The notes under the pieces are model-generated. The model had not been told where the DNA came from and made no database searches. It was given only the letters and a program-made list of their open reading frames with translations. 60,492 nt of DNA, from assembly GCA_016935755.1 (NCBI GenBank), contig JAFGQI010000021.1:1-60492 (forward strand). Direction: 5' to 3'. Position numbers and translations under genes: made by a program. The DNA comes from Anaerolineales bacterium (GTDB lineage Bacteria > Chloroflexota > Anaerolineae > Anaerolineales > UBA4823). Below, in pieces: positions 1 to 60,492 of this stretch (position 1 is the first letter of the stretch; each line of letters begins with the position of its first letter).

Positions 1-590
1 GCCGGAACCATTCAGTTTTGTCATAAAAACGTCGTAGCTTCCGCCATTGTAGCTTGTATCCATCGCCCCGGGAGTGGTGGGAAAGTTGGTTGAAGCTGTG
101 CTGCCCGTAACATATGCTGCTCCGCTTGCGTCCACGGCAATGCCTCCTCCTCCTTCAGTGCTGTTTCCTCCCAGGTAAGTGGCATAGATCACCGCCGAGC
201 CAGCCCCATTCAGCTTTACCACAAAAGCGTCATCGCTTCCATTATGACTTGTATCCACCGCTCCGGGAGTGGTGGGAAAGTTGTTTGAATATGTGGAGCC
301 TGTGACAAATGCTGCTCCGCTTGCATCAATGGCAATGCGACTTGCGCCATCATCGTTACTCCCCCCCAGGTAGGTAGCATAGGTAATTGAAGAGCCTGTT
401 TCATTCAGCTTAACCACAAAACCGTCATAGCTTCCATTAAGACTTGTATCCACCGCCCCGGGAGTGGTGGGAAAGTTGTTTGAAATTGTAGAACCTGTGA
501 CATATGCTGCTCCGCTTGCATCAACGGTAATATGGACTCCGTAATCATAGCTGCTTCCTCCCAGGAAAGTGGCGTAGAGTAAATCTCCGG
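1..590 (-). repeat. 195-bp tandem coding repeat (SBBP units)
   Basis: The conserved block reading CACCGCCCCGGGAGTGGTGG on the plus strand recurs at 451, 256 and 61, exactly 195 bp apart, which is 65 codons. Units are highly similar at the nucleotide level, so they probably arose by recent duplication or are kept alike by recombination. The array continues past the left edge. It encodes propeller blades and is not a CRISPR or a transposon. Confidence 0.85.
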
Positions 591-1473
591 GATTATCCTG
601 CGGCGCGCTTACGGACAATGATTGGTTGGACCCCGGAGCGATCTGGTCAAAAGGCCAGGCTATGTCGAATACCTGCGAATTGTGCTTCTCGATCCTGGTG
701 GTTTTCTTCATGGATAAGACTGTGTCCAAATCGTTGAAAGCTATCAACGGTAAAGAAAACTCGCCTACTGCTGTGGTCAGATGCAGCCCTTTGCCCCCGC
801 CTATCGAGGAAAAGAGTTCTACATCGTCAGCCCCCTCCACCCGCAGGCGCACCGCGCTCAGGTCGGCGCCCGCCCGGACGACCAGCCGCTGCACCACCTG
901 ACCACTTTCACCGCTCACTTCCAGGTCGATGCCGGGGTAGAGGTCTTTATAGCGCACCCCACCCCACACCGGCACTTCGCTGCGCCAGCCCGCCGGGTCG
1001 TTCCCCAGGAAATAGTTGACCGATGTTTCCAGGCGGTTGAACGGCTCCAGGCGCGGATTAGGGTTAGCCCCTGGGAAGGAGAGTTTGATGTTGACGCCCG
1101 TTCGGGGTGGGTTCTCGCTCTCTCCAGCCCCGTGCGGAGATAGCATCTCTTCCTCCCACATTGCGGGGTCGGGGGAATGCGGCGGAGATGGCTCTTCCAT
1201 CACCGTTACCCAGATGGCCTCCTGCGCCAGCCAGATGGCGCGGTCGCCGCCGTGCACCAGGAAGCGCGCTCCGGAAGCTTGCCCGGAGCCGGCTGGCAGG
1301 TCGAACTGCCCCACGTTTTCGATGAACATCACTGATGAATTGTTTGAGTCAGCCTCTGGCTGTGTTTGGGCGTCGAGGGCTGGATCAACTGCCTGAGCCT
1401 GTCCCAGGCCTGCGCCTGTTAGGGAAATAAAAAGAAAAATGACCAGCAGAAGGGAGAAAGCGCGAACTCTCAT
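1..1473 (-). CDS. Secreted SBBP-repeat beta-propeller protein, C-terminus cut by window edge
   Basis: Reading leftward from an ATG at 1473, 491 codons stay open to the window edge, so the C-terminus is missing. A GGAGG ribosome site lies about 8 bases upstream. Residues 1-27 form a signal peptide (basic start, then a LLLVIFLFISL core). The next ~270 residues contain the FIENVGQF motif that begins the N-terminal domain common in SBBP proteins. From about residue 300, near-identical 65-residue units follow, with the motifs YLGGS, VDASGAAYVTG, NFPTTPGA and FVVKLN typical of SBBP (beta-propeller) repeats. The product is probably exported and a surface or extracellular structural or binding protein. 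No enzymatic residues are apparent. Family call is firm; function is unknown. Confidence 0.85.
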   Translation of the reverse strand, partial: MRVRAFSLLLVIFLFISLTGAGLGQAQAVDPALDAQTQPEADSNNSSVMFIENVGQFDLPAGSGQASGARFLVHGGDRAIWLAQEAIWVTVMEEPSPPHSPDPAMWEEEMLSPHGAGESENPPRTGVNIKLSFPGANPNPRLEPFNRLETSVNYFLGNDPAGWRSEVPVWGGVRYKDLYPGIDLEVSGESGQVVQRLVVRAGADLSAVRLRVEGADDVELFSSIGGGKGLHLTTAVGEFSLPLIAFNDLDTVLSMKKTTRIEKHNSQVFDIAWPFDQIAPGSNQSLSVSAPQDNPGDLLYATFLGGSSYDYGVHITVDASGAAYVTGSTISNNFPTTPGAVDTSLNGSYDGFVVKLNETGSSITYATYLGGSNDDGASRIAIDASGAAFVTGSTYSNNFPTTPGAVDTSHNGSDDAFVVKLNGAGSAVIYATYLGGNSTEGGGGIAVDASGAAYVTGSTASTNFPTTPGAMDTSYNGGSYDVFMTKLNGSG

Positions 1474-1696
1474 CGAATGTCCTCCATGTAGGTGCAATGT
1501 TGATTGCAGGGCCAGAAGGTGGTGATCTTGATCCCTGTGTGTATCGCGATGCTATTTCGAGAGCTTTCAAGGATAGCAGCCCAGCAGAAAAATTATAACC
1601 CAGGGCAGCTTTTTATACCCTTACAAGAAAGTTGGGTCGGGCGGCCAGACTACCTGATCAGCACAAAAAAGAACAGCCCCATCGTCACAATCGCCG

Positions 1697-2551
1697 CTAA
1701 GCAAACAGCGGCTGGTAGGCCCCTGCTGATGCAATCAGCGCTTCCTGCTCGGCTTTGCTCATCGGGGTGAAGTCCTGGCAGGCCTGCAGCACCAGCGGCA
1801 GCACCTGCAGGTCGCCGGCGGTGCACAGCCCGCTGATATCCTGTGACAGGGCGAAGTCCACCGCCTGCTGGATTTCCATCGGGTCGGTAAACGGCTCATA
1901 CCAGGTATTGTGGGTGTGGGGCCGATCGCCCCATGGGCCGCGGCAGATGGTCTTGATCGCCATCACGCCCACCTCTCGAGATCGGCACATCTCCAGCAGT
2001 TCTTCGGAGGCGGCCCGGTAGGCGGGGTTGGCGTATTGGACGAAGTTGAGCGGGAAGAGCACGCTGTCGAAATCGAAGCGGCGCAGCGCCTCGCAGAAGA
2101 TGGCAGGCGACTCGACGCCATGCCCGGTGATGCCCAGCCAGCGCACTAACCCCTGCTGGCGCGCCTCGATGAACGCCTCCAGCGCTCCGCCTCGGCCGGT
2201 GGCCTGGTCGAGTTCATCCAGGGAGGTGATGGCGTGGATCTGGTAAAGGTCGAAATTCTCGACCTGCAGGCGTTTCAACGAACCGTGCAGTTCATCCCTG
2301 GCGCCCTGGCGGGTGCGCTCCATCGTCTTACAGCCCAGGAAGAATTTCTCCCGCAGCTGGGGCATCCATGGCCCCAGGAATTTCTCAGCCTGTCCATAGG
2401 AAGGAGCGACATCGATATGGTTGACGCCTGCTTCCAGAATAAGCTGAACTGCCTGCTCGGTCTGCTCGGGGGTGGGTTGCCACAGGGCGGCCGCCCCGAA
2501 AATGGCTACCGTGCTTTGGTGTCCGCTGCGGCCAAATTTGCGCGTTTGCAT
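1697..2551 (-). CDS. Aldo/keto reductase family oxidoreductase
   Basis: 284-residue single-domain NADPH-dependent carbonyl or aldehyde reductase of the aldo/keto reductase TIM-barrel family, cytoplasmic. The catalytic tetrad is visible: D47 and Y52 in DVAPSYG, K75 in GCKT and H106 in QIHA. Length is slightly short for the family (280-330) but complete from N-terminal MQTRKFGRSG to the end. The ATG at 2551 is preceded by a GGAGG site. It belongs to the branch of bacterial AKRs annotated only as general oxidoreductases, so the substrate cannot be given. It stands alone, about 190 bp beyond the tetR stop, and a control link to TetR is not shown. Confidence 0.85.
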   Translation of the reverse strand: MQTRKFGRSGHQSTVAIFGAAALWQPTPEQTEQAVQLILEAGVNHIDVAPSYGQAEKFLGPWMPQLREKFFLGCKTMERTRQGARDELHGSLKRLQVENFDLYQIHAITSLDELDQATGRGGALEAFIEARQQGLVRWLGITGHGVESPAIFCEALRRFDFDSVLFPLNFVQYANPAYRAASEELLEMCRSREVGVMAIKTICRGPWGDRPHTHNTWYEPFTDPMEIQQAVDFALSQDISGLCTAGDLQVLPLVLQACQDFTPMSKAEQEALIASAGAYQPLFA

Positions 2552-2738
2552 CTTGAACCTCCGAAAAACGATCAGAACGATGGGTAGATGGATAATTGGA
2601 CTATCCCTATATTTGCTTCTTTAGTATACCCCACCTGAAGCCCTGAGAACAGACGACTGGTCTTTGATCACTTGATAAAAAGAGATAGATAATGATCGAT
2701 TGATTACCCCCACGCTTCACCCCCTGGTGATATTATGA

Positions 2739-3347
2739 TCAGGAAATATCAACCAGCGTGATTTGATTCAGAGCCTGAATGAGCAGCGCTTTCAATTCAT
2801 ATTGATCCAGAATGGCGCCGGGGATCTGCCGCTCTAGAAGCAGCGCGGTAAAGCCATGCACCAGACTCCAGATGCTGACTGCCAGTACTTCCGGCGCACC
2901 TGCCTGAAGCAGACCAGCCGATTGGCACTGCTGCACCAGGCCAACCAGCAGCTGGAAGTTCTTCTTCGATAGGTCCACGAAATCCGGATATTCTTGTTCC
3001 TTTTCCAGAATCCCTGAGAACATGATTTTGAAATAGGCTGGCATCGCGCGGGCAAACATCAGATAAGCGTATGCAACCTCCACCAGCATCCGGGTAGGAT
3101 CATCCCGGTCAGCCTCCACCTCCGCCAGCAGCCGTTTGTACAGCAGACGAAAGCCTTCGGTGGAGATGGCCGCGATCAGCGCCTGCTTATCCGCAAAATG
3201 CGCGTACGGTGCGGAATGGCTGACCCCGGCTTTGCTGGCAACCCTGCGCAAGGACAGGGCGCTGACTCCTTCGGTGGACAGTATCTCTGTTCCGGCCTGG
3301 ATGAGAGCGTTTTTCAGGTCGCCGTGATGGTAGCTGCTTCTTGGCAT
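2739..3347 (-). CDS. TetR/AcrR family transcriptional regulator
   Basis: 202 residues. The N-terminal helix-turn-helix (about residues 10-55) has the typical TetR start YHHGDLKNALIQAG and the recognition segment VASKAGVSHSAPYAHFADK. The C-terminal ligand domain carries the WSLVHGF signature of the WHG-type TetR C-terminal family (PF13305). It faces the aldolase operon across a perfect palindrome at 3364-3388. Its own predicted -10 (TAGCAT, 3354-3359 on the minus strand) lies only about 7 bases before the ATG, so the transcript may be leaderless. It is most likely a local repressor of itself and the catabolic operon. The effector is unknown, perhaps the operon's substrate or an intermediate. 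Confidence 0.88.
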   Translation of the reverse strand: MPRSSYHHGDLKNALIQAGTEILSTEGVSALSLRRVASKAGVSHSAPYAHFADKQALIAAISTEGFRLLYKRLLAEVEADRDDPTRMLVEVAYAYLMFARAMPAYFKIMFSGILEKEQEYPDFVDLSKKNFQLLVGLVQQCQSAGLLQAGAPEVLAVSIWSLVHGFTALLLERQIPGAILDQYELKALLIQALNQITLVDIS

Positions 3348-3353
3348 GCGCCT

Positions 3354-3404
3354 ATGCTATCGCATAATCTTGACACTGTCAAGATTATCGGATAAAATAA
3401 TCTT
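3354..3404. promoter_or_regulatory. Palindromic TetR operator with divergent promoters
   Basis: A perfect inverted repeat, ATAATCTTGACA (3364-3375), one central C, TGTCAAGATTAT (3377-3388). The rightward promoter uses TTGACA at 3370-3375, a 17-bp spacer and TAAAAT at 3393-3398. The leftward promoter uses TTGACA on the minus strand (3382-3377), a 17-bp spacer and TAGCAT (3359-3354). Both -35 boxes sit inside the palindrome, so one bound dimer could block both promoters. A third half-site, ATAATCTT, lies at 3397-3404. Binding by the adjacent TetR protein is inferred. Confidence 0.8.
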
Positions 3405-3430
3405 AATCACGATCAATCTGGAGACATCTG

Positions 3431-4117
3431 ATGGTGAATTATTCGGACGCCAAAACACTTGTCGTACAGGCTGCTCAGCAGCTTACCACCAAAGGGTATC
3501 TCAGCGCCACGGGGGGCAACCTGTCTGTTCGCATCAGCGGGCAGACAGCCTTGGCCATCACTCCCTCCAACTATGATTACATGAAAATGACGCCGGAGGA
3601 TATCTGCGTGCTGGATTTTGATCTGCATCCGCTCGATGGGACGCGCCAACCGTCGGTGGAGAGCGCCATGCACGCCGCCATCTATCAGGTTCGAGGGGAT
3701 GTAAACGCAGTGATCCACACGCACCAGGTCTATCCCAGCACGCTGGCGATCATCAACGCCCCCATCCCGGCCCTCTTCGATGAGCAGGTGCGCTTCCTGG
3801 GTCGGGCGGTGGAGATCATCCCTTATGCTCCTTCGGGCACTGGCATGCTGAAGAAGGCGATTGCCAAACACGTTGGCAATCACCACAACGCCTATATCAT
3901 GGCCAATCACGGGGCGCTGCTCTTGGGGCATGATTTAGAGCGCGCCATGCACAATGTGGAAGTGCTGGAAAAATGCGCCCTGGCTTACCTGCTGGCCCTA
4001 TGCAGCGAGAAGGAAGTCAGCAAGATACCCCTCCTGGTTCGAGAAGTGGCCTTTGCCAAGCTGCGCAAAGACCAGAAACGGGTTGAAGCCGGGAGCCTGA
4101 CAGTTGGCGGAGAATAG
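3431..4117 (+). CDS. Class II aldolase/adducin family protein (fuculose-phosphate aldolase-like)
   Basis: 228-residue zinc-dependent aldolase of the L-fuculose-1-phosphate/L-ribulose-5-phosphate 4-epimerase family, usual length. Metal ligands are seen as H96 and H98 in VIHTHQ and H160 in MANHGAL; the catalytic acid is E77 in PSVESAMH. Members cleave a phosphorylated ketose to dihydroxyacetone phosphate plus an aldehyde, or epimerise a pentulose phosphate. It is the first gene of a rightward operon with an aminotransferase, an FGGY kinase and a transporter, so it probably acts on the kinase product. ATG at 3431 follows a GGAGA site. The exact substrate cannot be read from sequence. Confidence 0.85.
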   Translation: MVNYSDAKTLVVQAAQQLTTKGYLSATGGNLSVRISGQTALAITPSNYDYMKMTPEDICVLDFDLHPLDGTRQPSVESAMHAAIYQVRGDVNAVIHTHQVYPSTLAIINAPIPALFDEQVRFLGRAVEIIPYAPSGTGMLKKAIAKHVGNHHNAYIMANHGALLLGHDLERAMHNVEVLEKCALAYLLALCSEKEVSKIPLLVREVAFAKLRKDQKRVEAGSLTVGGE

Positions 4118-4151
4118 ACCTGGAAAGATCACCTAACAATCAGAGGCCTGC

Positions 4152-5603
4152 ATGACTGACCAGCAATATGCAATCTCGCAGTACCCGGACGTGGACGAAG
4201 TGTACCGCCGCCTAAATGCGCTGGTATCCCAACCGCTGCGCCCCATCCGCCGGGATAAGATGGATCAATACCTGGCATATTTTCAAAACCACTGCCAGCG
4301 ATCCAAGGATCTGACCGATGAAGCCAAGAAACTGATCCCAGGCGGGGTGCAGCACAACCTGGCATTCAACTACCCCTTCCCCATCGCCATTGAGAGAGTA
4401 GATGGGGCGCACCTGTGGGATGTGGACGGCAACCAATACATCGATTTTTTGCAGGCGGGCGGCCCTACCGTGCTCGGCAGCAATTATCTGCCGGTGCGGG
4501 AGAAGGTGATCGAAATGCTGCAAACCTGCGGACCGGTGACCGGACTGTTCCACGAGTATGAGTTGAAGCTGGCGCAGCTGATCCACCGCTTCATGCCTGC
4601 GGTGGAGATGTTCCGCATGTTAGGCAGCGGCACCGAGAGCGTGATGGCTGCCATACGCGCCGCTCGCACTTACACCAGGAAGAAAAAGATCATCAAAGTT
4701 GGCGGAGCCTATCATGGCTGGAGCGACTCGATGGTCTATGGGCTGCACATCCCGGGAACGGGACGGCTGGAGGCCAAGGGCATTCCCCGGGGAGCGACCG
4801 CCAACACCCAGGAGTTTTTCCCCAACGCCCTCGGCGCGCTGAAGCGGCGGTTGATCCTCAACCGACTGTTGGGCGGCACCGCGGCGGTCATCGTCGAACC
4901 GGTGGGGCCGGAGAGCGGCACTCGGCCTGTGCCCTTTGATTTCAACCAAAAAGTGCGTGAATTATGTGATGAATTTGGTGCGCTATTAATTTTCGATGAA
5001 GTTGTGACTGGCTTCCGGCTGGGGATGGGTGGTGCGCAAGGCTACTTCGGCGTTAAGCCCGATTTGACCATCTTTGGCAAGTGCCTGACAGGCGGCTATC
5101 CGATGGCTGGCGGCGTGGGCGGCAGGGCAGAGGTGATCATGCGCTTTGCGGCTGGCATTGGCGGAACCGGGGAGCGCGCTTATATCGGCGGCACCCTCTC
5201 CGCCAACCCGATCTCGTGCGTGGCTGGCTACCATGCCCTGCTGGAGATGGAACGCACCAATGCCCCGGTTATCGCTGGACGCGTCGGCGATCGCCTGACT
5301 CGCGGACTGCAAGCCATCATTGACAAATACCGCCTGCCCTATGTGGTCTTCAATCAGGGCTCCATCGTTCATCTGGAGACTTCGGGCGTAATGCTCCTGG
5401 ATTTGCACCACCCGCTGCGGCTGGCAAAAGAGCTCAAACCGCGTAAGCACATGATGGAAGAGATGGGCGCCGCCTACATGGCCAATGGATTGATCACACT
5501 GGCAGGCAGCCGCATGTATACCAGCATGGCGGACACTGACGATGTGATTGATGATGCCCTTTCCCGCTTCAATGAAGTGCTATCCAGTATGGAAGGTGTA
5601 TGA
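4152..5603 (+). CDS. Class III pyridoxal-phosphate aminotransferase (GSA aminomutase-like)
   Basis: 483-residue fold-type I PLP enzyme. The cofactor lysine is K310 in IFGKCLTGGYPMAGG; the cofactor-binding aspartate is D282 in FDEVVTGFR; the phosphate-binding region contains GSGTESVMAAIRAARTYT. These features resemble glutamate-1-semialdehyde 2,1-aminomutase and related omega-transaminases, but a ~60-residue N-terminal extension precedes the usual start and there are no heme-biosynthesis neighbours. A role in amino-group removal or transfer on an amino sugar or amino alcohol is therefore more likely than tetrapyrrole synthesis. It lies 34 bp after the aldolase and starts at an ATG with a GAGG site. 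Confidence 0.85.
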   Translation: MTDQQYAISQYPDVDEVYRRLNALVSQPLRPIRRDKMDQYLAYFQNHCQRSKDLTDEAKKLIPGGVQHNLAFNYPFPIAIERVDGAHLWDVDGNQYIDFLQAGGPTVLGSNYLPVREKVIEMLQTCGPVTGLFHEYELKLAQLIHRFMPAVEMFRMLGSGTESVMAAIRAARTYTRKKKIIKVGGAYHGWSDSMVYGLHIPGTGRLEAKGIPRGATANTQEFFPNALGALKRRLILNRLLGGTAAVIVEPVGPESGTRPVPFDFNQKVRELCDEFGALLIFDEVVTGFRLGMGGAQGYFGVKPDLTIFGKCLTGGYPMAGGVGGRAEVIMRFAAGIGGTGERAYIGGTLSANPISCVAGYHALLEMERTNAPVIAGRVGDRLTRGLQAIIDKYRLPYVVFNQGSIVHLETSGVMLLDLHHPLRLAKELKPRKHMMEEMGAAYMANGLITLAGSRMYTSMADTDDVIDDALSRFNEVLSSMEGV

Positions 5604-5655
5604 TATTCTTGAGCAAGTTTCTACCGACGTTTCCTTTTTAGAATTGTAGCCCACC

Positions 5656-7236
5656 GTGAGCACCCAACACGAGCCAGTCATTCTTGCCGTAGACCTTGGC
5701 ACCTCCAGTATGAAGGTGGCGCTGATCGCCATCAATGGAACCGTGCTGGATTGGGAGGCGGAGCCCATCCAGCTTTACCTCACACCAGACGGCGGAGCGG
5801 AACAATCCCCTGAAGAATGGTGGCAGGCGTTTCTGTCAGCCTCCAAACGGCTGCTGAGCCGCGATCTGGCTTCCGCCTGCGCGGTGCGTGCCATCTGCTG
5901 CTCCACCCAGGGCGAGGGCACCATTCCAGTGGATCGGGATGGCAAAGCCTTGATGAACTGCATTCTGTGGATGGATATGCGCGGCGCGCCGAACTTGCGC
6001 AGACAATTCAAGGGCTGGATCAATGTCTCTGGCGCTGGATTGCAGCATGTTCTCCGTTGGATCAACCTGACCGGCGGCATGCCCTCCATGACCGGAAAGG
6101 ATCCCGCTGCTCACATGCTGCTCATCCGGGATCACTTCCCGGAGATTTATGCCCGCACGTACAAGTTTCTCAATGTGCTGGATTACCTCAACTTGCGCCT
6201 GACCGGGCGTTTTGTCGCCACAGTTGATTCCATCCTGACCTCCTGGGTGACCGATAACCGCGCTCCAGACAACATTCATTATGCCCCGCAGCTTGTCCGG
6301 GCTTGCGGCGTGGAGGCCGATAAACTGCCCGAAATTGTCCCCTGCACGGCTGTGCTTGGTGCGCTAAAAGCTGATGTGGCAGCCGAGTTGAACCTTCCTC
6401 TGGATACTCAGGTGGTGGCAGGCGCCATCGATAATACCGCCGCCGCCATCGGAGCCGGCGCGATTGAAGATTACCAGCCTCACCTGTATCTTGGCACCTC
6501 TTCCTGGATCACTGCCCATGTGCCGTATAAAAAGACGGATATCTTTGCCTCGATGGCCTCCCTGCCGTGCGCTGTGCCGGGGCGGTATCTTCTCACCGCT
6601 CTGCAGGCCACTGCTGGCGGCAACCTGACCTATCTGCGGGATAACATCATCTATCATAAGGATGAACTCCTGCAGGAAGCCAATGTGCCGGATATCTTCA
6701 AGGTGCTGGATATCATCACCGCCCGGGTTCCGCCCGGAGCCAATGGGGTCCTTTACACCCCCTGGATCTGGGGGGAGCGCGCTCCAGTCGAAGACCGCTC
6801 TCTGCGAGCAGGGTTATATAATATTTCGCTTCACAACACCCGTGAAGATGTCATCCGCGCCTTCCTGGAGGGGATTGCTCTGAATACGCGCTGGCTGTTG
6901 GCTCCGGTGGAAAAATTCCTCGGGCGAAAAGTGCAGAGCATCCACATTGTCGGCGGCGGGGCGCAGTCGGATATCTGGTGTCAGATATTCGCGGATGTGC
7001 TAAACGTGGAGATCAAACAGGTTGCTGAACCGGTCTACGCCAACGCTCGCGGGGCAGCCTGGATAGGCGCGGTCGGGTTAGGTAGAATATCATTTAACGA
7101 TATCCCCCGGTTGGTTAAGTTTAATCACATCTACGAGCCACAACCGCAAAATGTGCGCATTTACGATGATAGGTTCCAAATCTTTACCCGGATTTACCGT
7201 CAGATGAAGGATATTTATCACCAGTTGAACCCGTGA
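5656..7236 (+). CDS. FGGY-family carbohydrate kinase (xylulokinase-like)
   Basis: 526-residue ATP-dependent sugar kinase with both FGGY domains. The N-terminal phosphate-binding loop is AVDLGTSSMKVAL (D13). The central GAIDNTAAAIGAGA motif supplies the catalytic aspartate, and the C-terminal FGGY signature region reads IHIVGGGAQSDIWCQIFADV. Family members phosphorylate ketoses, polyols or glycerol. The GTG at 5656 was chosen because the next ATG (5709) would remove the DLGTSS loop. No strong ribosome site is seen, so translation may be modest. With the aldolase upstream, a phosphorylate-then-cleave route is the simplest reading; which sugar is unknown. Confidence 0.88.
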   Translation: MSTQHEPVILAVDLGTSSMKVALIAINGTVLDWEAEPIQLYLTPDGGAEQSPEEWWQAFLSASKRLLSRDLASACAVRAICCSTQGEGTIPVDRDGKALMNCILWMDMRGAPNLRRQFKGWINVSGAGLQHVLRWINLTGGMPSMTGKDPAAHMLLIRDHFPEIYARTYKFLNVLDYLNLRLTGRFVATVDSILTSWVTDNRAPDNIHYAPQLVRACGVEADKLPEIVPCTAVLGALKADVAAELNLPLDTQVVAGAIDNTAAAIGAGAIEDYQPHLYLGTSSWITAHVPYKKTDIFASMASLPCAVPGRYLLTALQATAGGNLTYLRDNIIYHKDELLQEANVPDIFKVLDIITARVPPGANGVLYTPWIWGERAPVEDRSLRAGLYNISLHNTREDVIRAFLEGIALNTRWLLAPVEKFLGRKVQSIHIVGGGAQSDIWCQIFADVLNVEIKQVAEPVYANARGAAWIGAVGLGRISFNDIPRLVKFNHIYEPQPQNVRIYDDRFQIFTRIYRQMKDIYHQLNP

Positions 7237-7266
7237 AAGCGTGGAGCGTCCACCCGAGGAATACCC

Positions 7267-8490
7267 ATGACAGATAAATCTTACCGCCTCTATCCGTACC
7301 GCTGGGTTGTCCTGGCAGTCTTCATGTTCATCAACCTGACCATCCAGATCCTGTGGATCACCTATGCCCCCATCACCGGCGTGGCAGCCGGGTTTTACCA
7401 GGTTACCGATCTCGCCATCGGTTTGCTGGCCATGACCTTTATGCTGGCGTTCATTCCGCTTTCCATCCCTGTTTCCTGGGCGATTGATACGTATGGCTTT
7501 CGCCTCACGGTCAGCATTGGGGCAGCTCTGATGGGTGTGTTCGGCATCGCCCGCGGGCTGGTGGGAGCGGATTACACCCTTGTGCTGCTTAGCACGATTG
7601 GGATTGCTGTCGCGCAGCCTTTTCTGCTCAACGCCTGGACCAAAGTCCCCGCCCAGTGGTTCAGCATTGAGGAGCGCGCGACTGCCGTCGGTCTGGTCAC
7701 CCTCTCCAATCTGGTTGGAACAGCGCTGGGGATGGTGCTCACCCCAATTCTGATTGAACAGTTTTCGATCCCGACTGTGCAGGTGATCTATGGGGGTGTG
7801 GCAGCCTTCTCCGCGATATTATTTCTCATCTTTGCGCGGGAAAAACCCGCCACGCCTCCTTGCCCACCCGGGCAGGAAGTGCGGGCGTTAATGCTCGATG
7901 GTCTCAAGCATGCCTTAAAGGTAAAAGAATTCTGGATGTACTTGATTGTTTCCTTTATTGGCATGGGCATTTTCAACGGCGTGACCACCTGGGTGGAGGG
8001 GATTATCCGCCCCAGGGGCTTCACCCCCACCGACGCGGGTACGCTTGGCGCGTTGATGCTGGCGGGCGGTGTGTTGGGCGCGGTGCTGATCCCGCCCTTT
8101 TCCGACCGGCAGCACAAACGTCAGCGTTACATTCTGCTGGGGTTTGTGCTTGCTGCTCCCGGTCTGCTGGGAGTGGCATTTGCCGCCGAACCCTGGCTGC
8201 TCTTTGTCTCAGCCTTTGCCTTTGGCTTCTTTCTGATCAGTGCCAGCCCTGTGGGAATGCAATATGCCGCCGAGGTCACCCACCCCACCCCCGAGGGTAC
8301 CTCCAACGGGTTGATTCAGTTGTTTGGTCAGGCATCGGTGGTGTTTGTCTATATCATGGAAGCGCTGAAAACAAAAGATGGCGCATTCACCCCGGCGCTG
8401 ATCCTTGCCGTCGGATTGTTATTTGCCAGCACTTTTCTGATTGTGAAAATGAAAGACCCGCTTATGTCTGCAATAAAGCATAACCTATAG
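7267..8490 (+). CDS. Major facilitator superfamily transporter (FLVCR-like)
   Basis: 407 residues with about 12 hydrophobic segments and a central cytoplasmic loop near residues 190-215, an inner-membrane MFS permease. The first helix region (YPYRWVVLAVFMFINLTIQILW is the start of it) and the AQWFSIEERATAVGL motif in helix 5 recall the FLVCR/DIRC2 branch, whose studied members move choline, ethanolamine or heme. That is a family resemblance, not a substrate call. It is last in the aldolase-aminotransferase-kinase operon, 30 bp after the kinase, with a GAGGA site, and is likely the uptake system for the compound the operon degrades. Confidence 0.85.
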   Translation: MTDKSYRLYPYRWVVLAVFMFINLTIQILWITYAPITGVAAGFYQVTDLAIGLLAMTFMLAFIPLSIPVSWAIDTYGFRLTVSIGAALMGVFGIARGLVGADYTLVLLSTIGIAVAQPFLLNAWTKVPAQWFSIEERATAVGLVTLSNLVGTALGMVLTPILIEQFSIPTVQVIYGGVAAFSAILFLIFAREKPATPPCPPGQEVRALMLDGLKHALKVKEFWMYLIVSFIGMGIFNGVTTWVEGIIRPRGFTPTDAGTLGALMLAGGVLGAVLIPPFSDRQHKRQRYILLGFVLAAPGLLGVAFAAEPWLLFVSAFAFGFFLISASPVGMQYAAEVTHPTPEGTSNGLIQLFGQASVVFVYIMEALKTKDGAFTPALILAVGLLFASTFLIVKMKDPLMSAIKHNL

Positions 8491-8525
8491 TGATTTATTC
8501 ACAAGGGGGATATGAGTATAGTCAC

Positions 8526-8554
8526 TTGACCCGCCCATAGCTAAGGGCTACAAT
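8526..8554 (+). promoter_or_regulatory. Predicted sigma-70 promoter of the glyA-gcvT fusion
   Basis: TTGACC at 8526-8531, a 17-bp spacer and TACAAT at 8549-8554 make a good housekeeping promoter. The start of transcription would be near 8561, leaving a leader of about 118 bases before the ATG at 8679. I looked for a glycine or folate riboswitch core in that leader and did not find one. Confidence 0.6.
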
Positions 8555-8678
8555 CGAAATTGAAGCTATCCCGATGAAGGGAAGATCTTTTCTCTCCGGT
8601 GACCATCGTCGCCATGTCAGCTATTGATGACAAGTTCCATATTTTCCCTGTTACCCCCTGTTCACTAGGAGTTTCCCT

Positions 8679-11600
8679 ATGAGTGATTTTCTTTTTCGTG
8701 GCTCTCTCTCTGAACTGGATCCGAGCGTTTATGATCTCACCCAGCTCGAAGCTGAGCGCCAGGTGCGTAAGCTGATCCTGATCCCCAGCGAGAGCCAGGC
8801 GCCATTGGCAGTGCGCGAAGCGCTGGCATCGGCCTTTCAGAATATTTATGCTGAAGGTTACCCGGATGAGGAGACCCGCTTCATGGTGGAAGCGGACATC
8901 CTGGATTATAAAGCCAGGTTGGGGCATTTCCGCCGTTTTGCGGATCCGCGCTATTACAAAGGAGTAGAGTACGCCGATATCGTTGAAGCCCTGGCGCGTC
9001 GGCGCTGCGCAGAAGCTTTTGCAGCCAATGGCGTTCCGCCGGAAGCAATTTTTGTCAATGTGCAGGCGCTTTCTGGCGGCCCAGCCAATAATGCTGTATA
9101 TCATGCCTTGATGAATCCCGGGGATACGTTCATGGGCATGAATCTGCTGCATGGGGGACACCTGTCGCATGGATCATCGGTCAACCGCTCAGGAAAATAT
9201 TACAACGCAGTGCATTACACCATCGACCCCCAGACCGAACAGATCAATTACGACCAGGTGGAAGAACTGGCTCTCCAGCATAAGCCAAAGTTCATCATCG
9301 CTGGTTATTCCTCCTACCCCTGGGCAGTGGACTGGAAGCGTTTTCGCGAGATTGCCAAATCGGTTGGCGCCTACCTGTTCGCCGATATTGCCCATGTGGC
9401 GGGGCTGGTGGCTGGCGGGGTATACCCCTCGCCGGTTGGTTATGCTGATGTGATCACCTTCACCACCCATAAATCGCTGTGCGGTCCGCGTGGCGCCTGC
9501 ATCCTGACCACGGATGCAGCCCTGGCGCGCAAGATTGACCGGGCAGTGTTCCCTGGCGAGCAGGGCGGCCCGCACGTCAATGTGTTTGCAGCCATTGCTC
9601 TGACGTTCAAACTCGCCCAGACCGATCAGTTCCGCCAGCTGCAGAGCCAGATTATCAAGAACTGTGCGGTCTTCACCGACCGGCTGCGCGAGCATGGATT
9701 TCGCATCCCGTACGGGGGAACGAACACCCACCTGATGAATCTGGACTGCGGAACAGTCCACGGTCCAGATGGGACAACCCTCTCAGGTGATCAGGCGGCG
9801 CGCATCCTGGATATTGCCGGGATCGTGGTCAACCGCAATACCATCCCGGGCGATAAGTCGGCCCTGGATCCTTCGGGCGTCCGCATGGGCACGCCCTGGG
9901 TGACTCAGCGCGGGCTAAAGGAAAAGGAGATGGTGGCGTTAGCGGATATCATCTCCGACCTGCTTAAAGCTACCACCCCATATTCTCTGGAAGGCCGCAA
10001 GAGCGCTCTGCGCCGCGCTAAGGTGGATTTCACCGTCCTTGAGGATGCCCGGCTGCGCGTCCGTGAGCTGGCTGATCTGGCAGGGGCAGATTTTGAGCCC
10101 TCTAAGCACGGTTATCCCCATTTTTATTATCTGGATGAGAAACCTGCCGGCAAACGAGCTTCATATCAAATCAGCGGCCAGCGCGTGCGCTCTTTCTTGA
10201 ATTATGCCCTATCCAGCGATGTTGAGTCCCTCCTGCCGGGCAAGAGTCAGGCGACCCACCTGTTTACACCGCAGGGAGAAGTGGATGGCGCATTGACCTG
10301 CGTTGACCCATACACATTTACTCTCACGGTGGAATCCGAACGGGCAGGGCTGGTCTCCACCTGGCTGCGTGATCTGGCCGACGGTTATGTCGCTTTCGAT
10401 GAAGATCCGCTGCGCAAGCTGCCTGGGCCGGTGTATGTGAGCAGCCTCAAAGTCGCTTCCCGGGTTGCCCCGAAGGGCAATTCCACAGCTGCCTGTAAAC
10501 CCTATTTCCTTTTCTCGCCAAAACAGAAGGGAAAGCCATTGCCAGCCTTCACTTTCCAGGCGGCAGAAGTCGGCTTACGTCGCACACCGGTTTATGAAGT
10601 GCACAAAAAGCTGGGCGCTAAGTTGATCCCCTTTGCAGGTTGGGAGATGCCAGTGTGGTATTCCTCGGTATTGGAAGAACACCTGGCAGTTCGTCAGGCG
10701 GCGGGTCTGTTTGATGTAGCGCATATGGGGGTATATCAGGTGGAAGGCCCGGACGCCGAAGTCTTCCTGGACAGTGTGGTTGGGAATGATATTGGCCTGC
10801 TTGGGATAGGCGAATCATGTTATTCGCACTTGCTCACCCCAGATGCCGAGGTGATTGATGATCTGCTGGTTTACCGGCGAGGAGCAGAGAAGTTTTTGGT
10901 GGTGGTCAATGCTTCTAATGATGATAAAGACTGGGCCTGGTTGAACGCAGTTAAAGACGGCCTGGTGAGAGTCAGCAATGAGCGACCCTGCACACGTGCC
11001 TTTGGGCGGAATGCGGTTTTACGCAACCTGCGCGATCCAAAAGAAGGCGCTGACATGCGCGTTGATATTGCTCTGCAAGGACCACGGGCGCGCGATATTC
11101 TCCTGGCAATGGGAGTGGATGCAGATACCCGTAAACGCATCCTGGCGCTGAAGCGCACCGAGTTATGTGACGCTGTGGTGGGCGGTTTCGATCTGATCGT
11201 CTCGCGCACCGGCTATACTGGCGAAAAAATGGCTTTTGAGCTGTTTGTCCACCCGGAGCGGGCGGCAGATTTGTTCACTGCCTTGCTCAAGTCAGGGGAA
11301 CCCTTCGGGATAAAACCGATTGGATTGGGGGCGCGCGATTCGCTGCGCACGGAGGCTGGGCTGCCGCTCTATGGGCAGGAGATGGGCCTGGGTTCGGGCA
11401 TGCGCGGGCATGTTGATCTGGGCGTCGCCGAAGGCGGCTTCGGCAGCTATGTTAAGACCTACAAACCCTGGTTTATCGGTAGGGAAGCCTACCTGGAGCG
11501 TGAGAAATCGCGCCCTGGAGAGGTGGTTCGTTTCCGCTTTACAGAAAAGGGGGTGCGCATGGCCCATCATGGTGATCCGGTGGTTGACCATCGTGGACGG

Positions 11601-11816
11601 GTGATTGGCTGGGTGACCAGCTGCGCAGTGGACAGCGAGGGCATGCTCACTGGCCAGGCATATCTGGTGGATGCCAGTGGTTTCCCGGAGGGCAATCCGA
11701 TCTCTATTTATCAATCGGCTGCGCAGAAAGCGGGCAAGGCGCCAGCTGAATTTCAGGTTGGCGACAAGGCTGTGGTACCAACACCGGCAGTAGTGATCAG
11801 CCGGTTCCCAAAATAG
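8679..11816 (+). CDS. Fused serine hydroxymethyltransferase-aminomethyltransferase (GlyA-GcvT)
   Basis: 1045 residues in one frame. Residues 1 to about 475 are serine hydroxymethyltransferase, with the PLP lysine at K265 in TTHKSLCGPRG; the usual LIASEN motif is changed to LIPSES. Residues from about 635 to 1040 are a full T-protein of the glycine cleavage system, with IDDLLVYR, ALQGPRARDIL, SRTGYTGE and GLGARDSLRTEAGLPLYG. Between them, about 497-600 resemble the T-protein N-terminal half again in degenerate form. Both activities share tetrahydrofolate: one makes glycine and 5,10-methylene-THF from serine, the other releases the methylene group from the aminomethylated H-protein. No gcvH or gcvP is in the window. 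The AGGAG site fixes the ATG. Confidence 0.9.
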   Translation: MSDFLFRGSLSELDPSVYDLTQLEAERQVRKLILIPSESQAPLAVREALASAFQNIYAEGYPDEETRFMVEADILDYKARLGHFRRFADPRYYKGVEYADIVEALARRRCAEAFAANGVPPEAIFVNVQALSGGPANNAVYHALMNPGDTFMGMNLLHGGHLSHGSSVNRSGKYYNAVHYTIDPQTEQINYDQVEELALQHKPKFIIAGYSSYPWAVDWKRFREIAKSVGAYLFADIAHVAGLVAGGVYPSPVGYADVITFTTHKSLCGPRGACILTTDAALARKIDRAVFPGEQGGPHVNVFAAIALTFKLAQTDQFRQLQSQIIKNCAVFTDRLREHGFRIPYGGTNTHLMNLDCGTVHGPDGTTLSGDQAARILDIAGIVVNRNTIPGDKSALDPSGVRMGTPWVTQRGLKEKEMVALADIISDLLKATTPYSLEGRKSALRRAKVDFTVLEDARLRVRELADLAGADFEPSKHGYPHFYYLDEKPAGKRASYQISGQRVRSFLNYALSSDVESLLPGKSQATHLFTPQGEVDGALTCVDPYTFTLTVESERAGLVSTWLRDLADGYVAFDEDPLRKLPGPVYVSSLKVASRVAPKGNSTAACKPYFLFSPKQKGKPLPAFTFQAAEVGLRRTPVYEVHKKLGAKLIPFAGWEMPVWYSSVLEEHLAVRQAAGLFDVAHMGVYQVEGPDAEVFLDSVVGNDIGLLGIGESCYSHLLTPDAEVIDDLLVYRRGAEKFLVVVNASNDDKDWAWLNAVKDGLVRVSNERPCTRAFGRNAVLRNLRDPKEGADMRVDIALQGPRARDILLAMGVDADTRKRILALKRTELCDAVVGGFDLIVSRTGYTGEKMAFELFVHPERAADLFTALLKSGEPFGIKPIGLGARDSLRTEAGLPLYGQEMGLGSGMRGHVDLGVAEGGFGSYVKTYKPWFIGREAYLEREKSRPGEVVRFRFTEKGVRMAHHGDPVVDHRGRVIGWVTSCAVDSEGMLTGQAYLVDASGFPEGNPISIYQSAAQKAGKAPAEFQVGDKAVVPTPAVVISRFPK

Positions 11817-11840
11817 AGGCAAATACATAAGGAGATAAAA

Positions 11841-13073
11841 ATGCAGACCCCTTGGGATCATCGCTTTGCACAGCGAACCCATAAAATGGGCAGCTCAGCC
11901 ATTCGCGAACTGCTCAAATTAACAGAACAACCGGATATTATCTCGTTTGGGGGCGGAATGCCTGCTCCGGATGTCTTCCCGATTGAGGAATTCAGGGAAG
12001 CCTGTGATCGCGTGTTGAAGGATTATGGAGCTCAAGCTCTGCAGTATGGCCCCACCGAAGGATACAAACCGCTGCGTGAGTTAATCGTGAGACATACGGC
12101 GCGGTATGGCATCGAGGTCACCCCAGATAACATCCTGGTAACCTCCGGTTCTCAGCAGGCGCTGGATTTGCTGGGTAAGATTCTGATCAATCCTGGTGAT
12201 TGCATCCTGGTAGAGTCGCCCACTTACCTGGGAGCGCTGCAAGCCTGGGCTGCTTATGGGGCTGAGTATGTAACTGTGCCAATGGATGAATATGGCATGA
12301 TCACCGATGCCCTGGAAGAAGCCCTGCGCAGCGGACCAAAATTCATTTATGTTTTGCCTAATTTTCAGAATCCCAGCGGGGTGACCCTTACCCTGGAACG
12401 CCGTAAAAAGGTGATTGAATTGGCTGACCGGTATGGTGTCCCGATTGTGGAGGACGACCCCTATGGGCAGCTGCGCTATGAGGGCGAGCACCTCCCCTCG
12501 ATTGTTGTCATGGACAGCCAGGGACGCAGCCCTTCAGCCTGTTATGGCGGAAACGTAATCTACTTGAGCACATTCTCGAAAATCCTGGCTCCAGGTATCC
12601 GTCTGGCCTGGGTGGTGGCGCCGCCAGAAGTGATTCGAAAATTAACTCAGGCCAAACAAGGCGCTGATCTGCATACTGCCAGCTTCAACCAGATTGTGGC
12701 TTATGAAGTATCGCGCGGCGGTTTCATTGACCAGCATGTCAAATTAATCCGCCAGGTGTATGGGGAGAGGCGAGATGTAATGCTGGCTGCCATGGACGGC
12801 TACTTCCCACCGGGCGTGGAGTGGACTCACCCGGAGGGCGGCTTATTCCTGTGGGCTACTCTGCCCGAAAGTATGAATTCTGCTGAGGTGCTCAAAGGGG
12901 CCATTCAGCAGCACGTAGCCTTTGTCCCCGGTGCGCCTTTCTATCCGTTGGGCGGCGGGCACAATACCATGCGGCTCAATTTTTCCCATGCTTCGCCAGA
13001 AAAAATCACCGAGGGCATCGCCCGTCTCGGGCGCGTCCTGTATGAATATTTGGGCGAGCCAATCACCAGATAA
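11841..13073 (+). CDS. PLP-dependent aminotransferase, 2-aminoadipate/aromatic (LysN-like) type
   Basis: 410-residue class I/II fold-type I aminotransferase, full length. The cofactor lysine is K247 in STFSKILAPGIRLAW, with other family motifs PDIISFGGGMPAPD, SGSQQALDL, LPNFQNPSG and EDDPYGQLRYEG. The set matches the branch containing 2-aminoadipate aminotransferase (LysN) and related broad-specificity enzymes that use 2-oxoglutarate. It follows the GlyA-GcvT fusion by 24 bp with an AAGGAGA site, so the two are probably co-transcribed, and a strong terminator follows. Its physiological amino donor is not decided by the sequence; a link to one-carbon or glycine metabolism comes from position only. 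Confidence 0.88.
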   Translation: MQTPWDHRFAQRTHKMGSSAIRELLKLTEQPDIISFGGGMPAPDVFPIEEFREACDRVLKDYGAQALQYGPTEGYKPLRELIVRHTARYGIEVTPDNILVTSGSQQALDLLGKILINPGDCILVESPTYLGALQAWAAYGAEYVTVPMDEYGMITDALEEALRSGPKFIYVLPNFQNPSGVTLTLERRKKVIELADRYGVPIVEDDPYGQLRYEGEHLPSIVVMDSQGRSPSACYGGNVIYLSTFSKILAPGIRLAWVVAPPEVIRKLTQAKQGADLHTASFNQIVAYEVSRGGFIDQHVKLIRQVYGERRDVMLAAMDGYFPPGVEWTHPEGGLFLWATLPESMNSAEVLKGAIQQHVAFVPGAPFYPLGGGHNTMRLNFSHASPEKITEGIARLGRVLYEYLGEPITR

Positions 13074-13082
13074 TCACGAAAG

Positions 13083-13113
13083 AACAGGAGGCGGAACACC
13101 GCCTCCTGTTTTG
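13083..13113. terminator. Intrinsic terminator between convergent genes
   Basis: A 12-bp perfect stem, AACAGGAGGCGG (13083-13094) and CCGCCTCCTGTT (13099-13110), with an AACA loop, ends in a short T run on the plus strand. On the minus strand the tail is TTCTTTCG, so it may also serve the FKBP gene, making it bidirectional. Confidence 0.85.
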
Positions 13114-13119
13114 TTGAAT

Positions 13120-13623
13120 CTACTTAATTTCTAGCAGTTCGACCTCAAAGGTCAGGGTCGCGTTTTGGGGGATTACGGGAGGGTAACCGTCTATGCCGTA
13201 AGCCAGATCTGGCGGGATTTCCAGCCTGCGCTTACCTCCGACTTTCATCCCGGTAACCCCTTCATCCCATCCCCGGATCACCCTCCCTGCGCCCAGGATG
13301 AACTCGAAAGGCGTACCTCGATCAACAGATGAATCAAACTTGGTGCCATCTGCCAGCCAGCCGGTATAGTGCACACTGACCGTATCCCCGGTCTTGGCCT
13401 CGGCGCCTTTTCCGGCAACCAGATCAAGATATTTCAGGCCTGAGGTGGTGGTAATCATATCGCCAGATATCTTGCCAGGTGAATCGCCATTGGCAGACAG
13501 GCTGCTGAATATGAAATAAGAGATCACTGCCAGGATGAGCACAGCAACGATGATGAGGATCATACGCTGGTTGCGTTGGCGGGCAGCGCGACGGCGGGCG
13601 CGTTCAGAACGTAGGGAAGACAT
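13120..13623 (-). CDS. Membrane-anchored FKBP-type peptidyl-prolyl isomerase
   Basis: 167 residues from the ATG at 13623, which has a GAGG site; a TTG at 13662 would add 13 residues but has no such site. A very basic N-terminal tail ([16 protein letters not shown]) precedes one membrane helix of about 20 residues, then a short linker and one FKBP domain ([52 protein letters not shown]). The arginine-rich start should stay inside, putting the isomerase outside the membrane. It probably helps fold exported proteins. It converges on the aminotransferase across the shared terminator. Confidence 0.88.
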
Positions 13624-13751
13624 AAGCAACCTCGAGGTAGATAAGATGGTTTCTGGAATCAAAATATATCATAAAAACACATTTACAAGGTATACTTTAG
13701 CTTCGTAAATCTAATCAAACCAGATTGCAACGAAGGGAAAAGATAGATACG

Positions 13752-15026
13752 ATGGATGCTTTTCCGCCTCCGGGTTATATTCAAACCTCATCGATGATTG
13801 ATGGCATTGAAGTCTACATGCCTGCTCCTGCTGATGCAGGACCGCAGCAGGAGGTGGTGGATTTTAAGTGCCCCCAATGTGGCGCTGCGACCGCCTTCAG
13901 CGCAGCCGATGGCGGGCTGACCTGTTCACACTGCGGGTATTATGAAGCGCCGCAGTTGCCCATCGTGGGCAGAGGCGCGGATCAGTTTGAGTTCACGGTC
14001 GAAACCATACAGCGAGCGGCGCAGGGATGGGGGGAGGAACGTAAAGAAATGGCCTGCCAGAATTGCGGCGCTTTGACCACCCTCTCTGTGGATAGCCTGG
14101 CGCATACCTGCCCATTTTGTGGATCGAATAAAGTCATCCAGCGCCAGGCGCCGCAAGATGTGCTGCGGCCGCGCTTTCTGATCCCTTTCAAATTTGAACC
14201 GGCTGCTTGCGTCCAAAAAGCGCGAGCATGGCTGGGCAGCAGTTGGATGGTGCCTGCCGGCTTGAAGACCGCTGCTGCTCTGGAGAATTTCACTGCGGTC
14301 TACCTGCCTTTCTGGACTTTCGACGCGCTAACAAACGCCGATTGGAAGGCTGAGGTTGGGCATATTCAGACGGAAAGCTACTACGAGAATGGCGAGCGGA
14401 AGCAGCGCACAGTTACGGTGTGGCGATGGGAGTCGGGGCATGTCCAACTGACCATTGATGATCTGGTGGTGGATGGCACCGGACGCCTGAGCGCAGTGCT
14501 GCTTGGGCGCATCCGCGATTTTAACCTGGCCGAATTAACGCCTTACGAGCCGAAATTTCTGGCTGGGCTTCAGGCCCAGGCCTATGATATCCCGTTGGAG
14601 AAAGCCTGGGAGTTGGGGCGTGAGAAGATGCGCGAGCAGACGCGCAAAGCCTGCATTGAGAGGGCCAGCACTTCCCTGGTGAGAAATTTCAGCATGACCC
14701 TGGATTTTGCTGATGAGAGCTGGCGTTATCTCCTGCTGCCTGTCTATCTCAATACATATGCTTATGAAGGGAAGAGCTATCAGATGATGGTGAATGGGCA
14801 GACGGGCAGCATTGCCGGACAACGTCCGGCGGATTGGAATAAGATTTGGTTGTTGATCGCTGCGATCCTGGCGCCAGGGGTTCTGTTGGGGTTATTGGGC
14901 CTGATAACCATCCCTATTGCAGGAATAGGGGTTGGCATTGGAGGCGTGGGACTGGTGTTGTTATTGATTGGCCTGGTGATTGCGATTATCATCCTGGCTC
15001 AGGCAGTGAAGATGGAGGAGATTTAA
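13752..15026 (+). CDS. Zinc-ribbon membrane protein with C-terminal helices
   Basis: 424 residues from the ATG at 13752; a TTG at 13725 is possible but less likely. Two zinc ribbons lie near the N-terminus: CPQCG...CSHCG and CQNCG...CPFCG. A long middle region with YLPFWTFDA and YLLLPVYLNTYAYEG follows, then two closely spaced glycine/isoleucine-rich membrane helices near the C-terminus. This is the layout of poorly described membrane zinc-ribbon proteins found in many bacteria. It sits 3 bp ahead of a shorter relative (15029-16177) that has the same LLLLPVY motif and paired helices, so the two may form a complex. Function is unknown. Confidence 0.7.
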   Translation: MDAFPPPGYIQTSSMIDGIEVYMPAPADAGPQQEVVDFKCPQCGAATAFSAADGGLTCSHCGYYEAPQLPIVGRGADQFEFTVETIQRAAQGWGEERKEMACQNCGALTTLSVDSLAHTCPFCGSNKVIQRQAPQDVLRPRFLIPFKFEPAACVQKARAWLGSSWMVPAGLKTAAALENFTAVYLPFWTFDALTNADWKAEVGHIQTESYYENGERKQRTVTVWRWESGHVQLTIDDLVVDGTGRLSAVLLGRIRDFNLAELTPYEPKFLAGLQAQAYDIPLEKAWELGREKMREQTRKACIERASTSLVRNFSMTLDFADESWRYLLLPVYLNTYAYEGKSYQMMVNGQTGSIAGQRPADWNKIWLLIAAILAPGVLLGLLGLITIPIAGIGVGIGGVGLVLLLIGLVIAIIILAQAVKMEEI

Positions 15027-15028
15027 CC

Positions 15029-16177
15029 ATGGATACGAATCCCGATTCTTCCCAACAAGATCAATCCATGAACTCCTCGACAGCTGGCGCTGCCGAGGCG
15101 CCGAAGACAGGTTGGGGCATGGATTTTGAGGTCGCCGTGTGTGAGCGCTGTGATTGGAGCTATCTGATGCCCACAGGCAGCCTGCCTCAGACCTGTCCGC
15201 ACTGCTTCCAGGCCCATCTGACATCCCTTGGAGAGCAGCTTCAAGAACTGCCCTATATCAAGCCACCTGAGCTATGTTTGCCATTTACACTTTCGAGCGC
15301 CCGTTTAGCGCAATCTATTGAGAGTTTTGCGCGAGGCATTCCGTTCGCGCCAGCGGATCTCAATCCGAAAACACTGCAGAGCCGCCTGCGGCGGGTTTAT
15401 CTGCCCATGTGGCTGGTGGATGCCCAGGTTAAAGCAAGTTGGCAGGCAGAAGCAGGCTTTGATTACCAGGTTGTCAGCCACCAGGATCGTTACCAGGATT
15501 ATGGGGGCTGGACATCGCAAGAGGTCAAGGAAGGGCGAGTGCGTTGGGAGCCGCGTCTCGGGCGGCTGGATCGTACATATAGCAATATTCCCGTACCAGC
15601 CCTGGGTGAAGAGGGCCGCATACAGTCAGCATTGGGTGCTTACGCCCTGGATGATGCCCGTCCCTACCTCCCTGAGACACTGTCGGGATCGTTCGTTCGC
15701 TTGCCAAACCGGACGCCCGAGGATTCCTGGAGTGATGCCAAACCAGCCATCCAGCAGGCCGCGGCTGAGGAATGCGGAGATGCAGCCAGCGCTGACCATA
15801 TCCGCTCTTTCCGTTGGAGCCCTGAGTTCGCCAGCCAGAATTGGACGCTGCTGCTGCTGCCTGTCTACGCCAGTTATTACCAGGATGATGAGGGCAAGCC
15901 TCAGCCGGTGCTGCTGCATGGTAGAACTGGGAGGTTGAGCGGGGCGCGTCGCGCTTCGCCGAAACGAGCCCAATCCACCGCCCTGAGTATGCTGGCGGCT
16001 GCCCTGGTTTTTGGCCTGATCGCCATGGTGATCTTGCTGGTTGGGATCGCCATGCCCGCTTTGCTGGCGATCGGTGTGATCGTCCTGGTATTTGCCCTGC
16101 TGGTTGGGCTTGGGGCAATCTACCCGTTGGCAGCAGTCTGGTGGTTCAATCGGCAGGAGAGGCCAGGCCAGATCTAA
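15029..16177 (+). CDS. Zinc-ribbon membrane protein, paralogue of the upstream gene
   Basis: 382 residues from the ATG at 15029, with a GGAGGAG site overlapping the end of the previous gene. One zinc ribbon near residue 40 (CERCDWSYLMPTGSLPQTCPHC) is followed by a region with LRRVYLPMWLVDAQ and WTLLLLPVYASYYQDDEG that parallels the upstream protein, then two C-terminal membrane helices. The start is fixed by the ribosome site; a longer frame exists upstream but overlaps the first gene. The pair looks like an old tandem duplication now diverged. No catalytic motif is seen and the role is unknown. Confidence 0.72.
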   Translation: MDTNPDSSQQDQSMNSSTAGAAEAPKTGWGMDFEVAVCERCDWSYLMPTGSLPQTCPHCFQAHLTSLGEQLQELPYIKPPELCLPFTLSSARLAQSIESFARGIPFAPADLNPKTLQSRLRRVYLPMWLVDAQVKASWQAEAGFDYQVVSHQDRYQDYGGWTSQEVKEGRVRWEPRLGRLDRTYSNIPVPALGEEGRIQSALGAYALDDARPYLPETLSGSFVRLPNRTPEDSWSDAKPAIQQAAAEECGDAASADHIRSFRWSPEFASQNWTLLLLPVYASYYQDDEGKPQPVLLHGRTGRLSGARRASPKRAQSTALSMLAAALVFGLIAMVILLVGIAMPALLAIGVIVLVFALLVGLGAIYPLAAVWWFNRQERPGQI

Positions 16178-16195
16178 GCAGACGGTTTCCCCGTT

Positions 16196-16684
16196 TTAAT
16201 GGATTATCTCGGCAGGTTCTTGATTCAGTTCTGCCAGCAGGGCGAGTAATTCCTGGTTCTCTGGAATATCCGCCATCGATTTGCCATAATGAACGTAGCG
16301 CACCATGCCTGCTCTATCAACGATCAGCTGGGCTGGCAAACGTCCCAATTTGAACAGGTTAACTTCTTGCCCATAGAGTTTTAAGACCGTATGTTCAGGG
16401 TCTGGCAGACCAACAAAGGGAAGCTGATGATCCTGCCAGTATTTTGAGAATGAAGCCGGCCCCTCTGGCCCAATCACAATTACTTCTGTATCTAACTCAA
16501 CGAAACGCTGATAATCTTGACGCAACTGCGCCATATGTGCCTGGCAGAAGGGTCAGGTGAAGGTGCGGTTAAACACTAATACCACATTTTTCTTTCCGTA
16601 GTAATCGGATAAACGTACGGCTTTGCTTTTGAAGTCTTGCAAAGAAATTTCCGGTGCTTGTGTGTTCAGTTTTACTTGGGACAT
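16196..16684 (-). CDS. Probable selenocysteine-containing peroxiredoxin-like (AhpC/TSA) protein
   Basis: Read from the ATG at 16684, which has an AAGGAA site, the frame gives 162 codons if the TGA at 16553-16555 is decoded. Codon 44 is that TGA, in the context FNRTFT-U-PFCQAHMAQL, where thioredoxin-fold peroxiredoxins have the peroxidatic cysteine (CPFC). The fold continues well past it (VIVIGPEG, LPFVGLPDPEHTVLKLYG, LIVDRAGMVRYVHYG), and C47 remains as a resolving partner. Codon use and family resemblance are unbroken on both sides, which argues against decay. The enzyme would reduce peroxides using thioredoxin-type donors in the cytoplasm. It is last in the SDR/hydrolase operon. A TGC-to-TGA mutation or base error remains the alternative. 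Confidence 0.72.
16518..16533 (-). promoter_or_regulatory. Candidate bacterial SECIS hairpin
   Basis: On the minus strand, 20 bases after the TGA, TGGCGC (16533-16528) pairs with GCGTCA (16523-16518) around an AGTT loop: six pairs, one of them G-U. The loop has a G in its second position, 27 bases from the TGA. Small apical loop, G among its first two bases and this distance fit the described rules for bacterial SECIS elements. The hairpin is short, so this is supportive only. Confidence 0.45.
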
Positions 16685-16722
16685 TTTTTGTTTCCTTAAT
16701 TATTCAAATCTTTGCTTGGCGC

Positions 16723-17673
16723 TTATGGCAGCCTGGCAAGAAAATCCAGGACGGCTTCGAGAAAAGCCTGGGGGCATTCTTCATGCGGCACGTGCCCGCA
16801 GGCCGGGATGACAACCAGTTCTGCGTTAGGCAGTTCGCCTGCCAGCCGGATGCTGTCTTCGGTTGGGACAATGCGATCATCATCGCCGGTAATCACTAAC
16901 ACCGGCAGCTTTAATTGATCCAGTTGTTGGTCTAAATTTAAATCCTGGCTGGCAGTGGTCAGGTGCCATAGGGCGCGGTCCCAATTCTCCACCCGGGTGG
17001 GTTTAATGTAACCTTCCAGCACTTCGGCAGTTATTTTCGAAGGATCATGCCAGGCCTGGTTGATCAGCGTGCTGCCGCGACCGAGGATGTTGCGCGCAAT
17101 CAGCGGGCCGATGCGCTGCATCTGCGGCGTTTTGGCGATGGGCGCGAACCAGCTGGGTGATCCGCCGGTATAGATGGCTGGGTCCACCAGGATCAGCGCC
17201 TGGACGCGCTCTGGATACCGAAGCGCAGTGAGCACAGCAATGCTGCCTCCAGCCGAGTTGCCCACCAGGATGGCTTTTTCGATGTCCAGTTGATCCATCA
17301 GGCCAATGGTGAGTCTGGCCTGGGATTCTGGGCTGTAGGGGTTATCACCTTGCCATTCCATTGGGCGTTCGGTCAGGCCAAAAGCAGGCCGGTCAAAAGC
17401 AACAACCCTATGCTCCTGCCCGAACGGCTCCATCACCTCGCGCCAGGAAAACAGGCTGGCGCCAAAGCCGTGCAGCAGAACCAGAGGTGGATTGCCCCGC
17501 CCGGTTATTTTGTAGTGAACTTGCAAGTCCTCGATATTGATAAAGCGGCTGTCTGCTTCAGCCAGCTGTTCGATCAGTTGGATGCCCTCCAGGGGCGGTA
17601 TCGGCACGAGAAAGGGACCAACTAAAACCAACAGGAATATACAGAAAGCTGTAATGAGAAGAAAGCGTTTCAT
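16723..17673 (-). CDS. Alpha/beta hydrolase with N-terminal membrane anchor
   Basis: 316 residues. Residues 4-27 form a hydrophobic anchor or signal segment. The hydrolase fold follows: LVLLHGFGASLFSW (oxyanion region), nucleophile S140 in VGNSAGGS, acid aspartate in VITGDDDRIVP, and histidine in PACGHVPHEECP near the C-terminus, so the triad is complete. The family includes esterases, lipases, haloperoxidase-like and C-C hydrolases; the substrate is not indicated. It lies 9 bp after the preceding hydrolase gene and 38 bp before the peroxiredoxin gene, in the operon driven from the promoter at 20107-20135. GGGAGGG is present upstream of the ATG. Confidence 0.85.
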   Translation of the reverse strand: MKRFLLITAFCIFLLVLVGPFLVPIPPLEGIQLIEQLAEADSRFINIEDLQVHYKITGRGNPPLVLLHGFGASLFSWREVMEPFGQEHRVVAFDRPAFGLTERPMEWQGDNPYSPESQARLTIGLMDQLDIEKAILVGNSAGGSIAVLTALRYPERVQALILVDPAIYTGGSPSWFAPIAKTPQMQRIGPLIARNILGRGSTLINQAWHDPSKITAEVLEGYIKPTRVENWDRALWHLTTASQDLNLDQQLDQLKLPVLVITGDDDRIVPTEDSIRLAGELPNAELVVIPACGHVPHEECPQAFLEAVLDFLARLP

Positions 17674-17681
17674 ACCAAAAA

Positions 17682-18425
17682 TTACCCTCCCAATCCTTCC
17701 AGCAGTTCAATTGTAGCACGGGTCGCCAATCCCTGCTGCTCTTCCCGGGTGATATCCGCAGGCAAGTCGCCAGGTTGATCCCCATACCAGCCAAAGTAGG
17801 CATGATTACCTCCTGCAATAGCAACCCAACGCATGTATGCCGGCAGCAAGGCACGAGAAGCCTCGATTTTATCCGCTGTGGCGAGACCGTCTTTTGAGCC
17901 AAAAATGGATGCAACCTGGATATCTTGTCCGGAGAGATCATCACTGGAGGCAGGATAGGCGGCCCACAAAACCAACCCGGCAATCTTGTCCGGGTTTTTA
18001 TGAGCATAATTGGCTGCCATGGCTCCACCTAACGAATGACCACCAATTGCCCATTGCCGGATTTCGGGAAATGCAGCTATGATTTCATCTGCAATCCCGG
18101 GTGAAAAGACAGCCAGGTTGAGCGGCATGGGCGGAATCACCACCAGATAACCCTGGGCGGCGATTGCTCTGGCTGCGGGCGCGTAAGAGCGATAATCCAC
18201 TCGCCCGCCTGGATAGAAAATCAATCCGGTGGATGCTTCCTGGGCTGATGGTTGAAAAACAAGCCAGGGAGTGGTTTGCACAATAACCTGGTCATCGGAT
18301 GTAAGGGAAGCGATGCCCTCAGGCATAGGTCCAAGCGGAGTCTGGCTCCAGATGATAAAGCCAAACAGGCCGAACAAAAGCAGCAGCGGTAAAATCCACC
18401 AGGTTTTATTGATCAATTTTTTCAT
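17682..18425 (-). CDS. Alpha/beta hydrolase family protein, membrane-anchored
   Basis: 247 residues with an N-terminal hydrophobic segment (about 8-27) and an alpha/beta hydrolase core: GLIFYPGGRVDYRSYAP near the oxyanion position, nucleophile S131 in GGHSLGGAMA, an FGSKDGL acid region and the GGNHAYFG histidine. This resembles small alpha/beta hydrolases related to dienelactone hydrolase and is probably active outside the membrane. Its ATG overlaps the stop of the SDR gene (ATGA, 18422-18425), so translation is coupled to it. It is not closely similar to the next hydrolase in the operon. Substrate unknown. Confidence 0.82.
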   Translation of the reverse strand: MKKLINKTWWILPLLLLFGLFGFIIWSQTPLGPMPEGIASLTSDDQVIVQTTPWLVFQPSAQEASTGLIFYPGGRVDYRSYAPAARAIAAQGYLVVIPPMPLNLAVFSPGIADEIIAAFPEIRQWAIGGHSLGGAMAANYAHKNPDKIAGLVLWAAYPASSDDLSGQDIQVASIFGSKDGLATADKIEASRALLPAYMRWVAIAGGNHAYFGWYGDQPGDLPADITREEQQGLATRATIELLEGLGG

Positions 18426-19972
18426 TGAGAAATTTTCCCTTCACCAGTGGAGGTATGGACAGCAGCCTGCTCCCCAATTTCCTGTACCATGCCGGCAAAG
18501 ATATAAGCGTGGATGGGATAAAAAAGATACCAATACAGCAGGCCTGACAACCCTTTCGGTTCAAAGAAAGTGGTTTGAACCAGTCGCGTACCTCCTTTCT
18601 CGTCAGGGATGGACTCAAATTGTAGCCAGGCCTTTCCCGGCACTTTCATTTCTGCCCGCAAGCGGACCAGGCGATCGGGATTTACTGCTTCAACACGCCA
18701 AAAATCGACCGCGTCGCCAACGCGTAAATCATCGGGATGCCGGCGCCCACGTCGCATGCCTACTCCCCCTACCAGGCGGTCGACCACTCCTCGCAGTTTC
18801 CAGGCGAAGTTGAATGTCAGCCAACCTCTTGTGCCGCCCAACCCACTATAAGTTCGAAAGACTTGGGCAGGAGAGGTGGCAACCAATTTTTGACGTCTTT
18901 CGATGATCAGGCCCTGTTCTTGGGTGAGGATAACAGGCGGCAGATCTCCCTGGCTGCTGGCAAGGGCGTCTGACCAGATGGTGTCACCTTCACCGGCTTC
19001 GATTTTTTTTAGAGCATTCATGACAGAGGTTTCATAGTCGATTGGTTGGATATCCGGGAACAAACGTAGAGAGCTGTCAGAGCGAACGATGACTTCGTTG
19101 CGTAAGCCATCAATCAGCGGGCGGGCGACGGAGGCAGGTAAGGGAGTGACCAGGTGCACCCAATAGGATGACAGGCGAGGGGTGAGCACTGGAATGGGCA
19201 AGAGCACTCGCTTGAGCTTACGCGCCCTGGCATAACCCATCATCATGTCCCCATAGGTGAGTACATTTTTGCCGCCAATTTCGATAATCTTGCCGGTGGA
19301 TTCGGGTTGCTCCAAAGCAGCCAGGAGGTATTGTAAGACATCGTCGATGGAGATGGGCTGCGTTCGGGTGTACACCCAGCGCGGGCAAATCATAATGGGC
19401 ACTCGCTCAGTCAGGTAGCGAATCATTTCAAAGGATATGCTGCCAGAGCCAACGATCACTGCGGCGCGAAACTCAGTCACTGGTATGCCCGATTGGCGTA
19501 GTGCATCCCCTGTCATCTGGCGAGAGCGTAAATGTTTCGATAACTCTGTCTCTGGATCTCCCAGTCCGCCCAGGTAGATGATGTTTTGGACGCCAGCCTC
19601 CTTTGCTGCCGCTCCAAAATGGCGTGCTGCTGTCAGGTCGCGTTCAAGAAAGTCAGTGCTGCTGCCCATACTGTGGATCAGGTAATAAGCCGCATATACA
19701 CCAGTCATGGCAGGAAGGATGGTTTCGGCTTTCATCACATCCCCCTGGAAAACCTCTACCTGATTTAACCATGCTCGTCCTTGCAGGCGCTGGGGATCAC
19801 GGACCAGCACACGGACCCGATATCCCTCGCTGAGTAATTGGGGGATCAGCCGCCCACCCACATATCCGGTTGCTCCAGTTACCAGGATAGATTTTTTCCC
19901 TGGTATGGCTGCAGGAGAGTTTTTTGTTCTTGGCGTCGGGTTGTTCATGATATCAATCGATTTTTCTTTCAT
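18422..19972 (-). CDS. NAD(P)-binding SDR protein with C-terminal DUF2867 domain
   Basis: 516 residues. The N-terminal half is an atypical short-chain dehydrogenase: the nucleotide loop VTGATGYVGGRLIPQL, RVLVRDPQR, and YLIHSMG in place of the classical YxxxK region. The C-terminal half (about 340-510) is the DUF2867 lipid-binding-like domain, with FWRVEAVNPDRLVRLRAEMK and a hydrophobic FYPIHAYIF end. The combination is widely found and unassigned biochemically. In other bacteria such genes often sit beside photolyase or carotenoid genes, which fits here. A downstream ATG (19948) is an equally plausible start. It opens the leftward operon ending in the peroxiredoxin and has the CarH-type repeats in its promoter. 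Confidence 0.85.
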   Translation of the reverse strand: MKEKSIDIMNNPTPRTKNSPAAIPGKKSILVTGATGYVGGRLIPQLLSEGYRVRVLVRDPQRLQGRAWLNQVEVFQGDVMKAETILPAMTGVYAAYYLIHSMGSSTDFLERDLTAARHFGAAAKEAGVQNIIYLGGLGDPETELSKHLRSRQMTGDALRQSGIPVTEFRAAVIVGSGSISFEMIRYLTERVPIMICPRWVYTRTQPISIDDVLQYLLAALEQPESTGKIIEIGGKNVLTYGDMMMGYARARKLKRVLLPIPVLTPRLSSYWVHLVTPLPASVARPLIDGLRNEVIVRSDSSLRLFPDIQPIDYETSVMNALKKIEAGEGDTIWSDALASSQGDLPPVILTQEQGLIIERRQKLVATSPAQVFRTYSGLGGTRGWLTFNFAWKLRGVVDRLVGGVGMRRGRRHPDDLRVGDAVDFWRVEAVNPDRLVRLRAEMKVPGKAWLQFESIPDEKGGTRLVQTTFFEPKGLSGLLYWYLFYPIHAYIFAGMVQEIGEQAAVHTSTGEGKISQ

Positions 19973-20090
19973 CCAGAAAAGATAACCACACTGGCAACTT
20001 GTTGTGTTTAATCATAGCAATTCCCAATTCAAAGACTTTGGTACTGCCACAAATCACAGCAAATTGATCTTGTAAAACAGGTATATTCAT
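19953..20090 (-). CDS. Possible leader small protein, 45 residues
   Basis: An open frame of 45 codons starts at an ATG (20090) about 10 bases after the expected transcription start of the CarH-type promoter and stops at 19953-19955, overlapping the first ATG of the SDR gene and ending 5 bases before its second ATG. GGAG lies 2 bases before the start, closer than ideal. The product begins MNIPVLQDQFAVICG and ends WLSFLDERKID. I do not recognise it. It may be a translated leader that couples to the SDR gene, a remnant, or chance. Confidence 0.3.
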   Translation of the reverse strand: MNIPVLQDQFAVICGSTKVFELGIAMIKHNKLPVWLSFLDERKID

Positions 20091-20106
20091 TGCTCCAACA
20101 AACGAT

Positions 20107-20146
20107 AGTATAACAGAATGTACATATATTGTCAATATATTGTATA
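20107..20146 (-). promoter_or_regulatory. Promoter with CarH/LitR-type direct-repeat operator (SDR operon)
   Basis: On the minus strand, TTGACA (20135-20130), a 17-bp spacer and TATACT (20112-20107) form a near-consensus promoter. Three head-to-tail 11-bp repeats overlap it: TATACAATATA (20146-20136), TTGACAATATA (20135-20125) and TGTACATTCTG (20124-20114), all TnnACA. The rest of the 305-bp gap between the SDR and GNAT genes holds only this promoter, the small leader frame and an AT-rich stretch. Confidence 0.72.
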
Positions 20147-20277
20147 TATTCAATCGGCTCGCTTTGGGTTGGGTTTTTGGGAATTGGGCTTGCCTACGCA
20201 GCACTTCAACCACATCCTATCGGGTGGTTACTCCCCCTGTATTATTTTTGCTGGGCGCGATGTCTCAATCAGTGGTT

Positions 20278-21405
20278 CTATATCTTGCGGTGAAACACCC
20301 GGTGGTTCTTGTATGCTTTGCCGCCCACGTTGATCAAGTCACTGCGCATCTGTACGGCAGTCTCAGCCACCTGGGTCATATCGGCATGCTCGAAGTGGTA
20401 TTCCTTGACCGTTTTTTCCATTTCAGAATACATCAGGGCATTGCCGCCGCGCCCCTGATATTCGGGCAGGATGCCGGTGCCGTTCAGGGCAACCCATTTT
20501 GTACGGCGCATTTCTAACATTAAGTCAATCAGACCGAACGGCAGCAAACGGCCTTTATTGCGCTGTAATGCGGCGGAGATATCCGCGAATCCGAACAGGA
20601 AGCCCACCGCATCCTCATTATGAGTGATAATTTTGATCAGCCGGGGATCGGCGATAGTCATGATATTGTCGACTACAAACTTAATTTCGCGGTCGGTGAG
20701 CGGGTAGTATTCCCAGTTGTTCACAAAAGCCTTATTGTAGGCCTGCCCGATGCGCGGCGAGTAGGAGACCAGATCCGCCTTGTCTTTGAAGCGTCTGACC
20801 GCCAGGGTGCCGCGCTGCTGGACTCGTTCGGCGATGCGGTGGACGCGTTCGGGCAGATTAAATTCTGCTGTGTTCATGTAGCAGGAGACAAAATCCACTT
20901 CTTTTTCAAAACCGAGGTTGGTGACCATGCGAGGGATATATGGATGGTTGTAATTCATCATCGTCATCATCTGGCGGTGTTCAAAGCCTTCGACAACGAT
21001 CCCATAGCCATCTAATGGGCCTAAACCCTTGGGCCCTATGACCGTGTCCAATCCACGGGCGCGCGACCATTCGAAAACAGCCTCGAATAAGGCGTTTGCC
21101 GTTTCCTGGTTATCCTCGCATTCAAAAAAGTAGAACTGAGCCTGCTTTGTGCCGTGATACTGGTTATAGCGGGTGTTTTCCAGGGCGGCAATGCGACCGA
21201 CATCTTTTCCATCCCGGACGGCAATGAAGAAATCGCCCGTGGAATGCTCATAAAACGGATGCTTGTTGGGGTTGAGCATATCGGTGACATCTTTCAGCAG
21301 GGGTGGAACCCATTGGGGTGTGTCGGTATAAAATTGAAAGGGCAAATGCACAAAGCGCTGAACCTGGGCTTTGTTCGCAGTATCGATCTTTTCAATTTTA
21401 AGCAT
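20278..21405 (-). CDS. GNAT-fold N-acetyltransferase-like protein
   Basis: 375 residues from the ATG at 21405, which has a GGAGG site; an upstream non-ATG start would add 23 residues but is unlikely. The protein resembles a family of two-lobed acyltransferase-like proteins of about 370-390 residues. Motifs seen are FFIAVRDGKDVGRIAALENTR, YNKAFVNNWEYYPL and, near the C-terminus, GTGILPEYQGRGGNALMYSEM, which is the acetyl-CoA pyrophosphate loop of GNAT enzymes (Q/RxxGxG/A). The acyl acceptor is unknown. It follows the HD-domain gene in the leftward block that begins at the epimerase. Confidence 0.75.
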   Translation of the reverse strand: MLKIEKIDTANKAQVQRFVHLPFQFYTDTPQWVPPLLKDVTDMLNPNKHPFYEHSTGDFFIAVRDGKDVGRIAALENTRYNQYHGTKQAQFYFFECEDNQETANALFEAVFEWSRARGLDTVIGPKGLGPLDGYGIVVEGFEHRQMMTMMNYNHPYIPRMVTNLGFEKEVDFVSCYMNTAEFNLPERVHRIAERVQQRGTLAVRRFKDKADLVSYSPRIGQAYNKAFVNNWEYYPLTDREIKFVVDNIMTIADPRLIKIITHNEDAVGFLFGFADISAALQRNKGRLLPFGLIDLMLEMRRTKWVALNGTGILPEYQGRGGNALMYSEMEKTVKEYHFEHADMTQVAETAVQMRSDLINVGGKAYKNHRVFHRKI

Positions 21406-21555
21406 GGTCGCCTCCGGGAGGAGAATAGGGAAAATGCCAGAGGAAATATGGTGATAGCCTGTGGTATTCCGCAAAAATCATAACACACAATTCCAGAATA
21501 GGGTTCGGAATTCACCTGGTCGTTCCTGATCGGGCTATCCAGTTTATGGGTGAAC

Positions 21556-22176
21556 TCACCAACCGAATGTATTTTCAACAACTCCAGGGAGCAGATGATA
21601 TATGGATATGCCAATCAGCGACTCAAAATGCTCTTTTGCTTTGAAAAATGCCTTCCAGCGGCTGAGGGTGTGGTCGTGCAGCCCATAGCGCATGACCACA
21701 TCCACCATCCTCTTTTCCATCAGGCAGTAGCCGTTGGGCAGCGCCAGGCAGTCGCACAGCTGGATCAATCGGTCGTAATCGTCGTATTCGATGTGGGCGA
21801 TGTAGTCGCGCACAAACTGCAGTTCATCATCGCTCCCATCCCAGTGCGTTGCGCCGATAATTTCGTCTTTATGCGGATAAGAATGAGTCAGGCAGATGCG
21901 GGCGGCGGCTTCGTAGCCCTCGTTCGAGAGATAACGATATCCATCCAGCACATGGCGCATATGCGTCTTCCCATAACGGCGTCCAATATCATGCAGCAGG
22001 CCCAGGATATAGGCCCGCTGGCTGTCCAGGTCTGGGTGGCGGGCGGCAATCGCCTGGGCGGCCTGGGCGACATAGCGCGAGTGCGGCTCCCAGGGGCCGG
22101 GGTTCAGTTGGGCCGCCTCACAGAGGTATTGTTCGGCCTGTTTCAGGTCGGGGAGTGAGTTGTTAGGGTCGCTCAA
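21556..22176 (-). CDS. HD-domain hydrolase
   Basis: 206 residues starting at a TTG (22176) with AGGAG upstream. The HD metal-binding motif is in AYILGLLHDIGRRYG, with H in PHSRYV before it and HSYP after, the usual order for HD phosphohydrolases. The segment DDYDRLIQLCDCLALPNGYCLMEKR supplies the late aspartate. Small stand-alone HD proteins act on nucleotides, phosphoesters or tRNA; no closer assignment is possible. The start lies 4 bp from the photolyase stop, so the pair is translationally linked. Confidence 0.78.
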   Translation of the reverse strand: MSDPNNSLPDLKQAEQYLCEAAQLNPGPWEPHSRYVAQAAQAIAARHPDLDSQRAYILGLLHDIGRRYGKTHMRHVLDGYRYLSNEGYEAAARICLTHSYPHKDEIIGATHWDGSDDELQFVRDYIAHIEYDDYDRLIQLCDCLALPNGYCLMEKRMVDVVMRYGLHDHTLSRWKAFFKAKEHFESLIGISIYHLLPGVVENTFGW

Positions 22177-22179
22177 AGA

Positions 22180-23610
22180 TTATGCTCCTGAAGATCCAGC
22201 CTGCCCATAGACGCGCAGCGCCCGGTCGCGTGCCCAGACATGCTTGATGATCGGGGCGGGATAATCTGTCCCGATCCAGCATTGACAGGATTTTTGCAGC
22301 TCCACGGGCATCTTCCAGGGTTCGTGGATGTATTCCGCTGGGACTCTTGCCAGTTCTGGCAGCCAGCGGCGGATAAAACTGCCCTGCGGGTCATGCCGCA
22401 TGCCCTGGGTCACCGGGTTGAAGATGCGGAAGTAAGGGGCGGCGTCGGTGCCGGTGCCAGCGGTCCACTGCCAGCCGCCGTTGTTGGAGGCCGGGTCGCC
22501 ATCGATCAGGTGCTGCATGAACCAGCGCTCGCCCCAGCGCCAATCCACCAGCAGATCCTTGGTGAGAAAGGAGGCCGCGATCATGCGCAGGCGGTTGTGC
22601 ATCCAGCCGGTCTGGGCCAGCTGGCGCATGGCAGCATCCACGATGGGATAGCCGGTGCGCCCTTCGCTCCAGACCTGGAATTGATCTGGATCATTGACCC
22701 ATTGGATATGCTGCATGCGGAAGTTCTGCCTGCGCACATGGGGATAATGGAACAGGATATAGAGATAAAATTCACGCCAGATCAGCTCATTCAGCCAGGT
22801 CTCCGCGCTCTGGCGCGCCTCTGCATCGGGAGCCAGCTGGATGGCATGCAGGGCGGCAGAGACGGCTGTCTTGGCTAAGAGCATGCCAAAGCGCAGGTAG
22901 GGGGACAGACCGGAGGTAGCCTCAAGGTCGGGACGGTTTCTCCCGGAGCTGTAGCCATACACAGGCGGGAGCGGTGAATCTGACCCTTCGCCGGGCAGAT
23001 AGACGAAGGCATCCAGACGCCGCAGCGCTTCTGCCTCGCCCGCCGGGAAAGAGGTCGTTTCTGGAGCGTCTGGCAGGGGCAGGGAGGGGAGGCCTGCCGG
23101 GGTGTGGATCGGGCTGGGGAGATGCGGGACGATCCCGGCCTGGGGCAGGTAAAAAGCTTTCCAGGCTCTGCTGAAGGGGGTAAATACGGTGTATGGGGAG
23201 CCGTTCGATTTCAGGATCGCCCCCAGAGGGTGCATGCTTGGCCCGCCCACCCAGTTGATGGGCAGTGATTGGGTAACCTTCTCGTCTCGCTGGCGAGCAT
23301 AGGGCGAGATATCTGGCTCAGCAAAGATCGCCTCAGCCTGGCATTCATCCATCAGCCCTTTCAGCTCTATCAGCGGATCACCCCGGCGCACCACCAGATA
23401 GCTGCCCTGGCGGCGCAGGTCTGCATCCAGCTGGCGCAGCCCTGCGTACAGGAAAGCCAGGCGTTTCTGGCCGACGTAGGAGGAGGCCAACAATTTCGGA
23501 TCCAGGATAAAAACAGGAATGACTTCTTGGGCTGCCTCCAGAGCGGTCAATAATGCCTGGTTATCCCGCAGACGCAGATCACGGCGAACCCACCAGATAG
23601 CTCGTGTCAT
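22180..23610 (-). CDS. phr: Deoxyribodipyrimidine photolyase (class I CPD-type)
   Basis: 476 residues from the ATG at 23610, which follows GGGGAGTG and overlaps the end of the upstream reductase. The antenna-binding N-terminal domain begins IWWVRRDLRLRDNQALL. The FAD-binding C-terminal half has TWLNELIWREFYLYILFHYP, the FAD and DNA-contact segment RTGYPIVDAAMRQLAQTGWMHNR, and SNNGGWQWTAGTGTDAAPYFRIFNP. It uses blue light to split cyclobutane pyrimidine dimers. Its place beneath a promoter bearing putative CarH repeats, with a photoreceptor gene next to the operon, gives a coherent light-protection set. A cryptochrome-like role cannot be ruled out but the DNA-repair motifs are intact. Confidence 0.93.
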   Translation of the reverse strand: MTRAIWWVRRDLRLRDNQALLTALEAAQEVIPVFILDPKLLASSYVGQKRLAFLYAGLRQLDADLRRQGSYLVVRRGDPLIELKGLMDECQAEAIFAEPDISPYARQRDEKVTQSLPINWVGGPSMHPLGAILKSNGSPYTVFTPFSRAWKAFYLPQAGIVPHLPSPIHTPAGLPSLPLPDAPETTSFPAGEAEALRRLDAFVYLPGEGSDSPLPPVYGYSSGRNRPDLEATSGLSPYLRFGMLLAKTAVSAALHAIQLAPDAEARQSAETWLNELIWREFYLYILFHYPHVRRQNFRMQHIQWVNDPDQFQVWSEGRTGYPIVDAAMRQLAQTGWMHNRLRMIAASFLTKDLLVDWRWGERWFMQHLIDGDPASNNGGWQWTAGTGTDAAPYFRIFNPVTQGMRHDPQGSFIRRWLPELARVPAEYIHEPWKMPVELQKSCQCWIGTDYPAPIIKHVWARDRALRVYGQAGSSGA

Positions 23611-23626
23611 TTTCACTCCCCAGCGC

Positions 23627-24598
23627 CTAATCGCCCACGATCCTGGCGCTGGTATCAACCAGCGCAGCGCTGAGCTCATCCAAAGCGGCTGCCTCCGTCT
23701 CGGTTAGCTGCCATCCCAGGGCGCCGGCATTTTCTTGCGCCTGGCGCACATTTTTTGCACCGGGGATGGGAACGGTGCCTTTTCCGATGCACCAGTTCAG
23801 CGCCACCTGCGAAGGAGATTTGCCATCATGCTCCCTGCCGATCTCCCGCATCTGCCGGATGAGGGGTTGGGTTTTCTCCAGGAAAGAGCGGCTGTAGCGG
23901 CGGCCGCGAATGCCTGGCATGGGTTTGTCCGGGGTATATTTACCGGTTAATGCGCCTTGGGCCAACGGGCTGTAAGCAATGAAAGTGATGCTAAGCTCCT
24001 GGCAGGCCTGCAGCAGCCCATTCAGCTCCCACTTGCGGTTGAGCAGATGGTATTCCATCTGGTTGGAAGCCAAAGGGATGCCGCGCTTTGCCAGGGTGGC
24101 ATAGGCGCGCCGCATTTGAGCTTCGTCATAGTTTGAAACACCGACTGCTTTGACCAGACCTTGCTCTACCGCATCTGCCAGCGCGTCGGCCCAGGTTTCC
24201 ACCGGCACGGGAGGCCAGGGCCAGTGGATCTGATACAGATCGACGCTGGTGATTTTCAGGCGCTCCAGGCTGTGTCGCAGCGCGCTGATCAAGCTTTTCT
24301 TCGACCAGCGCCAGGGAAGCGGCATGAACTTGGTGGCGACTACGACTGGCGCTTTAGCAGTTGGCAGCAAGCTGCCCAGGATGCGTTCTGAGCGGCCTCG
24401 GCCGTAGGCTTCCGCCGTATCAATAAAGGTGACTCCGGATTCGAGACTGACTTCAAAGGCTGCCCGGATGTCATCATCCTGGTAGCCGCGGCCGTAGTTC
24501 CACATCAGGCGATCTCCCCAAGCCCAGGCACCTAATCCCAACCGGGATATCCTGATCTCGGTTTTTCCCAGAGCAGTTGTTGAGGAAATATCAGCCAT
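23627..24598 (-). CDS. Aldo/keto reductase
   Basis: 323-residue NADPH-dependent aldo/keto reductase, full length. Tetrad positions are seen in FIDTAEAYGRG (D and Y), VATKFMPLP (K) and YQIHWPWPP (H). The C-terminal cofactor segment reads IPGAKNVRQAQENAGALGW. It belongs to the large Tas/YajO-like subgroup and differs clearly from the reductase at 1697-2551. It lies between the TIGR01777 epimerase and the photolyase, with a 41-bp gap on one side and an overlap with the photolyase ribosome site on the other. A place in the same transcript suggests reduction of photo-oxidation products, which is inference. Confidence 0.88.
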   Translation of the reverse strand: MADISSTTALGKTEIRISRLGLGAWAWGDRLMWNYGRGYQDDDIRAAFEVSLESGVTFIDTAEAYGRGRSERILGSLLPTAKAPVVVATKFMPLPWRWSKKSLISALRHSLERLKITSVDLYQIHWPWPPVPVETWADALADAVEQGLVKAVGVSNYDEAQMRRAYATLAKRGIPLASNQMEYHLLNRKWELNGLLQACQELSITFIAYSPLAQGALTGKYTPDKPMPGIRGRRYSRSFLEKTQPLIRQMREIGREHDGKSPSQVALNWCIGKGTVPIPGAKNVRQAQENAGALGWQLTETEAAALDELSAALVDTSARIVGD

Positions 24599-24638
24599 GA
24601 TAACCCCAGTAATTAATGATGATCCCGATTTTCATCTG

Positions 24639-25553
24639 CTAGCCTCTTAACACATCGCGCAGAGCTGCCTCAGCCTGGGGATATTGGAACTTGAAGCCCG
24701 CTTCGTTCAGCCGCGCCGGGATGACCCGCTGCCCTTCCAGCAAAACCGAGGACAACTCTCCAAATACCAGGCGCATGGCGAAGGCTGGTACGGGCATCAG
24801 GGCTGGGCGATGCATTGCCCGGCCAATGGCGCGGGAAAATTCAGCATTTGTTGCCGGGTACGGCGAGGTCAGGTTGAAGATACCTGCCAGGGCTGGGTTT
24901 TCAATCAGAAAGCGGATGCCGGCGACCGTATCTGCCAGGTGAATCCAGGAAAGATACTGCCGGCCGCTGCCAATTTTACCGCCCACGAACAATCGAAAAG
25001 GCAGCAGCATGCGCGGCAGCGCGCCGCCATGAAGAGACAGGGACACACCCATGCGAATGATCGCCCGGCGGACGCCCAGGCCCTCAACTCTGGCAGTGGC
25101 ATTTTCCCATTCGATGCACACCCGGCTGGAAAAATCTGCGCCAGGGGCGCCGGATTCGTCCACCAGCTCATCCTGACGCGGGCCGTAATATCCCACCCCA
25201 GAGGCCTGGATCACCACCTCGGGTTTTTGCCCGGCGCCATCTACAGCCTGGACGATCGCCTGCCCGGCATGCACCCGGCTGTCCCGGATGGCCTGTTTGC
25301 GGGCCTCCGTCCAACGCCCGGCAGCCAGGTTTTCGCCCGCCAGGTTCACGATTGCTTTAGCGCCATCCGCCAGGCTGCCCCAGCCTGCTGCGCTCTTGCC
25401 ATCCCAGCCGACCGCCCGCACCCCTTCAGGAAGCTTTTCCTTCTGTCTGTCTGGTTGGCGAGACAAGATGAAAACTTCGTAGCCGTTCTTTATCAGTTCG
25501 GTCGAAAGGGCGGCCCCAATCAACCCTGAACCACCTGGAATAATCACACGCAT
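24639..25553 (-). CDS. TIGR01777-family NAD(P)-dependent epimerase
   Basis: 304 residues, matching the TIGR01777/YfcH family throughout: IIPGGSGLIGAALSTELI, WDGKSAAGW, AIVNLAGENLAAGRW, RVHAGQAIVQAV, QASGVGYYGPRQDELVDES, SWIHLADTVAGIRFLIEN, NLTSPYPATNAEFSRAIGRAMHRPA and the C-terminal VFGELSSVLLEGQRVIPARL. This extended short-chain-dehydrogenase family is common and its reaction is not established. It is the first gene of the leftward block, 60 bp beyond a strong TTGACG/TATAAT promoter that carries the CarH-type direct repeats, and is divergent from the B12-binding regulator. A GAGG site precedes the ATG. Confidence 0.88.
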   Translation of the reverse strand: MRVIIPGGSGLIGAALSTELIKNGYEVFILSRQPDRQKEKLPEGVRAVGWDGKSAAGWGSLADGAKAIVNLAGENLAAGRWTEARKQAIRDSRVHAGQAIVQAVDGAGQKPEVVIQASGVGYYGPRQDELVDESGAPGADFSSRVCIEWENATARVEGLGVRRAIIRMGVSLSLHGGALPRMLLPFRLFVGGKIGSGRQYLSWIHLADTVAGIRFLIENPALAGIFNLTSPYPATNAEFSRAIGRAMHRPALMPVPAFAMRLVFGELSSVLLEGQRVIPARLNEAGFKFQYPQAEAALRDVLRG

Positions 25554-25612
25554 AGGATGACCTCACTTTCTCGAAGACATGTTGATCGCTTTGGTTTTTG
25601 GTTGTGCGTCCT

Positions 25613-25663
25613 ATTATAGCTGTATTGGGCCGGTTCGTCAATATATTGTATAGAATATGTATA
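25613..25663 (-). promoter_or_regulatory. Promoter with CarH/LitR-type direct-repeat operator (epimerase-photolyase operon)
   Basis: On the minus strand, TTGACG (25641-25636), a 17-bp spacer and TATAAT (25618-25613). Three tandem 11-bp repeats run into the -35 box: TATACATATTC (25663-25653), TATACAATATA (25652-25642) and TTGACGAACCG (25641-25631). Sixteen bases here (25637-25652) are identical to 20131-20146 in the SDR promoter. Confidence 0.72.
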
Positions 25664-25669
25664 AATATC

Positions 25670-25698
25670 TTGACAAAATATAGACTTATTGTTAAAAT
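25670..25698 (+). promoter_or_regulatory. Promoter of the B12-binding regulator gene
   Basis: TTGACA at 25670-25675, a 17-bp spacer and TAAAAT at 25693-25698, about 40 bp before the ATG. The -35 lies 7 bp from the divergent repeats, and TTGACAAAATA followed by TAGACTTATTG gives two looser copies of the same 11-bp unit on this strand, so autoregulation is likely. Confidence 0.65.
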
Positions 25699-25736
25699 AT
25701 TATTGTTAGAATGTGAACAAAAGATGGAGTGATTAG

Positions 25737-26711
25737 ATGAGTCCTTTACCCGAAGTGTTTCTTGGCAGCAATGAACCATTATACAACATAGGCGTGGTGG
25801 CGCGTATGACCAACGTCTCGATGGCGACTTTACGCGCCTGGGAGAGACGTTATGAATTCCCTGAGTCGGAGCGCACTGCCGGAGGGCACCGTTTGTATTC
25901 GGAGCGCGATGTGATGCGTTTGAAGTGGGTCAAGGAACGCATAGATGAGGGTATGCAGACCGCCCAGGCGATCCATGCCCTGCGGCATCAGGAGCAAGTT
26001 GGGAATGTGTCATCTTCGCAGCCGCTGGCAGCTCCCCCGGAAGTGAGATCTGAAAAAAGCATCCAACACCTGGGGATGACGAGCGATCAACTGTTTCATG
26101 CGCTGATCAATCGTGACTTGTCCCAGGCGGATTGCTTGTTAGGAGAAGCCCTGGCAGTCTCCTCTCCTGAGGATTTGATCCTGGATGTGATCGGTCCAAC
26201 CATTTCACATATCGGGGACGTCTGGGAAGAAGGCAAGATCAGTGTAGCCACGGAACATCTGGCGACGAATTACCTGCGCCAGAGGCTGCTGATGTGGATG
26301 ATGAGCGGTCCACCGCCGCGTAATATCAGCCCGATCGTGCTGGCCTGCGCGCTGGATGAGTGGCACGAGGGTGGGCTGCTGATCCTGGGCGCGCTGCTGC
26401 GCCGCCGCCGCTGGCCAGTGGCTTACCTGGGGCAGGCGGTGCCGCTACCTGACCTGGCGGGCTTCGTGCGCGACCTGCACCCCAGCCTGTTGGTCATGAT
26501 AGCAATGACGGAAAAAACCGCGGCAGTTTTGGCGGATTGGCCGCAGTGGCTGCCGGAGGTCGCTCAAAGTGGGAAGCCGCCGGTTGGGTATGGCGGAAGG
26601 GTTTTTACCCTGCAGCCAGAATGGCGTCTGCGGGTAGTGGGCAATTACCTGGGTGATGATTTCCGCAGCGGGCTGGCGGAGATTGAAAGGCTGCTGCCCG
26701 CAGGGGGATGA
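25737..26711 (+). CDS. MerR-type regulator with cobalamin-binding domain (CarH/LitR photoreceptor family)
   Basis: 324 residues in three parts. Residues 15-75 are a MerR helix-turn-helix (GVVARMTNVSMATLRAWERR, then RTAGGHRLYS). Residues 112-190 are the four-helix B12-cap domain, with the Wx9EH signature at W163, E173 and H174 that in CarH sits over adenosylcobalamin. Residues 197-310 are the Rossmann B12-binding domain, with the lower-ligand histidine H210 in DEWHEGG. Known CarH/LitR proteins bind DNA as dark-state tetramers with adenosylcobalamin and release it in light. The gene is divergent from the epimerase-reductase-photolyase block, shares its control region, and has a GGAG site 8 bases before the ATG. 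Light sensing by this protein is inferred. Confidence 0.87.
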   Translation: MSPLPEVFLGSNEPLYNIGVVARMTNVSMATLRAWERRYEFPESERTAGGHRLYSERDVMRLKWVKERIDEGMQTAQAIHALRHQEQVGNVSSSQPLAAPPEVRSEKSIQHLGMTSDQLFHALINRDLSQADCLLGEALAVSSPEDLILDVIGPTISHIGDVWEEGKISVATEHLATNYLRQRLLMWMMSGPPPRNISPIVLACALDEWHEGGLLILGALLRRRRWPVAYLGQAVPLPDLAGFVRDLHPSLLVMIAMTEKTAAVLADWPQWLPEVAQSGKPPVGYGGRVFTLQPEWRLRVVGNYLGDDFRSGLAEIERLLPAGG

Positions 26712-26736
26712 ACAGTTGAGATGAGAAATTGTGAGA

Positions 26737-26763
26737 GCGAACCTGTGAGGGTTCGCCTTTTTT
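26737..26763 (+). terminator. Intrinsic terminator after the B12-binding regulator
   Basis: GCGAACC (26737-26743) and GGTTCGC (26750-26756) form a 7-bp stem around TGTGAG, followed by C and six T. It lies 25 bp after the regulator stop and just before the GHMP kinase gene. Confidence 0.85.
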
Positions 26764-26779
26764 CGATACAATAGGTTGT

Positions 26780-27865
26780 ATGTCAAATCATCTCGTGATG
26801 AAAATATTCAACTCCTCCGCCCCCATCCGCATCTGCGATCTGGGCGGCTGGACGGATACCTGGTTCGCCCGGCATGGGCGTATCTTCAATATCGGGGTCT
26901 ACCCATACGTCGAAGTGCAGTTAGCCGTCTATCCGGCCAGCGAGCGCGAGCAGCGCGTAGTGATCCACGCCGAGAACTACGGCGAGCGCTATACCCTGCC
27001 GGAGGGCGGGCGCAGCGCCAGCGGGGGCTGGGTGCGGCATCCGCTGCTGGAAGCCGCCATCGAATATATGCACGTCCCGGATCATCTGGCTTTCGAGGCC
27101 ACGATCTACTCGGACGCGCCCACGGGCATGTCCACCGGCACCTCCGCGGCGGTCAGCGTGGCGCTGATCGGCGCGCTGGACTGCCTGAGGCCGGGGCGAA
27201 TGACGCCTCATGAAATCGCCCTGGCTGCTCACCGGGTGGAAACCGAATTATTGGGCCAGCAGTCTGGCATTCAAGACCAGCTGTGTTCAGCCTATGGGGG
27301 CATCAATTACCTGGAAATGTTTGCCTACCCCCACGCCAGCCTCTCTCAAATCCAGATACCCAACGCGCTCTGGTGGGAGCTGGAGCGCCGCCTGGCGCTG
27401 ATCTACCTGGGCAATTCGCACAGCTCATCCCAGGTGCATGAGATGGTCATCCGCGGCCTGGAAGACGCCGGGCCAGACTGCCCGCAGCTGGAAGATTTAC
27501 GCCAGACCGCCCCGCGCGCTCGCGATGCGCTCTACGCCGGGGATTTCGCCGCCCTGGGGCAGGCGATGATGGACAACACCGATGCGCAGCGCCGCCTGCA
27601 TCCTGCCCTGGTCAGCCGGGAGGCCGATCGAGTGATCGAGATCGCCCGGGAGCACGGCGCCGCTGGCTGGAAGGTGAACGGCGCGGGGGGCGAGGGCGGC
27701 TCGCTGACCCTGCTGTGCGGCGCGCATTCGGAGATCAAGCGCGCCATGCTGCGGGAAATTGAGCAGGACAATCCCCTTTTCAAGAATATCCCCATTTACC
27801 TGAGCCGCTATGGGTTGAGGGTGTGGGAGCAGTCCATCGCTGAGGATAAAACAAAAAAGACCTGA
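26780..27865 (+). CDS. GHMP-family sugar kinase (heptose/galactose kinase-like)
   Basis: 361-residue cytoplasmic small-molecule kinase. GHMP motif 1 is SAPIRICDLGGWTDTW, the ATP-binding motif 2 is DAPTGMSTGTSAAVSVALIGAL, and motif 3 is KVNGAGGEGGSLTLLCG. QQSGIQDQLCSAYGGINYLEM contains the usual substrate-site aspartate. The motif 1 form with GGWTD is shared with D-glycero-D-manno-heptose 7-phosphate kinase, L-fucokinase and related sugar kinases. No heptose or LPS genes are adjacent, so the sugar is not assigned. It stands alone between two terminators; a second in-frame ATG at 26798 could be the start. Confidence 0.83.
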   Translation: MSNHLVMKIFNSSAPIRICDLGGWTDTWFARHGRIFNIGVYPYVEVQLAVYPASEREQRVVIHAENYGERYTLPEGGRSASGGWVRHPLLEAAIEYMHVPDHLAFEATIYSDAPTGMSTGTSAAVSVALIGALDCLRPGRMTPHEIALAAHRVETELLGQQSGIQDQLCSAYGGINYLEMFAYPHASLSQIQIPNALWWELERRLALIYLGNSHSSSQVHEMVIRGLEDAGPDCPQLEDLRQTAPRARDALYAGDFAALGQAMMDNTDAQRRLHPALVSREADRVIEIAREHGAAGWKVNGAGGEGGSLTLLCGAHSEIKRAMLREIEQDNPLFKNIPIYLSRYGLRVWEQSIAEDKTKKT

Positions 27866-27880
27866 TGAAAGGTCTTTTTT
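27853..27880 (+). terminator. Intrinsic terminator overlapping the kinase stop codon
   Basis: AAAAAAGACC (27853-27862) and GGTCTTTTTT (27871-27880) pair around TGATGAAA. The TGA stop of the kinase is the first base triplet of the loop. The A/T arms also give a T tail in both directions, so it may additionally stop leftward transcription from hisS and tRNA-His. Confidence 0.8.
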
Positions 27881-27895
27881 GTTGATCTTGTCCAG

Positions 27896-27968
27896 GGTGG
27901 GTGAAGGGTTTCGAACCCTCAACCACTTGATCCACAGTCAAGTGCTCTGCCATTGAGCTACACCCACC
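27896..27968 (-). tRNA. tRNA-His (anticodon GTG)
   Basis: On the minus strand the cloverleaf is complete: acceptor arms GTGGGTG and CACCCAC, D-arm TAGCTCAATGGCAGAGC, anticodon arm ACTTGACTGTGGATCAAGT with GTG, and T-arm GAGGGTTCGAAACCCTT. A G at 27968 precedes the acceptor stem opposite C73, the -1 guanosine special to tRNA-His. CCA is not encoded. It lies 32 bp after hisS on the same strand. Confidence 0.96.
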
Positions 27969-28000
27969 ATGCGCCCGCAATTCTATCATGAAGATGGAGT

Positions 28001-29272
28001 TCAATCAAGCATCAGGCGGATGATTCGCGGCGCCTCCTGCTCGGCAACTGTCTGCTGTTCGCCTGTGCGCAGATTTTTAAGCGCCACCTTCCCAGAGGCC
28101 AGCTCATCCGGCCCCAGGATGACCACCACGCGCAGGCCCATGCGGTCGCCGAATTTCACCTGTTTGGAAAGCTTGGCAGCTTCTGGATAGCAGATGGTCT
28201 GGATGCCAGCCTGGCGCAGCGAGGCGGAAAACTTGAAGGAAGCCGCCAGGGAGCTTTCGTCAAAGACGGTCACCAGCACCTGAGCTGATGGCGCGCCCAG
28301 CTCTGTGGGGAAGCAGCCGAACTTTTTCAGAATGAGGCTGATCACCGCATCGCCCATGGCAAACCCCACCCCCGCAAGCGGCTCGCCGCCCACATCTCCT
28401 ACCAGGTTGTCATAACGGCCACCGCCCAGAATGGCGCGGAACTCGCCCGCATTGTCCCAGGCTTCGAAAACCGTGCCGGTGTAGTAATCCAGGCCGCGGA
28501 TGATATGCGGGGCGTAGCGGACATAGGCGCGACATCCCAGCGCTTTGATGGCAGCAAAGAAGCGCACCAGATCGCCGGATTTGCGCCACAGGTCTTTATC
28601 TTCGAGGATCGTCTTCAAGCCCTCGAACTGCGCTTCGCTCAGGCCAATATTCAAAGCATACGCCTGCCATTCAACAGAGGTCATCTTATCCCGCCGGTCG
28701 ATCAGGCGGAAGACTTCTGTGCGCAGTTCGGCAGGTATTCCCAGCTCCTGCAGCTCCCCATTCACCAGGCGGCGGTTGTTCACCAGGATACTGACCTGGT
28801 CGGGGGTCAAGCCGCTGGCTTGAAGGAAACCTGCCGCCAGGGCCACCAGCTCGGCATCCGCTTCGGGGGTATCCACACCCATCAGGTCGGCGTTCCACTG
28901 GAAAAATTCACGCGTGCGCCCTTTTTGGGGTCGTTCGTAGCGCCAGAAAGGCCCCCAGGACCACCAGCGCATGGGATAGACCAGCTGGCGCTGGCGTTGG
29001 GCGACCATGCGCGCCAGTGAAGGAGTCAGTTCGGGGCGCAGGGTGATCAAATCCCCGCCGCGGTCGGGAAAGACGAAAGCCTGTTCTTTGACCAGCTCCT
29101 CGCCGGATTTGGCCGCGTACAGATCGATAGTTTCCAGGAAAGGGGCTTCGTATTCCTGATAGCCATACGCCTCAGAAATCTTGCGGACTGTCTGGTAGAG
29201 AAAGTTGCGCGCGGCCATATCTTCTGGATAGAAGTCACGCGTGCCTTTGACAGATTGGATGATAGGTTTCAT
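28001..29272 (-). CDS. hisS: Histidyl-tRNA synthetase
   Basis: 423-residue class II aminoacyl-tRNA synthetase, normal length. It opens with VKGTRDFYPED; motif 2 is WRYERPQKGRTREFFQWNADLMG; the histidine-specific segment is RGLDYYTGTVFEAW; and motif 3 lies in GEPLAGVGFAMGD. The anticodon-binding domain follows (VLVTVFDESSLAASFKF to the end). It charges tRNA-His, whose gene is 32 bp downstream on the same strand, so one transcript could make both. Confidence 0.96.
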   Translation of the reverse strand: MKPIIQSVKGTRDFYPEDMAARNFLYQTVRKISEAYGYQEYEAPFLETIDLYAAKSGEELVKEQAFVFPDRGGDLITLRPELTPSLARMVAQRQRQLVYPMRWWSWGPFWRYERPQKGRTREFFQWNADLMGVDTPEADAELVALAAGFLQASGLTPDQVSILVNNRRLVNGELQELGIPAELRTEVFRLIDRRDKMTSVEWQAYALNIGLSEAQFEGLKTILEDKDLWRKSGDLVRFFAAIKALGCRAYVRYAPHIIRGLDYYTGTVFEAWDNAGEFRAILGGGRYDNLVGDVGGEPLAGVGFAMGDAVISLILKKFGCFPTELGAPSAQVLVTVFDESSLAASFKFSASLRQAGIQTICYPEAAKLSKQVKFGDRMGLRVVVILGPDELASGKVALKNLRTGEQQTVAEQEAPRIIRLMLD

Positions 29273-29359
29273 ACCTTATACACACCTGCAAATCAAATAT
29301 CCAGCCAGGAGCATGCGCGCTATCGCTCCTGGCGTGGAGAGCATTTTAGCATAAAAGCC

Positions 29360-30547
29360 TTATTTAATCAGGATAATCTCGGTTTGCGGCTCGCCCAGGA
29401 ACTCCGCTCCGCTCTCGGTCACCAGCACATCTTCCTCGAGGCCAATATATCCATACTCTGGCACCATCAGGCCCGGTTCGACAGTATAGACGTGCCCGGC
29501 CTCCAGCGGATAATTGGGCGTATCCCCGTAGCGCTCCCACTCTGGCCCCAGGATGCCTGCGCCGTCATGCGCCAGGCGGCCCAGATGGTGTCCGGTGGCA
29601 TATTTATATTCCGGGTAGCCAGCCTTTGTGATCACGCCTCGGGTCAGCGCATCGATTTCCTTCCCCAGCAGGCCCGGTTTCATCGCCGCAACGGCGGTCT
29701 GGATGGCTTGAACCACGGTTTCAAACCCTTTTTGCACAGGTTCTGGCGGCTGGGTCTGGCCGGGTTCAAGCATGTAGGCTACCCGCTGGATATCGGAGCA
29801 GTAATCTTCTTGCTTCACCCCGAAGTCGATATGGAGCACCTGTCCAGGCCGCAAGATGAATTCACCGGGAATGGCGTGCCCGACAGGCGATTCAGGTCCA
29901 GCGTTGACAATCGGGCAGTGATCGTGCTCCCAGGCCGGCTGGACATGAAAAGCGTTCATCTGGGTGCGCATAAAATCAGCAATTTCAATCTCAGACATGC
30001 CCGGCTGGACATAGCCAAAGGTGCGCCCGTAGATCTGGCGGGTGGTCTCGACGGCTGCCCGAATTCGAGCCACCTCGCCAGGGGTTTTCCGGCCGCGCAG
30101 CGCGCTGATGATTTTCTCTGCAGAAACCAGGTTTTCGATCCAGACGGTGCCGACCAGATAATCCAGCAGCAGCTGGTACATGCCATGGGTCAACCCATCT
30201 GCCAGCACATCATTGCGTGAGTAATTTATCGCGATTTTGGCAGGGCCAATCCGTTCCAGAACGCCCAGTAAGATGGCGCGCAGCGATTCATCATACGGGA
30301 TCACCTCTTCGTAAGCGCCGGTCTTGATCGCCGTGTCCGCCTCGTACTGACCGAGAATGGCAATGCGGTTTCCGGACCGGGTGATGATCAGGGCGCTCTG
30401 CCAGGTCAGGCTGTGACCGTAGATCAGCGGTAGAACCGGGTCTCCGCCGCTAGAAGTCTCTCGCACGAAGGTTATCCAGGCATCGATCTCCAATTCTGCT
30501 AAGATCGAAACAGCCTGATTAACTTTTTCCTGTACAACTGTGAGCAT
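29360..30547 (-). CDS. M24-family metallopeptidase (Xaa-Pro aminopeptidase-like)
   Basis: 395 residues from the ATG at 30547, preceded by AGGAGG. The pita-bread fold carries the five metal ligands: two aspartates in HIDFGVKQEDYCSDIQR, histidine in ATGHHLGRLAHDG, and glutamates in YTVEPGLM and LEEDVLV. The N-terminal creatinase-like domain (about 1-150) is present. Members remove an N-terminal residue before proline in short peptides, though some M24 proteins are not peptidases. It lies 16 bp after the M14 gene, so the two appear to be co-transcribed for peptide use. Confidence 0.9.
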   Translation of the reverse strand: MLTVVQEKVNQAVSILAELEIDAWITFVRETSSGGDPVLPLIYGHSLTWQSALIITRSGNRIAILGQYEADTAIKTGAYEEVIPYDESLRAILLGVLERIGPAKIAINYSRNDVLADGLTHGMYQLLLDYLVGTVWIENLVSAEKIISALRGRKTPGEVARIRAAVETTRQIYGRTFGYVQPGMSEIEIADFMRTQMNAFHVQPAWEHDHCPIVNAGPESPVGHAIPGEFILRPGQVLHIDFGVKQEDYCSDIQRVAYMLEPGQTQPPEPVQKGFETVVQAIQTAVAAMKPGLLGKEIDALTRGVITKAGYPEYKYATGHHLGRLAHDGAGILGPEWERYGDTPNYPLEAGHVYTVEPGLMVPEYGYIGLEEDVLVTESGAEFLGEPQTEIILIK

Positions 30548-30563
30548 GGTAAGCCTCCTGGGG

Positions 30564-32246
30564 TTATGCCTGTCCTGCCAGATGGATGGTGCGGTGAATG
30601 GAGCCGGCGCGCTCGCTGTTGATATGGAGTTCGACCGTTGCTCCCTCTGGCCCATGGAGCACCCATTCCGCCCGAGCGCGGTGGTCGGTTGATGTCTCGC
30701 CCCATACAGCGGTCACATCCAGTTTATTGCTGCGACCTTCCAGGTGTCCTAAATCAACTCGTGGGCGTCCATTGAGCAGAGAGACACCCTCGGGCAAGAT
30801 CAGCTCAACCCGCACCGGACGGATGGCGGCGCGCTTCTTACCTTGCTGGCTGGTATAGGTGGGAAGGAAACCAGAATTATCCACCACCAGGTTGAGCTGA
30901 TAATCTCCTCCGCCCAGTGGTGTTACGTTGAGGGTATGCAGATCAATGTGAGGGAGCAGTTCGCCCAGAGCGACCGCAAAGGGCAGGTTTCGAGCGGCCT
31001 CGGCTCCGACCAGGTGAACCGGAGGATTGCGCCAGGTGTACATCTGGTTCCAGCCGCCCAGCTCAACGCGCCCTAACTGCGGATGTTCGAAGGGATACCA
31101 ATCGATGTACGCGTCCTTGCCGCCGTTTTGCTCAATCCACTTCAGGATGGTTAGGTCATCCTCATGTGGGTGGTCGCGGAACCATTCGATAAATTTACGT
31201 TCTTTGATCCCCGCCTCGGTAGGCAGATCCCACAACTCGATGGTATAGGCAAAAATTCCCAGGTGATCATACATCCAATCATCAAAAGCGCCGGTGGTGA
31301 CTTCCTTGGGATGATATTTGAAATCATGGAAGGTGGAAACACAGCGATATCCGACCAGCTGGCTGCCGATCTGTCCGATTTTCTTGGTGACAAACAGGTC
31401 TTCGGTCTCCATTTCATCATCAGCTTTCGTGCTGTAGGAGCGAAGAATCACTCTGCTGAAGGTGTGGTAGGTCAGGGCGATGTTGATGTTAGGATGCTGG
31501 ACGATGAAATCTACCAATGCTTTGATTTCTGGCTCGGAGGCGGGATACGGACCGGCGCCGTGCTGGTCTCCCTCCGTGCGCCACTCGAAGGGGAAGTTGC
31601 GGTTGAAGTCAAGCCCTTCAGGGTTGCGGGCGATCTTGATCTGGTAGCCGTCAAAGTTGTCGATCAAACCTTCAGGTAGAAGGCGGTAATAGGTGCCGCC
31701 GTTTTCGCCTGGAGAACGTTTCTCCATAAGGCGAGGATCGAGGGAACTGACCTTCCAATCCCCGTTCGGGTCCAGGATGCGCATCTGCAGGATGTAGCCA
31801 TCGCCGTTAATATCCTGTTCATGCAGCCCATCTTCTTTCTCTTTCCAGGGGTAGGCGCGCACACCCGAGCGGATATAGCGCGGTATCTCCGCCATAGCCA
31901 GAGCCGCTCCATCCGGGTTGATGCGAGGCACAATATAATACGTATTGGCATCCAACAGGTGGGTGATGAGCGGATCTTTCCCATAGCCTTCGAGCAACGC
32001 ATGGGCGATGTACAGTGCGGTAGTAGTCCCGGTGATCTCGGTGGCGTGGATATTGGCATCAATCCAAACTGCCGGTTTTTCCACATCCGAGCCGGTTTCT
32101 TGATTCGTGATGGTCAACAGCCAGATGGGGCGCTTTTCGTAACTTTGACCGATTTGGGTCAGAGAGGACAGGTGCGGGTGCGCGCTTGTCCAATCTTGCA
32201 GCAGTGAACTTACTTCTTCGTTTGTGAAATAGTGGTTAAAATCCAT
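30564..32246 (-). CDS. M14-family zinc carboxypeptidase
   Basis: 560 residues. The N-terminal 340 residues are the M14 domain: zinc ligands H67 and E70 in DANIHATEITG, the third histidine in IALTYHTFSR, the substrate-binding NRNFPFEW segment, and the catalytic glutamate in FAYTIELWDLP. The remaining 200 residues form a C-terminal beta-rich extension with no motif I can name. No signal peptide is seen, so it is probably cytoplasmic. The target could be peptides or cell-wall fragments. It is upstream of the M24 peptidase in the same direction. Confidence 0.87.
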   Translation of the reverse strand: MDFNHYFTNEEVSSLLQDWTSAHPHLSSLTQIGQSYEKRPIWLLTITNQETGSDVEKPAVWIDANIHATEITGTTTALYIAHALLEGYGKDPLITHLLDANTYYIVPRINPDGAALAMAEIPRYIRSGVRAYPWKEKEDGLHEQDINGDGYILQMRILDPNGDWKVSSLDPRLMEKRSPGENGGTYYRLLPEGLIDNFDGYQIKIARNPEGLDFNRNFPFEWRTEGDQHGAGPYPASEPEIKALVDFIVQHPNINIALTYHTFSRVILRSYSTKADDEMETEDLFVTKKIGQIGSQLVGYRCVSTFHDFKYHPKEVTTGAFDDWMYDHLGIFAYTIELWDLPTEAGIKERKFIEWFRDHPHEDDLTILKWIEQNGGKDAYIDWYPFEHPQLGRVELGGWNQMYTWRNPPVHLVGAEAARNLPFAVALGELLPHIDLHTLNVTPLGGGDYQLNLVVDNSGFLPTYTSQQGKKRAAIRPVRVELILPEGVSLLNGRPRVDLGHLEGRSNKLDVTAVWGETSTDHRARAEWVLHGPEGATVELHINSERAGSIHRTIHLAGQA

Positions 32247-32294
32247 AGAGTTTCCCTGTGAAGATATTCGTTAAGTCAGGAGTTATCAATCGGG

Positions 32295-33599
32295 TCATTT
32301 CGAACTTTGGGACATATCAACGAAATAACTAAAGCAGGCCTCGTCGATTAATTCTGGGCTCATGCGCGGGGGGGCGCTTTCGTATTCGCATATCTCAACG
32401 ATGATCCGGAGCAAGTCGCGCGGATGAACAGCCTGCATCTTCCGCCCGGGTTCGCGATACCATTTTTGCAGCAGATAGAGAAAAGCATCCTTGTTAAACG
32501 GAATATTGTAATATTTCGCCATCGAGACAAAGATTTGAAAGTACAGTTTTTCGTCGGGGGCTGTTACGCCGACTTTCATATGGATGCGCCGTAGAAAAGC
32601 ATCATCCACCAGTTGGGCAGGGTCTAGGTTCGTGCTGAAGACAATCAGCTGGCGAAAGGGTACTACAATCGTCTGCCCGCTGAGCAATCGCAAATAGTCG
32701 ACCATGGCTTCCAACGGTACGATCCAGCGGTTGAGCAAATCTGAGGGGGTGATTTGTTGGCGGCCAAAGTCGTCGATCAGGAACATGCCGCCGTTGGCCT
32801 TTATCTGCAGTGGGGCTTCGTAGAATTTTGAAATGGGATCATAGCGCAGATCCAGGGCATCCATTTTTAACTCGCCGCCCACAGAGACTGTCGGGCGTTC
32901 GATCAAAGTCCAGCGCTGGTCAGAGCGGGCGAATTCGGCGGTGCGACCGGTTTCGCGAGGCACCTGTTTGTGTACCAAGCGATCGTGGATCTGGATGATC
33001 TGGCCCCCGGCCGTCAGCGCGTAGGGTACCCAGATGGGATCGGTTCCTGCAATCAGTTTGGCTATGGCCTGCGCGATGGTCGTTTTGCCATTGCCGGGTG
33101 GACCATACAGGAATATTGAGGTTCCGGAATTGATTGCCGGGCCGACCCGGCGGTGAAACTCGGCGGGTAAGACCATGTGTTTCAGCGAATCTTTCACCTG
33201 CGCCATCGTCACGCGCGTATGGGTCTTGGTTTGCGCCTCTATGCCGCGATTATAGTAAGGGATCGCAACGGGCACTGGACCTACATATTGGCTGCGTTCC
33301 ATAGCAGACACCGCCCGAGCTTGACCTGCCTCGGTCAGAGTGTACACATTGCCCAGACGCCCCAATTCAACACTGGCTTTTGAGACTTCTACCAGGTGTT
33401 CCTTCTGCATCCAGAGCAGTATTTCATCAATGATCCCTTTGGGTATCTTGAGTACTTCGGTGAATCGAGCCAGGGCAACATTCCCCTCGTTGTAGAGCAG
33501 GCGAAAAATCAGGTCGATAACGATATTCTGGGGGATATGCAGATCCTCAATGGTGCGAGGCTCCGCCAGAATTTGTTTTAGTGTCAGTTCATCGGCCAT
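32295..33599 (-). CDS. AAA ATPase with N-terminal winged-helix domain
   Basis: 434 residues from the ATG at 33599 (GGGAG upstream; a TTG 12 bases earlier is less likely). Residues 15-90 look like a winged-helix domain (DLIFRLLYNEGNVALARFTEVLKIPKGIIDEIL). The AAA module follows, with Walker A GPPGNGKTTIA, a Walker B-like FLIDDFGRQ, and a sensor region LIVFSTNLDP with LRRIHMKVG. The protein resembles a group of uncharacterised ATPases. A role in remodelling or regulation is possible, but no partner gene is adjacent that settles it. Confidence 0.78.
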   Translation of the reverse strand: MADELTLKQILAEPRTIEDLHIPQNIVIDLIFRLLYNEGNVALARFTEVLKIPKGIIDEILLWMQKEHLVEVSKASVELGRLGNVYTLTEAGQARAVSAMERSQYVGPVPVAIPYYNRGIEAQTKTHTRVTMAQVKDSLKHMVLPAEFHRRVGPAINSGTSIFLYGPPGNGKTTIAQAIAKLIAGTDPIWVPYALTAGGQIIQIHDRLVHKQVPRETGRTAEFARSDQRWTLIERPTVSVGGELKMDALDLRYDPISKFYEAPLQIKANGGMFLIDDFGRQQITPSDLLNRWIVPLEAMVDYLRLLSGQTIVVPFRQLIVFSTNLDPAQLVDDAFLRRIHMKVGVTAPDEKLYFQIFVSMAKYYNIPFNKDAFLYLLQKWYREPGRKMQAVHPRDLLRIIVEICEYESAPPRMSPELIDEACFSYFVDMSQSSK

Positions 33600-33732
33600 A
33601 CAAACTCCCAATTGATATATCTGGTTCCCAGCGTAACAGGAAATTTATTCTAACATCCTTTACTGGATAAATGACCCAATTCGTGCTAACAACCTTATCA
33701 GGTGGCCTTTGGGGGCATGAAATTCGAGTTGA

Positions 33733-34749
33733 TTAATCCGTTGTATCTTCTGAGTGATCCTCACTGCCCGAGAAGAGATCACCGATGGACAGTCTGTTTA
33801 AATTTCTCCAGATGGCTTCCCCAAAAACAGGGGCTACGGACAGCACTTTTAGTTTCGCCAGTCTTTTCCGGATGGGTACTGTATCGGTTGTTATAATGGA
33901 TGAAATCTGTGGAAATTCTTTGAGTCGCTGTAAAGCATTGCCAGCAAATAAGCCATGGGTACAGATAACAATAATCTCCTGGATCCCCAAGCCCAAGAGG
34001 CGGTTGCTTAGCTCTAGCACTGTGATTCCAGTGGCAATCTCATCATCATAGATGAGGGCTTTTTGATACCCCTCGACCTGCCGGTCAAGGGTGTCATTAT
34101 AAGTGACTTCTGTATCTGAGATACGATGTTTTTGGGCGGCGGCAATCTGTAAATCCAGCAGCTTGGCAAAGCGAGCAGCGGGTTTTGCTCGGCCCATATC
34201 CGGGGAAATGACGATGGCATTATCAGAATTTAGATTGTGTTCCTTGATGTAACGGATGAATAGATGGCGTGCTGTCAGTGGGTCAGTCGGCAGATTGAAA
34301 AAACCATGCACCTGGGGCGAATGCAAGGTCATGGTCATGATATGCGTTGCGCCAGCTGTCTGTAATAAATCTGCGATCAGCCGCGCAGTAATAGAAATGC
34401 GCGGGGCGTCTTTCTTATCGGAGCGAGCGTAAGAGTAGTAAGGGATGATGGCATGGATTTCTTTCGCCCCTGCTCCTCGGGCAATATCCAGCATCATGAA
34501 TAATTCCATCAAATGAGTGCTTACCGGCGGGACCAGAGATTGGACAATGAACACTTTTCGGCCGCGCACACTGGCCCCTAGCTGAATATATAAATTATCG
34601 TTGCTGAAATGTGATATATGGGTTGAACTGAGGGGGACAGATAAAAAAGCTGCGATATCACTCGCCAGCCTGGGGTGGGAACGCCCACTGAAAAAGCGGA
34701 CATCGTTTGGATCAAGAATGTGAAGCTGCATGTTCCCTTCCATAGTCAT
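33733..34749 (-). CDS. Ribose-phosphate pyrophosphokinase family protein
   Basis: 338 residues, two phosphoribosyltransferase-type lobes. Family segments are FSNDNLYIQLGASVRGRKVFIVQSL, LMELFMMLDIARGAGA, IIPYYSYARSDKKD, TLHSPQVHGFF and the PRPP-binding loop KALIYDDEIATGIT. This makes 5-phosphoribosyl diphosphate from ribose-5-phosphate and ATP for nucleotide, histidine and tryptophan synthesis. It differs from the E. coli type at several loop positions, so it may be a second, divergent copy. Starts at 34749 and at 34731 (better ribosome site, GGAAGGG) are both possible. It follows rph by position in the other order, 43 bp away. Confidence 0.82.
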   Translation of the reverse strand: MTMEGNMQLHILDPNDVRFFSGRSHPRLASDIAAFLSVPLSSTHISHFSNDNLYIQLGASVRGRKVFIVQSLVPPVSTHLMELFMMLDIARGAGAKEIHAIIPYYSYARSDKKDAPRISITARLIADLLQTAGATHIMTMTLHSPQVHGFFNLPTDPLTARHLFIRYIKEHNLNSDNAIVISPDMGRAKPAARFAKLLDLQIAAAQKHRISDTEVTYNDTLDRQVEGYQKALIYDDEIATGITVLELSNRLLGLGIQEIIVICTHGLFAGNALQRLKEFPQISSIITTDTVPIRKRLAKLKVLSVAPVFGEAIWRNLNRLSIGDLFSGSEDHSEDTTD

Positions 34750-34792
34750 ACAAAAATTGAGTAATTATCGACTTGTTGATACTATCTACATC

Positions 34793-35515
34793 TTACCCTG
34801 CTTTTTCCAGAACGGATTTTTGTATGGCAAGGAGCTGTCCTATACCTTTATAGGCCAGGTTGAGCAGTGCATCCAGATTTGAGCGAGTAAATGGCTGTTG
34901 TTCGGCTGTGCACTGCACCTCAATGTATTCGCCAAATGAATTCATCACGATGTTGGCATCTAGTTCCGCCTGGCTATCTTCTTCGTAGCATAGATCCAGG
35001 CAGTGAATGCCATCCACAATCCCTACACTCACTGCTGCTACCGGGCTGATGATAATATGGGCTGGAACGGCCCCCGACTGCACCAATTTTTGCAGTGCGA
35101 GGGCGAGGGCAGTAAATCCACCTGTAATGGCTGCGGTGCGGGTGCCGCCATCCGCCTGGAGGACATCACAATCTATAGTGATCGTACGCGCTCCAAGGCT
35201 TTGCATGTCAACCGCCGCGCGTAAGCTTCGACCGATCAGGCGGCGAATTTCATGAGTTCGCCCCCCCAACCCAAAGGATTCGCGCGGCGTACGTTTTGCG
35301 GTGGAGCGAGGCAGCATGGCATATTCGCCGGTGATCCATCCCCCACTTTTGCCCTGCGCCTGCATCCACCGCGGGATTCCTTCTTCAACGGTCGCGGTAC
35401 AAAGTACGCGAGTGTTGCCCATCGTTATCAAGGTGGATCCTTCAGCGTAGGTTGTGTAATTAGGAACGATAGTTACAGGTCGCAATTCATCTGTCCTTCG
35501 TCCGTCGACACGCAT
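34793..35515 (-). CDS. rph: Ribonuclease PH
   Basis: 240 residues, the normal length. Family motifs are present from end to end: MRVDGRRTDELRPV, STLITMGNTRVLCTATVEE, MLPRSTAKRTPRE, GRTHEIRRLIGRSLRAAVD, TITIDCDVLQADGGTRTAAITGG and the phosphate-site DLCYEEDSQAELDANIVMN. It trims the 3' end of tRNA precursors phosphorolytically. GGAGG lies before the ATG. It is divergent from the L,D-transpeptidase gene across 178 bp. Confidence 0.95.
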   Translation of the reverse strand: MRVDGRRTDELRPVTIVPNYTTYAEGSTLITMGNTRVLCTATVEEGIPRWMQAQGKSGGWITGEYAMLPRSTAKRTPRESFGLGGRTHEIRRLIGRSLRAAVDMQSLGARTITIDCDVLQADGGTRTAAITGGFTALALALQKLVQSGAVPAHIIISPVAAVSVGIVDGIHCLDLCYEEDSQAELDANIVMNSFGEYIEVQCTAEQQPFTRSNLDALLNLAYKGIGQLLAIQKSVLEKAG

Positions 35516-35589
35516 GGTAGGCCCTCCAGCTTCGCGTCACTAGCTGATTAAGTGTTGCATGAGATATTTTACCATCCTGTTCTGTGAAA

Positions 35590-35618
35590 TTGCAGAATCG
35601 TTCTATTTGTGCTATGAT
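35590..35618 (+). promoter_or_regulatory. Predicted promoter of the L,D-transpeptidase gene
   Basis: TTGCAG at 35590-35595, a 17-bp spacer and TATGAT at 35613-35618. The expected transcript would have a leader of about 70 bases before the ATG at 35694. Confidence 0.5.
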
Positions 35619-35693
35619 TTGGTGGATTTGGGTCTTGGTTGTGAAGGAGATGATCAGCCAATTGCATGATGAAAATGGTGTCAGGTTCGAGGA

Positions 35694-36698
35694 ATGACAG
35701 CGCGGATAACACGGCGTGATTTTTTGAAATTAAGCGGGGCAGCTGCTTTGGGTTTTGGCTATCGGGATTATCCCCCAGGTGGAAATCCTGCCGCAAAACG
35801 CGGCCCCAGCTTTCGCCTTGGCCGGACGGTGTATTCTTTACGCTACTATCAGGAGCCGTCCACTTCGAGCCGGGAATTGGGATATTATATTTCGGATACG
35901 GTGGTCAATATAAAGGAGCAAGAATTGGGTAATCCTGGGCAAACCAGGAACCCATTGTGGCTGCGAACAGACGATGGCTGGCTTCATTCTGCATACGTTC
36001 AACCAGTACAGAATGTGCTCAATCAACCATTCTTAAACGTACCGCATGGGGGGATGCTTTGCGAAGTAACTGTTCCCTATACCCAATCCTGGCAAACGGA
36101 GAACAATGAGTGGAAGCGCGGCTATCGGTATTACTATGGGAGCACCCATTGGGTCACTTATGCTTTCACCGGCGCGAACAACCAGATCTGGTATGAGGTG
36201 CTGGATGACGACAACCGAGGCTACTTCCATGTAACGGCTGAACACCTTCGCCCCATCACGGCTGATGAGTTGACCCCACTATCTCCAGGCGCGAGGGATA
36301 AGCGGATTGAAGTTGATCTTACCAGGCAGCGCGTTATCGCGTATGAAGGGAATCACCCTGTATATGCAGCCCGGACTGCAACAGGTTATTTCCCAGGCGA
36401 TACACCGATCGGGGAATACCGGATTGAGCGCAAGCAGCCCTCTCGCCATATGTCTTCAAATTTGGAAGGGAATGAATTTGACCTGCCTGGCGTGCCGTGG
36501 GTTTGCTACATCTCCTGGACAGGCGTGTCTCTGCATGGCACTTATTGGCATAATAACTATGGCACCCCTCAAAGCCATGGTTGCATCAACCTCACCCCCG
36601 AGGCAGCGAAGTGGATCTACCGTTGGACAGAACCGTCTGTGCCAGTGGGTGAAGATTATCTCGAGACCGATCAGGGCACTCGCGTGGTGGTTTATTAA
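35694..36698 (+). CDS. Tat-exported L,D-transpeptidase (YkuD family)
   Basis: 334 residues. The N-terminus has a twin-arginine signal (ITRRDFLKLSGAAALGFG). Residues 40-205 contain two SH3-like stretches (LWLRTDDGWLHSAYV; YYGSTHWVTYAF) that probably bind the wall. The C-terminal YkuD domain, about 205-334, has the histidine-cysteine signature HGTYWHNNYGTPQSHGCINL, catalytic C297. Such enzymes form 3-3 cross-links in peptidoglycan or attach proteins to it. Tat export of this enzyme class is seen in Chloroflexota-like proteins. It is followed by two lipoproteins in the same direction. Confidence 0.9.
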   Translation: MTARITRRDFLKLSGAAALGFGYRDYPPGGNPAAKRGPSFRLGRTVYSLRYYQEPSTSSRELGYYISDTVVNIKEQELGNPGQTRNPLWLRTDDGWLHSAYVQPVQNVLNQPFLNVPHGGMLCEVTVPYTQSWQTENNEWKRGYRYYYGSTHWVTYAFTGANNQIWYEVLDDDNRGYFHVTAEHLRPITADELTPLSPGARDKRIEVDLTRQRVIAYEGNHPVYAARTATGYFPGDTPIGEYRIERKQPSRHMSSNLEGNEFDLPGVPWVCYISWTGVSLHGTYWHNNYGTPQSHGCINLTPEAAKWIYRWTEPSVPVGEDYLETDQGTRVVVY

Positions 36699-36742
36699 AC
36701 CAACTACCCCGCCTGTGCCATTAGAGAGTATAAGGAGAAAAA

Positions 36743-37276
36743 ATGTTACAGATGGATAAACGGAAATGGGTTTACCTGCTGTGCATTGTAAGCCTGCTTC
36801 TTTCTACCCTGGCGTGTCGTGTTGAAGCGCCGCGCATCATCCTTGAGGAAGCGCCGACAGTGCAACCGACAATCATGATCACCCAGGTGGTCACCCAGAT
36901 TATCACAGCTACTATGGTTCCCACCACGCCGATCCCACCTCCCAGCCCCACCCTGGAACCCAGCCCAACCCCCACTTTTGACCCCCTGTCTGTGCCAATC
37001 TACTATCCTTTGGCCGATTGCGTGGCTTCACGATTGCATGTTGGCGATCGTGCCATGGTCTCACTGGTTGGGGGACCCAATGGCATTCGTTATGGGCCGG
37101 ATGTGCACGAAGATATGATCGATTCCTATGCCCAGCCGGGTGACATCCTGCTGATTGTTGGCGGCCCAATCTGCAGTTGGGGTTGGATTGTCTGGTTGGT
37201 GGAAACCGAAAACGGGGTGCGCGGCTATACACCGGAAGGGGATGGCAACACCTATTGGTTGCTGCCCGTGGAGTAA
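36743..37276 (+). CDS. Proline/threonine-rich lipoprotein
   Basis: 177 residues. A signal peptide ends in the lipobox LLSTLAC (C26), so it is a membrane lipoprotein. Residues 35-85 are a threonine/proline-rich spacer (PTTPIPPPSPTLEPSPTPTF). The last 90 residues form a small domain with YYPLADCVASRLHVGD, a conserved cysteine pair and a GYTPEGDGNTYWLLPVE end, which looks like an SH3-type beta-barrel. AAGGAG precedes the ATG. It is a paralogue of the next gene. Binding to the cell wall or a surface partner is likely but unproved. Confidence 0.75.
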   Translation: MLQMDKRKWVYLLCIVSLLLSTLACRVEAPRIILEEAPTVQPTIMITQVVTQIITATMVPTTPIPPPSPTLEPSPTPTFDPLSVPIYYPLADCVASRLHVGDRAMVSLVGGPNGIRYGPDVHEDMIDSYAQPGDILLIVGGPICSWGWIVWLVETENGVRGYTPEGDGNTYWLLPVE

Positions 37277-37333
37277 GATCAGCTGCCTGTTTGTAGTGCC
37301 TGCTTGTTGATAAAAGAAAGGATAAATATCCGA

Positions 37334-37897
37334 ATGCCAGCAAAAAAATACCAGAAGCCCAGGAAATTGTTTACCTGGTTTGGCCTGATCCTGGTCTTGT
37401 TGTCCTCAGCATGTGGCGGGGGCGAGGCGGTAACAACGGAGCCAGCACAGGTCGTAGCACCCGTGGTTGTGGTCACCGAGGTGGTGATCCAGGTGGTGGC
37501 GACCTCTCCACCTCCAACAGCGACCCCACAGCCCACACCAACTCCATATCCCACTGCCCCAGCTGCCTGGGATCCAATATCAGCGCCAATCTATTATCCT
37601 CAGGTAGGCTGTGTGGCTTCACGCTTGCACATCCTGGATGTCGCTTTCGTGGCTTCCGTATCGACCCCGGTTCGCCTGTATCGATCCAAAGATGTATTCG
37701 AAGATCCTGGGGTGCGAGAACTGGCGCTTGGTGAACTGGTGACGATCCTGGATGGCCCCTGGTGCAACATGGATTGGATCATCTGGAAGGTTGAAGCCTC
37801 GGATGGCGAGAAATATTTCGTTCCCGAAGGGAACGGCGAAATCTACTGGCTGCTCCCGCTCAACCCGTTTGTTCCTTCTGCAACACCAAACTGGTAA
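37334..37897 (+). CDS. Proline/threonine-rich lipoprotein, paralogue of the preceding gene
   Basis: 187 residues from the ATG at 37334, with AAGGATA upstream. Lipobox LLSSAC near residue 27, then a linker rich in threonine, proline and valine (VVVVTEVVIQVVATSPPP), then the same 90-residue C-terminal domain (YYPQVGCVASRLHILDVAF, ILDGPWCNMDWIIWKVE, YFVPEGNGEIYWLLPLN). Architecture matches the upstream gene exactly, about 40-50% identical by eye in the terminal domain. The pair presumably arose by tandem duplication. Confidence 0.75.
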   Translation: MPAKKYQKPRKLFTWFGLILVLLSSACGGGEAVTTEPAQVVAPVVVVTEVVIQVVATSPPPTATPQPTPTPYPTAPAAWDPISAPIYYPQVGCVASRLHILDVAFVASVSTPVRLYRSKDVFEDPGVRELALGELVTILDGPWCNMDWIIWKVEASDGEKYFVPEGNGEIYWLLPLNPFVPSATPNW

Positions 37898-37940
37898 TTG
37901 ACCTTCAATCCCATTGCGGGATGTTACTAAAAACTTGAAA

Positions 37941-37982
37941 TCAGGCCCTGGCAGAGTCTCATACACCTCAGCCAGGGTCTGA
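37941..37982. terminator. Hairpin between lipoprotein gene and ABC remnant
   Basis: TCAGGCCCTGGC (37941-37952) pairs with GCCAGGGTCTGA (37971-37982), a 12-bp stem with one G-U pair and an 18-base loop. There is no T run on either side, so it may be a stem that ends transcription poorly or has another role. Confidence 0.4.
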
Positions 37983-38008
37983 TCGTTACGAACCAGCTGA
38001 TTTAAAGT

Positions 38009-38233
38009 TCAGCTTTTTACCAGGCGAATGTTTGCCCATAATAAAACTGTGCTCAAGACGAGATAGAGAACCACATAGACATACCAGGGGGAGATGATCC
38101 CCACCCAGGCGCGGGGGGTCAGGCCTGAAGTCGGTTCGTCCAGGCTCAATCGCTGTTTCTGCCCCCTGAGAGCTGATCTAACATATCCTCGCTCCGGCGA
38201 GACGATCAACCAGCTCCAGCATATCGCTTCGTC
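38009..38233 (-). pseudogene. Decayed ABC transporter fragment
   Basis: On the minus strand, a frame reads DMLELVDRLAGARIC, then a stop, then DQLSGG in one frame and, after a one-base shift, GQKQRLSLDEPTSGL. These are the signature and Walker B pieces of an ABC ATPase; the ~12 residues that should lie between QRL and LDEPTSGL are deleted. The frame runs on into a hydrophobic segment (WYVYVVLYLVLSTVLLWANIRL) like the C-terminal helix of an ABC-2 permease. Stop, frameshift and deletion mark a dead remnant. It fills most of the 470-bp gap between 37898 and 38367. Confidence 0.7.
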
Positions 38234-38367
38234 AGGTTTCTACTTTCGAGCATGGATTCATCTGACCATATTTGCTATAATCCAGGTATGATTGAGGAAA
38301 CGCCGCTCCCAGGATACAGATTCGGGCCAGGTGATGAGATTTTGCAGCAGAGTCAACCAGGTGAATC

Positions 38368-38802
38368 ATGATCTCTTTAGATACAGCCAGGAGATTGAAG
38401 GCAGCCGGGCTGAAATGGCAGCCAGCTTTACACGATTTTTTTGCCATCCCTGATCGGGGTATGAATGAGCAGATCTTTGTTATATCCGATTTACAGGTAA
38501 CGGTGGAGAATCAGATTGGGGAGCAAATCCTGGCTTTTCAGGGCGCTTCGGAGTGGGCGTTGGATTCTTTAGTCATCGCTGAGTCGATCTGGCTGCCCAC
38601 GGAAGAGCAGCTCCGGCTGGCGTTGGAAGAAACCTTTTTAACCAGCTCCCAATCAGGGCTGCGCTTGACCAGCAGTCTGAAAGGTTGCTGCTGTGAGATT
38701 CATTTCAAGGGTCAGCATCAGTCCTTTGAATCCAGAGATGCCAGTGAGGCCTATGCCCAGGCATTGCTGTTTGTTTTGGAAGATCTGTTAGACCGAAAAT
38801 AA
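38368..38802 (+). CDS. Conserved hypothetical protein
   Basis: 144 residues, no signal peptide or membrane segment. It begins MISLDTARRLKAAGLKWQP and includes LHDFFAIPDRGMNEQIFVISD, an arrangement I have seen in short unnamed proteins of Chloroflexota but cannot tie to a function. A CCC triple-cysteine cluster lies near residue 108. A weak AGGTG site precedes the ATG, and the next gene starts 20 bp after the stop. I do not recognise a fold. Confidence 0.6.
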   Translation: MISLDTARRLKAAGLKWQPALHDFFAIPDRGMNEQIFVISDLQVTVENQIGEQILAFQGASEWALDSLVIAESIWLPTEEQLRLALEETFLTSSQSGLRLTSSLKGCCCEIHFKGQHQSFESRDASEAYAQALLFVLEDLLDRK

Positions 38803-38822
38803 ATCATCCCCAGGAGTAGAAA

Positions 38823-39335
38823 ATGGAATTTGAGGAATTGATCACCAGACGGTACAGCGTTCGGGCGTATAAATCAGACCCGGTTGAAGAGGATAAATTG
38901 CTCAAGGTGCTGGAGGCAGCCTGTATAGCGCCGACTGCGGCCAACAGGCAGCCATTTCAAATCATCGTCATCCACACGGAAGGGCGAAAGGAAGAACTGG
39001 GTAAGATTTATTATCGCCCCTGGTTTGTCCAGCCGCCCCTGATATTGTGCGCGGTGGGGGTGCCCGCCCAGGGTTGGGTTCGTTCGGATGACCAGCGCCG
39101 GTATCTGGATGTGGATGTTGCAATTATTATGGATCACTTGATCCTGGAGGCGGCAAACCTGGGGTTGGGAACATGTTGGATAGCGGCCTTTAATGCTCGG
39201 GAAGCTAGGCGGATCCTGGGTTTGCCGGATGAAGTAGAACCCCTGATATTCACTCCCTTGGGCTATCCGGACGATTCGCTGCGCCTAAAGGAGCGTAAGC
39301 CGCTCTCAGATTTGGTTCGTTACGAGCGGTGGTAG
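38823..39335 (+). CDS. Nitroreductase family protein
   Basis: 170 residues, the size of the minimal FMN-dependent nitroreductase fold. The FMN-binding arginine cluster is at the start (ITRRYSVRAYKSD), with CIAPTAANRQPFQIIVI and LEAANLGLGTCWIAAFN as core motifs. These enzymes use NAD(P)H to reduce nitro groups, quinones or flavins; the natural substrate is usually unknown. AGGAG precedes the ATG. It overlaps by a few bases the upstream region of the Tex gene, so the two may be co-transcribed. Confidence 0.87.
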   Translation: MEFEELITRRYSVRAYKSDPVEEDKLLKVLEAACIAPTAANRQPFQIIVIHTEGRKEELGKIYYRPWFVQPPLILCAVGVPAQGWVRSDDQRRYLDVDVAIIMDHLILEAANLGLGTCWIAAFNAREARRILGLPDEVEPLIFTPLGYPDDSLRLKERKPLSDLVRYERW

Positions 39336-39349
39336 TTGGAGGTAGGTTA

Positions 39350-41509
39350 ATGGATTTCGCCGCACACATAGCAGAACAATTATCCATCCGAGTCCAACAG
39401 GCCTCAGCCGCCATCGAACTCCTGGACTCGCAGAACACCATCCCGTTTATCTCCCGCTACCGTAAAGAAGCTACAGGCGGGCTGGACGAAGAGCAGCTGC
39501 GTCAGTTGAGCGAGCTTTTGGATAAGCTGCGCGCTCTGGAAGACCGGCGGGAGGTGATCCTGAAATCCATCCTGGAGCAGGATAAACTAAGCCCAGAGTT
39601 GGAGCAGCAAATTCGCGCCGCGACCACCTTAACAGCTCTTGAAGATTTATACCAGCCTTATAAACCCAAGCGGCGCACCCGCGCCATGGCTGCTCGCGAG
39701 AAAGGCTTGCAGGGCCTGGCAGATATCATCCTTGAGCAGGTAGTAACGAGCCAGACTATGGATGAACTGGCTGCGCCGTATGTCAACGAAAATGTGCCTT
39801 CTGTAGAGGATGCCTGGGCTGGGGCGCGGGATATCGTTGCCGAGACGATCAGCGATCATGCCGAAGTCCGCAGCGCCATCCGCCAGAAAGCTCTGCAGTG
39901 GGGCAGCCTGCTTTGCGAGAAGATTGAAGCTGCTGAAGATCTGCGCGGCATCTACCAGCTTTATTATCAGCTGGAGCTGCGTATAGATAAGCTCCGCCCA
40001 CACCAGGTTCTGGCGATCAACCGGGGGGAATCCGATAAAGTACTGCGCGTCAAAGTAACCGTCCCTGAGCGGGACTGGTTGGGCGCCATCGAAACCTATT
40101 TTCGCGTTAACCCGCGTTCAGCTCTTGCTGGGCAGCTCCGTATGGCAGTGGCCGATTCGGCTGAACGGCTGCTGCTGCCTGCCATCGAGCGGGATGTACG
40201 GCGCAAGCTGACCGAAGAGGCGGAGACTCATGCCATCCATGTCTTTGCCCAAAACCTGCGCGCCCTGCTCAACCAGCCTCCATTGGCGGGTCACACTGTC
40301 CTGGGCATTGATCCGGGTTTTCGCACCGGCTGTAAGGTAGCGGTAGTTGGCCCGACCGGGAAGCTATATGAGACGACAACGATCTACCCGCACGAGCCGC
40401 AGAAGCAGCGGGAGAAATCCATCCAGGCCCTGGCTTTGCTTGTTGAACGATACCAGGTCACTCTAATCACCATCGGCAATGGGACGGCCTCACGGGAGAC
40501 CGAGCAGCTGGTCGTGGAATTGATTCGCGCGGCTGAGGCAGCTCAACCAGCTGGCTCCACGAGAAAGCTGAAATATCTGATCGTCAACGAAGCCGGCGCA
40601 AGCGTCTACAGCGCCAGCCCCCTGGCGCGGGCAGAATTTCCCGATCTGGATGTCAGCCTGCGCGGGGCGGCCTCGATTGCCCGGCGCATCCAGGATCCTT
40701 TGGCTGAACTGGTCAAAATCGATCCGAAATCGATCGGCGTGGGCATGTACCAGCATGATGTGGATCAGAAACAGTTAGCCGCATCCCTGGCAGGGGTGGT
40801 GGAAAGTGTGGTGAACCAGGTGGGCGTTGATGTAAACACTGCTTCTCCGGCGCTGCTCACTTATGTGGCAGGAATTGGTCCGAAGCTGGCTGAGCGGATT
40901 GTGTCCTACCGTGATGAAAATGGCGCCTTTCCCAGCCGGGCGGAAGTTCGCCAGGTACCCGGCCTTGGTCCAAAAGCCTTTGAACAGGCCGCCGGTTTTT
41001 TACGCGTGCGGGATGGCGAAAATCCCCTGGATGCAAGCGCCATTCATCCTGAGAGCTACGGCGTAGCGCAAACTGTATTGAGCAAGGCGGGTCTTTCAGT
41101 CCACACTCCACCAGCAGAGCGGAGGGCTGGGCTGGAAATGCTGCTGCAAAAACAAGCCATACAAGATTTGGCGTCTGAACTCCATACTGGAGAACCGACC
41201 CTGGCAGACATCTTTGAACAGCTTATCCGCCCAGGGCGTGATCCACGGCAGGATCTACCTGCCCCGATCCTGCGCACCGATGTGCTAAAGATGGAGGATC
41301 TGGTGGCGGGGATGCGTCTGAAAGGCACCGTTCGCAATGTGGTCGACTTTGGTGCGTTTATTGATATTGGCGTGAAACAGGATGGCTTGCTTCACCGCAG
41401 CCAGGTGCCGCGCGCGGCAGAACTCTCGGTGGGAGATGTGATTGATGTGCAGATATTAAAAGTTGAACTGGAACGCGGCCGCATCAGTCTGGGGTGGGTG
41501 AATTCTTGA
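39350..41509 (+). CDS. Tex-like RNA-binding transcription accessory protein
   Basis: 719 residues from the ATG at 39350, with GGAGG upstream. Domain order is as in Tex: N-terminal helical region (VQQASAAIELLDSQNTIPFISRYRKEATGGLDEEQL), YqgF-like RNase fold (GHTVLGIDPGFRTGCKVAVV), a helix-hairpin-helix pair (ALLTYVAGIGPKLAERIV; EVRQVPGLGPKAFEQAAG) and a C-terminal S1 domain (GMRLKGTVRNVVDFGAFIDIGVKQDGLLHRSQ). It binds nucleic acid and is thought to affect transcription. Length is slightly below the E. coli protein. Confidence 0.95.
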   Translation: MDFAAHIAEQLSIRVQQASAAIELLDSQNTIPFISRYRKEATGGLDEEQLRQLSELLDKLRALEDRREVILKSILEQDKLSPELEQQIRAATTLTALEDLYQPYKPKRRTRAMAAREKGLQGLADIILEQVVTSQTMDELAAPYVNENVPSVEDAWAGARDIVAETISDHAEVRSAIRQKALQWGSLLCEKIEAAEDLRGIYQLYYQLELRIDKLRPHQVLAINRGESDKVLRVKVTVPERDWLGAIETYFRVNPRSALAGQLRMAVADSAERLLLPAIERDVRRKLTEEAETHAIHVFAQNLRALLNQPPLAGHTVLGIDPGFRTGCKVAVVGPTGKLYETTTIYPHEPQKQREKSIQALALLVERYQVTLITIGNGTASRETEQLVVELIRAAEAAQPAGSTRKLKYLIVNEAGASVYSASPLARAEFPDLDVSLRGAASIARRIQDPLAELVKIDPKSIGVGMYQHDVDQKQLAASLAGVVESVVNQVGVDVNTASPALLTYVAGIGPKLAERIVSYRDENGAFPSRAEVRQVPGLGPKAFEQAAGFLRVRDGENPLDASAIHPESYGVAQTVLSKAGLSVHTPPAERRAGLEMLLQKQAIQDLASELHTGEPTLADIFEQLIRPGRDPRQDLPAPILRTDVLKMEDLVAGMRLKGTVRNVVDFGAFIDIGVKQDGLLHRSQVPRAAELSVGDVIDVQILKVELERGRISLGWVNS

Positions 41510-41524
41510 GGCGGCTGGTTTGGC

Positions 41525-42496
41525 TTACTCCCAGAACTGCTTGAGATATTTGATTTGCTCCAAAGCCTGATAGCTTTCCCCGCCCTCGTGCTGATTGTAG
41601 GGATATACGACAATTTGCTTCGGCCCGGCGTAATGATTGTAGGCGGCAAAGACGGTGGAGGGCGGGCAGGTATCGTCCATTAAACCAGCGGAGAATAATG
41701 CTTTTGCCCGGGCGCGTACCGCGAAGTTGACCCCATCGAAGTAGGACAGCGTATGGAAGACTGCTTCGATCTTGTCGCGATGTACATGGCAGTAGCGCAC
41801 GATCTCCTGATAAGGATATGAGTCGGTGATCTCGGTGGCTCGCCGGTAATGGCAGAGAAAGGGCACATCGGGCATCGTCACAGCCACAGACAATTCTAAC
41901 CCGCTGACAATCAACGCCAGCCCGCCGCCCTGGCTGCCGCCTGTGATCGCGATGCGGTCAGCATCTACGGCTAGATGCGCCTTGGCGGTTTCCACCGACC
42001 GCACAGCATCTACAATCAAGCGGCGAAAATAGTAAGTCTCTGGTTTTTGAATGCCTTGTGTCATAAAGCCAGGGTGGTGTGGGGACGATCCTTCTGGCTC
42101 AGCGTCGGGGGTATCCCCTTTGCGCCAGGCGCTGCCCTGCCCACGGGTATCCATGATCAGGGTGGCATACCCCACAGAAGGCCACAACAGCCATTCAAAG
42201 GGGAATCCGCGTCCTCCGCCATAACCGATATACTGTACAACGCAGGGCAGCGGATTTGTTCTCGAACGCGGCAGGAGCAGCCAGCCCTTAATCGGCTGAC
42301 CAGCATACCCACTGAAGGTTACATCGAAGCTGTCGACGGTGCTTAAACCGAAATCAACGGGGATAAAAGAGGCGTTCAAAGGGTGAGCGCGCGCCTCTGC
42401 CAGGGTCTGCTGCCAGAAGACATCGAAATCTTCCGGTTCCTGGCGCGGTGGGCAATAGTTTACTAACTCTTCGTATGGGAGGTCAAAGTATGCCAT
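41525..42496 (-). CDS. Acetyl xylan esterase/cephalosporin C deacetylase family hydrolase
   Basis: 323 residues from the ATG at 42496 (AGAGGA upstream). It is an AXE1-type alpha/beta hydrolase: opening [28 protein letters not shown], oxyanion region DTRGQGSAW, nucleophile in [13 protein letters not shown], acid aspartate in [16 protein letters not shown] and histidine in [13 protein letters not shown]. Family enzymes remove acetyl groups from xylan, xylo-oligosaccharides and cephalosporins. There is no signal peptide, so it probably acts on imported oligosaccharides. It converges on tex with a 15-bp gap. Confidence 0.9.
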
Positions 42497-42593
42497 TGGT
42501 AAATCCTCTTTTCCCCCAGGGCGACCTATCATTTGTCCCCTGAGGTAAGGGTATAATCATCCTGGTCTATTATAACCGTGTAAGGAGACACAT

Positions 42594-43436
42594 ATGGACA
42601 TCTTGAAACAGCGGCCAACCTGGTTATTCTTTACACTCACCTTCCTGGTTTCCTGGTCTTTTTGGATTCCAGCAGCGCTGCTCGGGCAGGAAGCCATGAC
42701 CTTCCCGACCATTTTGCTGTATTTCTTGGGCGGCTGCGGTCCTTCTCTGGTAGGCATACTCTTCTTGTATCTTGACCCAGATCGCGATACACGGCGGGAT
42801 TTCTGGCGGCGGGTGATTGATTTCCGGCGCATTCAAGGCGACTGGTACGGATCCATTATCTTGATTTTTCCGGCTGTGGCAGCCCTTTCCATTGCGCTCA
42901 ACCAGTTGCTGGGTGGTCCGCTGCCCCCGCTGCCAGTGTTTTTACAGCTATTGGATCAACCCGCACTGCTGATCCCGCTATTCATCTCCACCTTAATTGG
43001 CGGCCCGCTTTCTGAGGAGTTGGGCTGGCGCGGTTTTGCCCTGGACAGGCTGCAGGTGCGCTGGAAACCACTGGTTGCCAGTCTGATCCTGGGATTATTC
43101 TGGTGGGCCTGGCACTTACCCCTATTTTTCATCCAAGGTTCTCCACAATCTGTGTGGGGTTTTGGCACAGCCATGTTCTGGCTTTTCTTGATCGGTGTAT
43201 TTCCCCTCTCCGTCTTGATAACCTGGGCCTATAATCAAAATCGCCGCAGCATCCTGTCGGCGATTTTGATCCATTTCTTCTATAATCTCACCATCAGCGT
43301 GGTTTATCCCCTTCCACCTCAGGTGGAAGTGCTTCGGGTGGTTTTGAGCATCCTGGTGGTGGCTCTGGTGATCCGCTTGTCTCGTCCAAAACCAACTCAG
43401 GAGCTAGAAATTCAGGCGCAAGATCAGGGAGGCTGA
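42594..43436 (+). CDS. CPBP-family intramembrane metalloprotease
   Basis: 280 residues with about eight hydrophobic segments. The CPBP motifs are all present: EExxxRG as SEELGWRGFALDRLQ near residue 142, the FxxxH-like GLFWWAWHLPLFF, and HFFYNLTISV near residue 225, giving glutamates and histidines for the metal site. These proteases are related to Rce1 and are linked to processing of small peptides or proteins in the membrane. AGGAGA precedes the ATG. It is divergent from the esterase and convergent with malQ. Confidence 0.88.
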   Translation: MDILKQRPTWLFFTLTFLVSWSFWIPAALLGQEAMTFPTILLYFLGGCGPSLVGILFLYLDPDRDTRRDFWRRVIDFRRIQGDWYGSIILIFPAVAALSIALNQLLGGPLPPLPVFLQLLDQPALLIPLFISTLIGGPLSEELGWRGFALDRLQVRWKPLVASLILGLFWWAWHLPLFFIQGSPQSVWGFGTAMFWLFLIGVFPLSVLITWAYNQNRRSILSAILIHFFYNLTISVVYPLPPQVEVLRVVLSILVVALVIRLSRPKPTQELEIQAQDQGG

Positions 43437-43440
43437 TCCG

Positions 43441-44970
43441 TTATTCACCTTCTGGTTCTATCTGTTCCACTTTGATGCTGTTCAGGCGTGAATACAGGTA
43501 GTTGAGATCGAAGATCCGTTTGCTCAGCGCGTTGGTCAGGACGCCCTCGGGCATCCGCCAGGTCCAGTTGCCGCTGGGATTGCCCGGATAATTCATGCGA
43601 GCTTCGTTCCCCAGGTTTAGAAAATCCTGCATAGGGGCTAAGGAAAAAACAGCGACCGAAGCCCAACTGGCACGAATCAAATCCCAGGCCACATTGCTGC
43701 CATCCCGCGCCAGGTAGCGGCGATAGACAGATTTTTCTTCTTCTTCCACGCGTTCGTACCAGCCTCGGGCGGTATCATTGTCATGGGTGCCAGTATAGAC
43801 CACGCAGTTGACCGGGTAATGGTGGGGCAGGAAGGGATCCTTGGGGCCGCCAGCGAAGGCGAACTGCAGGATTTTCATCCCTGGTAGATCAAATGAATCC
43901 CGCAGATCGACCACATCCGGGGTGATCACCCCCAGATCCTCGGCAATGATGGGCAGCTCTCCGAGGGATGATTTAAGCGCACGCAAAAAGTCTTTGCCGG
44001 GGCCTGGCACCCAGCGCCCCTTTTCGGCAGTCTTGGCGGAACCGGGCACTTCCCAATAGCCGGCAAAACCGCGAAAATGATCCAGGCGAACAATATCCAC
44101 CAGGTTCAGCACGGCGCGCATGCGTTCGATCCACCACTGGTAGCCGGCTGATTGATGTACATCCCAGCGATAGAGCGGATTGCCCCACAGCTGGCCCGTG
44201 GGGGAGAAATAGTCGGGCGGCACACCCGCCACCACAGTGGGCTTTCCTTGCCTGTCCAGATAAAATAACCCCGGGTTAGCCCACACATCCGCGCTGTCAT
44301 GTGCCACGAAGATGGGGATATCGCCGATGATCTGAATGCCATTCTCGTGGGCATAATCCCGCAGGGTCTGCCACTGGTGGAAGAATAAGAATTGGCGATA
44401 GACCTGGCGCTGGATAGCAAATTCAAACTTCTGGCGCGCTTCAGCCAGAGCCTGCGGCTGGCGATCCCGCAGCGGCGCTTCCCAGGTGGGCCAGGGGTTG
44501 CCGCCATGAGCCTCTTTGATGGCCATAAACAAGGCAAAATCATCCAACCAGCCCTTGTTTTGGCTCTGAAAGGACAGATAAGCCTGGCGCATTTTGGCAG
44601 AGGCCAGGTGTTGGAAGCGCAAGAAGGAGCGATCCAGAACGTTCAGTTTCCAGGAGATTACGGGGCCGAAATCGACACGCTCTCTGGAGAACTTAGGCAG
44701 TTCTACCAGGTCATCCGGGTGGAGCAGATCCTCAACCAACAAGGTTTCTGGGCTGATCAGATAGGGATTGCCGGCAAAGGCAGAAAAGCATTGGTAGGGC
44801 GAATCGCCATATCCAGTTGGGCCTAGAGGCAGAACCTGCCATAATGAACATCCTGCCTCAGCAAGAAAATCTATCCACAGGTGAGCCTGCCGCCCGAGAT
44901 CGCCGATGCCATATTGCCCGGGCAGGCTGGTGGGATGTAACAGGATGCCTGAAGAACGCTCAAATTTCAT
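43441..44970 (-). CDS. malQ: 4-alpha-glucanotransferase
   Basis: 509 residues from the ATG at 44970; a longer frame back to 45069 would overlap glgC heavily. It is a GH77 amylomaltase, matching the family from RSSGILLHPTSLPGQYGIGDLG onward. The nucleophile aspartate is in VDIVRLDHFRGFAGYW, the acid/base glutamate in LPIIAEDLGVITP and the third carboxylate in YTGTHDNDTARGW. It transfers glucan segments between maltodextrins, joining starch or glycogen breakdown to the glucose pool. The start overlaps the glgC stop by 11 bp, so the two are translationally coupled. Confidence 0.95.
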   Translation of the reverse strand: MKFERSSGILLHPTSLPGQYGIGDLGRQAHLWIDFLAEAGCSLWQVLPLGPTGYGDSPYQCFSAFAGNPYLISPETLLVEDLLHPDDLVELPKFSRERVDFGPVISWKLNVLDRSFLRFQHLASAKMRQAYLSFQSQNKGWLDDFALFMAIKEAHGGNPWPTWEAPLRDRQPQALAEARQKFEFAIQRQVYRQFLFFHQWQTLRDYAHENGIQIIGDIPIFVAHDSADVWANPGLFYLDRQGKPTVVAGVPPDYFSPTGQLWGNPLYRWDVHQSAGYQWWIERMRAVLNLVDIVRLDHFRGFAGYWEVPGSAKTAEKGRWVPGPGKDFLRALKSSLGELPIIAEDLGVITPDVVDLRDSFDLPGMKILQFAFAGGPKDPFLPHHYPVNCVVYTGTHDNDTARGWYERVEEEEKSVYRRYLARDGSNVAWDLIRASWASVAVFSLAPMQDFLNLGNEARMNYPGNPSGNWTWRMPEGVLTNALSKRIFDLNYLYSRLNSIKVEQIEPEGE

Positions 44971-46222
44971 AAGGTAGCCTCTTGGTCTGGATGTAATCGC
45001 TGCCGCGCACAAGATTGGATGGATATTCACTCTCGATAACATCTGGCCCAATGATTGCGCCTGCCTCAACGATCATATTTGCTGGGATGTGTGCATGCTT
45101 GCCGACCATAGTGATCACCGGCTCAAAACCGGCGCGGATTGATCCCACCCGGGCTTTTTCTCCCACCGTGCCCCTCTTGTCCATGATCGTGTGTTCCACG
45201 ACTGCCTCGTTTCCGATAACATTGTCGGTCAGGATAACCGATTCGCGCACTACAGCGTTCGCCCCGACATGCACACCGGGTGACAGCACGCTGCGCTCGA
45301 TCCTGGCGCCAGGGCCGATTTCGCAGCCGTCGGTGATCATACTGTCAATAATGGTGGCGCCGTTCATGATCCGCACCGGGGGACGCTCTTCTGATTTGGT
45401 ATGGATAATCCAGGAGCGATCATTCAGGTTGAAAGAAGGAGGGGTGTTGAGCAAGTCCATGTGTGATTTCCAATAGGAATCCACCGTACCGACATCTACC
45501 CAATATCCTTCGAAGGGAAAAGCGAATACACGTTGGTTCTCCTGCACCATGCGCGGCAGGATATCCTTACCAAAATCATGCGATGAGTCGCCTCGTTCAT
45601 GATCTTCCCATAAGGCGTGGTCGAGCACCCTGGTGCTAAAAAGATAGACCCCCATATTGATTAAATTGGAGGGCGGATTGGCCGGTTTTTCAACAAATGA
45701 AGTCACGCGATAATCCTCGCCTACTCCCAGGATGCCAAAACGCGAAGCTTCTTCAATTGGTACACGGATGGTCGCGAGAGTCAAATCCGCCTGGCGCTCG
45801 AGATGGGCCTGGATCATCGCCTGGTAGTTCATCGCATAGATATGATCGCCAGAGAGGATCAGTACCAGGTCTGGGGAGCCACGCTTAATGAACAGAAAGT
45901 TCTGCTGGACAGAATCGGCAGTGCCCAGATACCATTCAGAAGAGCCGCGCGCTTTATAGGGGGTGAGGATGCTGACCCCGCCGGTGAAATCGCGGTTGAG
46001 GTCCCATGGGCCGCCTGATCCGATATGCTCGATCAGCGAATGAGGGCGGTATTGGGCCATGATCATCACATCGAAGATGCCAGAATTAACGCAGTTTGAA
46101 AGGGTGAAATCCATAATCCGGTATTTACCAGCAAAGGGCACAGCAGGTTTCGTGCGTTTAGCGGTCAATACGCCTAACCGCGATCCCTCGCCGCCAGCTA
46201 AAATAATGGCTCGAACTTTCAT
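44960..46222 (-). CDS. glgC: Glucose-1-phosphate adenylyltransferase
   Basis: 420 residues, normal length. The catalytic nucleotidyltransferase domain has the loop [36 protein letters not shown], the [10 protein letters not shown] metal-site region and [10 protein letters not shown], while the C-terminal part has the left-handed beta-helix repeats ([37 protein letters not shown]). It makes ADP-glucose from ATP and glucose-1-phosphate, the committed step of glycogen synthesis. It is first in the leftward glgC-malQ pair and divergent from the GH57 gene across 316 bp. Confidence 0.95.
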
Positions 46223-46538
46223 GTCTTTGCCTCCTCGTTAATTACCATGATCCCCTTGGTGGGGTTTTCTTGTAACATAACTGGCATGTTTGCTATGAGG
46301 GTACAGGTTTGCTCCAGAGCCAGGATCAGCGAAACCAATTTATAGAGCAATGTATTCCTATTTTACTCGATAATCATTTACTCGGGAGCAGGTCAGTTAT
46401 CAAGCACTCAGGTGGATGAGTTCTACCGAATGAAGCGATTATCAGTTTTGTGATGATCGTCACTTGCCAAAAGCCGCTTTTTATGCGAAAATATGCTAGT
46501 CAAATTTTCGGCGCGGGTTTTCACCGCCGGAGCAATGC
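46223..46538. other. 316-bp divergent intergenic region between glgC and GH57 gene
   Basis: The gap holds the upstream regions of both divergent genes. I see no open frame or RNA gene. CCCC-TTGGT-GGGG near 46255 forms only a very short stem. TTGCCA near 46467 with AT-rich sequence beyond is a weak promoter candidate for the GH57 gene. Nothing else stands out. Confidence 0.5.
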
Positions 46539-47975
46539 ATGGCATTACGCGCACTCAGCATTCACGCTCACTTCTACCAACCTCCCCGGGAAGACCCCCT
46601 TACCGGTATAATTCCTTCAGAAGCCGGCGCAACCCCTTTCAAGAATTGGAACGAGCGGATTCACGCTGAATGCTATCGGCCAAACGCTGAACTGCACAAC
46701 TTTGAGCAGATCAGTTTCAATATTGGGCCGACTCTATCCGCCTGGATGGATTTGCATGACCCTGGGACAAGCCGCAAGATCATCGAGCAGGACCAGGTGA
46801 ATGTACAACGACATGGTGTAGGGAATGCTATCGCCCAGGCGTATAACCACACAATCCTGCCGCTGGGATCCTATCGGGATAAGGTAACCCAGGTTTATTG
46901 GGGGGTGGCCGATTTTGAGCATCGTTTCGGGCGAAAACCGCAAGGTATGTGGCTGCCGGAGACGGCTGTGGATGTCGAAACGCTTGAGGTATTAGCTCGT
47001 CATAATATCCAGTTCACCATCCTTGCCCCCTGGCAAGCAGATTGTGAAGACCTGGACCCCACCGAACCCTATATCGTCACCCTGCCCAACCAACGACAGA
47101 TGACGATATTTTTTTATCATCGCGAACTGAGCGCTCGGGTCAGTTTTGATCCCACCTCGACGATCAACGCGGATTTATTCGCCCAAAACATTCTGCAAAG
47201 TTGTTTTAGCTCTCATAAAAGCAATCAGGGGGATGCTCAACTGATCCTGGTAGCTTCGGATGGGGAGCTTTATGGGCATCACCAGCACCTGCGCGATCTC
47301 TTCCTGGCGCGGCTCGTTGATGGAGCCAGCAGCCAATTGGGTATACGCCCAACTTATCCAGCGCTCTGGCTGAAATCTTTTTTGCCCCGGCGAAGGGTAG
47401 GCATTCGAGAGGACACCTCCTGGAGCTGCCATCACGGGATTTCAAGGTGGATGGGCCAATGCTCGTGCACCCCCGGTGATGCAAATTGGAAAGCTCAAAT
47501 GCGATACGCTTTTGAGCGCCTGGCCAGCGAGCTGGATCATATCTACCAGGATGCCACTCGCATGCTGATCCAGGACCCCTGGCTGCTGCGCAACCGGTAT
47601 ATCCATGTTCTCCTGGGTCAGATCAGCCTGGAAGCCATGTTGGGGGAGATGGCGCATCGCGCTTTAACCAGCCAGGAAATTCACCGGCTGCATCTGATGT
47701 TGGAGGCGCAGCGCGAACGGCAGCGTATGTTCACCTCGTGCGGCTGGTTCTTCGATGATTTTGACCGCATTGAGCCGCGCAACAATGTGGCTTATGCCGC
47801 CCAGGCGGTACGATTGATGCGCCTGGCAACGGGAATCAACCTGGAAGCCGAGGTGGCGAGCGATCTGGAAAGAGTGACCAGCACGCGCACCCAACTCAAT
47901 GCCAACCAGGTTTTCTCAGCTCACCTGCGCAGGGCAGAGGGGATTGAAGAACTTCGCGTTGGCTTTGCTGATTAG
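46539..47975 (+). CDS. GH57-family glycoside hydrolase (alpha-glucan acting)
   Basis: 478 residues. The N-terminal GH57 (beta/alpha)7-barrel starts LRALSIHAHFYQPPREDP. The nucleophile is E141 in GMWLPETAVD and the acid aspartate D241 is in VASDGELYGHH. The C-terminal region (about 290-470) resembles the DUF3536-type helical domain that follows GH57 in many bacteria. Such enzymes hydrolyse or branch alpha-1,4/1,6 glucans inside the cell; the sub-type is not fixed. GGAG precedes the ATG. It converges on the giant GH13 gene with a 14-bp gap. Confidence 0.9.
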   Translation: MALRALSIHAHFYQPPREDPLTGIIPSEAGATPFKNWNERIHAECYRPNAELHNFEQISFNIGPTLSAWMDLHDPGTSRKIIEQDQVNVQRHGVGNAIAQAYNHTILPLGSYRDKVTQVYWGVADFEHRFGRKPQGMWLPETAVDVETLEVLARHNIQFTILAPWQADCEDLDPTEPYIVTLPNQRQMTIFFYHRELSARVSFDPTSTINADLFAQNILQSCFSSHKSNQGDAQLILVASDGELYGHHQHLRDLFLARLVDGASSQLGIRPTYPALWLKSFLPRRRVGIREDTSWSCHHGISRWMGQCSCTPGDANWKAQMRYAFERLASELDHIYQDATRMLIQDPWLLRNRYIHVLLGQISLEAMLGEMAHRALTSQEIHRLHLMLEAQRERQRMFTSCGWFFDDFDRIEPRNNVAYAAQAVRLMRLATGINLEAEVASDLERVTSTRTQLNANQVFSAHLRRAEGIEELRVGFAD

Positions 47976-47989
47976 AGCGCAATCTTTTT

Positions 47990-50900
47990 TTATTCTTCCT
48001 GCGCTAGGTTTTTTACAGCATCCAGCAGGGCATCAATCTGGTAGCCCGATTCTTCCTCGGCTTGTTTTAGCAGCCGGATAAGCGCATAGATATTGGCGAT
48101 ATGGGATACCTGGGATTTTTTGTTTTTCCCTGGTAGTTTTGAGCTGGTAGTTGTGATCACGGCGGCTACGAAAAACCACCACAGCAGGCTGCTAAAAGCT
48201 TCTTTATTGAACCATAAAACGCCCTGATAGCGGTTGATCATCAGATAGCGCTGCACATCCCGGTCTTTTAGCCAGGTTTCCAACGCCCGAGAGGCCTGTT
48301 CTTCTGCGGTTTGTTCTGCATCATACCAGTCCTGGTGGCTGATTAACAGGCGCGCCAGCCCAACCGCCCGCCAGGCGGCTTCTTCGCTCAGGCCAAAATC
48401 CTGCAATGAACCGGCGATGAGCTTGCCCAGCAGCCATTCATCCAGCCAGGCACGGCCTTGATCCGCATATTCTTCCGCCTCCAGGATTTTCCCGATTCGA
48501 GCGGTGAAAGCCCAGGCGAACAGGGTTCCCCAGGTCGCTGGATCGCCTTGTTCCAGGGGGGTCTGGTTGTCTGCTCCAGACAGCAAGTATGCCCTGGCTT
48601 CTTCGGGTGTAGCAACATCCTGAGCCAGCGCAGGCAGGGAAAGGGTTGTTTTCAGGAGCTGGCGGGTTTCAACCGCCAGCGCTTCGGGGTCGCCATCCGC
48701 TGCAGCAAGCCGCTTCACTTCAGCCAGGAAGGCGCGAGCCTTCCATTCAGCCTCATCCAACGCTTGCGGCAAGGATGTCCCAAACAAGGTTTCTTCCACC
48801 TTTGCAGCGCGGTGATCCAGCAGCCAACGCAGCATGCCCGCATTGAATAACTCTCGGAAGGGCAGGTGAATGGGCTGCAGGAATATTTCTTTCAGCGCCT
48901 CATCAATATTGGGCACCCCCCGCCCATCCAGATAACTGCATAGCTGGGCGTAGCGATGCCATTCATCATCCAGCATTTCACGGAAATCCAGGAAAACGTG
49001 ATATTTATAGGCATTCAATTCAACGTAGAACCCTTTTTCGTACATTTCCTGGCTGTTGCGGATATATTCCAGACCGGATACGTGATCGCGGAAGATGACA
49101 AAGTATGCCTGATCGTTGTGTAAGCCGAGACCTTCCCCCAGGGTCTTTTGAACCAGGGATCGCTCTTCGCCGGTCTTGACCGGGGTTGCCGCCGAGATGC
49201 GCACCCAGCCGCGCGCGGTCGCATATTTATTATGATACAGCACCAGGCCGTGTTCTTCGCCTGCCTGGTTGGAATAGGCATATACATCTTCGTTTACATA
49301 GCCTTCGGGTGTGTAGAAATCGTAGAGCAAGAAGTTGTAGGCTTCTCCAAACAGATAGCGTCGGCGCAAAAGTGGAAAGATCTCTCGCTCGTGTCTCTCG
49401 ACCAGGAAGCTATCGGCGGTTTCATCCCATAGAGGCCGGTAAAACTCCATGCCATATTTTTCGGCGAAGCCTTCCACCTGTCCATGCCCAAACATGGGTA
49501 AGCCAGGCAGAGTAGCCAACATAGCGCAGATGCCGAAGTACTTATCGCCGCGACCGAATTGATCCACCGTGGTGCGTTCGTCAGGATTGTTCATAAAATT
49601 GACATAGCGTTTCAGGATTTGTGGATCGAACTCAATCGTGTTCTTGATCACCAGGCGGTATTCTTGATTCTTCTCATCGCGCAGCATATTCATGAACGCG
49701 CTGTTATACACGCGATGCATACCCAGTGTCCGCACGAAATACCCCTCCATCAGCCAGAAAGCTTCCGCCAGCAGTAAGGTATCGGGGGCTTCCTGCGCGA
49801 CGCGATCGACCACTTCTCGCCAGAACTCTTCGGGAATTGCCTGATCGAACTGCGCCTTGGTCATGCCGTGATCGGCGCGGCTGGGGATATCGCCCCCACT
49901 GCCTGGCTCGGGGAACCAGAGGCGCTGATAGTGGCGTTTTGCCAGGGTCATCGCCGCATCGAAACGGATAATCGGGAACTTGCGCGCAACGTGTAAGATT
50001 GTTTGGATGACAGCTTCGCGCACCTCGGGCAGCAGGTAGTTCAGCTGGGCGGTGTCGTTCCAGGGCATGGACGTGCCATCGTTGCCATGATAGACGTAGC
50101 GCGATTCGCCAGACCAGAAATCGACCCGCCTGAAGACAACCGCGGCATCCGAGTTGTCGTAGTAGTGATCCTCCAGATAGAGGCCCACCCGGTCATCCCA
50201 GGATAGATTCGGGCCGTTGAAGGAATAGGAAGGAAAAGGACTGTAGTTTAGTTGGATGAACCAATCCGGATGCTCGACCACCCAACGGGAGTCGATGCCC
50301 ATGTGGTTTGGAACCATGTCCGAAGCCAGGCGAATGCCGCGCTTCCAGGCGCGATCACGCAGGGCAATGTAGGCCTGCTCGCCCCCCAGATCAGCAGCGA
50401 TATCGTAGCTGTACAGTGAGTATGCCGAGGCCACGGCATCCGGGTTGCCGCGCATCTGTTTGATGCGTTTGGAGGCGGGGCTGCGCTCCCATAAGCCGAT
50501 CAGCCACAGACCGGTAAATCCCCAGCGCGCCAGTTTATCCAGTTCTTCGTCGGGGATTTGATCCAGGTGGGTGATCTGGCGTTTATATTGCTTGGACATC
50601 TGGTGCAGCCAGACATAAGTATTTTTGGCAAGCAGCACCAGGTTGGGCATCCATTCGCGATCCTGGCTGAAGCGTTCTGGTTCGTAGCCTAAACCGGTAA
50701 AATCATACACCTCCGCTGGTCCCTGCCCGCCCACGCCAAAGATAGGCTTTTCCTCCTCTTTGATCAAATCCAGGCTGCTTAGCAGACGGTACAAATAGCG
50801 TCCCAGGAAGGCGCCCCATCGGTTGCGGATATATTCCAACTGTCCGGTGAGCGAATGCGGGTTGGCAATCGCCGGGCTGCGCAGCATATCAATCAGGTTC

Positions 50901-51532
50901 TGATTATCAGGGCCGAAGGTTGGCTGGGTGTCAAAAAAATCGTGCAGGCTGGTGATGATAAGGGAATAAGCGGTGTGTTTCTTTAAATCGTCATCCGCAA
51001 ACAATTCCAGAAAAGGGGAAAAAGCCGGGTTTGCATTTGCCAGCCAGAGCAGGAGCAGTTCTTCCAGGATGACCTGGCGATTTGGGACCTGGCTGCCATC
51101 CGCCCGGATGGACTCTCCCTTGACATACTCATCCAGGCTGATTTCCCGCCGGTAGACGGCCACAGGCGGGAACTGCTCAGCGAATTGGCGTAAGGCATTT
51201 TCAACCTGAAGGCTGCCAACCTGGTCGTTCAACCAGGCTAATGCTTTTTCCATAGCTGTTTGGTTCCGCTGTTCACGATAGTGCTCAACCACCAGGTGCA
51301 GGATTTCGTCGATCAGACCCATGGCGTTGATTTGCCCGGCGCGTACAGCCTGCTCGGGGAAAGATACCAGGTCACGACGGGCGTTCATCTTTTGGGCGAA
51401 CTGGCGCGCGGCGTGAAAGTTCGCGAAGATGATATTGCCATTGAAAGAAAACAGCCCCTGGTCAAACTGGTAGAGATCGCGGGCGCTGCGTGAAACATGA
51501 AATTCCAGATATCCAGCTGTGGGTCTCGACAT
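47990..51532 (-). CDS. Very long GH13-type alpha-amylase family protein
   Basis: 1180 residues, about twice a typical alpha-amylase. The first 330 residues are helical, without a named motif. The GH13 barrel lies at about 340-760: YDIAADLGGEQAY and DMVPNHMGIDSRW (the first conserved region), nucleophile at about 523 in PIIRFDAAMTLAKRH, acid/base glutamate at about 585 in LLAEAFWLMEGYF, and the third carboxylate at about 653 in FMNNPDERTTV. The last 400 residues form another helical module, with a hydrophobic SLLWWFFVAAVITTTS segment near the end. It probably acts on glycogen or maltodextrin. GGAGG precedes the ATG. Confidence 0.88.
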   Translation of the reverse strand: MSRPTAGYLEFHVSRSARDLYQFDQGLFSFNGNIIFANFHAARQFAQKMNARRDLVSFPEQAVRAGQINAMGLIDEILHLVVEHYREQRNQTAMEKALAWLNDQVGSLQVENALRQFAEQFPPVAVYRREISLDEYVKGESIRADGSQVPNRQVILEELLLLWLANANPAFSPFLELFADDDLKKHTAYSLIITSLHDFFDTQPTFGPDNQNLIDMLRSPAIANPHSLTGQLEYIRNRWGAFLGRYLYRLLSSLDLIKEEEKPIFGVGGQGPAEVYDFTGLGYEPERFSQDREWMPNLVLLAKNTYVWLHQMSKQYKRQITHLDQIPDEELDKLARWGFTGLWLIGLWERSPASKRIKQMRGNPDAVASAYSLYSYDIAADLGGEQAYIALRDRAWKRGIRLASDMVPNHMGIDSRWVVEHPDWFIQLNYSPFPSYSFNGPNLSWDDRVGLYLEDHYYDNSDAAVVFRRVDFWSGESRYVYHGNDGTSMPWNDTAQLNYLLPEVREAVIQTILHVARKFPIIRFDAAMTLAKRHYQRLWFPEPGSGGDIPSRADHGMTKAQFDQAIPEEFWREVVDRVAQEAPDTLLLAEAFWLMEGYFVRTLGMHRVYNSAFMNMLRDEKNQEYRLVIKNTIEFDPQILKRYVNFMNNPDERTTVDQFGRGDKYFGICAMLATLPGLPMFGHGQVEGFAEKYGMEFYRPLWDETADSFLVERHEREIFPLLRRRYLFGEAYNFLLYDFYTPEGYVNEDVYAYSNQAGEEHGLVLYHNKYATARGWVRISAATPVKTGEERSLVQKTLGEGLGLHNDQAYFVIFRDHVSGLEYIRNSQEMYEKGFYVELNAYKYHVFLDFREMLDDEWHRYAQLCSYLDGRGVPNIDEALKEIFLQPIHLPFRELFNAGMLRWLLDHRAAKVEETLFGTSLPQALDEAEWKARAFLAEVKRLAAADGDPEALAVETRQLLKTTLSLPALAQDVATPEEARAYLLSGADNQTPLEQGDPATWGTLFAWAFTARIGKILEAEEYADQGRAWLDEWLLGKLIAGSLQDFGLSEEAAWRAVGLARLLISHQDWYDAEQTAEEQASRALETWLKDRDVQRYLMINRYQGVLWFNKEAFSSLLWWFFVAAVITTTSSKLPGKNKKSQVSHIANIYALIRLLKQAEEESGYQIDALLDAVKNLAQEE

Positions 51533-51555
51533 AGAACCTCCGGGTAATAACGGTC

Positions 51556-52830
51556 TTATTGACGTTTGATCAGCATCATGGTGATGTCATCAAAGGGCAT
51601 GCTCATATTTGAAAAAGATTGGATCGAATTCTGTATCGCGGAAAGGATTTCTGTGGCATTCGCGCTGCGTACTTGCTGTAAAACATCCATCATGCGTTCA
51701 TTGCCATATGGCTCTTCCTGGGCGTCGAATGTGTCGGTCACGCCATCGGTGTAGAAAAGGATGAAGTCGCCTGGCTTTACGCGCAGGTTTTGCTCTTTAT
51801 AGGTATGGTCCGCGTCGACGCCCAGAGCCATACCGGTGCGGCCCAGGGTGACAAAATTGCCCATATTAGCGCTGCTGCGCGATTGGTAGAAGATGGGCGG
51901 ATTATGCCCGGCGTTTATGTAAGTAAAATCTCCGGTGTCGGAGTTCAGGCGGGCGCAAAACAGGGTGATAAAGGTGCCATCGGATGACTCGCTGCACAGC
52001 AGCCGGTTGGCCTGGGTGATTCCTTCAACCACCGAAGAAGAGCGATCCAGGCTGGTGCGGATAATGCTGCGTGCTGTTGCCATGAACAGAGCGGCGGGCA
52101 TGCCCTTGTCAGACACATCCGCAATCACCAGTCCAAGCTGTCCATCGCGAAAGGTGATAAAGTCGTAGTAATCGCCAGCTACCTGGCGGGCGGGCTGCCA
52201 AAAAGCGGCAAAATCCCAGCCAGGGATGTGGGGAGTATCCTGGGGCATCATGCTGGCCTGCACCTGGCGGGCCATCTGGAGCTCGCGTTCCAGGCGGCCT
52301 TTTTCGACTGCCAGCTGGTAGAGGCGAGCATTCTCGAGGGCTACGGCCGCGCTGGAAGCAATCGCGGTCAACAGGTCCAGGTCTAACGGCGTAAAAATTC
52401 CCGCCTGGACACGGCTGTCTACGAAGATCACCCCCAGCGTTTGGCCTTTGAATACCAGCGGGACGCACAAGATCGCCCGCAAGCCCAGGATATTGACGCT
52501 CTGGCGGGCGCTGATGCGCGGGTCGAGCATGGCATCGCTCACTAACATGGGTTGACCCTCGCGCGCTACCTGCTCGATCACACTGCGGGAAACCTGGAAC
52601 TGCGGCTCAGCGATTGACACCTGATCGATGCCTCGCGCCACTGCAAAGCTCAGATTCCCATGCTCATCTAAGAGCATGACAAAGCCACGCTCGGCGTGCA
52701 TCACGTTGATGACCTCATCCATCACCAGGTTCAGCACCTCGGTGAGATCCAGGGAGGAGTTGAATGTCTGGGATAAGCGGTAGAGCAATTCGAGCCGGTT
52801 GCGCGTTTGTGGGGAGGTGGGCTGTGCCAT
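51556..52830 (-). CDS. GAF-domain PP2C (SpoIIE-type) serine phosphatase
   Basis: 424 residues. Residues 15-175 form a GAF sensor domain (ARGFVMLLDEHGNLSFAVARG, LRAILCVPLVFKGQTLGVIFVDS). A short coiled region (ENARLYQLAVEKGRLERELQMARQVQASMMP) links it to a SpoIIE/RsbU PP2C domain with the metal aspartates in VAGDYYDFITF, GLVIADVSDKGMPAALFM, FILFYTDGVTDTFD and DDITMMLI. This type usually controls sigma factors through anti-anti-sigma proteins. No such partner is adjacent. No clear Shine-Dalgarno site is seen. Confidence 0.9.
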   Translation of the reverse strand: MAQPTSPQTRNRLELLYRLSQTFNSSLDLTEVLNLVMDEVINVMHAERGFVMLLDEHGNLSFAVARGIDQVSIAEPQFQVSRSVIEQVAREGQPMLVSDAMLDPRISARQSVNILGLRAILCVPLVFKGQTLGVIFVDSRVQAGIFTPLDLDLLTAIASSAAVALENARLYQLAVEKGRLERELQMARQVQASMMPQDTPHIPGWDFAAFWQPARQVAGDYYDFITFRDGQLGLVIADVSDKGMPAALFMATARSIIRTSLDRSSSVVEGITQANRLLCSESSDGTFITLFCARLNSDTGDFTYINAGHNPPIFYQSRSSANMGNFVTLGRTGMALGVDADHTYKEQNLRVKPGDFILFYTDGVTDTFDAQEEPYGNERMMDVLQQVRSANATEILSAIQNSIQSFSNMSMPFDDITMMLIKRQ

Positions 52831-52869
52831 AACGGTACCCTGAAGCAGGCGGTTTACTTCCCTATTTTA

Positions 52870-53775
52870 TCAGAACCTCGCAGCAGCCGGGCGGAGCGAC
52901 CGGATAACCTGCATCGAAGCCAGCGCCTCTTCCAGGCGCAGTTCAAAAATTATGGGGCCCTTGAACTGGGCTTTCTCCAACCGGTCGAGCAATCGCGGTA
53001 CATCCAAATCGCCAGTACCCAGGGGAGAATGGTCTTTGCCGTAGCCGATGTTCCTTTCGGGGCCTTGCCAGGGGCCGTCGTGCAAGTGTATTTCGCCCAG
53101 GCGAGGCAGGCTGCGTTCCAGGGCCTCGAAGAAATCCACTGGCCCAGAAAAGCCAACCAACACATGCCCGGTGTCAAAACAAATCGAAAGATCCATCTCC
53201 TCGGCCAACTCCAGGGTTAATTCGAAGGGGAATTCAATCGTCTCGATTGCCAGGCGGCGGGAGGGCAGACCGGTTTGCGCCAGGATGGACTGCAGGCTCT
53301 GACGCGCCCCGTTCTGAAACTGGCGCAGCAGCACCTCGCGCGCCATTTCGGGCAGGCGCATGCGATAGAACTCGGCAGCCAGGGCGCCGGTAGCATGCAT
53401 GACATACACCTCAGGCTCCAGGGGTTGGGTGAGGCGGATCATGTTCACCAGAGCCTGCACAGAACCCTGCCGTACAGGGGTTTGCAGGGTGGATGGCTCC
53501 ACAGACCACAGAGGCAGGTGCACGGTATAGCTCAGGCCCAGTTCGGCTTTCAGCGCCTTGAGCGATTCGATCGCTGGGGGCGCATAGGTGTGGGGCAGCA
53601 GCATAGCCAGGTCGCCGCCCAGTTCGATCGGGTTGAAGCCCTGCTGCGCCAGGCTGCGCACCAGCCCGGCGTGGTCGAAGCTCATAACGCGCATCAAAGC
53701 CTGCTCGGGCGGCAGGTCGCGCGCCTCCGGCGGGATGAGAGAGTCGATCTGCATTGCCATGATTCCAAAACGCAT
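52870..53775 (-). CDS. TIM-barrel sugar-phosphate isomerase/epimerase-like protein
   Basis: 301 residues of the AP-endonuclease-2/xylose-isomerase-like superfamily. Metal-binding positions are visible: glutamate in RLAIETIEFP, aspartate and histidine in SICFDTGHVL, histidine in GEIHLHDG and a late glutamate in IIFELR. The family covers isomerases, epimerases, endonucleases and other metal enzymes, and no closer call is safe. AGGAGG stands 6 bases before the ATG. It is divergent from the sulfurtransferase gene. Confidence 0.82.
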   Translation of the reverse strand: MRFGIMAMQIDSLIPPEARDLPPEQALMRVMSFDHAGLVRSLAQQGFNPIELGGDLAMLLPHTYAPPAIESLKALKAELGLSYTVHLPLWSVEPSTLQTPVRQGSVQALVNMIRLTQPLEPEVYVMHATGALAAEFYRMRLPEMAREVLLRQFQNGARQSLQSILAQTGLPSRRLAIETIEFPFELTLELAEEMDLSICFDTGHVLVGFSGPVDFFEALERSLPRLGEIHLHDGPWQGPERNIGYGKDHSPLGTGDLDVPRLLDRLEKAQFKGPIIFELRLEEALASMQVIRSLRPAAARF

Positions 53776-53888
53776 GGGGCACCTCCTGAATTTTGATTAT
53801 CTCACAGTTAGGCGCATAAATTGACATAATATTCCCAAAATGATATATTTCTCCAGGCAGGAACAACCTACAAAACGGGATTAGAAAA

Positions 53889-54737
53889 ATGACCTACACT
53901 CTCTTGATTTCAACCGATGAGCTTGCCGAACACTTGAACGATCCAGATTGGATCGTGGTGGACTGCCGCTTTGTGCTGGCTGCGCCAGAGCGCGGCGAGC
54001 AGAATTATCTGCACAGTCATATCCCTGGCGCGATCTATGCTCACCTGGAGCGCGATTTATCCAGCCCGGTGATCCCCGGCGTGACAGGCCGCCACCCCTG
54101 GCTCGGTGCAGAGCAGACAGTGGAAGCCCTGGAGCGCCTGGGGATTGGCTCGCACATGCAGGTGGTGGCTTATGACGATGCCGGCGGGGCGCTGGCAGCC
54201 ACGCGCCTGTGGGGCATGCTGCGCTGGCTGGGTCATGAGGCGGTTGCTATCCTGGACGGGGGCTGGCAGAAGTGGGTGAACGAAGACAGGGATATTGCTA
54301 TGGGCCTGGAGACGCGCCCGGCTCAATCTATCGTTCCTCGGCTGCGTCCCGAATTGATCGCGGACATTGTAGAGGTCGATCGTATGCGCCTTGACCCGGC
54401 TTGCCGGGTCTTCGACGCCCGCACTCTGGAACGCTACCACGGGCAGAATGAGACCATTGACCCGATCGCCGGGCATATTCCGGGCGCATACAGCGCACCA
54501 TATCTGGAAAATCTGACCGAAGACCTTACCCTGCGCTCGCCTGAGGAACTGCGCGCCCATTATAAGGCTCTGTTGGGCGAGATTCCAGCCGAGCGGGTGG
54601 CTTTCTACTGCGGTTCGGGGGTGACATCCATCCACAATGTCTTGGCAGTGATGATCGCCGGGCTGGGCGAGGCCAGGGTCTATGCAGGTTCCTGGAGTGA
54701 ATGGATCGCCGACCGGAAGCGGCCAGTCGCCACCTGA
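53889..54737 (+). CDS. Sulfurtransferase (thiosulfate/3-mercaptopyruvate type)
   Basis: 282 residues with two rhodanese domains. The N-terminal domain lacks the catalytic cysteine (VVDCRFVLAAPERGEQNYLHSHIPGA; VAYDDAGGALAATRLWGMLR). The C-terminal domain carries it: C241 in FYCGSGVTSIHNVLA. The CGSGVT loop is nearer to 3-mercaptopyruvate sulfurtransferase than to classic thiosulfate sulfurtransferase. It transfers a sulfane sulfur to cyanide or thiols. Confidence 0.9.
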   Translation: MTYTLLISTDELAEHLNDPDWIVVDCRFVLAAPERGEQNYLHSHIPGAIYAHLERDLSSPVIPGVTGRHPWLGAEQTVEALERLGIGSHMQVVAYDDAGGALAATRLWGMLRWLGHEAVAILDGGWQKWVNEDRDIAMGLETRPAQSIVPRLRPELIADIVEVDRMRLDPACRVFDARTLERYHGQNETIDPIAGHIPGAYSAPYLENLTEDLTLRSPEELRAHYKALLGEIPAERVAFYCGSGVTSIHNVLAVMIAGLGEARVYAGSWSEWIADRKRPVAT

Positions 54738-54776
54738 TCGGCAGGCAGTAATCAGTCTTTAGAGCAGAGGCTAATG

Positions 54777-56171
54777 TTAAAAATCTAACGCTGGGGGGGT
54801 GTCGATAATCGTATCCAGCGTGAGCAGTTCGCCTTCCAGAGTCGCCAACGACAGGTCGAAGGCGCGATTCTTTTGCTGCACGAACAAAAAGGTCTGTTCA
54901 TCGATCCAGTTTACCGAGAAAATATTGACGCCCTCACCAGTAAAGGGCTGCGCGGCGGCATCCAGGCTGCCGATCTGCGCTTGTTGATCTTCTCCCACCG
55001 AGAAGACGAAGCGGCGCGAATCGGGAGACCAGCCATAGAAGCGCAGCATGCGGCCCTTCTGGTAAACCCAGTCGCCCGAACCATCGGCCTTGGCAATATG
55101 CAGTTCGCGCTGATTATCGGCAGGAGGGCCGTATTCCAGCAGATAGACCAGCAGGCTGCAGTCAGGCGAGAAAGACACGGGGGTATCGAAGAAGGGGGTG
55201 GCTGATAGACTGCCAACCTGATAAGCAGGCGCACCATCCAGGTCGATGCGCCAGAGGGCGGTAGGCTGGCGAGGGTCGGCCAGTGGGTCGGCAGGTGGGA
55301 TTGCCACGCGCAAGAAGGTGCCATCCGGCGACCAGACCGGGGCGGCATAGTAGCGGTATTCGCTGTAGGTGGTGACTGGAGCATAATCCAACACCTTGCG
55401 GTAGCTGCTGCCATCCGCATCAGCCAGCAGAATGGCGTCTGGTGTGGAAAGCGCCACCTGCCCCCCGTCCGGCGAGAACACAAATTCACCCCCCCAACCG
55501 GAGAGCAGCACATAGTTCAGTTCGCCCGTGATGGCATCCACCGTGTTGAGGTCATTCAGCAAGACCAGCCCAGGTCCATCGAAGACCTGGTGGGTGTTGA
55601 AAGCCAGCCGGTGCGTCCCGGGGATCCATTCCATGTGGTAAGGGTTGATCGCCACAGCATTGGCATCCCGCACCCCGCCGCCAATGGTGTCCAGGTCGCT
55701 GATGCTGACCAGCCGCCGCTCATTCTCCCCGCTGATCTCCACGGCCCAGATCTCGGCGTGGAAGGCATTCACCTGGCGCAGGTAGGCGACGAGCTTGCCA
55801 TCGGGTGAGATTTTCAGCGCATATGCATCTCCCTGGTTGGTCAGAGGAGAGGGGGAGCCATCCTGCCACAGCCAGATATTCCCGTCCTTGAGGTAGGCGA
55901 CCTTAATTTTGGTCAAGTTTTCATCCGGAGTGGGCAGCGGCGTGAGCAGGGCAGGCTGTCCGGTGCTGGTGGGGAAAAGGGGAAAGGCCTGGCTGGTGGG
56001 GGAGGCTGGAGGCGTGGGAATAGCCTGGGTCAGTGCAGGCAGGGTAGCTGCGGGGGTTTCTGCCGCCTTTCTCAGGTTGCATGCGGATAGAGATGCAGCC
56101 AGCGCGGTGCTCAAGCAGAGCGCCAGGAGGACATTACAGATTGGTGCCTGTTTGCCAAACCTGCCAGCCAT
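54777..56171 (-). CDS. TolB-like beta-propeller lipoprotein
   Basis: 464 residues. A signal peptide ends at the lipobox ASLSAC, so the protein is lipid-anchored. A threonine/proline linker (about 45-85) is followed by WD40/TolB-like propeller blades marked by SPDGKLVAYLR, SPDGGQVALSTPD, WSPDGTFLRVAIP, SPDCSLLVYLLEY and WSPDSRRFVFSV. It is likely an extracellular binding or scaffolding protein. AGGAGG precedes the ATG. It follows the zinc-ribbon/ABC genes in the same direction. Confidence 0.85.
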   Translation of the reverse strand: MAGRFGKQAPICNVLLALCLSTALAASLSACNLRKAAETPAATLPALTQAIPTPPASPTSQAFPLFPTSTGQPALLTPLPTPDENLTKIKVAYLKDGNIWLWQDGSPSPLTNQGDAYALKISPDGKLVAYLRQVNAFHAEIWAVEISGENERRLVSISDLDTIGGGVRDANAVAINPYHMEWIPGTHRLAFNTHQVFDGPGLVLLNDLNTVDAITGELNYVLLSGWGGEFVFSPDGGQVALSTPDAILLADADGSSYRKVLDYAPVTTYSEYRYYAAPVWSPDGTFLRVAIPPADPLADPRQPTALWRIDLDGAPAYQVGSLSATPFFDTPVSFSPDCSLLVYLLEYGPPADNQRELHIAKADGSGDWVYQKGRMLRFYGWSPDSRRFVFSVGEDQQAQIGSLDAAAQPFTGEGVNIFSVNWIDEQTFLFVQQKNRAFDLSLATLEGELLTLDTIIDTPPALDF

Positions 56172-56182
56172 GAGTTTACCTC

Positions 56183-56956
56183 CTAGATATCATCCTGATA
56201 GCGCGAGTTCTCCAGGTCTTTACGCAGTTTCTCCTGCTCATCCTGGGCGACACCCCCGCCGCCTTGCAGGGCATCTTCCAGTTCGGCGGCTTCGGCAGCC
56301 CGCAGCATGTCAATCGGCAGTGAGCGCACAATGCCCCATTTTCCGCAGTACGGGCAGCGGTCCAGCTTTCCAGCCACCATATTGAAGGCGAAGAAGTGGA
56401 TGGCGAAGGGCCGTTGGCAGCGTGAGCAGATTGCTCCGCCGGAGAGGCCGTATTTGCGCGGCGTGCCGGGCGGCAGGTTTTTCTGCTTCCCGGAAGTCAG
56501 GAAGATCGAGACGAAGGCCAGGATCAGCACCCCAAAGAGGATGGCGAACACAGGTATCATCATCTTCATGGTCGTCTGCCAGCCTTCATCAGCACTGACA
56601 AAATCCACCTTGATCTCATTGGAGTGCAGTTCCTGCCCGCCTGTGGTGTAGCCGGTGGCTGACAGCGTGTGGGGTCCAGTGGGGTGGACGTCGGTGGTGA
56701 AGCGCAGGTTGAAAGGCGCCTGGGTCACCTCGCCCAGAGTTTCCCCATCCAGGTAGAAGACCACCCGGCTCAGGTCCTCCGGGCCAGCTGCTTTTAGCGA
56801 GAAAGTCCCCTGGATGTCATTGCCGGCGGCGTAGCCGAAATCCCGTGACATGCGCAGGGTGAGCTGAGAGTCTTCCTGCGCGGCGGCGGGAAGGATAAAA
56901 ATCAAGCCCGCCAGCAGCGCAAAAAGGATTGGTAAAACAGTTCTGTAAGGTCTCAT
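56183..56956 (-). CDS. Membrane protein with Ig-like ectodomain and zinc ribbon
   Basis: 257 residues. A signal peptide (about 1-26) is followed by an Ig-like beta-sandwich (residues 30-120, VVFYLDGETLGEVTQAPFNLRF), one membrane helix (MMIPVFAILFGVLILAFVSIF, about 130-150) and a C-terminal domain inside the cell with a zinc ribbon (CSRCQ...CPYCG). The Ig-like domain resembles those that bind sugar or adhesin partners. AGGAG precedes the ATG. It lies between the propeller lipoprotein and an ABC exporter, so all four genes may act together. Function is unknown. Confidence 0.72.
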   Translation of the reverse strand: MRPYRTVLPILFALLAGLIFILPAAAQEDSQLTLRMSRDFGYAAGNDIQGTFSLKAAGPEDLSRVVFYLDGETLGEVTQAPFNLRFTTDVHPTGPHTLSATGYTTGGQELHSNEIKVDFVSADEGWQTTMKMMIPVFAILFGVLILAFVSIFLTSGKQKNLPPGTPRKYGLSGGAICSRCQRPFAIHFFAFNMVAGKLDRCPYCGKWGIVRSLPIDMLRAAEAAELEDALQGGGGVAQDEQEKLRKDLENSRYQDDI

Positions 56957-56972
56957 TTTGAGGCGCTCCTGT

Positions 56973-57764
56973 CTATTTCCAGCGAGTCAGGATGGTCTCG
57001 CGCTGGAACAGCTTTGCCGCCAGGTAGACCAGGCCTGCGTCGATGAAGATCAGCACCACCGCGGTGACCAGGATTACCTGTTTGTTGATAATGAACAGGC
57101 CAGTAAGCTGACCGAAGAAGAACGCCAGCACTGGCAGAATTACAATCATCGAAAGCTGTTCCGCCACGCGCGGATCGTTGACCCGCGAAGAGACCATCAC
57201 GCTCACCGTGACCGAGAGCAGCGCCATCAGCGGACCGACCACAAAGATGGCGATCAGCCAGCGCGCATCCATCATGGCCGCAAAGATGGCGCGGTTGGTG
57301 ACGATCAGCCAGGCGCCGATGGCGTAGATGATAAATCCGGCATAGGTGGCGATCACCGCCGGGATGACCGCCGCCAGGCATTTGCCGACCAGCAGTTCGA
57401 CGGTGGTGATGGGGGTTGCCAGCAGAGGCTCCAGGCTGCGGGTGGATTTCTCGCCCACGATCGAATAAGAGGCGATGGTGGAGGGGATCGCCAGGGGGAT
57501 AATCATGAACATGATCATGAACTGGCTGACCATATAAACCTGGAAGCACTCGCCTCCGTTCAGGCCAGGTGGGCAGAAGGCATTGAAGGCATCAGGCATT
57601 TCGCTGCCGGCCGCATCCATGCTTGCATCTCCGCCCATGGCGAGTAAGATGCCCAGCGGCAGGGCGGTCATGATCAGGGGCAAGAAGGCTACGGTAAACA
57701 GGACCATGCGGTTCTTGAAGACCTCGGCCCATTCTTTGCGGATGATGGTTTTGATTTTTTCCAT
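56973..57764 (-). CDS. ABC-2-type transporter permease
   Basis: 263 residues with six predicted membrane helices. It fits ABC-2 permeases with a large extracytoplasmic loop between helices 1 and 2 (GGDASMDAAGSEMPDAFNAF). Motifs include KSTRSLEPLLATPITTVELLVGK, typical of drug and polysaccharide or Na+ exporter permeases. It pairs with the ATPase gene 18 bp upstream and would export an unknown substrate. Confidence 0.87.
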   Translation of the reverse strand: MEKIKTIIRKEWAEVFKNRMVLFTVAFLPLIMTALPLGILLAMGGDASMDAAGSEMPDAFNAFCPPGLNGGECFQVYMVSQFMIMFMIIPLAIPSTIASYSIVGEKSTRSLEPLLATPITTVELLVGKCLAAVIPAVIATYAGFIIYAIGAWLIVTNRAIFAAMMDARWLIAIFVVGPLMALLSVTVSVMVSSRVNDPRVAEQLSMIVILPVLAFFFGQLTGLFIINKQVILVTAVVLIFIDAGLVYLAAKLFQRETILTRWK

Positions 57765-57782
57765 AGGATTTGTGTTTAGCGA

Positions 57783-58691
57783 TCAGGCGTTCTTGACCAG
57801 CTGGAGGTAGACATCCTCCAGGGAATGGCGCAGCTCGCCCACGAACTGGATTTCGGCGCCCGCGCCGACCAGCGCCCGGATGACGGCGGGGTTGTTGGTC
57901 TCGGGGTCTTCCAGGGTAACCACCAGCTTGTTATCCACCAGGCGAGCTTCGCGGGTGAAGGGCAGGCCGGTGACAACATCCGCCAGCCCAGAATCGACCC
58001 GCAGCAGGTGAAAGACCACCTTGCGCCCGAATACCTGCGAGCGCAGCTTCGCCGGGGTGTCGACCACCAGCAGGCGGGTCTTGAAGACCCCGATGCGGTC
58101 GCATAACCGGTCGGCCTCGTCCAGGTTGTGGGTGCACAGGAAGATCGTGCGCCCCTCCTTACGCAGTTCATCGATGAACTCGCGCACCAGCTTGGCCGCC
58201 TCCGGGTCCAGCCCGGCGGTCGGCTCGTCCAGGAAAAGGATGCGCGGCTCGTGCAGCAGGGCGCGGGCGATGGCCAGCTTCTGCTTCATGCCTTTGGAAA
58301 AGGTGCCGGCCTCGTCGAAGCGCCGCTCCCACAGCCCCAGCATGCGCAGGTATTTCTCCACCTGCCCGGGGATGTCCTTGACTTCGTACAGGCTGGCGTA
58401 GATGCGCAGGTTGTATTCGGCGCTGAGGTTATCGTACATCCCAGGCGTTTCGGTCAGGATGCCCACCGAGCGGCGGATGTGGATGTCTTCCTTGCCGACC
58501 GCAAATCCGTTGACGGTAGCCCGGCCACCGGTGGGGGCGATCAGGCTGGTCAGCATGCGCACAGTGGTGGTCTTCCCTGCGCCGTTGGGCCCCAGGAAGC
58601 CGAAGACTTCGCCTTCGCGCACTTCCAGGTCCAGGCCGTCGACTGCCAGGACGGTATTGAATTTTTTGGTTAGCTTTTCGGTGATGATCAT
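57783..58691 (-). CDS. ABC transporter ATP-binding protein
   Basis: 302 residues. Walker A is LGPNGAGKTTTVRML, the Q-loop follows, the signature is TFSKGMKQKLAIARALLHEP, Walker B is RILFLDEPTAGLDPEA and the H-loop histidine is in LCTHNLDEAD. About 80 C-terminal residues form an accessory domain of the DrrA/CcmA type. It powers export with the permease encoded just downstream. Whether the cargo is a drug, lipid or protein is not apparent. Confidence 0.92.
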   Translation of the reverse strand: MIITEKLTKKFNTVLAVDGLDLEVREGEVFGFLGPNGAGKTTTVRMLTSLIAPTGGRATVNGFAVGKEDIHIRRSVGILTETPGMYDNLSAEYNLRIYASLYEVKDIPGQVEKYLRMLGLWERRFDEAGTFSKGMKQKLAIARALLHEPRILFLDEPTAGLDPEAAKLVREFIDELRKEGRTIFLCTHNLDEADRLCDRIGVFKTRLLVVDTPAKLRSQVFGRKVVFHLLRVDSGLADVVTGLPFTREARLVDNKLVVTLEDPETNNPAVIRALVGAGAEIQFVGELRHSLEDVYLQLVKNA

Positions 58692-58736
58692 AGGATTAAT
58701 TGGCTCAACAGGTTTTGTTTCTAAAATCCGAACCGG

Positions 58737-59621
58737 TTAATTGTAACGCGTATCCTCCAGATTTTTGGGGGTTTCGGGGAGATCTGCCGGTAGGGGTGGA
58801 ACCAATGGGGATGGCACTTCGGGTTCTTCAGGCGGCTGGGAGTCATTTTCAGGCAGCCCGCGCCGCAGGGTGAGCAGGGTGATGCTCAGCCCGGCTGTGG
58901 AGAGGATGCCTATCAACAGTTCCGTCAGATACATATTCCCGGCGTTGATGGTATAGACCGCTGCGGCGTTGATCAGGGTGTGCCAACCTACCGACAGCCA
59001 CACCCAGGCGATATTCTTGCGAATAAACGCCTGCAGCACGAGCAGGGAGGCCGATAGATGGAACAGGATGGCGAAGGCGCGCTCCAGCGCGCCGATCAGG
59101 GTTTCATACCATTCAGCCGACCAGTAGGCCTGGACCTGCTGCTGTGCCAGGGCCAACTGCTCTGCCGGCACCTGCGTGGAAAGATCCATGCCCCGGGCAA
59201 TGCTCATATTGACCAACGCCAGCAGCACCAGGATGCCCAGGATGATCGCCTCCGCGCCGCCATGACCGGCGCCCAGCAGCAGACCCGACTTCCAATCCCG
59301 CGCTTCCCTTGCCCACCAGCGGTATGCGATGTAACGGAACCATTCCTCCCACAACCCGGCGCTCAGCCCCAGCACCAGGGCGTTAAAAGGCAGCTGCCAC
59401 TCGGCAGGCGGGGCGGGCAGCACACCGCGCTGGAAGAGCAGGGTCAGGACATAGTTGAAGGGGATATGCCCAACCTGGGAGAGCACAAAAGTCCCCGCTC
59501 CAATCCACCAGATGCGCCATCCCAAATGGAAGCGGCGGGTCAGGAAGATGCCCAGGGCAGCCGGCAGGACGATCATGAGCAGTCCGTTCAAAAGATGCGT
59601 GATGGTGAGTAATGGGATCAT
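58737..59621 (-). CDS. YhfC-like intramembrane protein (putative metalloprotease)
   Basis: 294 residues with seven or more helices. A glutamate pair and arginine in LWEEWFRYIAYRWW, followed by GAGHGGAEAIILG, HLSASLLVLQAF and WHTLINAAAVY give the layout of the YhfC family, a group related to CPBP and PrsW membrane proteases. The last 40 residues are a proline-rich tail (PPEEPEVPSPLVPPLPADLP) predicted to be outside the membrane bilayer. Its place beside an ABC exporter may link it to processing of the exported product, which is speculation. Confidence 0.78.
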   Translation of the reverse strand: MIPLLTITHLLNGLLMIVLPAALGIFLTRRFHLGWRIWWIGAGTFVLSQVGHIPFNYVLTLLFQRGVLPAPPAEWQLPFNALVLGLSAGLWEEWFRYIAYRWWAREARDWKSGLLLGAGHGGAEAIILGILVLLALVNMSIARGMDLSTQVPAEQLALAQQQVQAYWSAEWYETLIGALERAFAILFHLSASLLVLQAFIRKNIAWVWLSVGWHTLINAAAVYTINAGNMYLTELLIGILSTAGLSITLLTLRRGLPENDSQPPEEPEVPSPLVPPLPADLPETPKNLEDTRYN

Positions 59622-59646
59622 TGGGTTATCAGAACCTCACAGGGTA

Positions 59647-60348
59647 TCAAGAATCTTGCATCAGCTTTTCTACATAGCCGGGCAGCAGGCGCAGGTTTTC
59701 CAGGGTGGTGTATTCGCCAACAGGATCTTCATCCACCAGCTCATGCGACCAGGTGTCGGCATAGGGGATGTAGACCGCCCGCGCCCCGATCGCCAGTACG
59801 GGCAGGATGTCCGAGCGCAGTGAATTGCCCACCATCAGGAAGCGCTCCGGGCGCAAGCCGCAGCGTTCCAGGATCGCCCGGTAGACTTCTGGCGTTTTCT
59901 CATGCACCACCTCAACCCAGCGGAAGTACCCGCTCAGGCCGGAGTGCAGGATCTTGGGACGCTGCTCGGAGGGGTCGCCCTTGGTGATCAGCATCAGTGG
60001 GCAGCGCTGCGCCAGGGCTTCCAGCGTCTCGCCCACGCCGTCGATCAGCAGCACATCCGCCGAGAGCATCTGGCGGGCGGTCGCCAGGATGGAGGTAATC
60101 ACCTCCGCCGGGGCCTGCCCGCCGGAAAGCTCCAGGGCGGCTTCGATCATCGACAGGATGAAGCTCTTGATGCCGTAGCCGTAGTAGCGCACATTGTGAG
60201 ATTCGATCTCCTCCAGGCGCTGCAGGCAGGCTTCCTGGCTGCAGCAGTCCGAGAACATCCCGGCAAAACGGGCCTTGGCCTGCGTGTACAGATATTCGTT
60301 GTCCCACAGGGTGTCGTCAGCGTCGAATGCGATGGCGTCAAAGATCAT
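59647..60348 (-). CDS. HAD-superfamily hydrolase
   Basis: 233 residues. The HAD motif I is FDADDTLWDN, motif II is LMLITKGDPSEQ, the lysine is in VVHEKTPEVYR and motif III is MVGNSLRSDILPVLAIGARAVYIPYADTW. With an alpha-helical cap of about 75 residues, it is a C1-capped phosphatase of the phosphoglycolate/beta-phosphoglucomutase type. Its substrate is unknown. GAGGA precedes the ATG. Confidence 0.88.
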   Translation of the reverse strand: MIFDAIAFDADDTLWDNEYLYTQAKARFAGMFSDCCSQEACLQRLEEIESHNVRYYGYGIKSFILSMIEAALELSGGQAPAEVITSILATARQMLSADVLLIDGVGETLEALAQRCPLMLITKGDPSEQRPKILHSGLSGYFRWVEVVHEKTPEVYRAILERCGLRPERFLMVGNSLRSDILPVLAIGARAVYIPYADTWSHELVDEDPVGEYTTLENLRLLPGYVEKLMQDS

Positions 60349-60492
60349 GGTAAATCCTCAGGGCGAATATGGCATAGCCAGGGAGGCGGGATCAGCCACA
60401 GATGCACACAGATGGCTTGACTGAAAAAACAGCACTTTAAAAATTGAAACATGGTCTGCCGAATTTCCAGAAGTGGCCAGAACGGCTAAATA

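Follow-up and report, generated by a model that had tools for sequence, protein, structure and literature searches.

The 60,492-nucleotide stretch of Anaerolineales DNA analysed here (the window) carries a gene for a CarH/LitR-type regulator, and none of its cluster genes is a carotenoid gene. An earlier note on this DNA had proposed a light- and vitamin B12-controlled regulon of about nine genes. We consider it likely that the regulator, with adenosylcobalamin (AdoCbl), controls a photo-protection regulon comprising the two window operons and four remote sites in the same bin.

A CarH/LitR-type regulator without the bis-His residue

Pfam matches to MerR_1, B12-binding_2 and B12-binding, all above their cut-offs, give the regulator the order MerR DNA-binding domain, four-helix B12-binding cap and Rossmann B12-binding domain. 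The MerR domain is N-terminal (PF13411, 55 bits, cut-off 21.6), and the C-terminal B12 module is complete (PF02607 and PF02310 over cut-off), with a fold match to TtCarH. The residues on which the earlier note had based its assignment hold up: W163, E173, H174 and H210, together with E208, were invariant in a 37-row alignment, forming the Wx9EH adenosyl-capping motif (W163..E173-H174) and the lower axial E/DxH motif (E208-W209-H210), both kept in 13 of 13 orthologs (L007–L019). The best PDB sequence matches were TtCarH chains (3whp, 121 bits), and the AlphaFold model (mean pLDDT 86) found TtCarH 5c8e as its top Foldseek PDB match (E 3.2e-20). VIA-align ranked photocobilins slightly above CarH with the best rows within about 1.5 Z, a spacing on which closer kinship to photocobilins was dropped. 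Since the regulator scored 156.3 bits against the NCBIfam CarH equivalog NF052513, below the cut-off of 400, we file it in the CarH/LitR family outside that equivalog. These features predict that the protein binds B12 and DNA and responds to light. A search of the bin for a corrinoid adenosyltransferase, made with the family PF02572, returned no match, which counts against AdoCbl use.

The regulator shares domain order, Wx9EH and the lower-ligand ExH with TtCarH (class I LitR; 5c8d, 5c8e, 5c8f), and it departs from TtCarH at the residue after the capping Trp. In TtCarH a His at this position forms a bis-His adduct in light. This His is absent here, with Glu at position 164; among the orthologs the position is Glu in 12 of 13, Leu in one and His in none, which makes aquo/hydroxo-cobalamin the predicted light state. 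R176 and D201, which we take to be dimer–dimer contact residues of TtCarH, are likewise not kept, their counterparts being W209 and A234, and the oligomer may therefore differ. A CarH lineage without the textbook light-state residue may thus differ in both oligomer and photoproduct chemistry. According to PMC10979010, a photocobilin responds to light without a bis-His state; AdoCbl sensing is therefore not defined by the bis-His residue. Photocobilins (8j2w, 8j2x) are fused to a bilin-binding domain, whereas the window regulator is a MerR protein without one.

Operators fused to promoters at the two window operons

We compared the sites with the published CarH consensus, in which the 11-bp unit nnnnTnnACAn is repeated in tandem (three times in CarHTt). 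The regulator gene is divergent from an operon with photolyase, reductase and epimerase, as domain matches bear out, and operators of the same type precede this operon and the second one (Table 1). In operon 1 the third of three tandem 11-bp repeats is the -35, and in operon 2 it is the middle repeat (20130–20135); the -35/-10 pair scores 11/12 with a 17-bp spacer in each. The TtCarH operator likewise has three such repeats, one holding the -35. Sequence also supports the described set of DNA-repair, redox and hydrolase enzymes ending in a putative selenoprotein. From these arrangements we infer that light and B12 control the window operons.

Table 1. Positions of the regulator, the two operons and their control elements in the window
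Feature	Position	Strand	Basis or detail
Peroxiredoxin, AhpC/TSA type, probable selenoprotein (operon 2)	16196..16684	-	Pfam with TGA read as U
Hairpin with AGUU loop shortly after TGA, candidate bacterial SECIS	16518..16533	-	conserved in 6 sequences
In-frame TGA, probable selenocysteine codon of peroxiredoxin	16553..16555	-	conserved in relatives
Alpha/beta hydrolase 2	16723..17673	-	Pfam
Alpha/beta hydrolase 1	17682..18425	-	Pfam
SDR (NmrA/NAD-binding) fused to DUF2867	18422..19972	-	Pfam
-10 TATACT of operon 2	20107..20112	-	17-bp spacer
CarH-type operator of operon 2	20119..20146	-	TATACA-N5-TTGACA-N5-TGTACA; perfect consensus match
Conserved protein, GNAT-like by eye only	20278..21414	-	homologs in cluster at seven other carH loci
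HD-domain hydrolase	21556..22176	-	Pfam
DNA photolyase, FAD-binding and antenna domains	22180..23611	-	profile matches; ORF open to 23679
Aldo/keto reductase	23627..24598	-	Pfam
TIGR01777-family epimerase/oxidoreductase (DUF1731), first gene of operon 1	24639..25553	-	338 bits, cut-off 207
-10 TATAAT of divergent operon 1	25613..25618	-	17 bp from -35 TTGACG (25636-25641)
CarH-type operator of divergent operon 1	25636..25663	-	TATACA-N5-TATACA-N5-TTGACG; 1 mismatch to published consensus
carH promoter TTGACA-N17-TAAAAT	25670..25698	+	sequence; starts 7 bp from operator
CarH/LitR-type regulator	25737..26711	+	Pfam, invariant residues, predicted fold

The GNAT-like conserved protein had zero Pfam or NCBIfam matches. 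The divergent arrangement recurs in relatives: a three-repeat score of at least 10/12 was found on the divergent strand at 14 of 15 carH loci within 300 bp, and at 13 of 15 with a 160-bp search (200 for L040), the L019 site lying further out. Thirteen of those 14 operators carry a -35/-10 scoring 10–12/12 at 17 bp; at L016 the operator has no good promoter in register, and L040 is the sole locus without a divergent operator in the 300 bp searched.

Further candidate operators in the bin and in relatives

A pattern derived from the window's own sites, WTTGACAATATANNNACA with up to three mismatches, served as a lead only; it was too loose (54+58 matches versus 25+31 in the control) and was replaced by the published consensus. 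With at most one mismatch, the latter gave 13 sites in the bin versus three for the reversed pattern. Besides the window operators, these include four candidate targets on contigs C90, C145, C176 and C143: an operon of M50 protease, P-type ATPase and antiporter, a gene for a 177-aa protein, a fasciclin lipoprotein gene and a heliorhodopsin gene. A -35/-10 scoring 11/12 at 16–18 bp was present at five of the 13 sites, namely both window operators and the sites of the M50/ATPase operon and of the 177-aa and fasciclin genes; none of the other eight scored above 9. Five of the six candidate regulon sites are therefore promoter-fused, the exception being heliorhodopsin, the only promoterless site that we retained, on evidence from relatives. 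The other seven (L072, L074, L076, L077, L078, L080, L083) have no strong promoter and were judged chance, though L072 and L074 are perfect consensus matches; the bin holds four perfect matches, two of them (C30, C72) promoterless and chance-like. With four more operator-like sites on other contigs, three of them promoter-fused, the regulon is likely larger than the nine or so genes first proposed.

We applied the stricter pattern TNNACAN5TTGACAN5TNNACA to 151 genomes and obtained 15 places in 12 genomes, with one in the control. Thirteen of these perfect operators lie outside the window's bin, and downstream of six of them is a homolog of a gene proposed for the regulon (SDR-DUF2867, peroxiredoxin three times, the 177-aa protein and hydrolase 1). 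Of the 14 genomes that have a close ortholog of carH, 6 contain the pattern, G010 among them by a place judged chance, versus 6 of 137 without such an ortholog. Places L121, L123 and L131 we judged chance-like by context; the others may be operators, of an MFS gene (L122), a membrane protein gene (L125) and ABC permease genes (L126, L130).

The claim that carotenoid genes are missing stands for the window clusters and not for the whole bin, where a CrtI-like FAD oxidoreductase on C54 falls short of the TIGR02734 cut-off and a single SQS_PSY match on C142 lies in a frame whose start resembles a hopene-cyclase fragment by eye. No operator was seen in the short stretch upstream of the CrtI-like gene at its contig start, and on these grounds we rejected the idea that the regulator mainly targets a carotenoid pathway in this bin. 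In one relative (G110) the regulator family retains a carotenoid-type link: carH there diverges from two genes, one CrtI-like and of the amine-oxidase family, the other of the SQS_PSY family. It seems that the window lineage swapped the targets of an existing system and did not devise a new one.

Heliorhodopsin as a candidate target

The function of heliorhodopsin is unsettled. The bin's copy (L088:927-1694; PF18761, 339.9 bits, cut-off 26.7) has CarH-type repeats upstream with one mismatch and no -35/-10 reaching threshold; the repeats form a row of four units, with scores of 3, 4, 3 and 4 of 4. Scoring 30 heliorhodopsin upstream regions, which superseded an earlier scoring that lacked eight loci (no motif), gave sense-strand scores of at least 10 in nine, the bin's own included, and antisense scores in two, with a Markov expectation of 0.45 for 30 regions; the other 21 regions have no site at threshold. 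In lgt control promoters of the same genomes, at least 10/12 was reached by 0 of 24 on the sense strand and 1 of 24 on the antisense strand, six of 30 loci (no motif) having been left out. Four of the nine heliorhodopsin sites are fused to a -35/-10 scoring 10 or 11/12, and five have no pair of at least 10. Homologs of proposed regulon genes lie within about 1.5 kb at 9 of 30 heliorhodopsin loci versus 0 of 30 lgt loci, and in G003 a CarH-like gene immediately adjoins heliorhodopsin. CarH-like genes occur in 23 of 29 genomes with heliorhodopsin versus 45 of 122 others, counts not corrected for ancestry.

On balance, we lean slightly towards control of a rhodopsin by a B12 photoreceptor, with CarH repressing heliorhodopsin in the dark as part of one photo-protection regulon. 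If so, light read by AdoCbl would order the making of a retinal-based light protein, and heliorhodopsin would become part of a defined response to light stress that also includes photolyase, selenoperoxidase and ion transport. Photolyase, MerR regulator, SDR and alpha/beta hydrolase genes are reported as frequent heliorhodopsin neighbours in PMC11109279, the same families as those of the proposed regulon. That paper reads them as protein partners, whereas a shared CarH operator would explain their frequency by co-regulation, a second and testable reading.

Proposed mechanism and alternatives

In the dark, the AdoCbl-bound regulator would likely sit on the tandem repeats of the six sites, oligomerise and repress the regulon. 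Green or blue light would break the cobalt–carbon bond, release the regulator and turn on photolyase, several NAD(P)H-dependent reductases and hydrolases and the selenocysteine peroxiredoxin from the window operons, and the P-type cation ATPase with antiporter and M50 protease, the fasciclin lipoprotein and heliorhodopsin from the remote sites. Because its promoter begins so close to the operator, carH is likely autoregulated from the shared intergenic region. Light would thus likely switch on one shared protective programme of DNA repair, redox, hydrolase, ion-transport and heliorhodopsin functions.

It is unlikely that the regulator is a sensor of B12 alone, repressing whenever AdoCbl is available in a habitat where light plays no role. 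The records of two close relatives bear the name DeMMO6, presumably a deep-mine site without light, and the TtCarH light-adduct His is missing in all 13 orthologs, both of which fit such sensing; the photo-protective output (photolyase, peroxiredoxin, heliorhodopsin and, in G110, the CrtI-like and SQS_PSY genes) and the photocobilin precedent (PMC10979010) argue for light. It is quite unlikely that the remote operators belong to another organism in the bin with its own CarH, leaving only the window operons as the CarH regulon. The bin's estimated contamination is 7.45%, and the remote sites lie on contigs other than the window's, but the operators on C90 and of the SDR gene agree at all but one of 28 positions, the bin has a single CarH-like match (E up to 1e-15), and the 177-aa gene stands behind a perfect operator in a relative too (L133).

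We regard it as very unlikely that the repeats are simply strong AT-rich constitutive or stress promoters, the CarH-like protein controlling its own intergenic region alone. TTGACA fits TnnACA, so overlap with the -35 builds in part of the match, AT-rich DNA raises scores, and in unselected 250-bp segments the contrast shrinks to 15 of 814 segments from heliorhodopsin loci versus 6 of 874 from lgt loci. Promoters would not be expected to produce the register and three-fold 11-bp spacing, nor do the sense-strand lgt result and the Markov expectation given above favour this explanation, and the gene families with matches in relatives are those with matches in the bin.

Relation to known systems

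The regulon had been presented as undescribed, which holds in part. According to PMC9758184, Pseudomonas class II LitR (PplR1-3 of P. putida, PmlR1/2 of P. mendocina) controls a light-inducible set with photolyase, like the window, and one LitR region includes genes for a short-chain dehydrogenase and an FAD oxidoreductase. Class II LitR has the four-helix part only and works with a LOV protein, whereas the window regulator has a complete B12 domain. Myxobacterial CarH (Sorangiineae, Nannocystineae) is also divergent from its target, and dispersed operators were sought there as here; its targets are carotenogenic (PMC9304148), unlike those of the window. The TtCarH targets too are carotenoid genes, whereas the window targets are repair and redox genes. 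New elements of the proposal are a CarH lineage that lacks the bis-His residue, an operon for ion transport, a selenoprotein and, most of all, heliorhodopsin. In Anaerolineales relatives, B12 light control would thus cover a regulon other than one of carotenoid genes.

A probable selenoprotein at the end of operon 2

The terminal peroxiredoxin is probably a selenoprotein. Its motif reads UxxC (U-P-F-C), and among the loci searched the flanking motif was matched by six distinct sequences, all six of which have TGA at the catalytic position. The candidate SECIS hairpin is kept in these six with zero compensatory changes, and its single-sequence z-scores are weak (-0.4 to -1.4, three sequences). 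A tRNA-Sec covariance match (51.3 bits, gathering score 47) is interrupted by the contig ends C3/C19, where ARAGORN did not call a tRNA-Sec. A selB gene, the one of selA, selB and selD covered by the search, scored over cut-off on contig C129.

The CarH-type regulator

The genes that the earlier note had assigned to a light- and B12-controlled cluster were all present where it had placed them, and its CarH/LitR assignment of the regulator was borne out. The protein combines a MerR domain with a complete B12 module; TtCarH chains are its best solved relatives both by sequence and by fold (top fold match 5c8e_G, E 3.2e-20), and cobalamin-domain chains gave target-normalised TM-scores of about 0.8 with rmsd mostly 2.6–3. 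Residues W163, E173, H174, E208 and H210 were invariant across 37 aligned sequences, with Wx9EH and ExH retained in 13/13 carH orthologs (L007–L019). Searching with the regulator sequence, we found its close relatives in named genomes in Anaerolineales, Chloroflexi or Chloroflexota records (L036–L042). By sequence alignment, W209 and A234 stand at the positions of R176 and D201 of TtCarH, residues of its tetramer contacts. A search of the window's genome bin for an adenosyltransferase of the CobA/BtuR type found none.

The window lineage differs from TtCarH at the position after the capping Trp, which in TtCarH is a His serving as upper ligand in the light (PMC8156234) and in the orthologs is Glu (12/13) or Leu (1/13). 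Since this His is missing, and since the photocobilin SasPcob, which lacks a bis-His state, is described as light-responsive (PMC10979010), we predict an aquo/hydroxo cobalamin as the regulator's light state. Loci L022, L028 and L032 each hold two CarH-like genes, one with Y or Q after the Trp and one with H; L043 likewise gave two tblastn matches. CarH-like proteins in open frames of 435–714 aa, longer than CarH and with a QQEH or HQEH motif (L023, L024, L026, L027, L029–L031, L033–L035), perhaps represent another architecture.

Candidate operators in the window and at carH in relatives

Published CarH operators consist of 3–4 tandem 11-bp repeats, nnnnTnnACAn, overlapping the -35 or -10 (PMC9304148). 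As the earlier note had proposed, both window operons carry the same operator type, tandem 11-bp repeats each with a -35/-10 pair at 17 bp (Table). Because the carH promoter begins only 7 bp from the divergent-operon operator, a single occupied site there could shut both directions.

Candidate operators and promoters in the window and its genome bin
Feature	Position	Strand	Sequence or downstream genes
Candidate operator, second operon	20119-20146	-	TATACA-N5-TTGACA-N5-TGTACA
Second-operon promoter	-10 at 20107-20112	-	-35 TTGACA (middle repeat), -10 TATACT, 17 bp apart
Candidate operator, divergent operon	25636-25663	-	TATACA-N5-TATACA-N5-TTGACG
Divergent-operon -10	25613-25618	-	TATAAT, 17-bp spacing
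carH promoter	25670-25675, 25693-25698	+	TTGACA, TAAAAT, 17-bp spacing
Candidate operator	C90:11357-11384		M50 protease with CBS domains, P-type cation ATPase, sodium/proton exchanger-family antiporter, P-II-like protein
Candidate operator	C145:626-653		177-aa protein gene (ATP10 match below cut-off)
Candidate operator	C176:458-485		fasciclin lipoprotein gene, truncated at contig end
Candidate operator	C143:819-846		starts 108 bases upstream of heliorhodopsin start codon

We compared 15 carH loci: the window, 13 from the ortholog search, and L040. Within 300 bp, the divergent-operon strand scored 10–12 of 12 against the operator consensus in 14 of them (8 in L040); when only 160 bp were searched, 13/15 had a divergent operator. 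In 13 of the 14, the repeat contains or abuts a -35 with the -10 at 17 bp, the pair scoring 10–12 of 12 (9 in L016). The divergent clusters, window included, held a TIGR01777-type epimerase in at least 9/15 loci, photolyase in at least 8, a conserved protein (GNAT-like by our label) in at least 8 and an aldo/keto reductase in at least 6, all lower bounds as several loci end at contig ends. L039, L041 and L062 add an FAD oxidoreductase. L064 (genome G110) shows the classical carotenoid setting: its divergent cluster opens with two genes, one CrtI-like of the amine-oxidase family and one SQS_PSY.

Several further features were noted around carH. The window cluster is flanked by two overlapping ORFs (13725-16177) that by eye start like zinc ribbons and end in membrane segments; their homologs lie near carH in L060 and L066. 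A tRNA-His (GTG) lies at 27895-27967 (-), downstream of carH and its neighbour. Photolyase also accompanies close carH orthologs in L036 and L037 (DeMMO6_43 and DeMMO6_61), MAGs presumably from a deep-mine observatory; a regulon for light repair would be unexpected where there is no light.

A stricter pattern, in which the middle repeat is the -35, turned up at 15 places across 12 genomes out of 151, against one for the control; two places lie in the window's own bin. At 6 of the other 13, a gene homologous to one of the proposed regulon lies downstream: SDR-DUF2867 (L124), peroxiredoxin (L127, L129), a 175-aa frame followed by peroxiredoxin (L132), the 177-aa protein (L133), and hydrolase 1 as second gene (L128). 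The pattern was present in 6/14 genomes with a close carH ortholog versus 6/137 others, five of the latter six having a more distant CarH-like gene. In the sixth, G028, no CarH-like gene was found. Of the 6/14, G010 counts only by one place (L123), which was judged chance.

Candidate operators across the genome bin

The bin is a 4.10-Mb draft in 177 contigs (completeness 87.5, contamination 7.45). Allowing at most one mismatch to the published consensus, we found 13 sites (4 perfect) versus 3 with the reversed pattern. Five, two of them the window promoters, had a -35/-10 pair scoring 11/12 at 16–18 bp; none of the remaining eight exceeded 9. Among these eight, C143:819-846 has four tandem units (3, 4, 3 and 4 of 4 matches) and no -35/-10 pair above threshold, and its downstream gene is a heliorhodopsin (PF18761, 339.9 bits). 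The other seven, including two perfect ones, lack a strong promoter and were taken for chance. In two relatives, homologs of the C90 antiporter are neighbours of carH clusters, with a LysE-type gene alongside (L056:14033-15304, L059:15325-16623, L066:5238-6539), which supports the antiporter's place in the regulon.

Taken together, the sequences argue that the CarH-type regulon is real, as previously suggested, and probably larger than the roughly nine genes first reported: counting carH and all downstream genes, we propose about 17, with the caveat that bin contamination could affect the remote operators. CarH binding and control by B12 and light are what we infer from these patterns. The earlier view that such a regulon had not been described needs narrowing. 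Pseudomonas LitR regulons include phrB, and a region there holds an SDR and an FAD oxidoreductase (PMC9758184).

A possible link to heliorhodopsin

Most interesting in the finding is a proposed connection of a B12 photoreceptor with heliorhodopsin. Heliorhodopsin was present in 29/151 genomes, and 9 of 30 upstream regions had a sense-strand operator score of at least 10/12 (Markov expectation 0.45; antisense 2/30), or 8/29 without the bin's own locus, a count independent of the discovery. In four of the nine (L091, L093, L101, L107) the site is joined to a -35/-10 pair of 10 or 11/12, which the bin's own lacks. For the control gene lgt in the same 29 genomes, 24 promoters were scorable after 6/30 loci were dropped, giving 0/24 sense and 1/24 antisense. 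Unselected 250-bp windows on both strands showed a smaller contrast (15/814 at heliorhodopsin versus 6/874 at lgt loci). Homologs of proposed regulon genes occurred in 9/30 heliorhodopsin loci versus 0/30 lgt loci, and CarH-like genes in 23/29 genomes with heliorhodopsin versus 45/122 without (Fisher 5e-5, ignoring kinship). L091 (G003:C1) has a CarH-like gene (513-1433; 34% to the window's regulator) next to a heliorhodopsin that shares 88% identity with that of the bin; upstream lies an 11/12 operator joined to a promoter.

Ten groups of frequent heliorhodopsin neighbours, read as possible partners, include photolyase, a MerR regulator, SDR and alpha/beta hydrolase (PMC11109279). Photolyase and carotenoid genes are reported near one heliorhodopsin subtype (PMC8612252); a term search of that paper gave no MerR, LitR, B12 or cobalamin. 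For heliorhodopsin with MerR, the only match in PMC9529153 was an author name in the references. We found no open-access full text combining heliorhodopsin and CarH, a weak negative as most subscription journals fall outside this scope, and the titles of open-access papers that mention rhodopsin together with LitR, B12 and light induction did not point to such a link either. Heliorhodopsin transcripts of an actinobacterium increase in the dark (PMC8591293), which is evidence against light induction as a general rule.

The putative selenoprotein peroxiredoxin

Upstream of the 112-aa ORF the peroxiredoxin frame stays open across one TGA, which lies in a U-P-F-C context. Among the examined loci, a motif search found TGA at this position in 6/6 distinct sequences. 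All six have an AGUU-loop hairpin shortly afterwards, with GU/GC exchange among them and no double change; single-sequence folds of three were weak (z -0.4 to -1.4). SelB is present in the bin. A tRNA-Sec match, whose anticodon reads TCA by eye, is interrupted by two contig ends and was not called by ARAGORN. It sits at the start of C19 and the end of C3 (L134/L135), so the assembly breaks at this sequence, and C3 and C19 may adjoin. Separately, one AT-rich string is shared by the bin's contigs C50, C84 and C141 (about base 62-82), C30 (9728), C19, C34 and C45; it lies near the end in at least four and is probably a repeat at which the assembly breaks.
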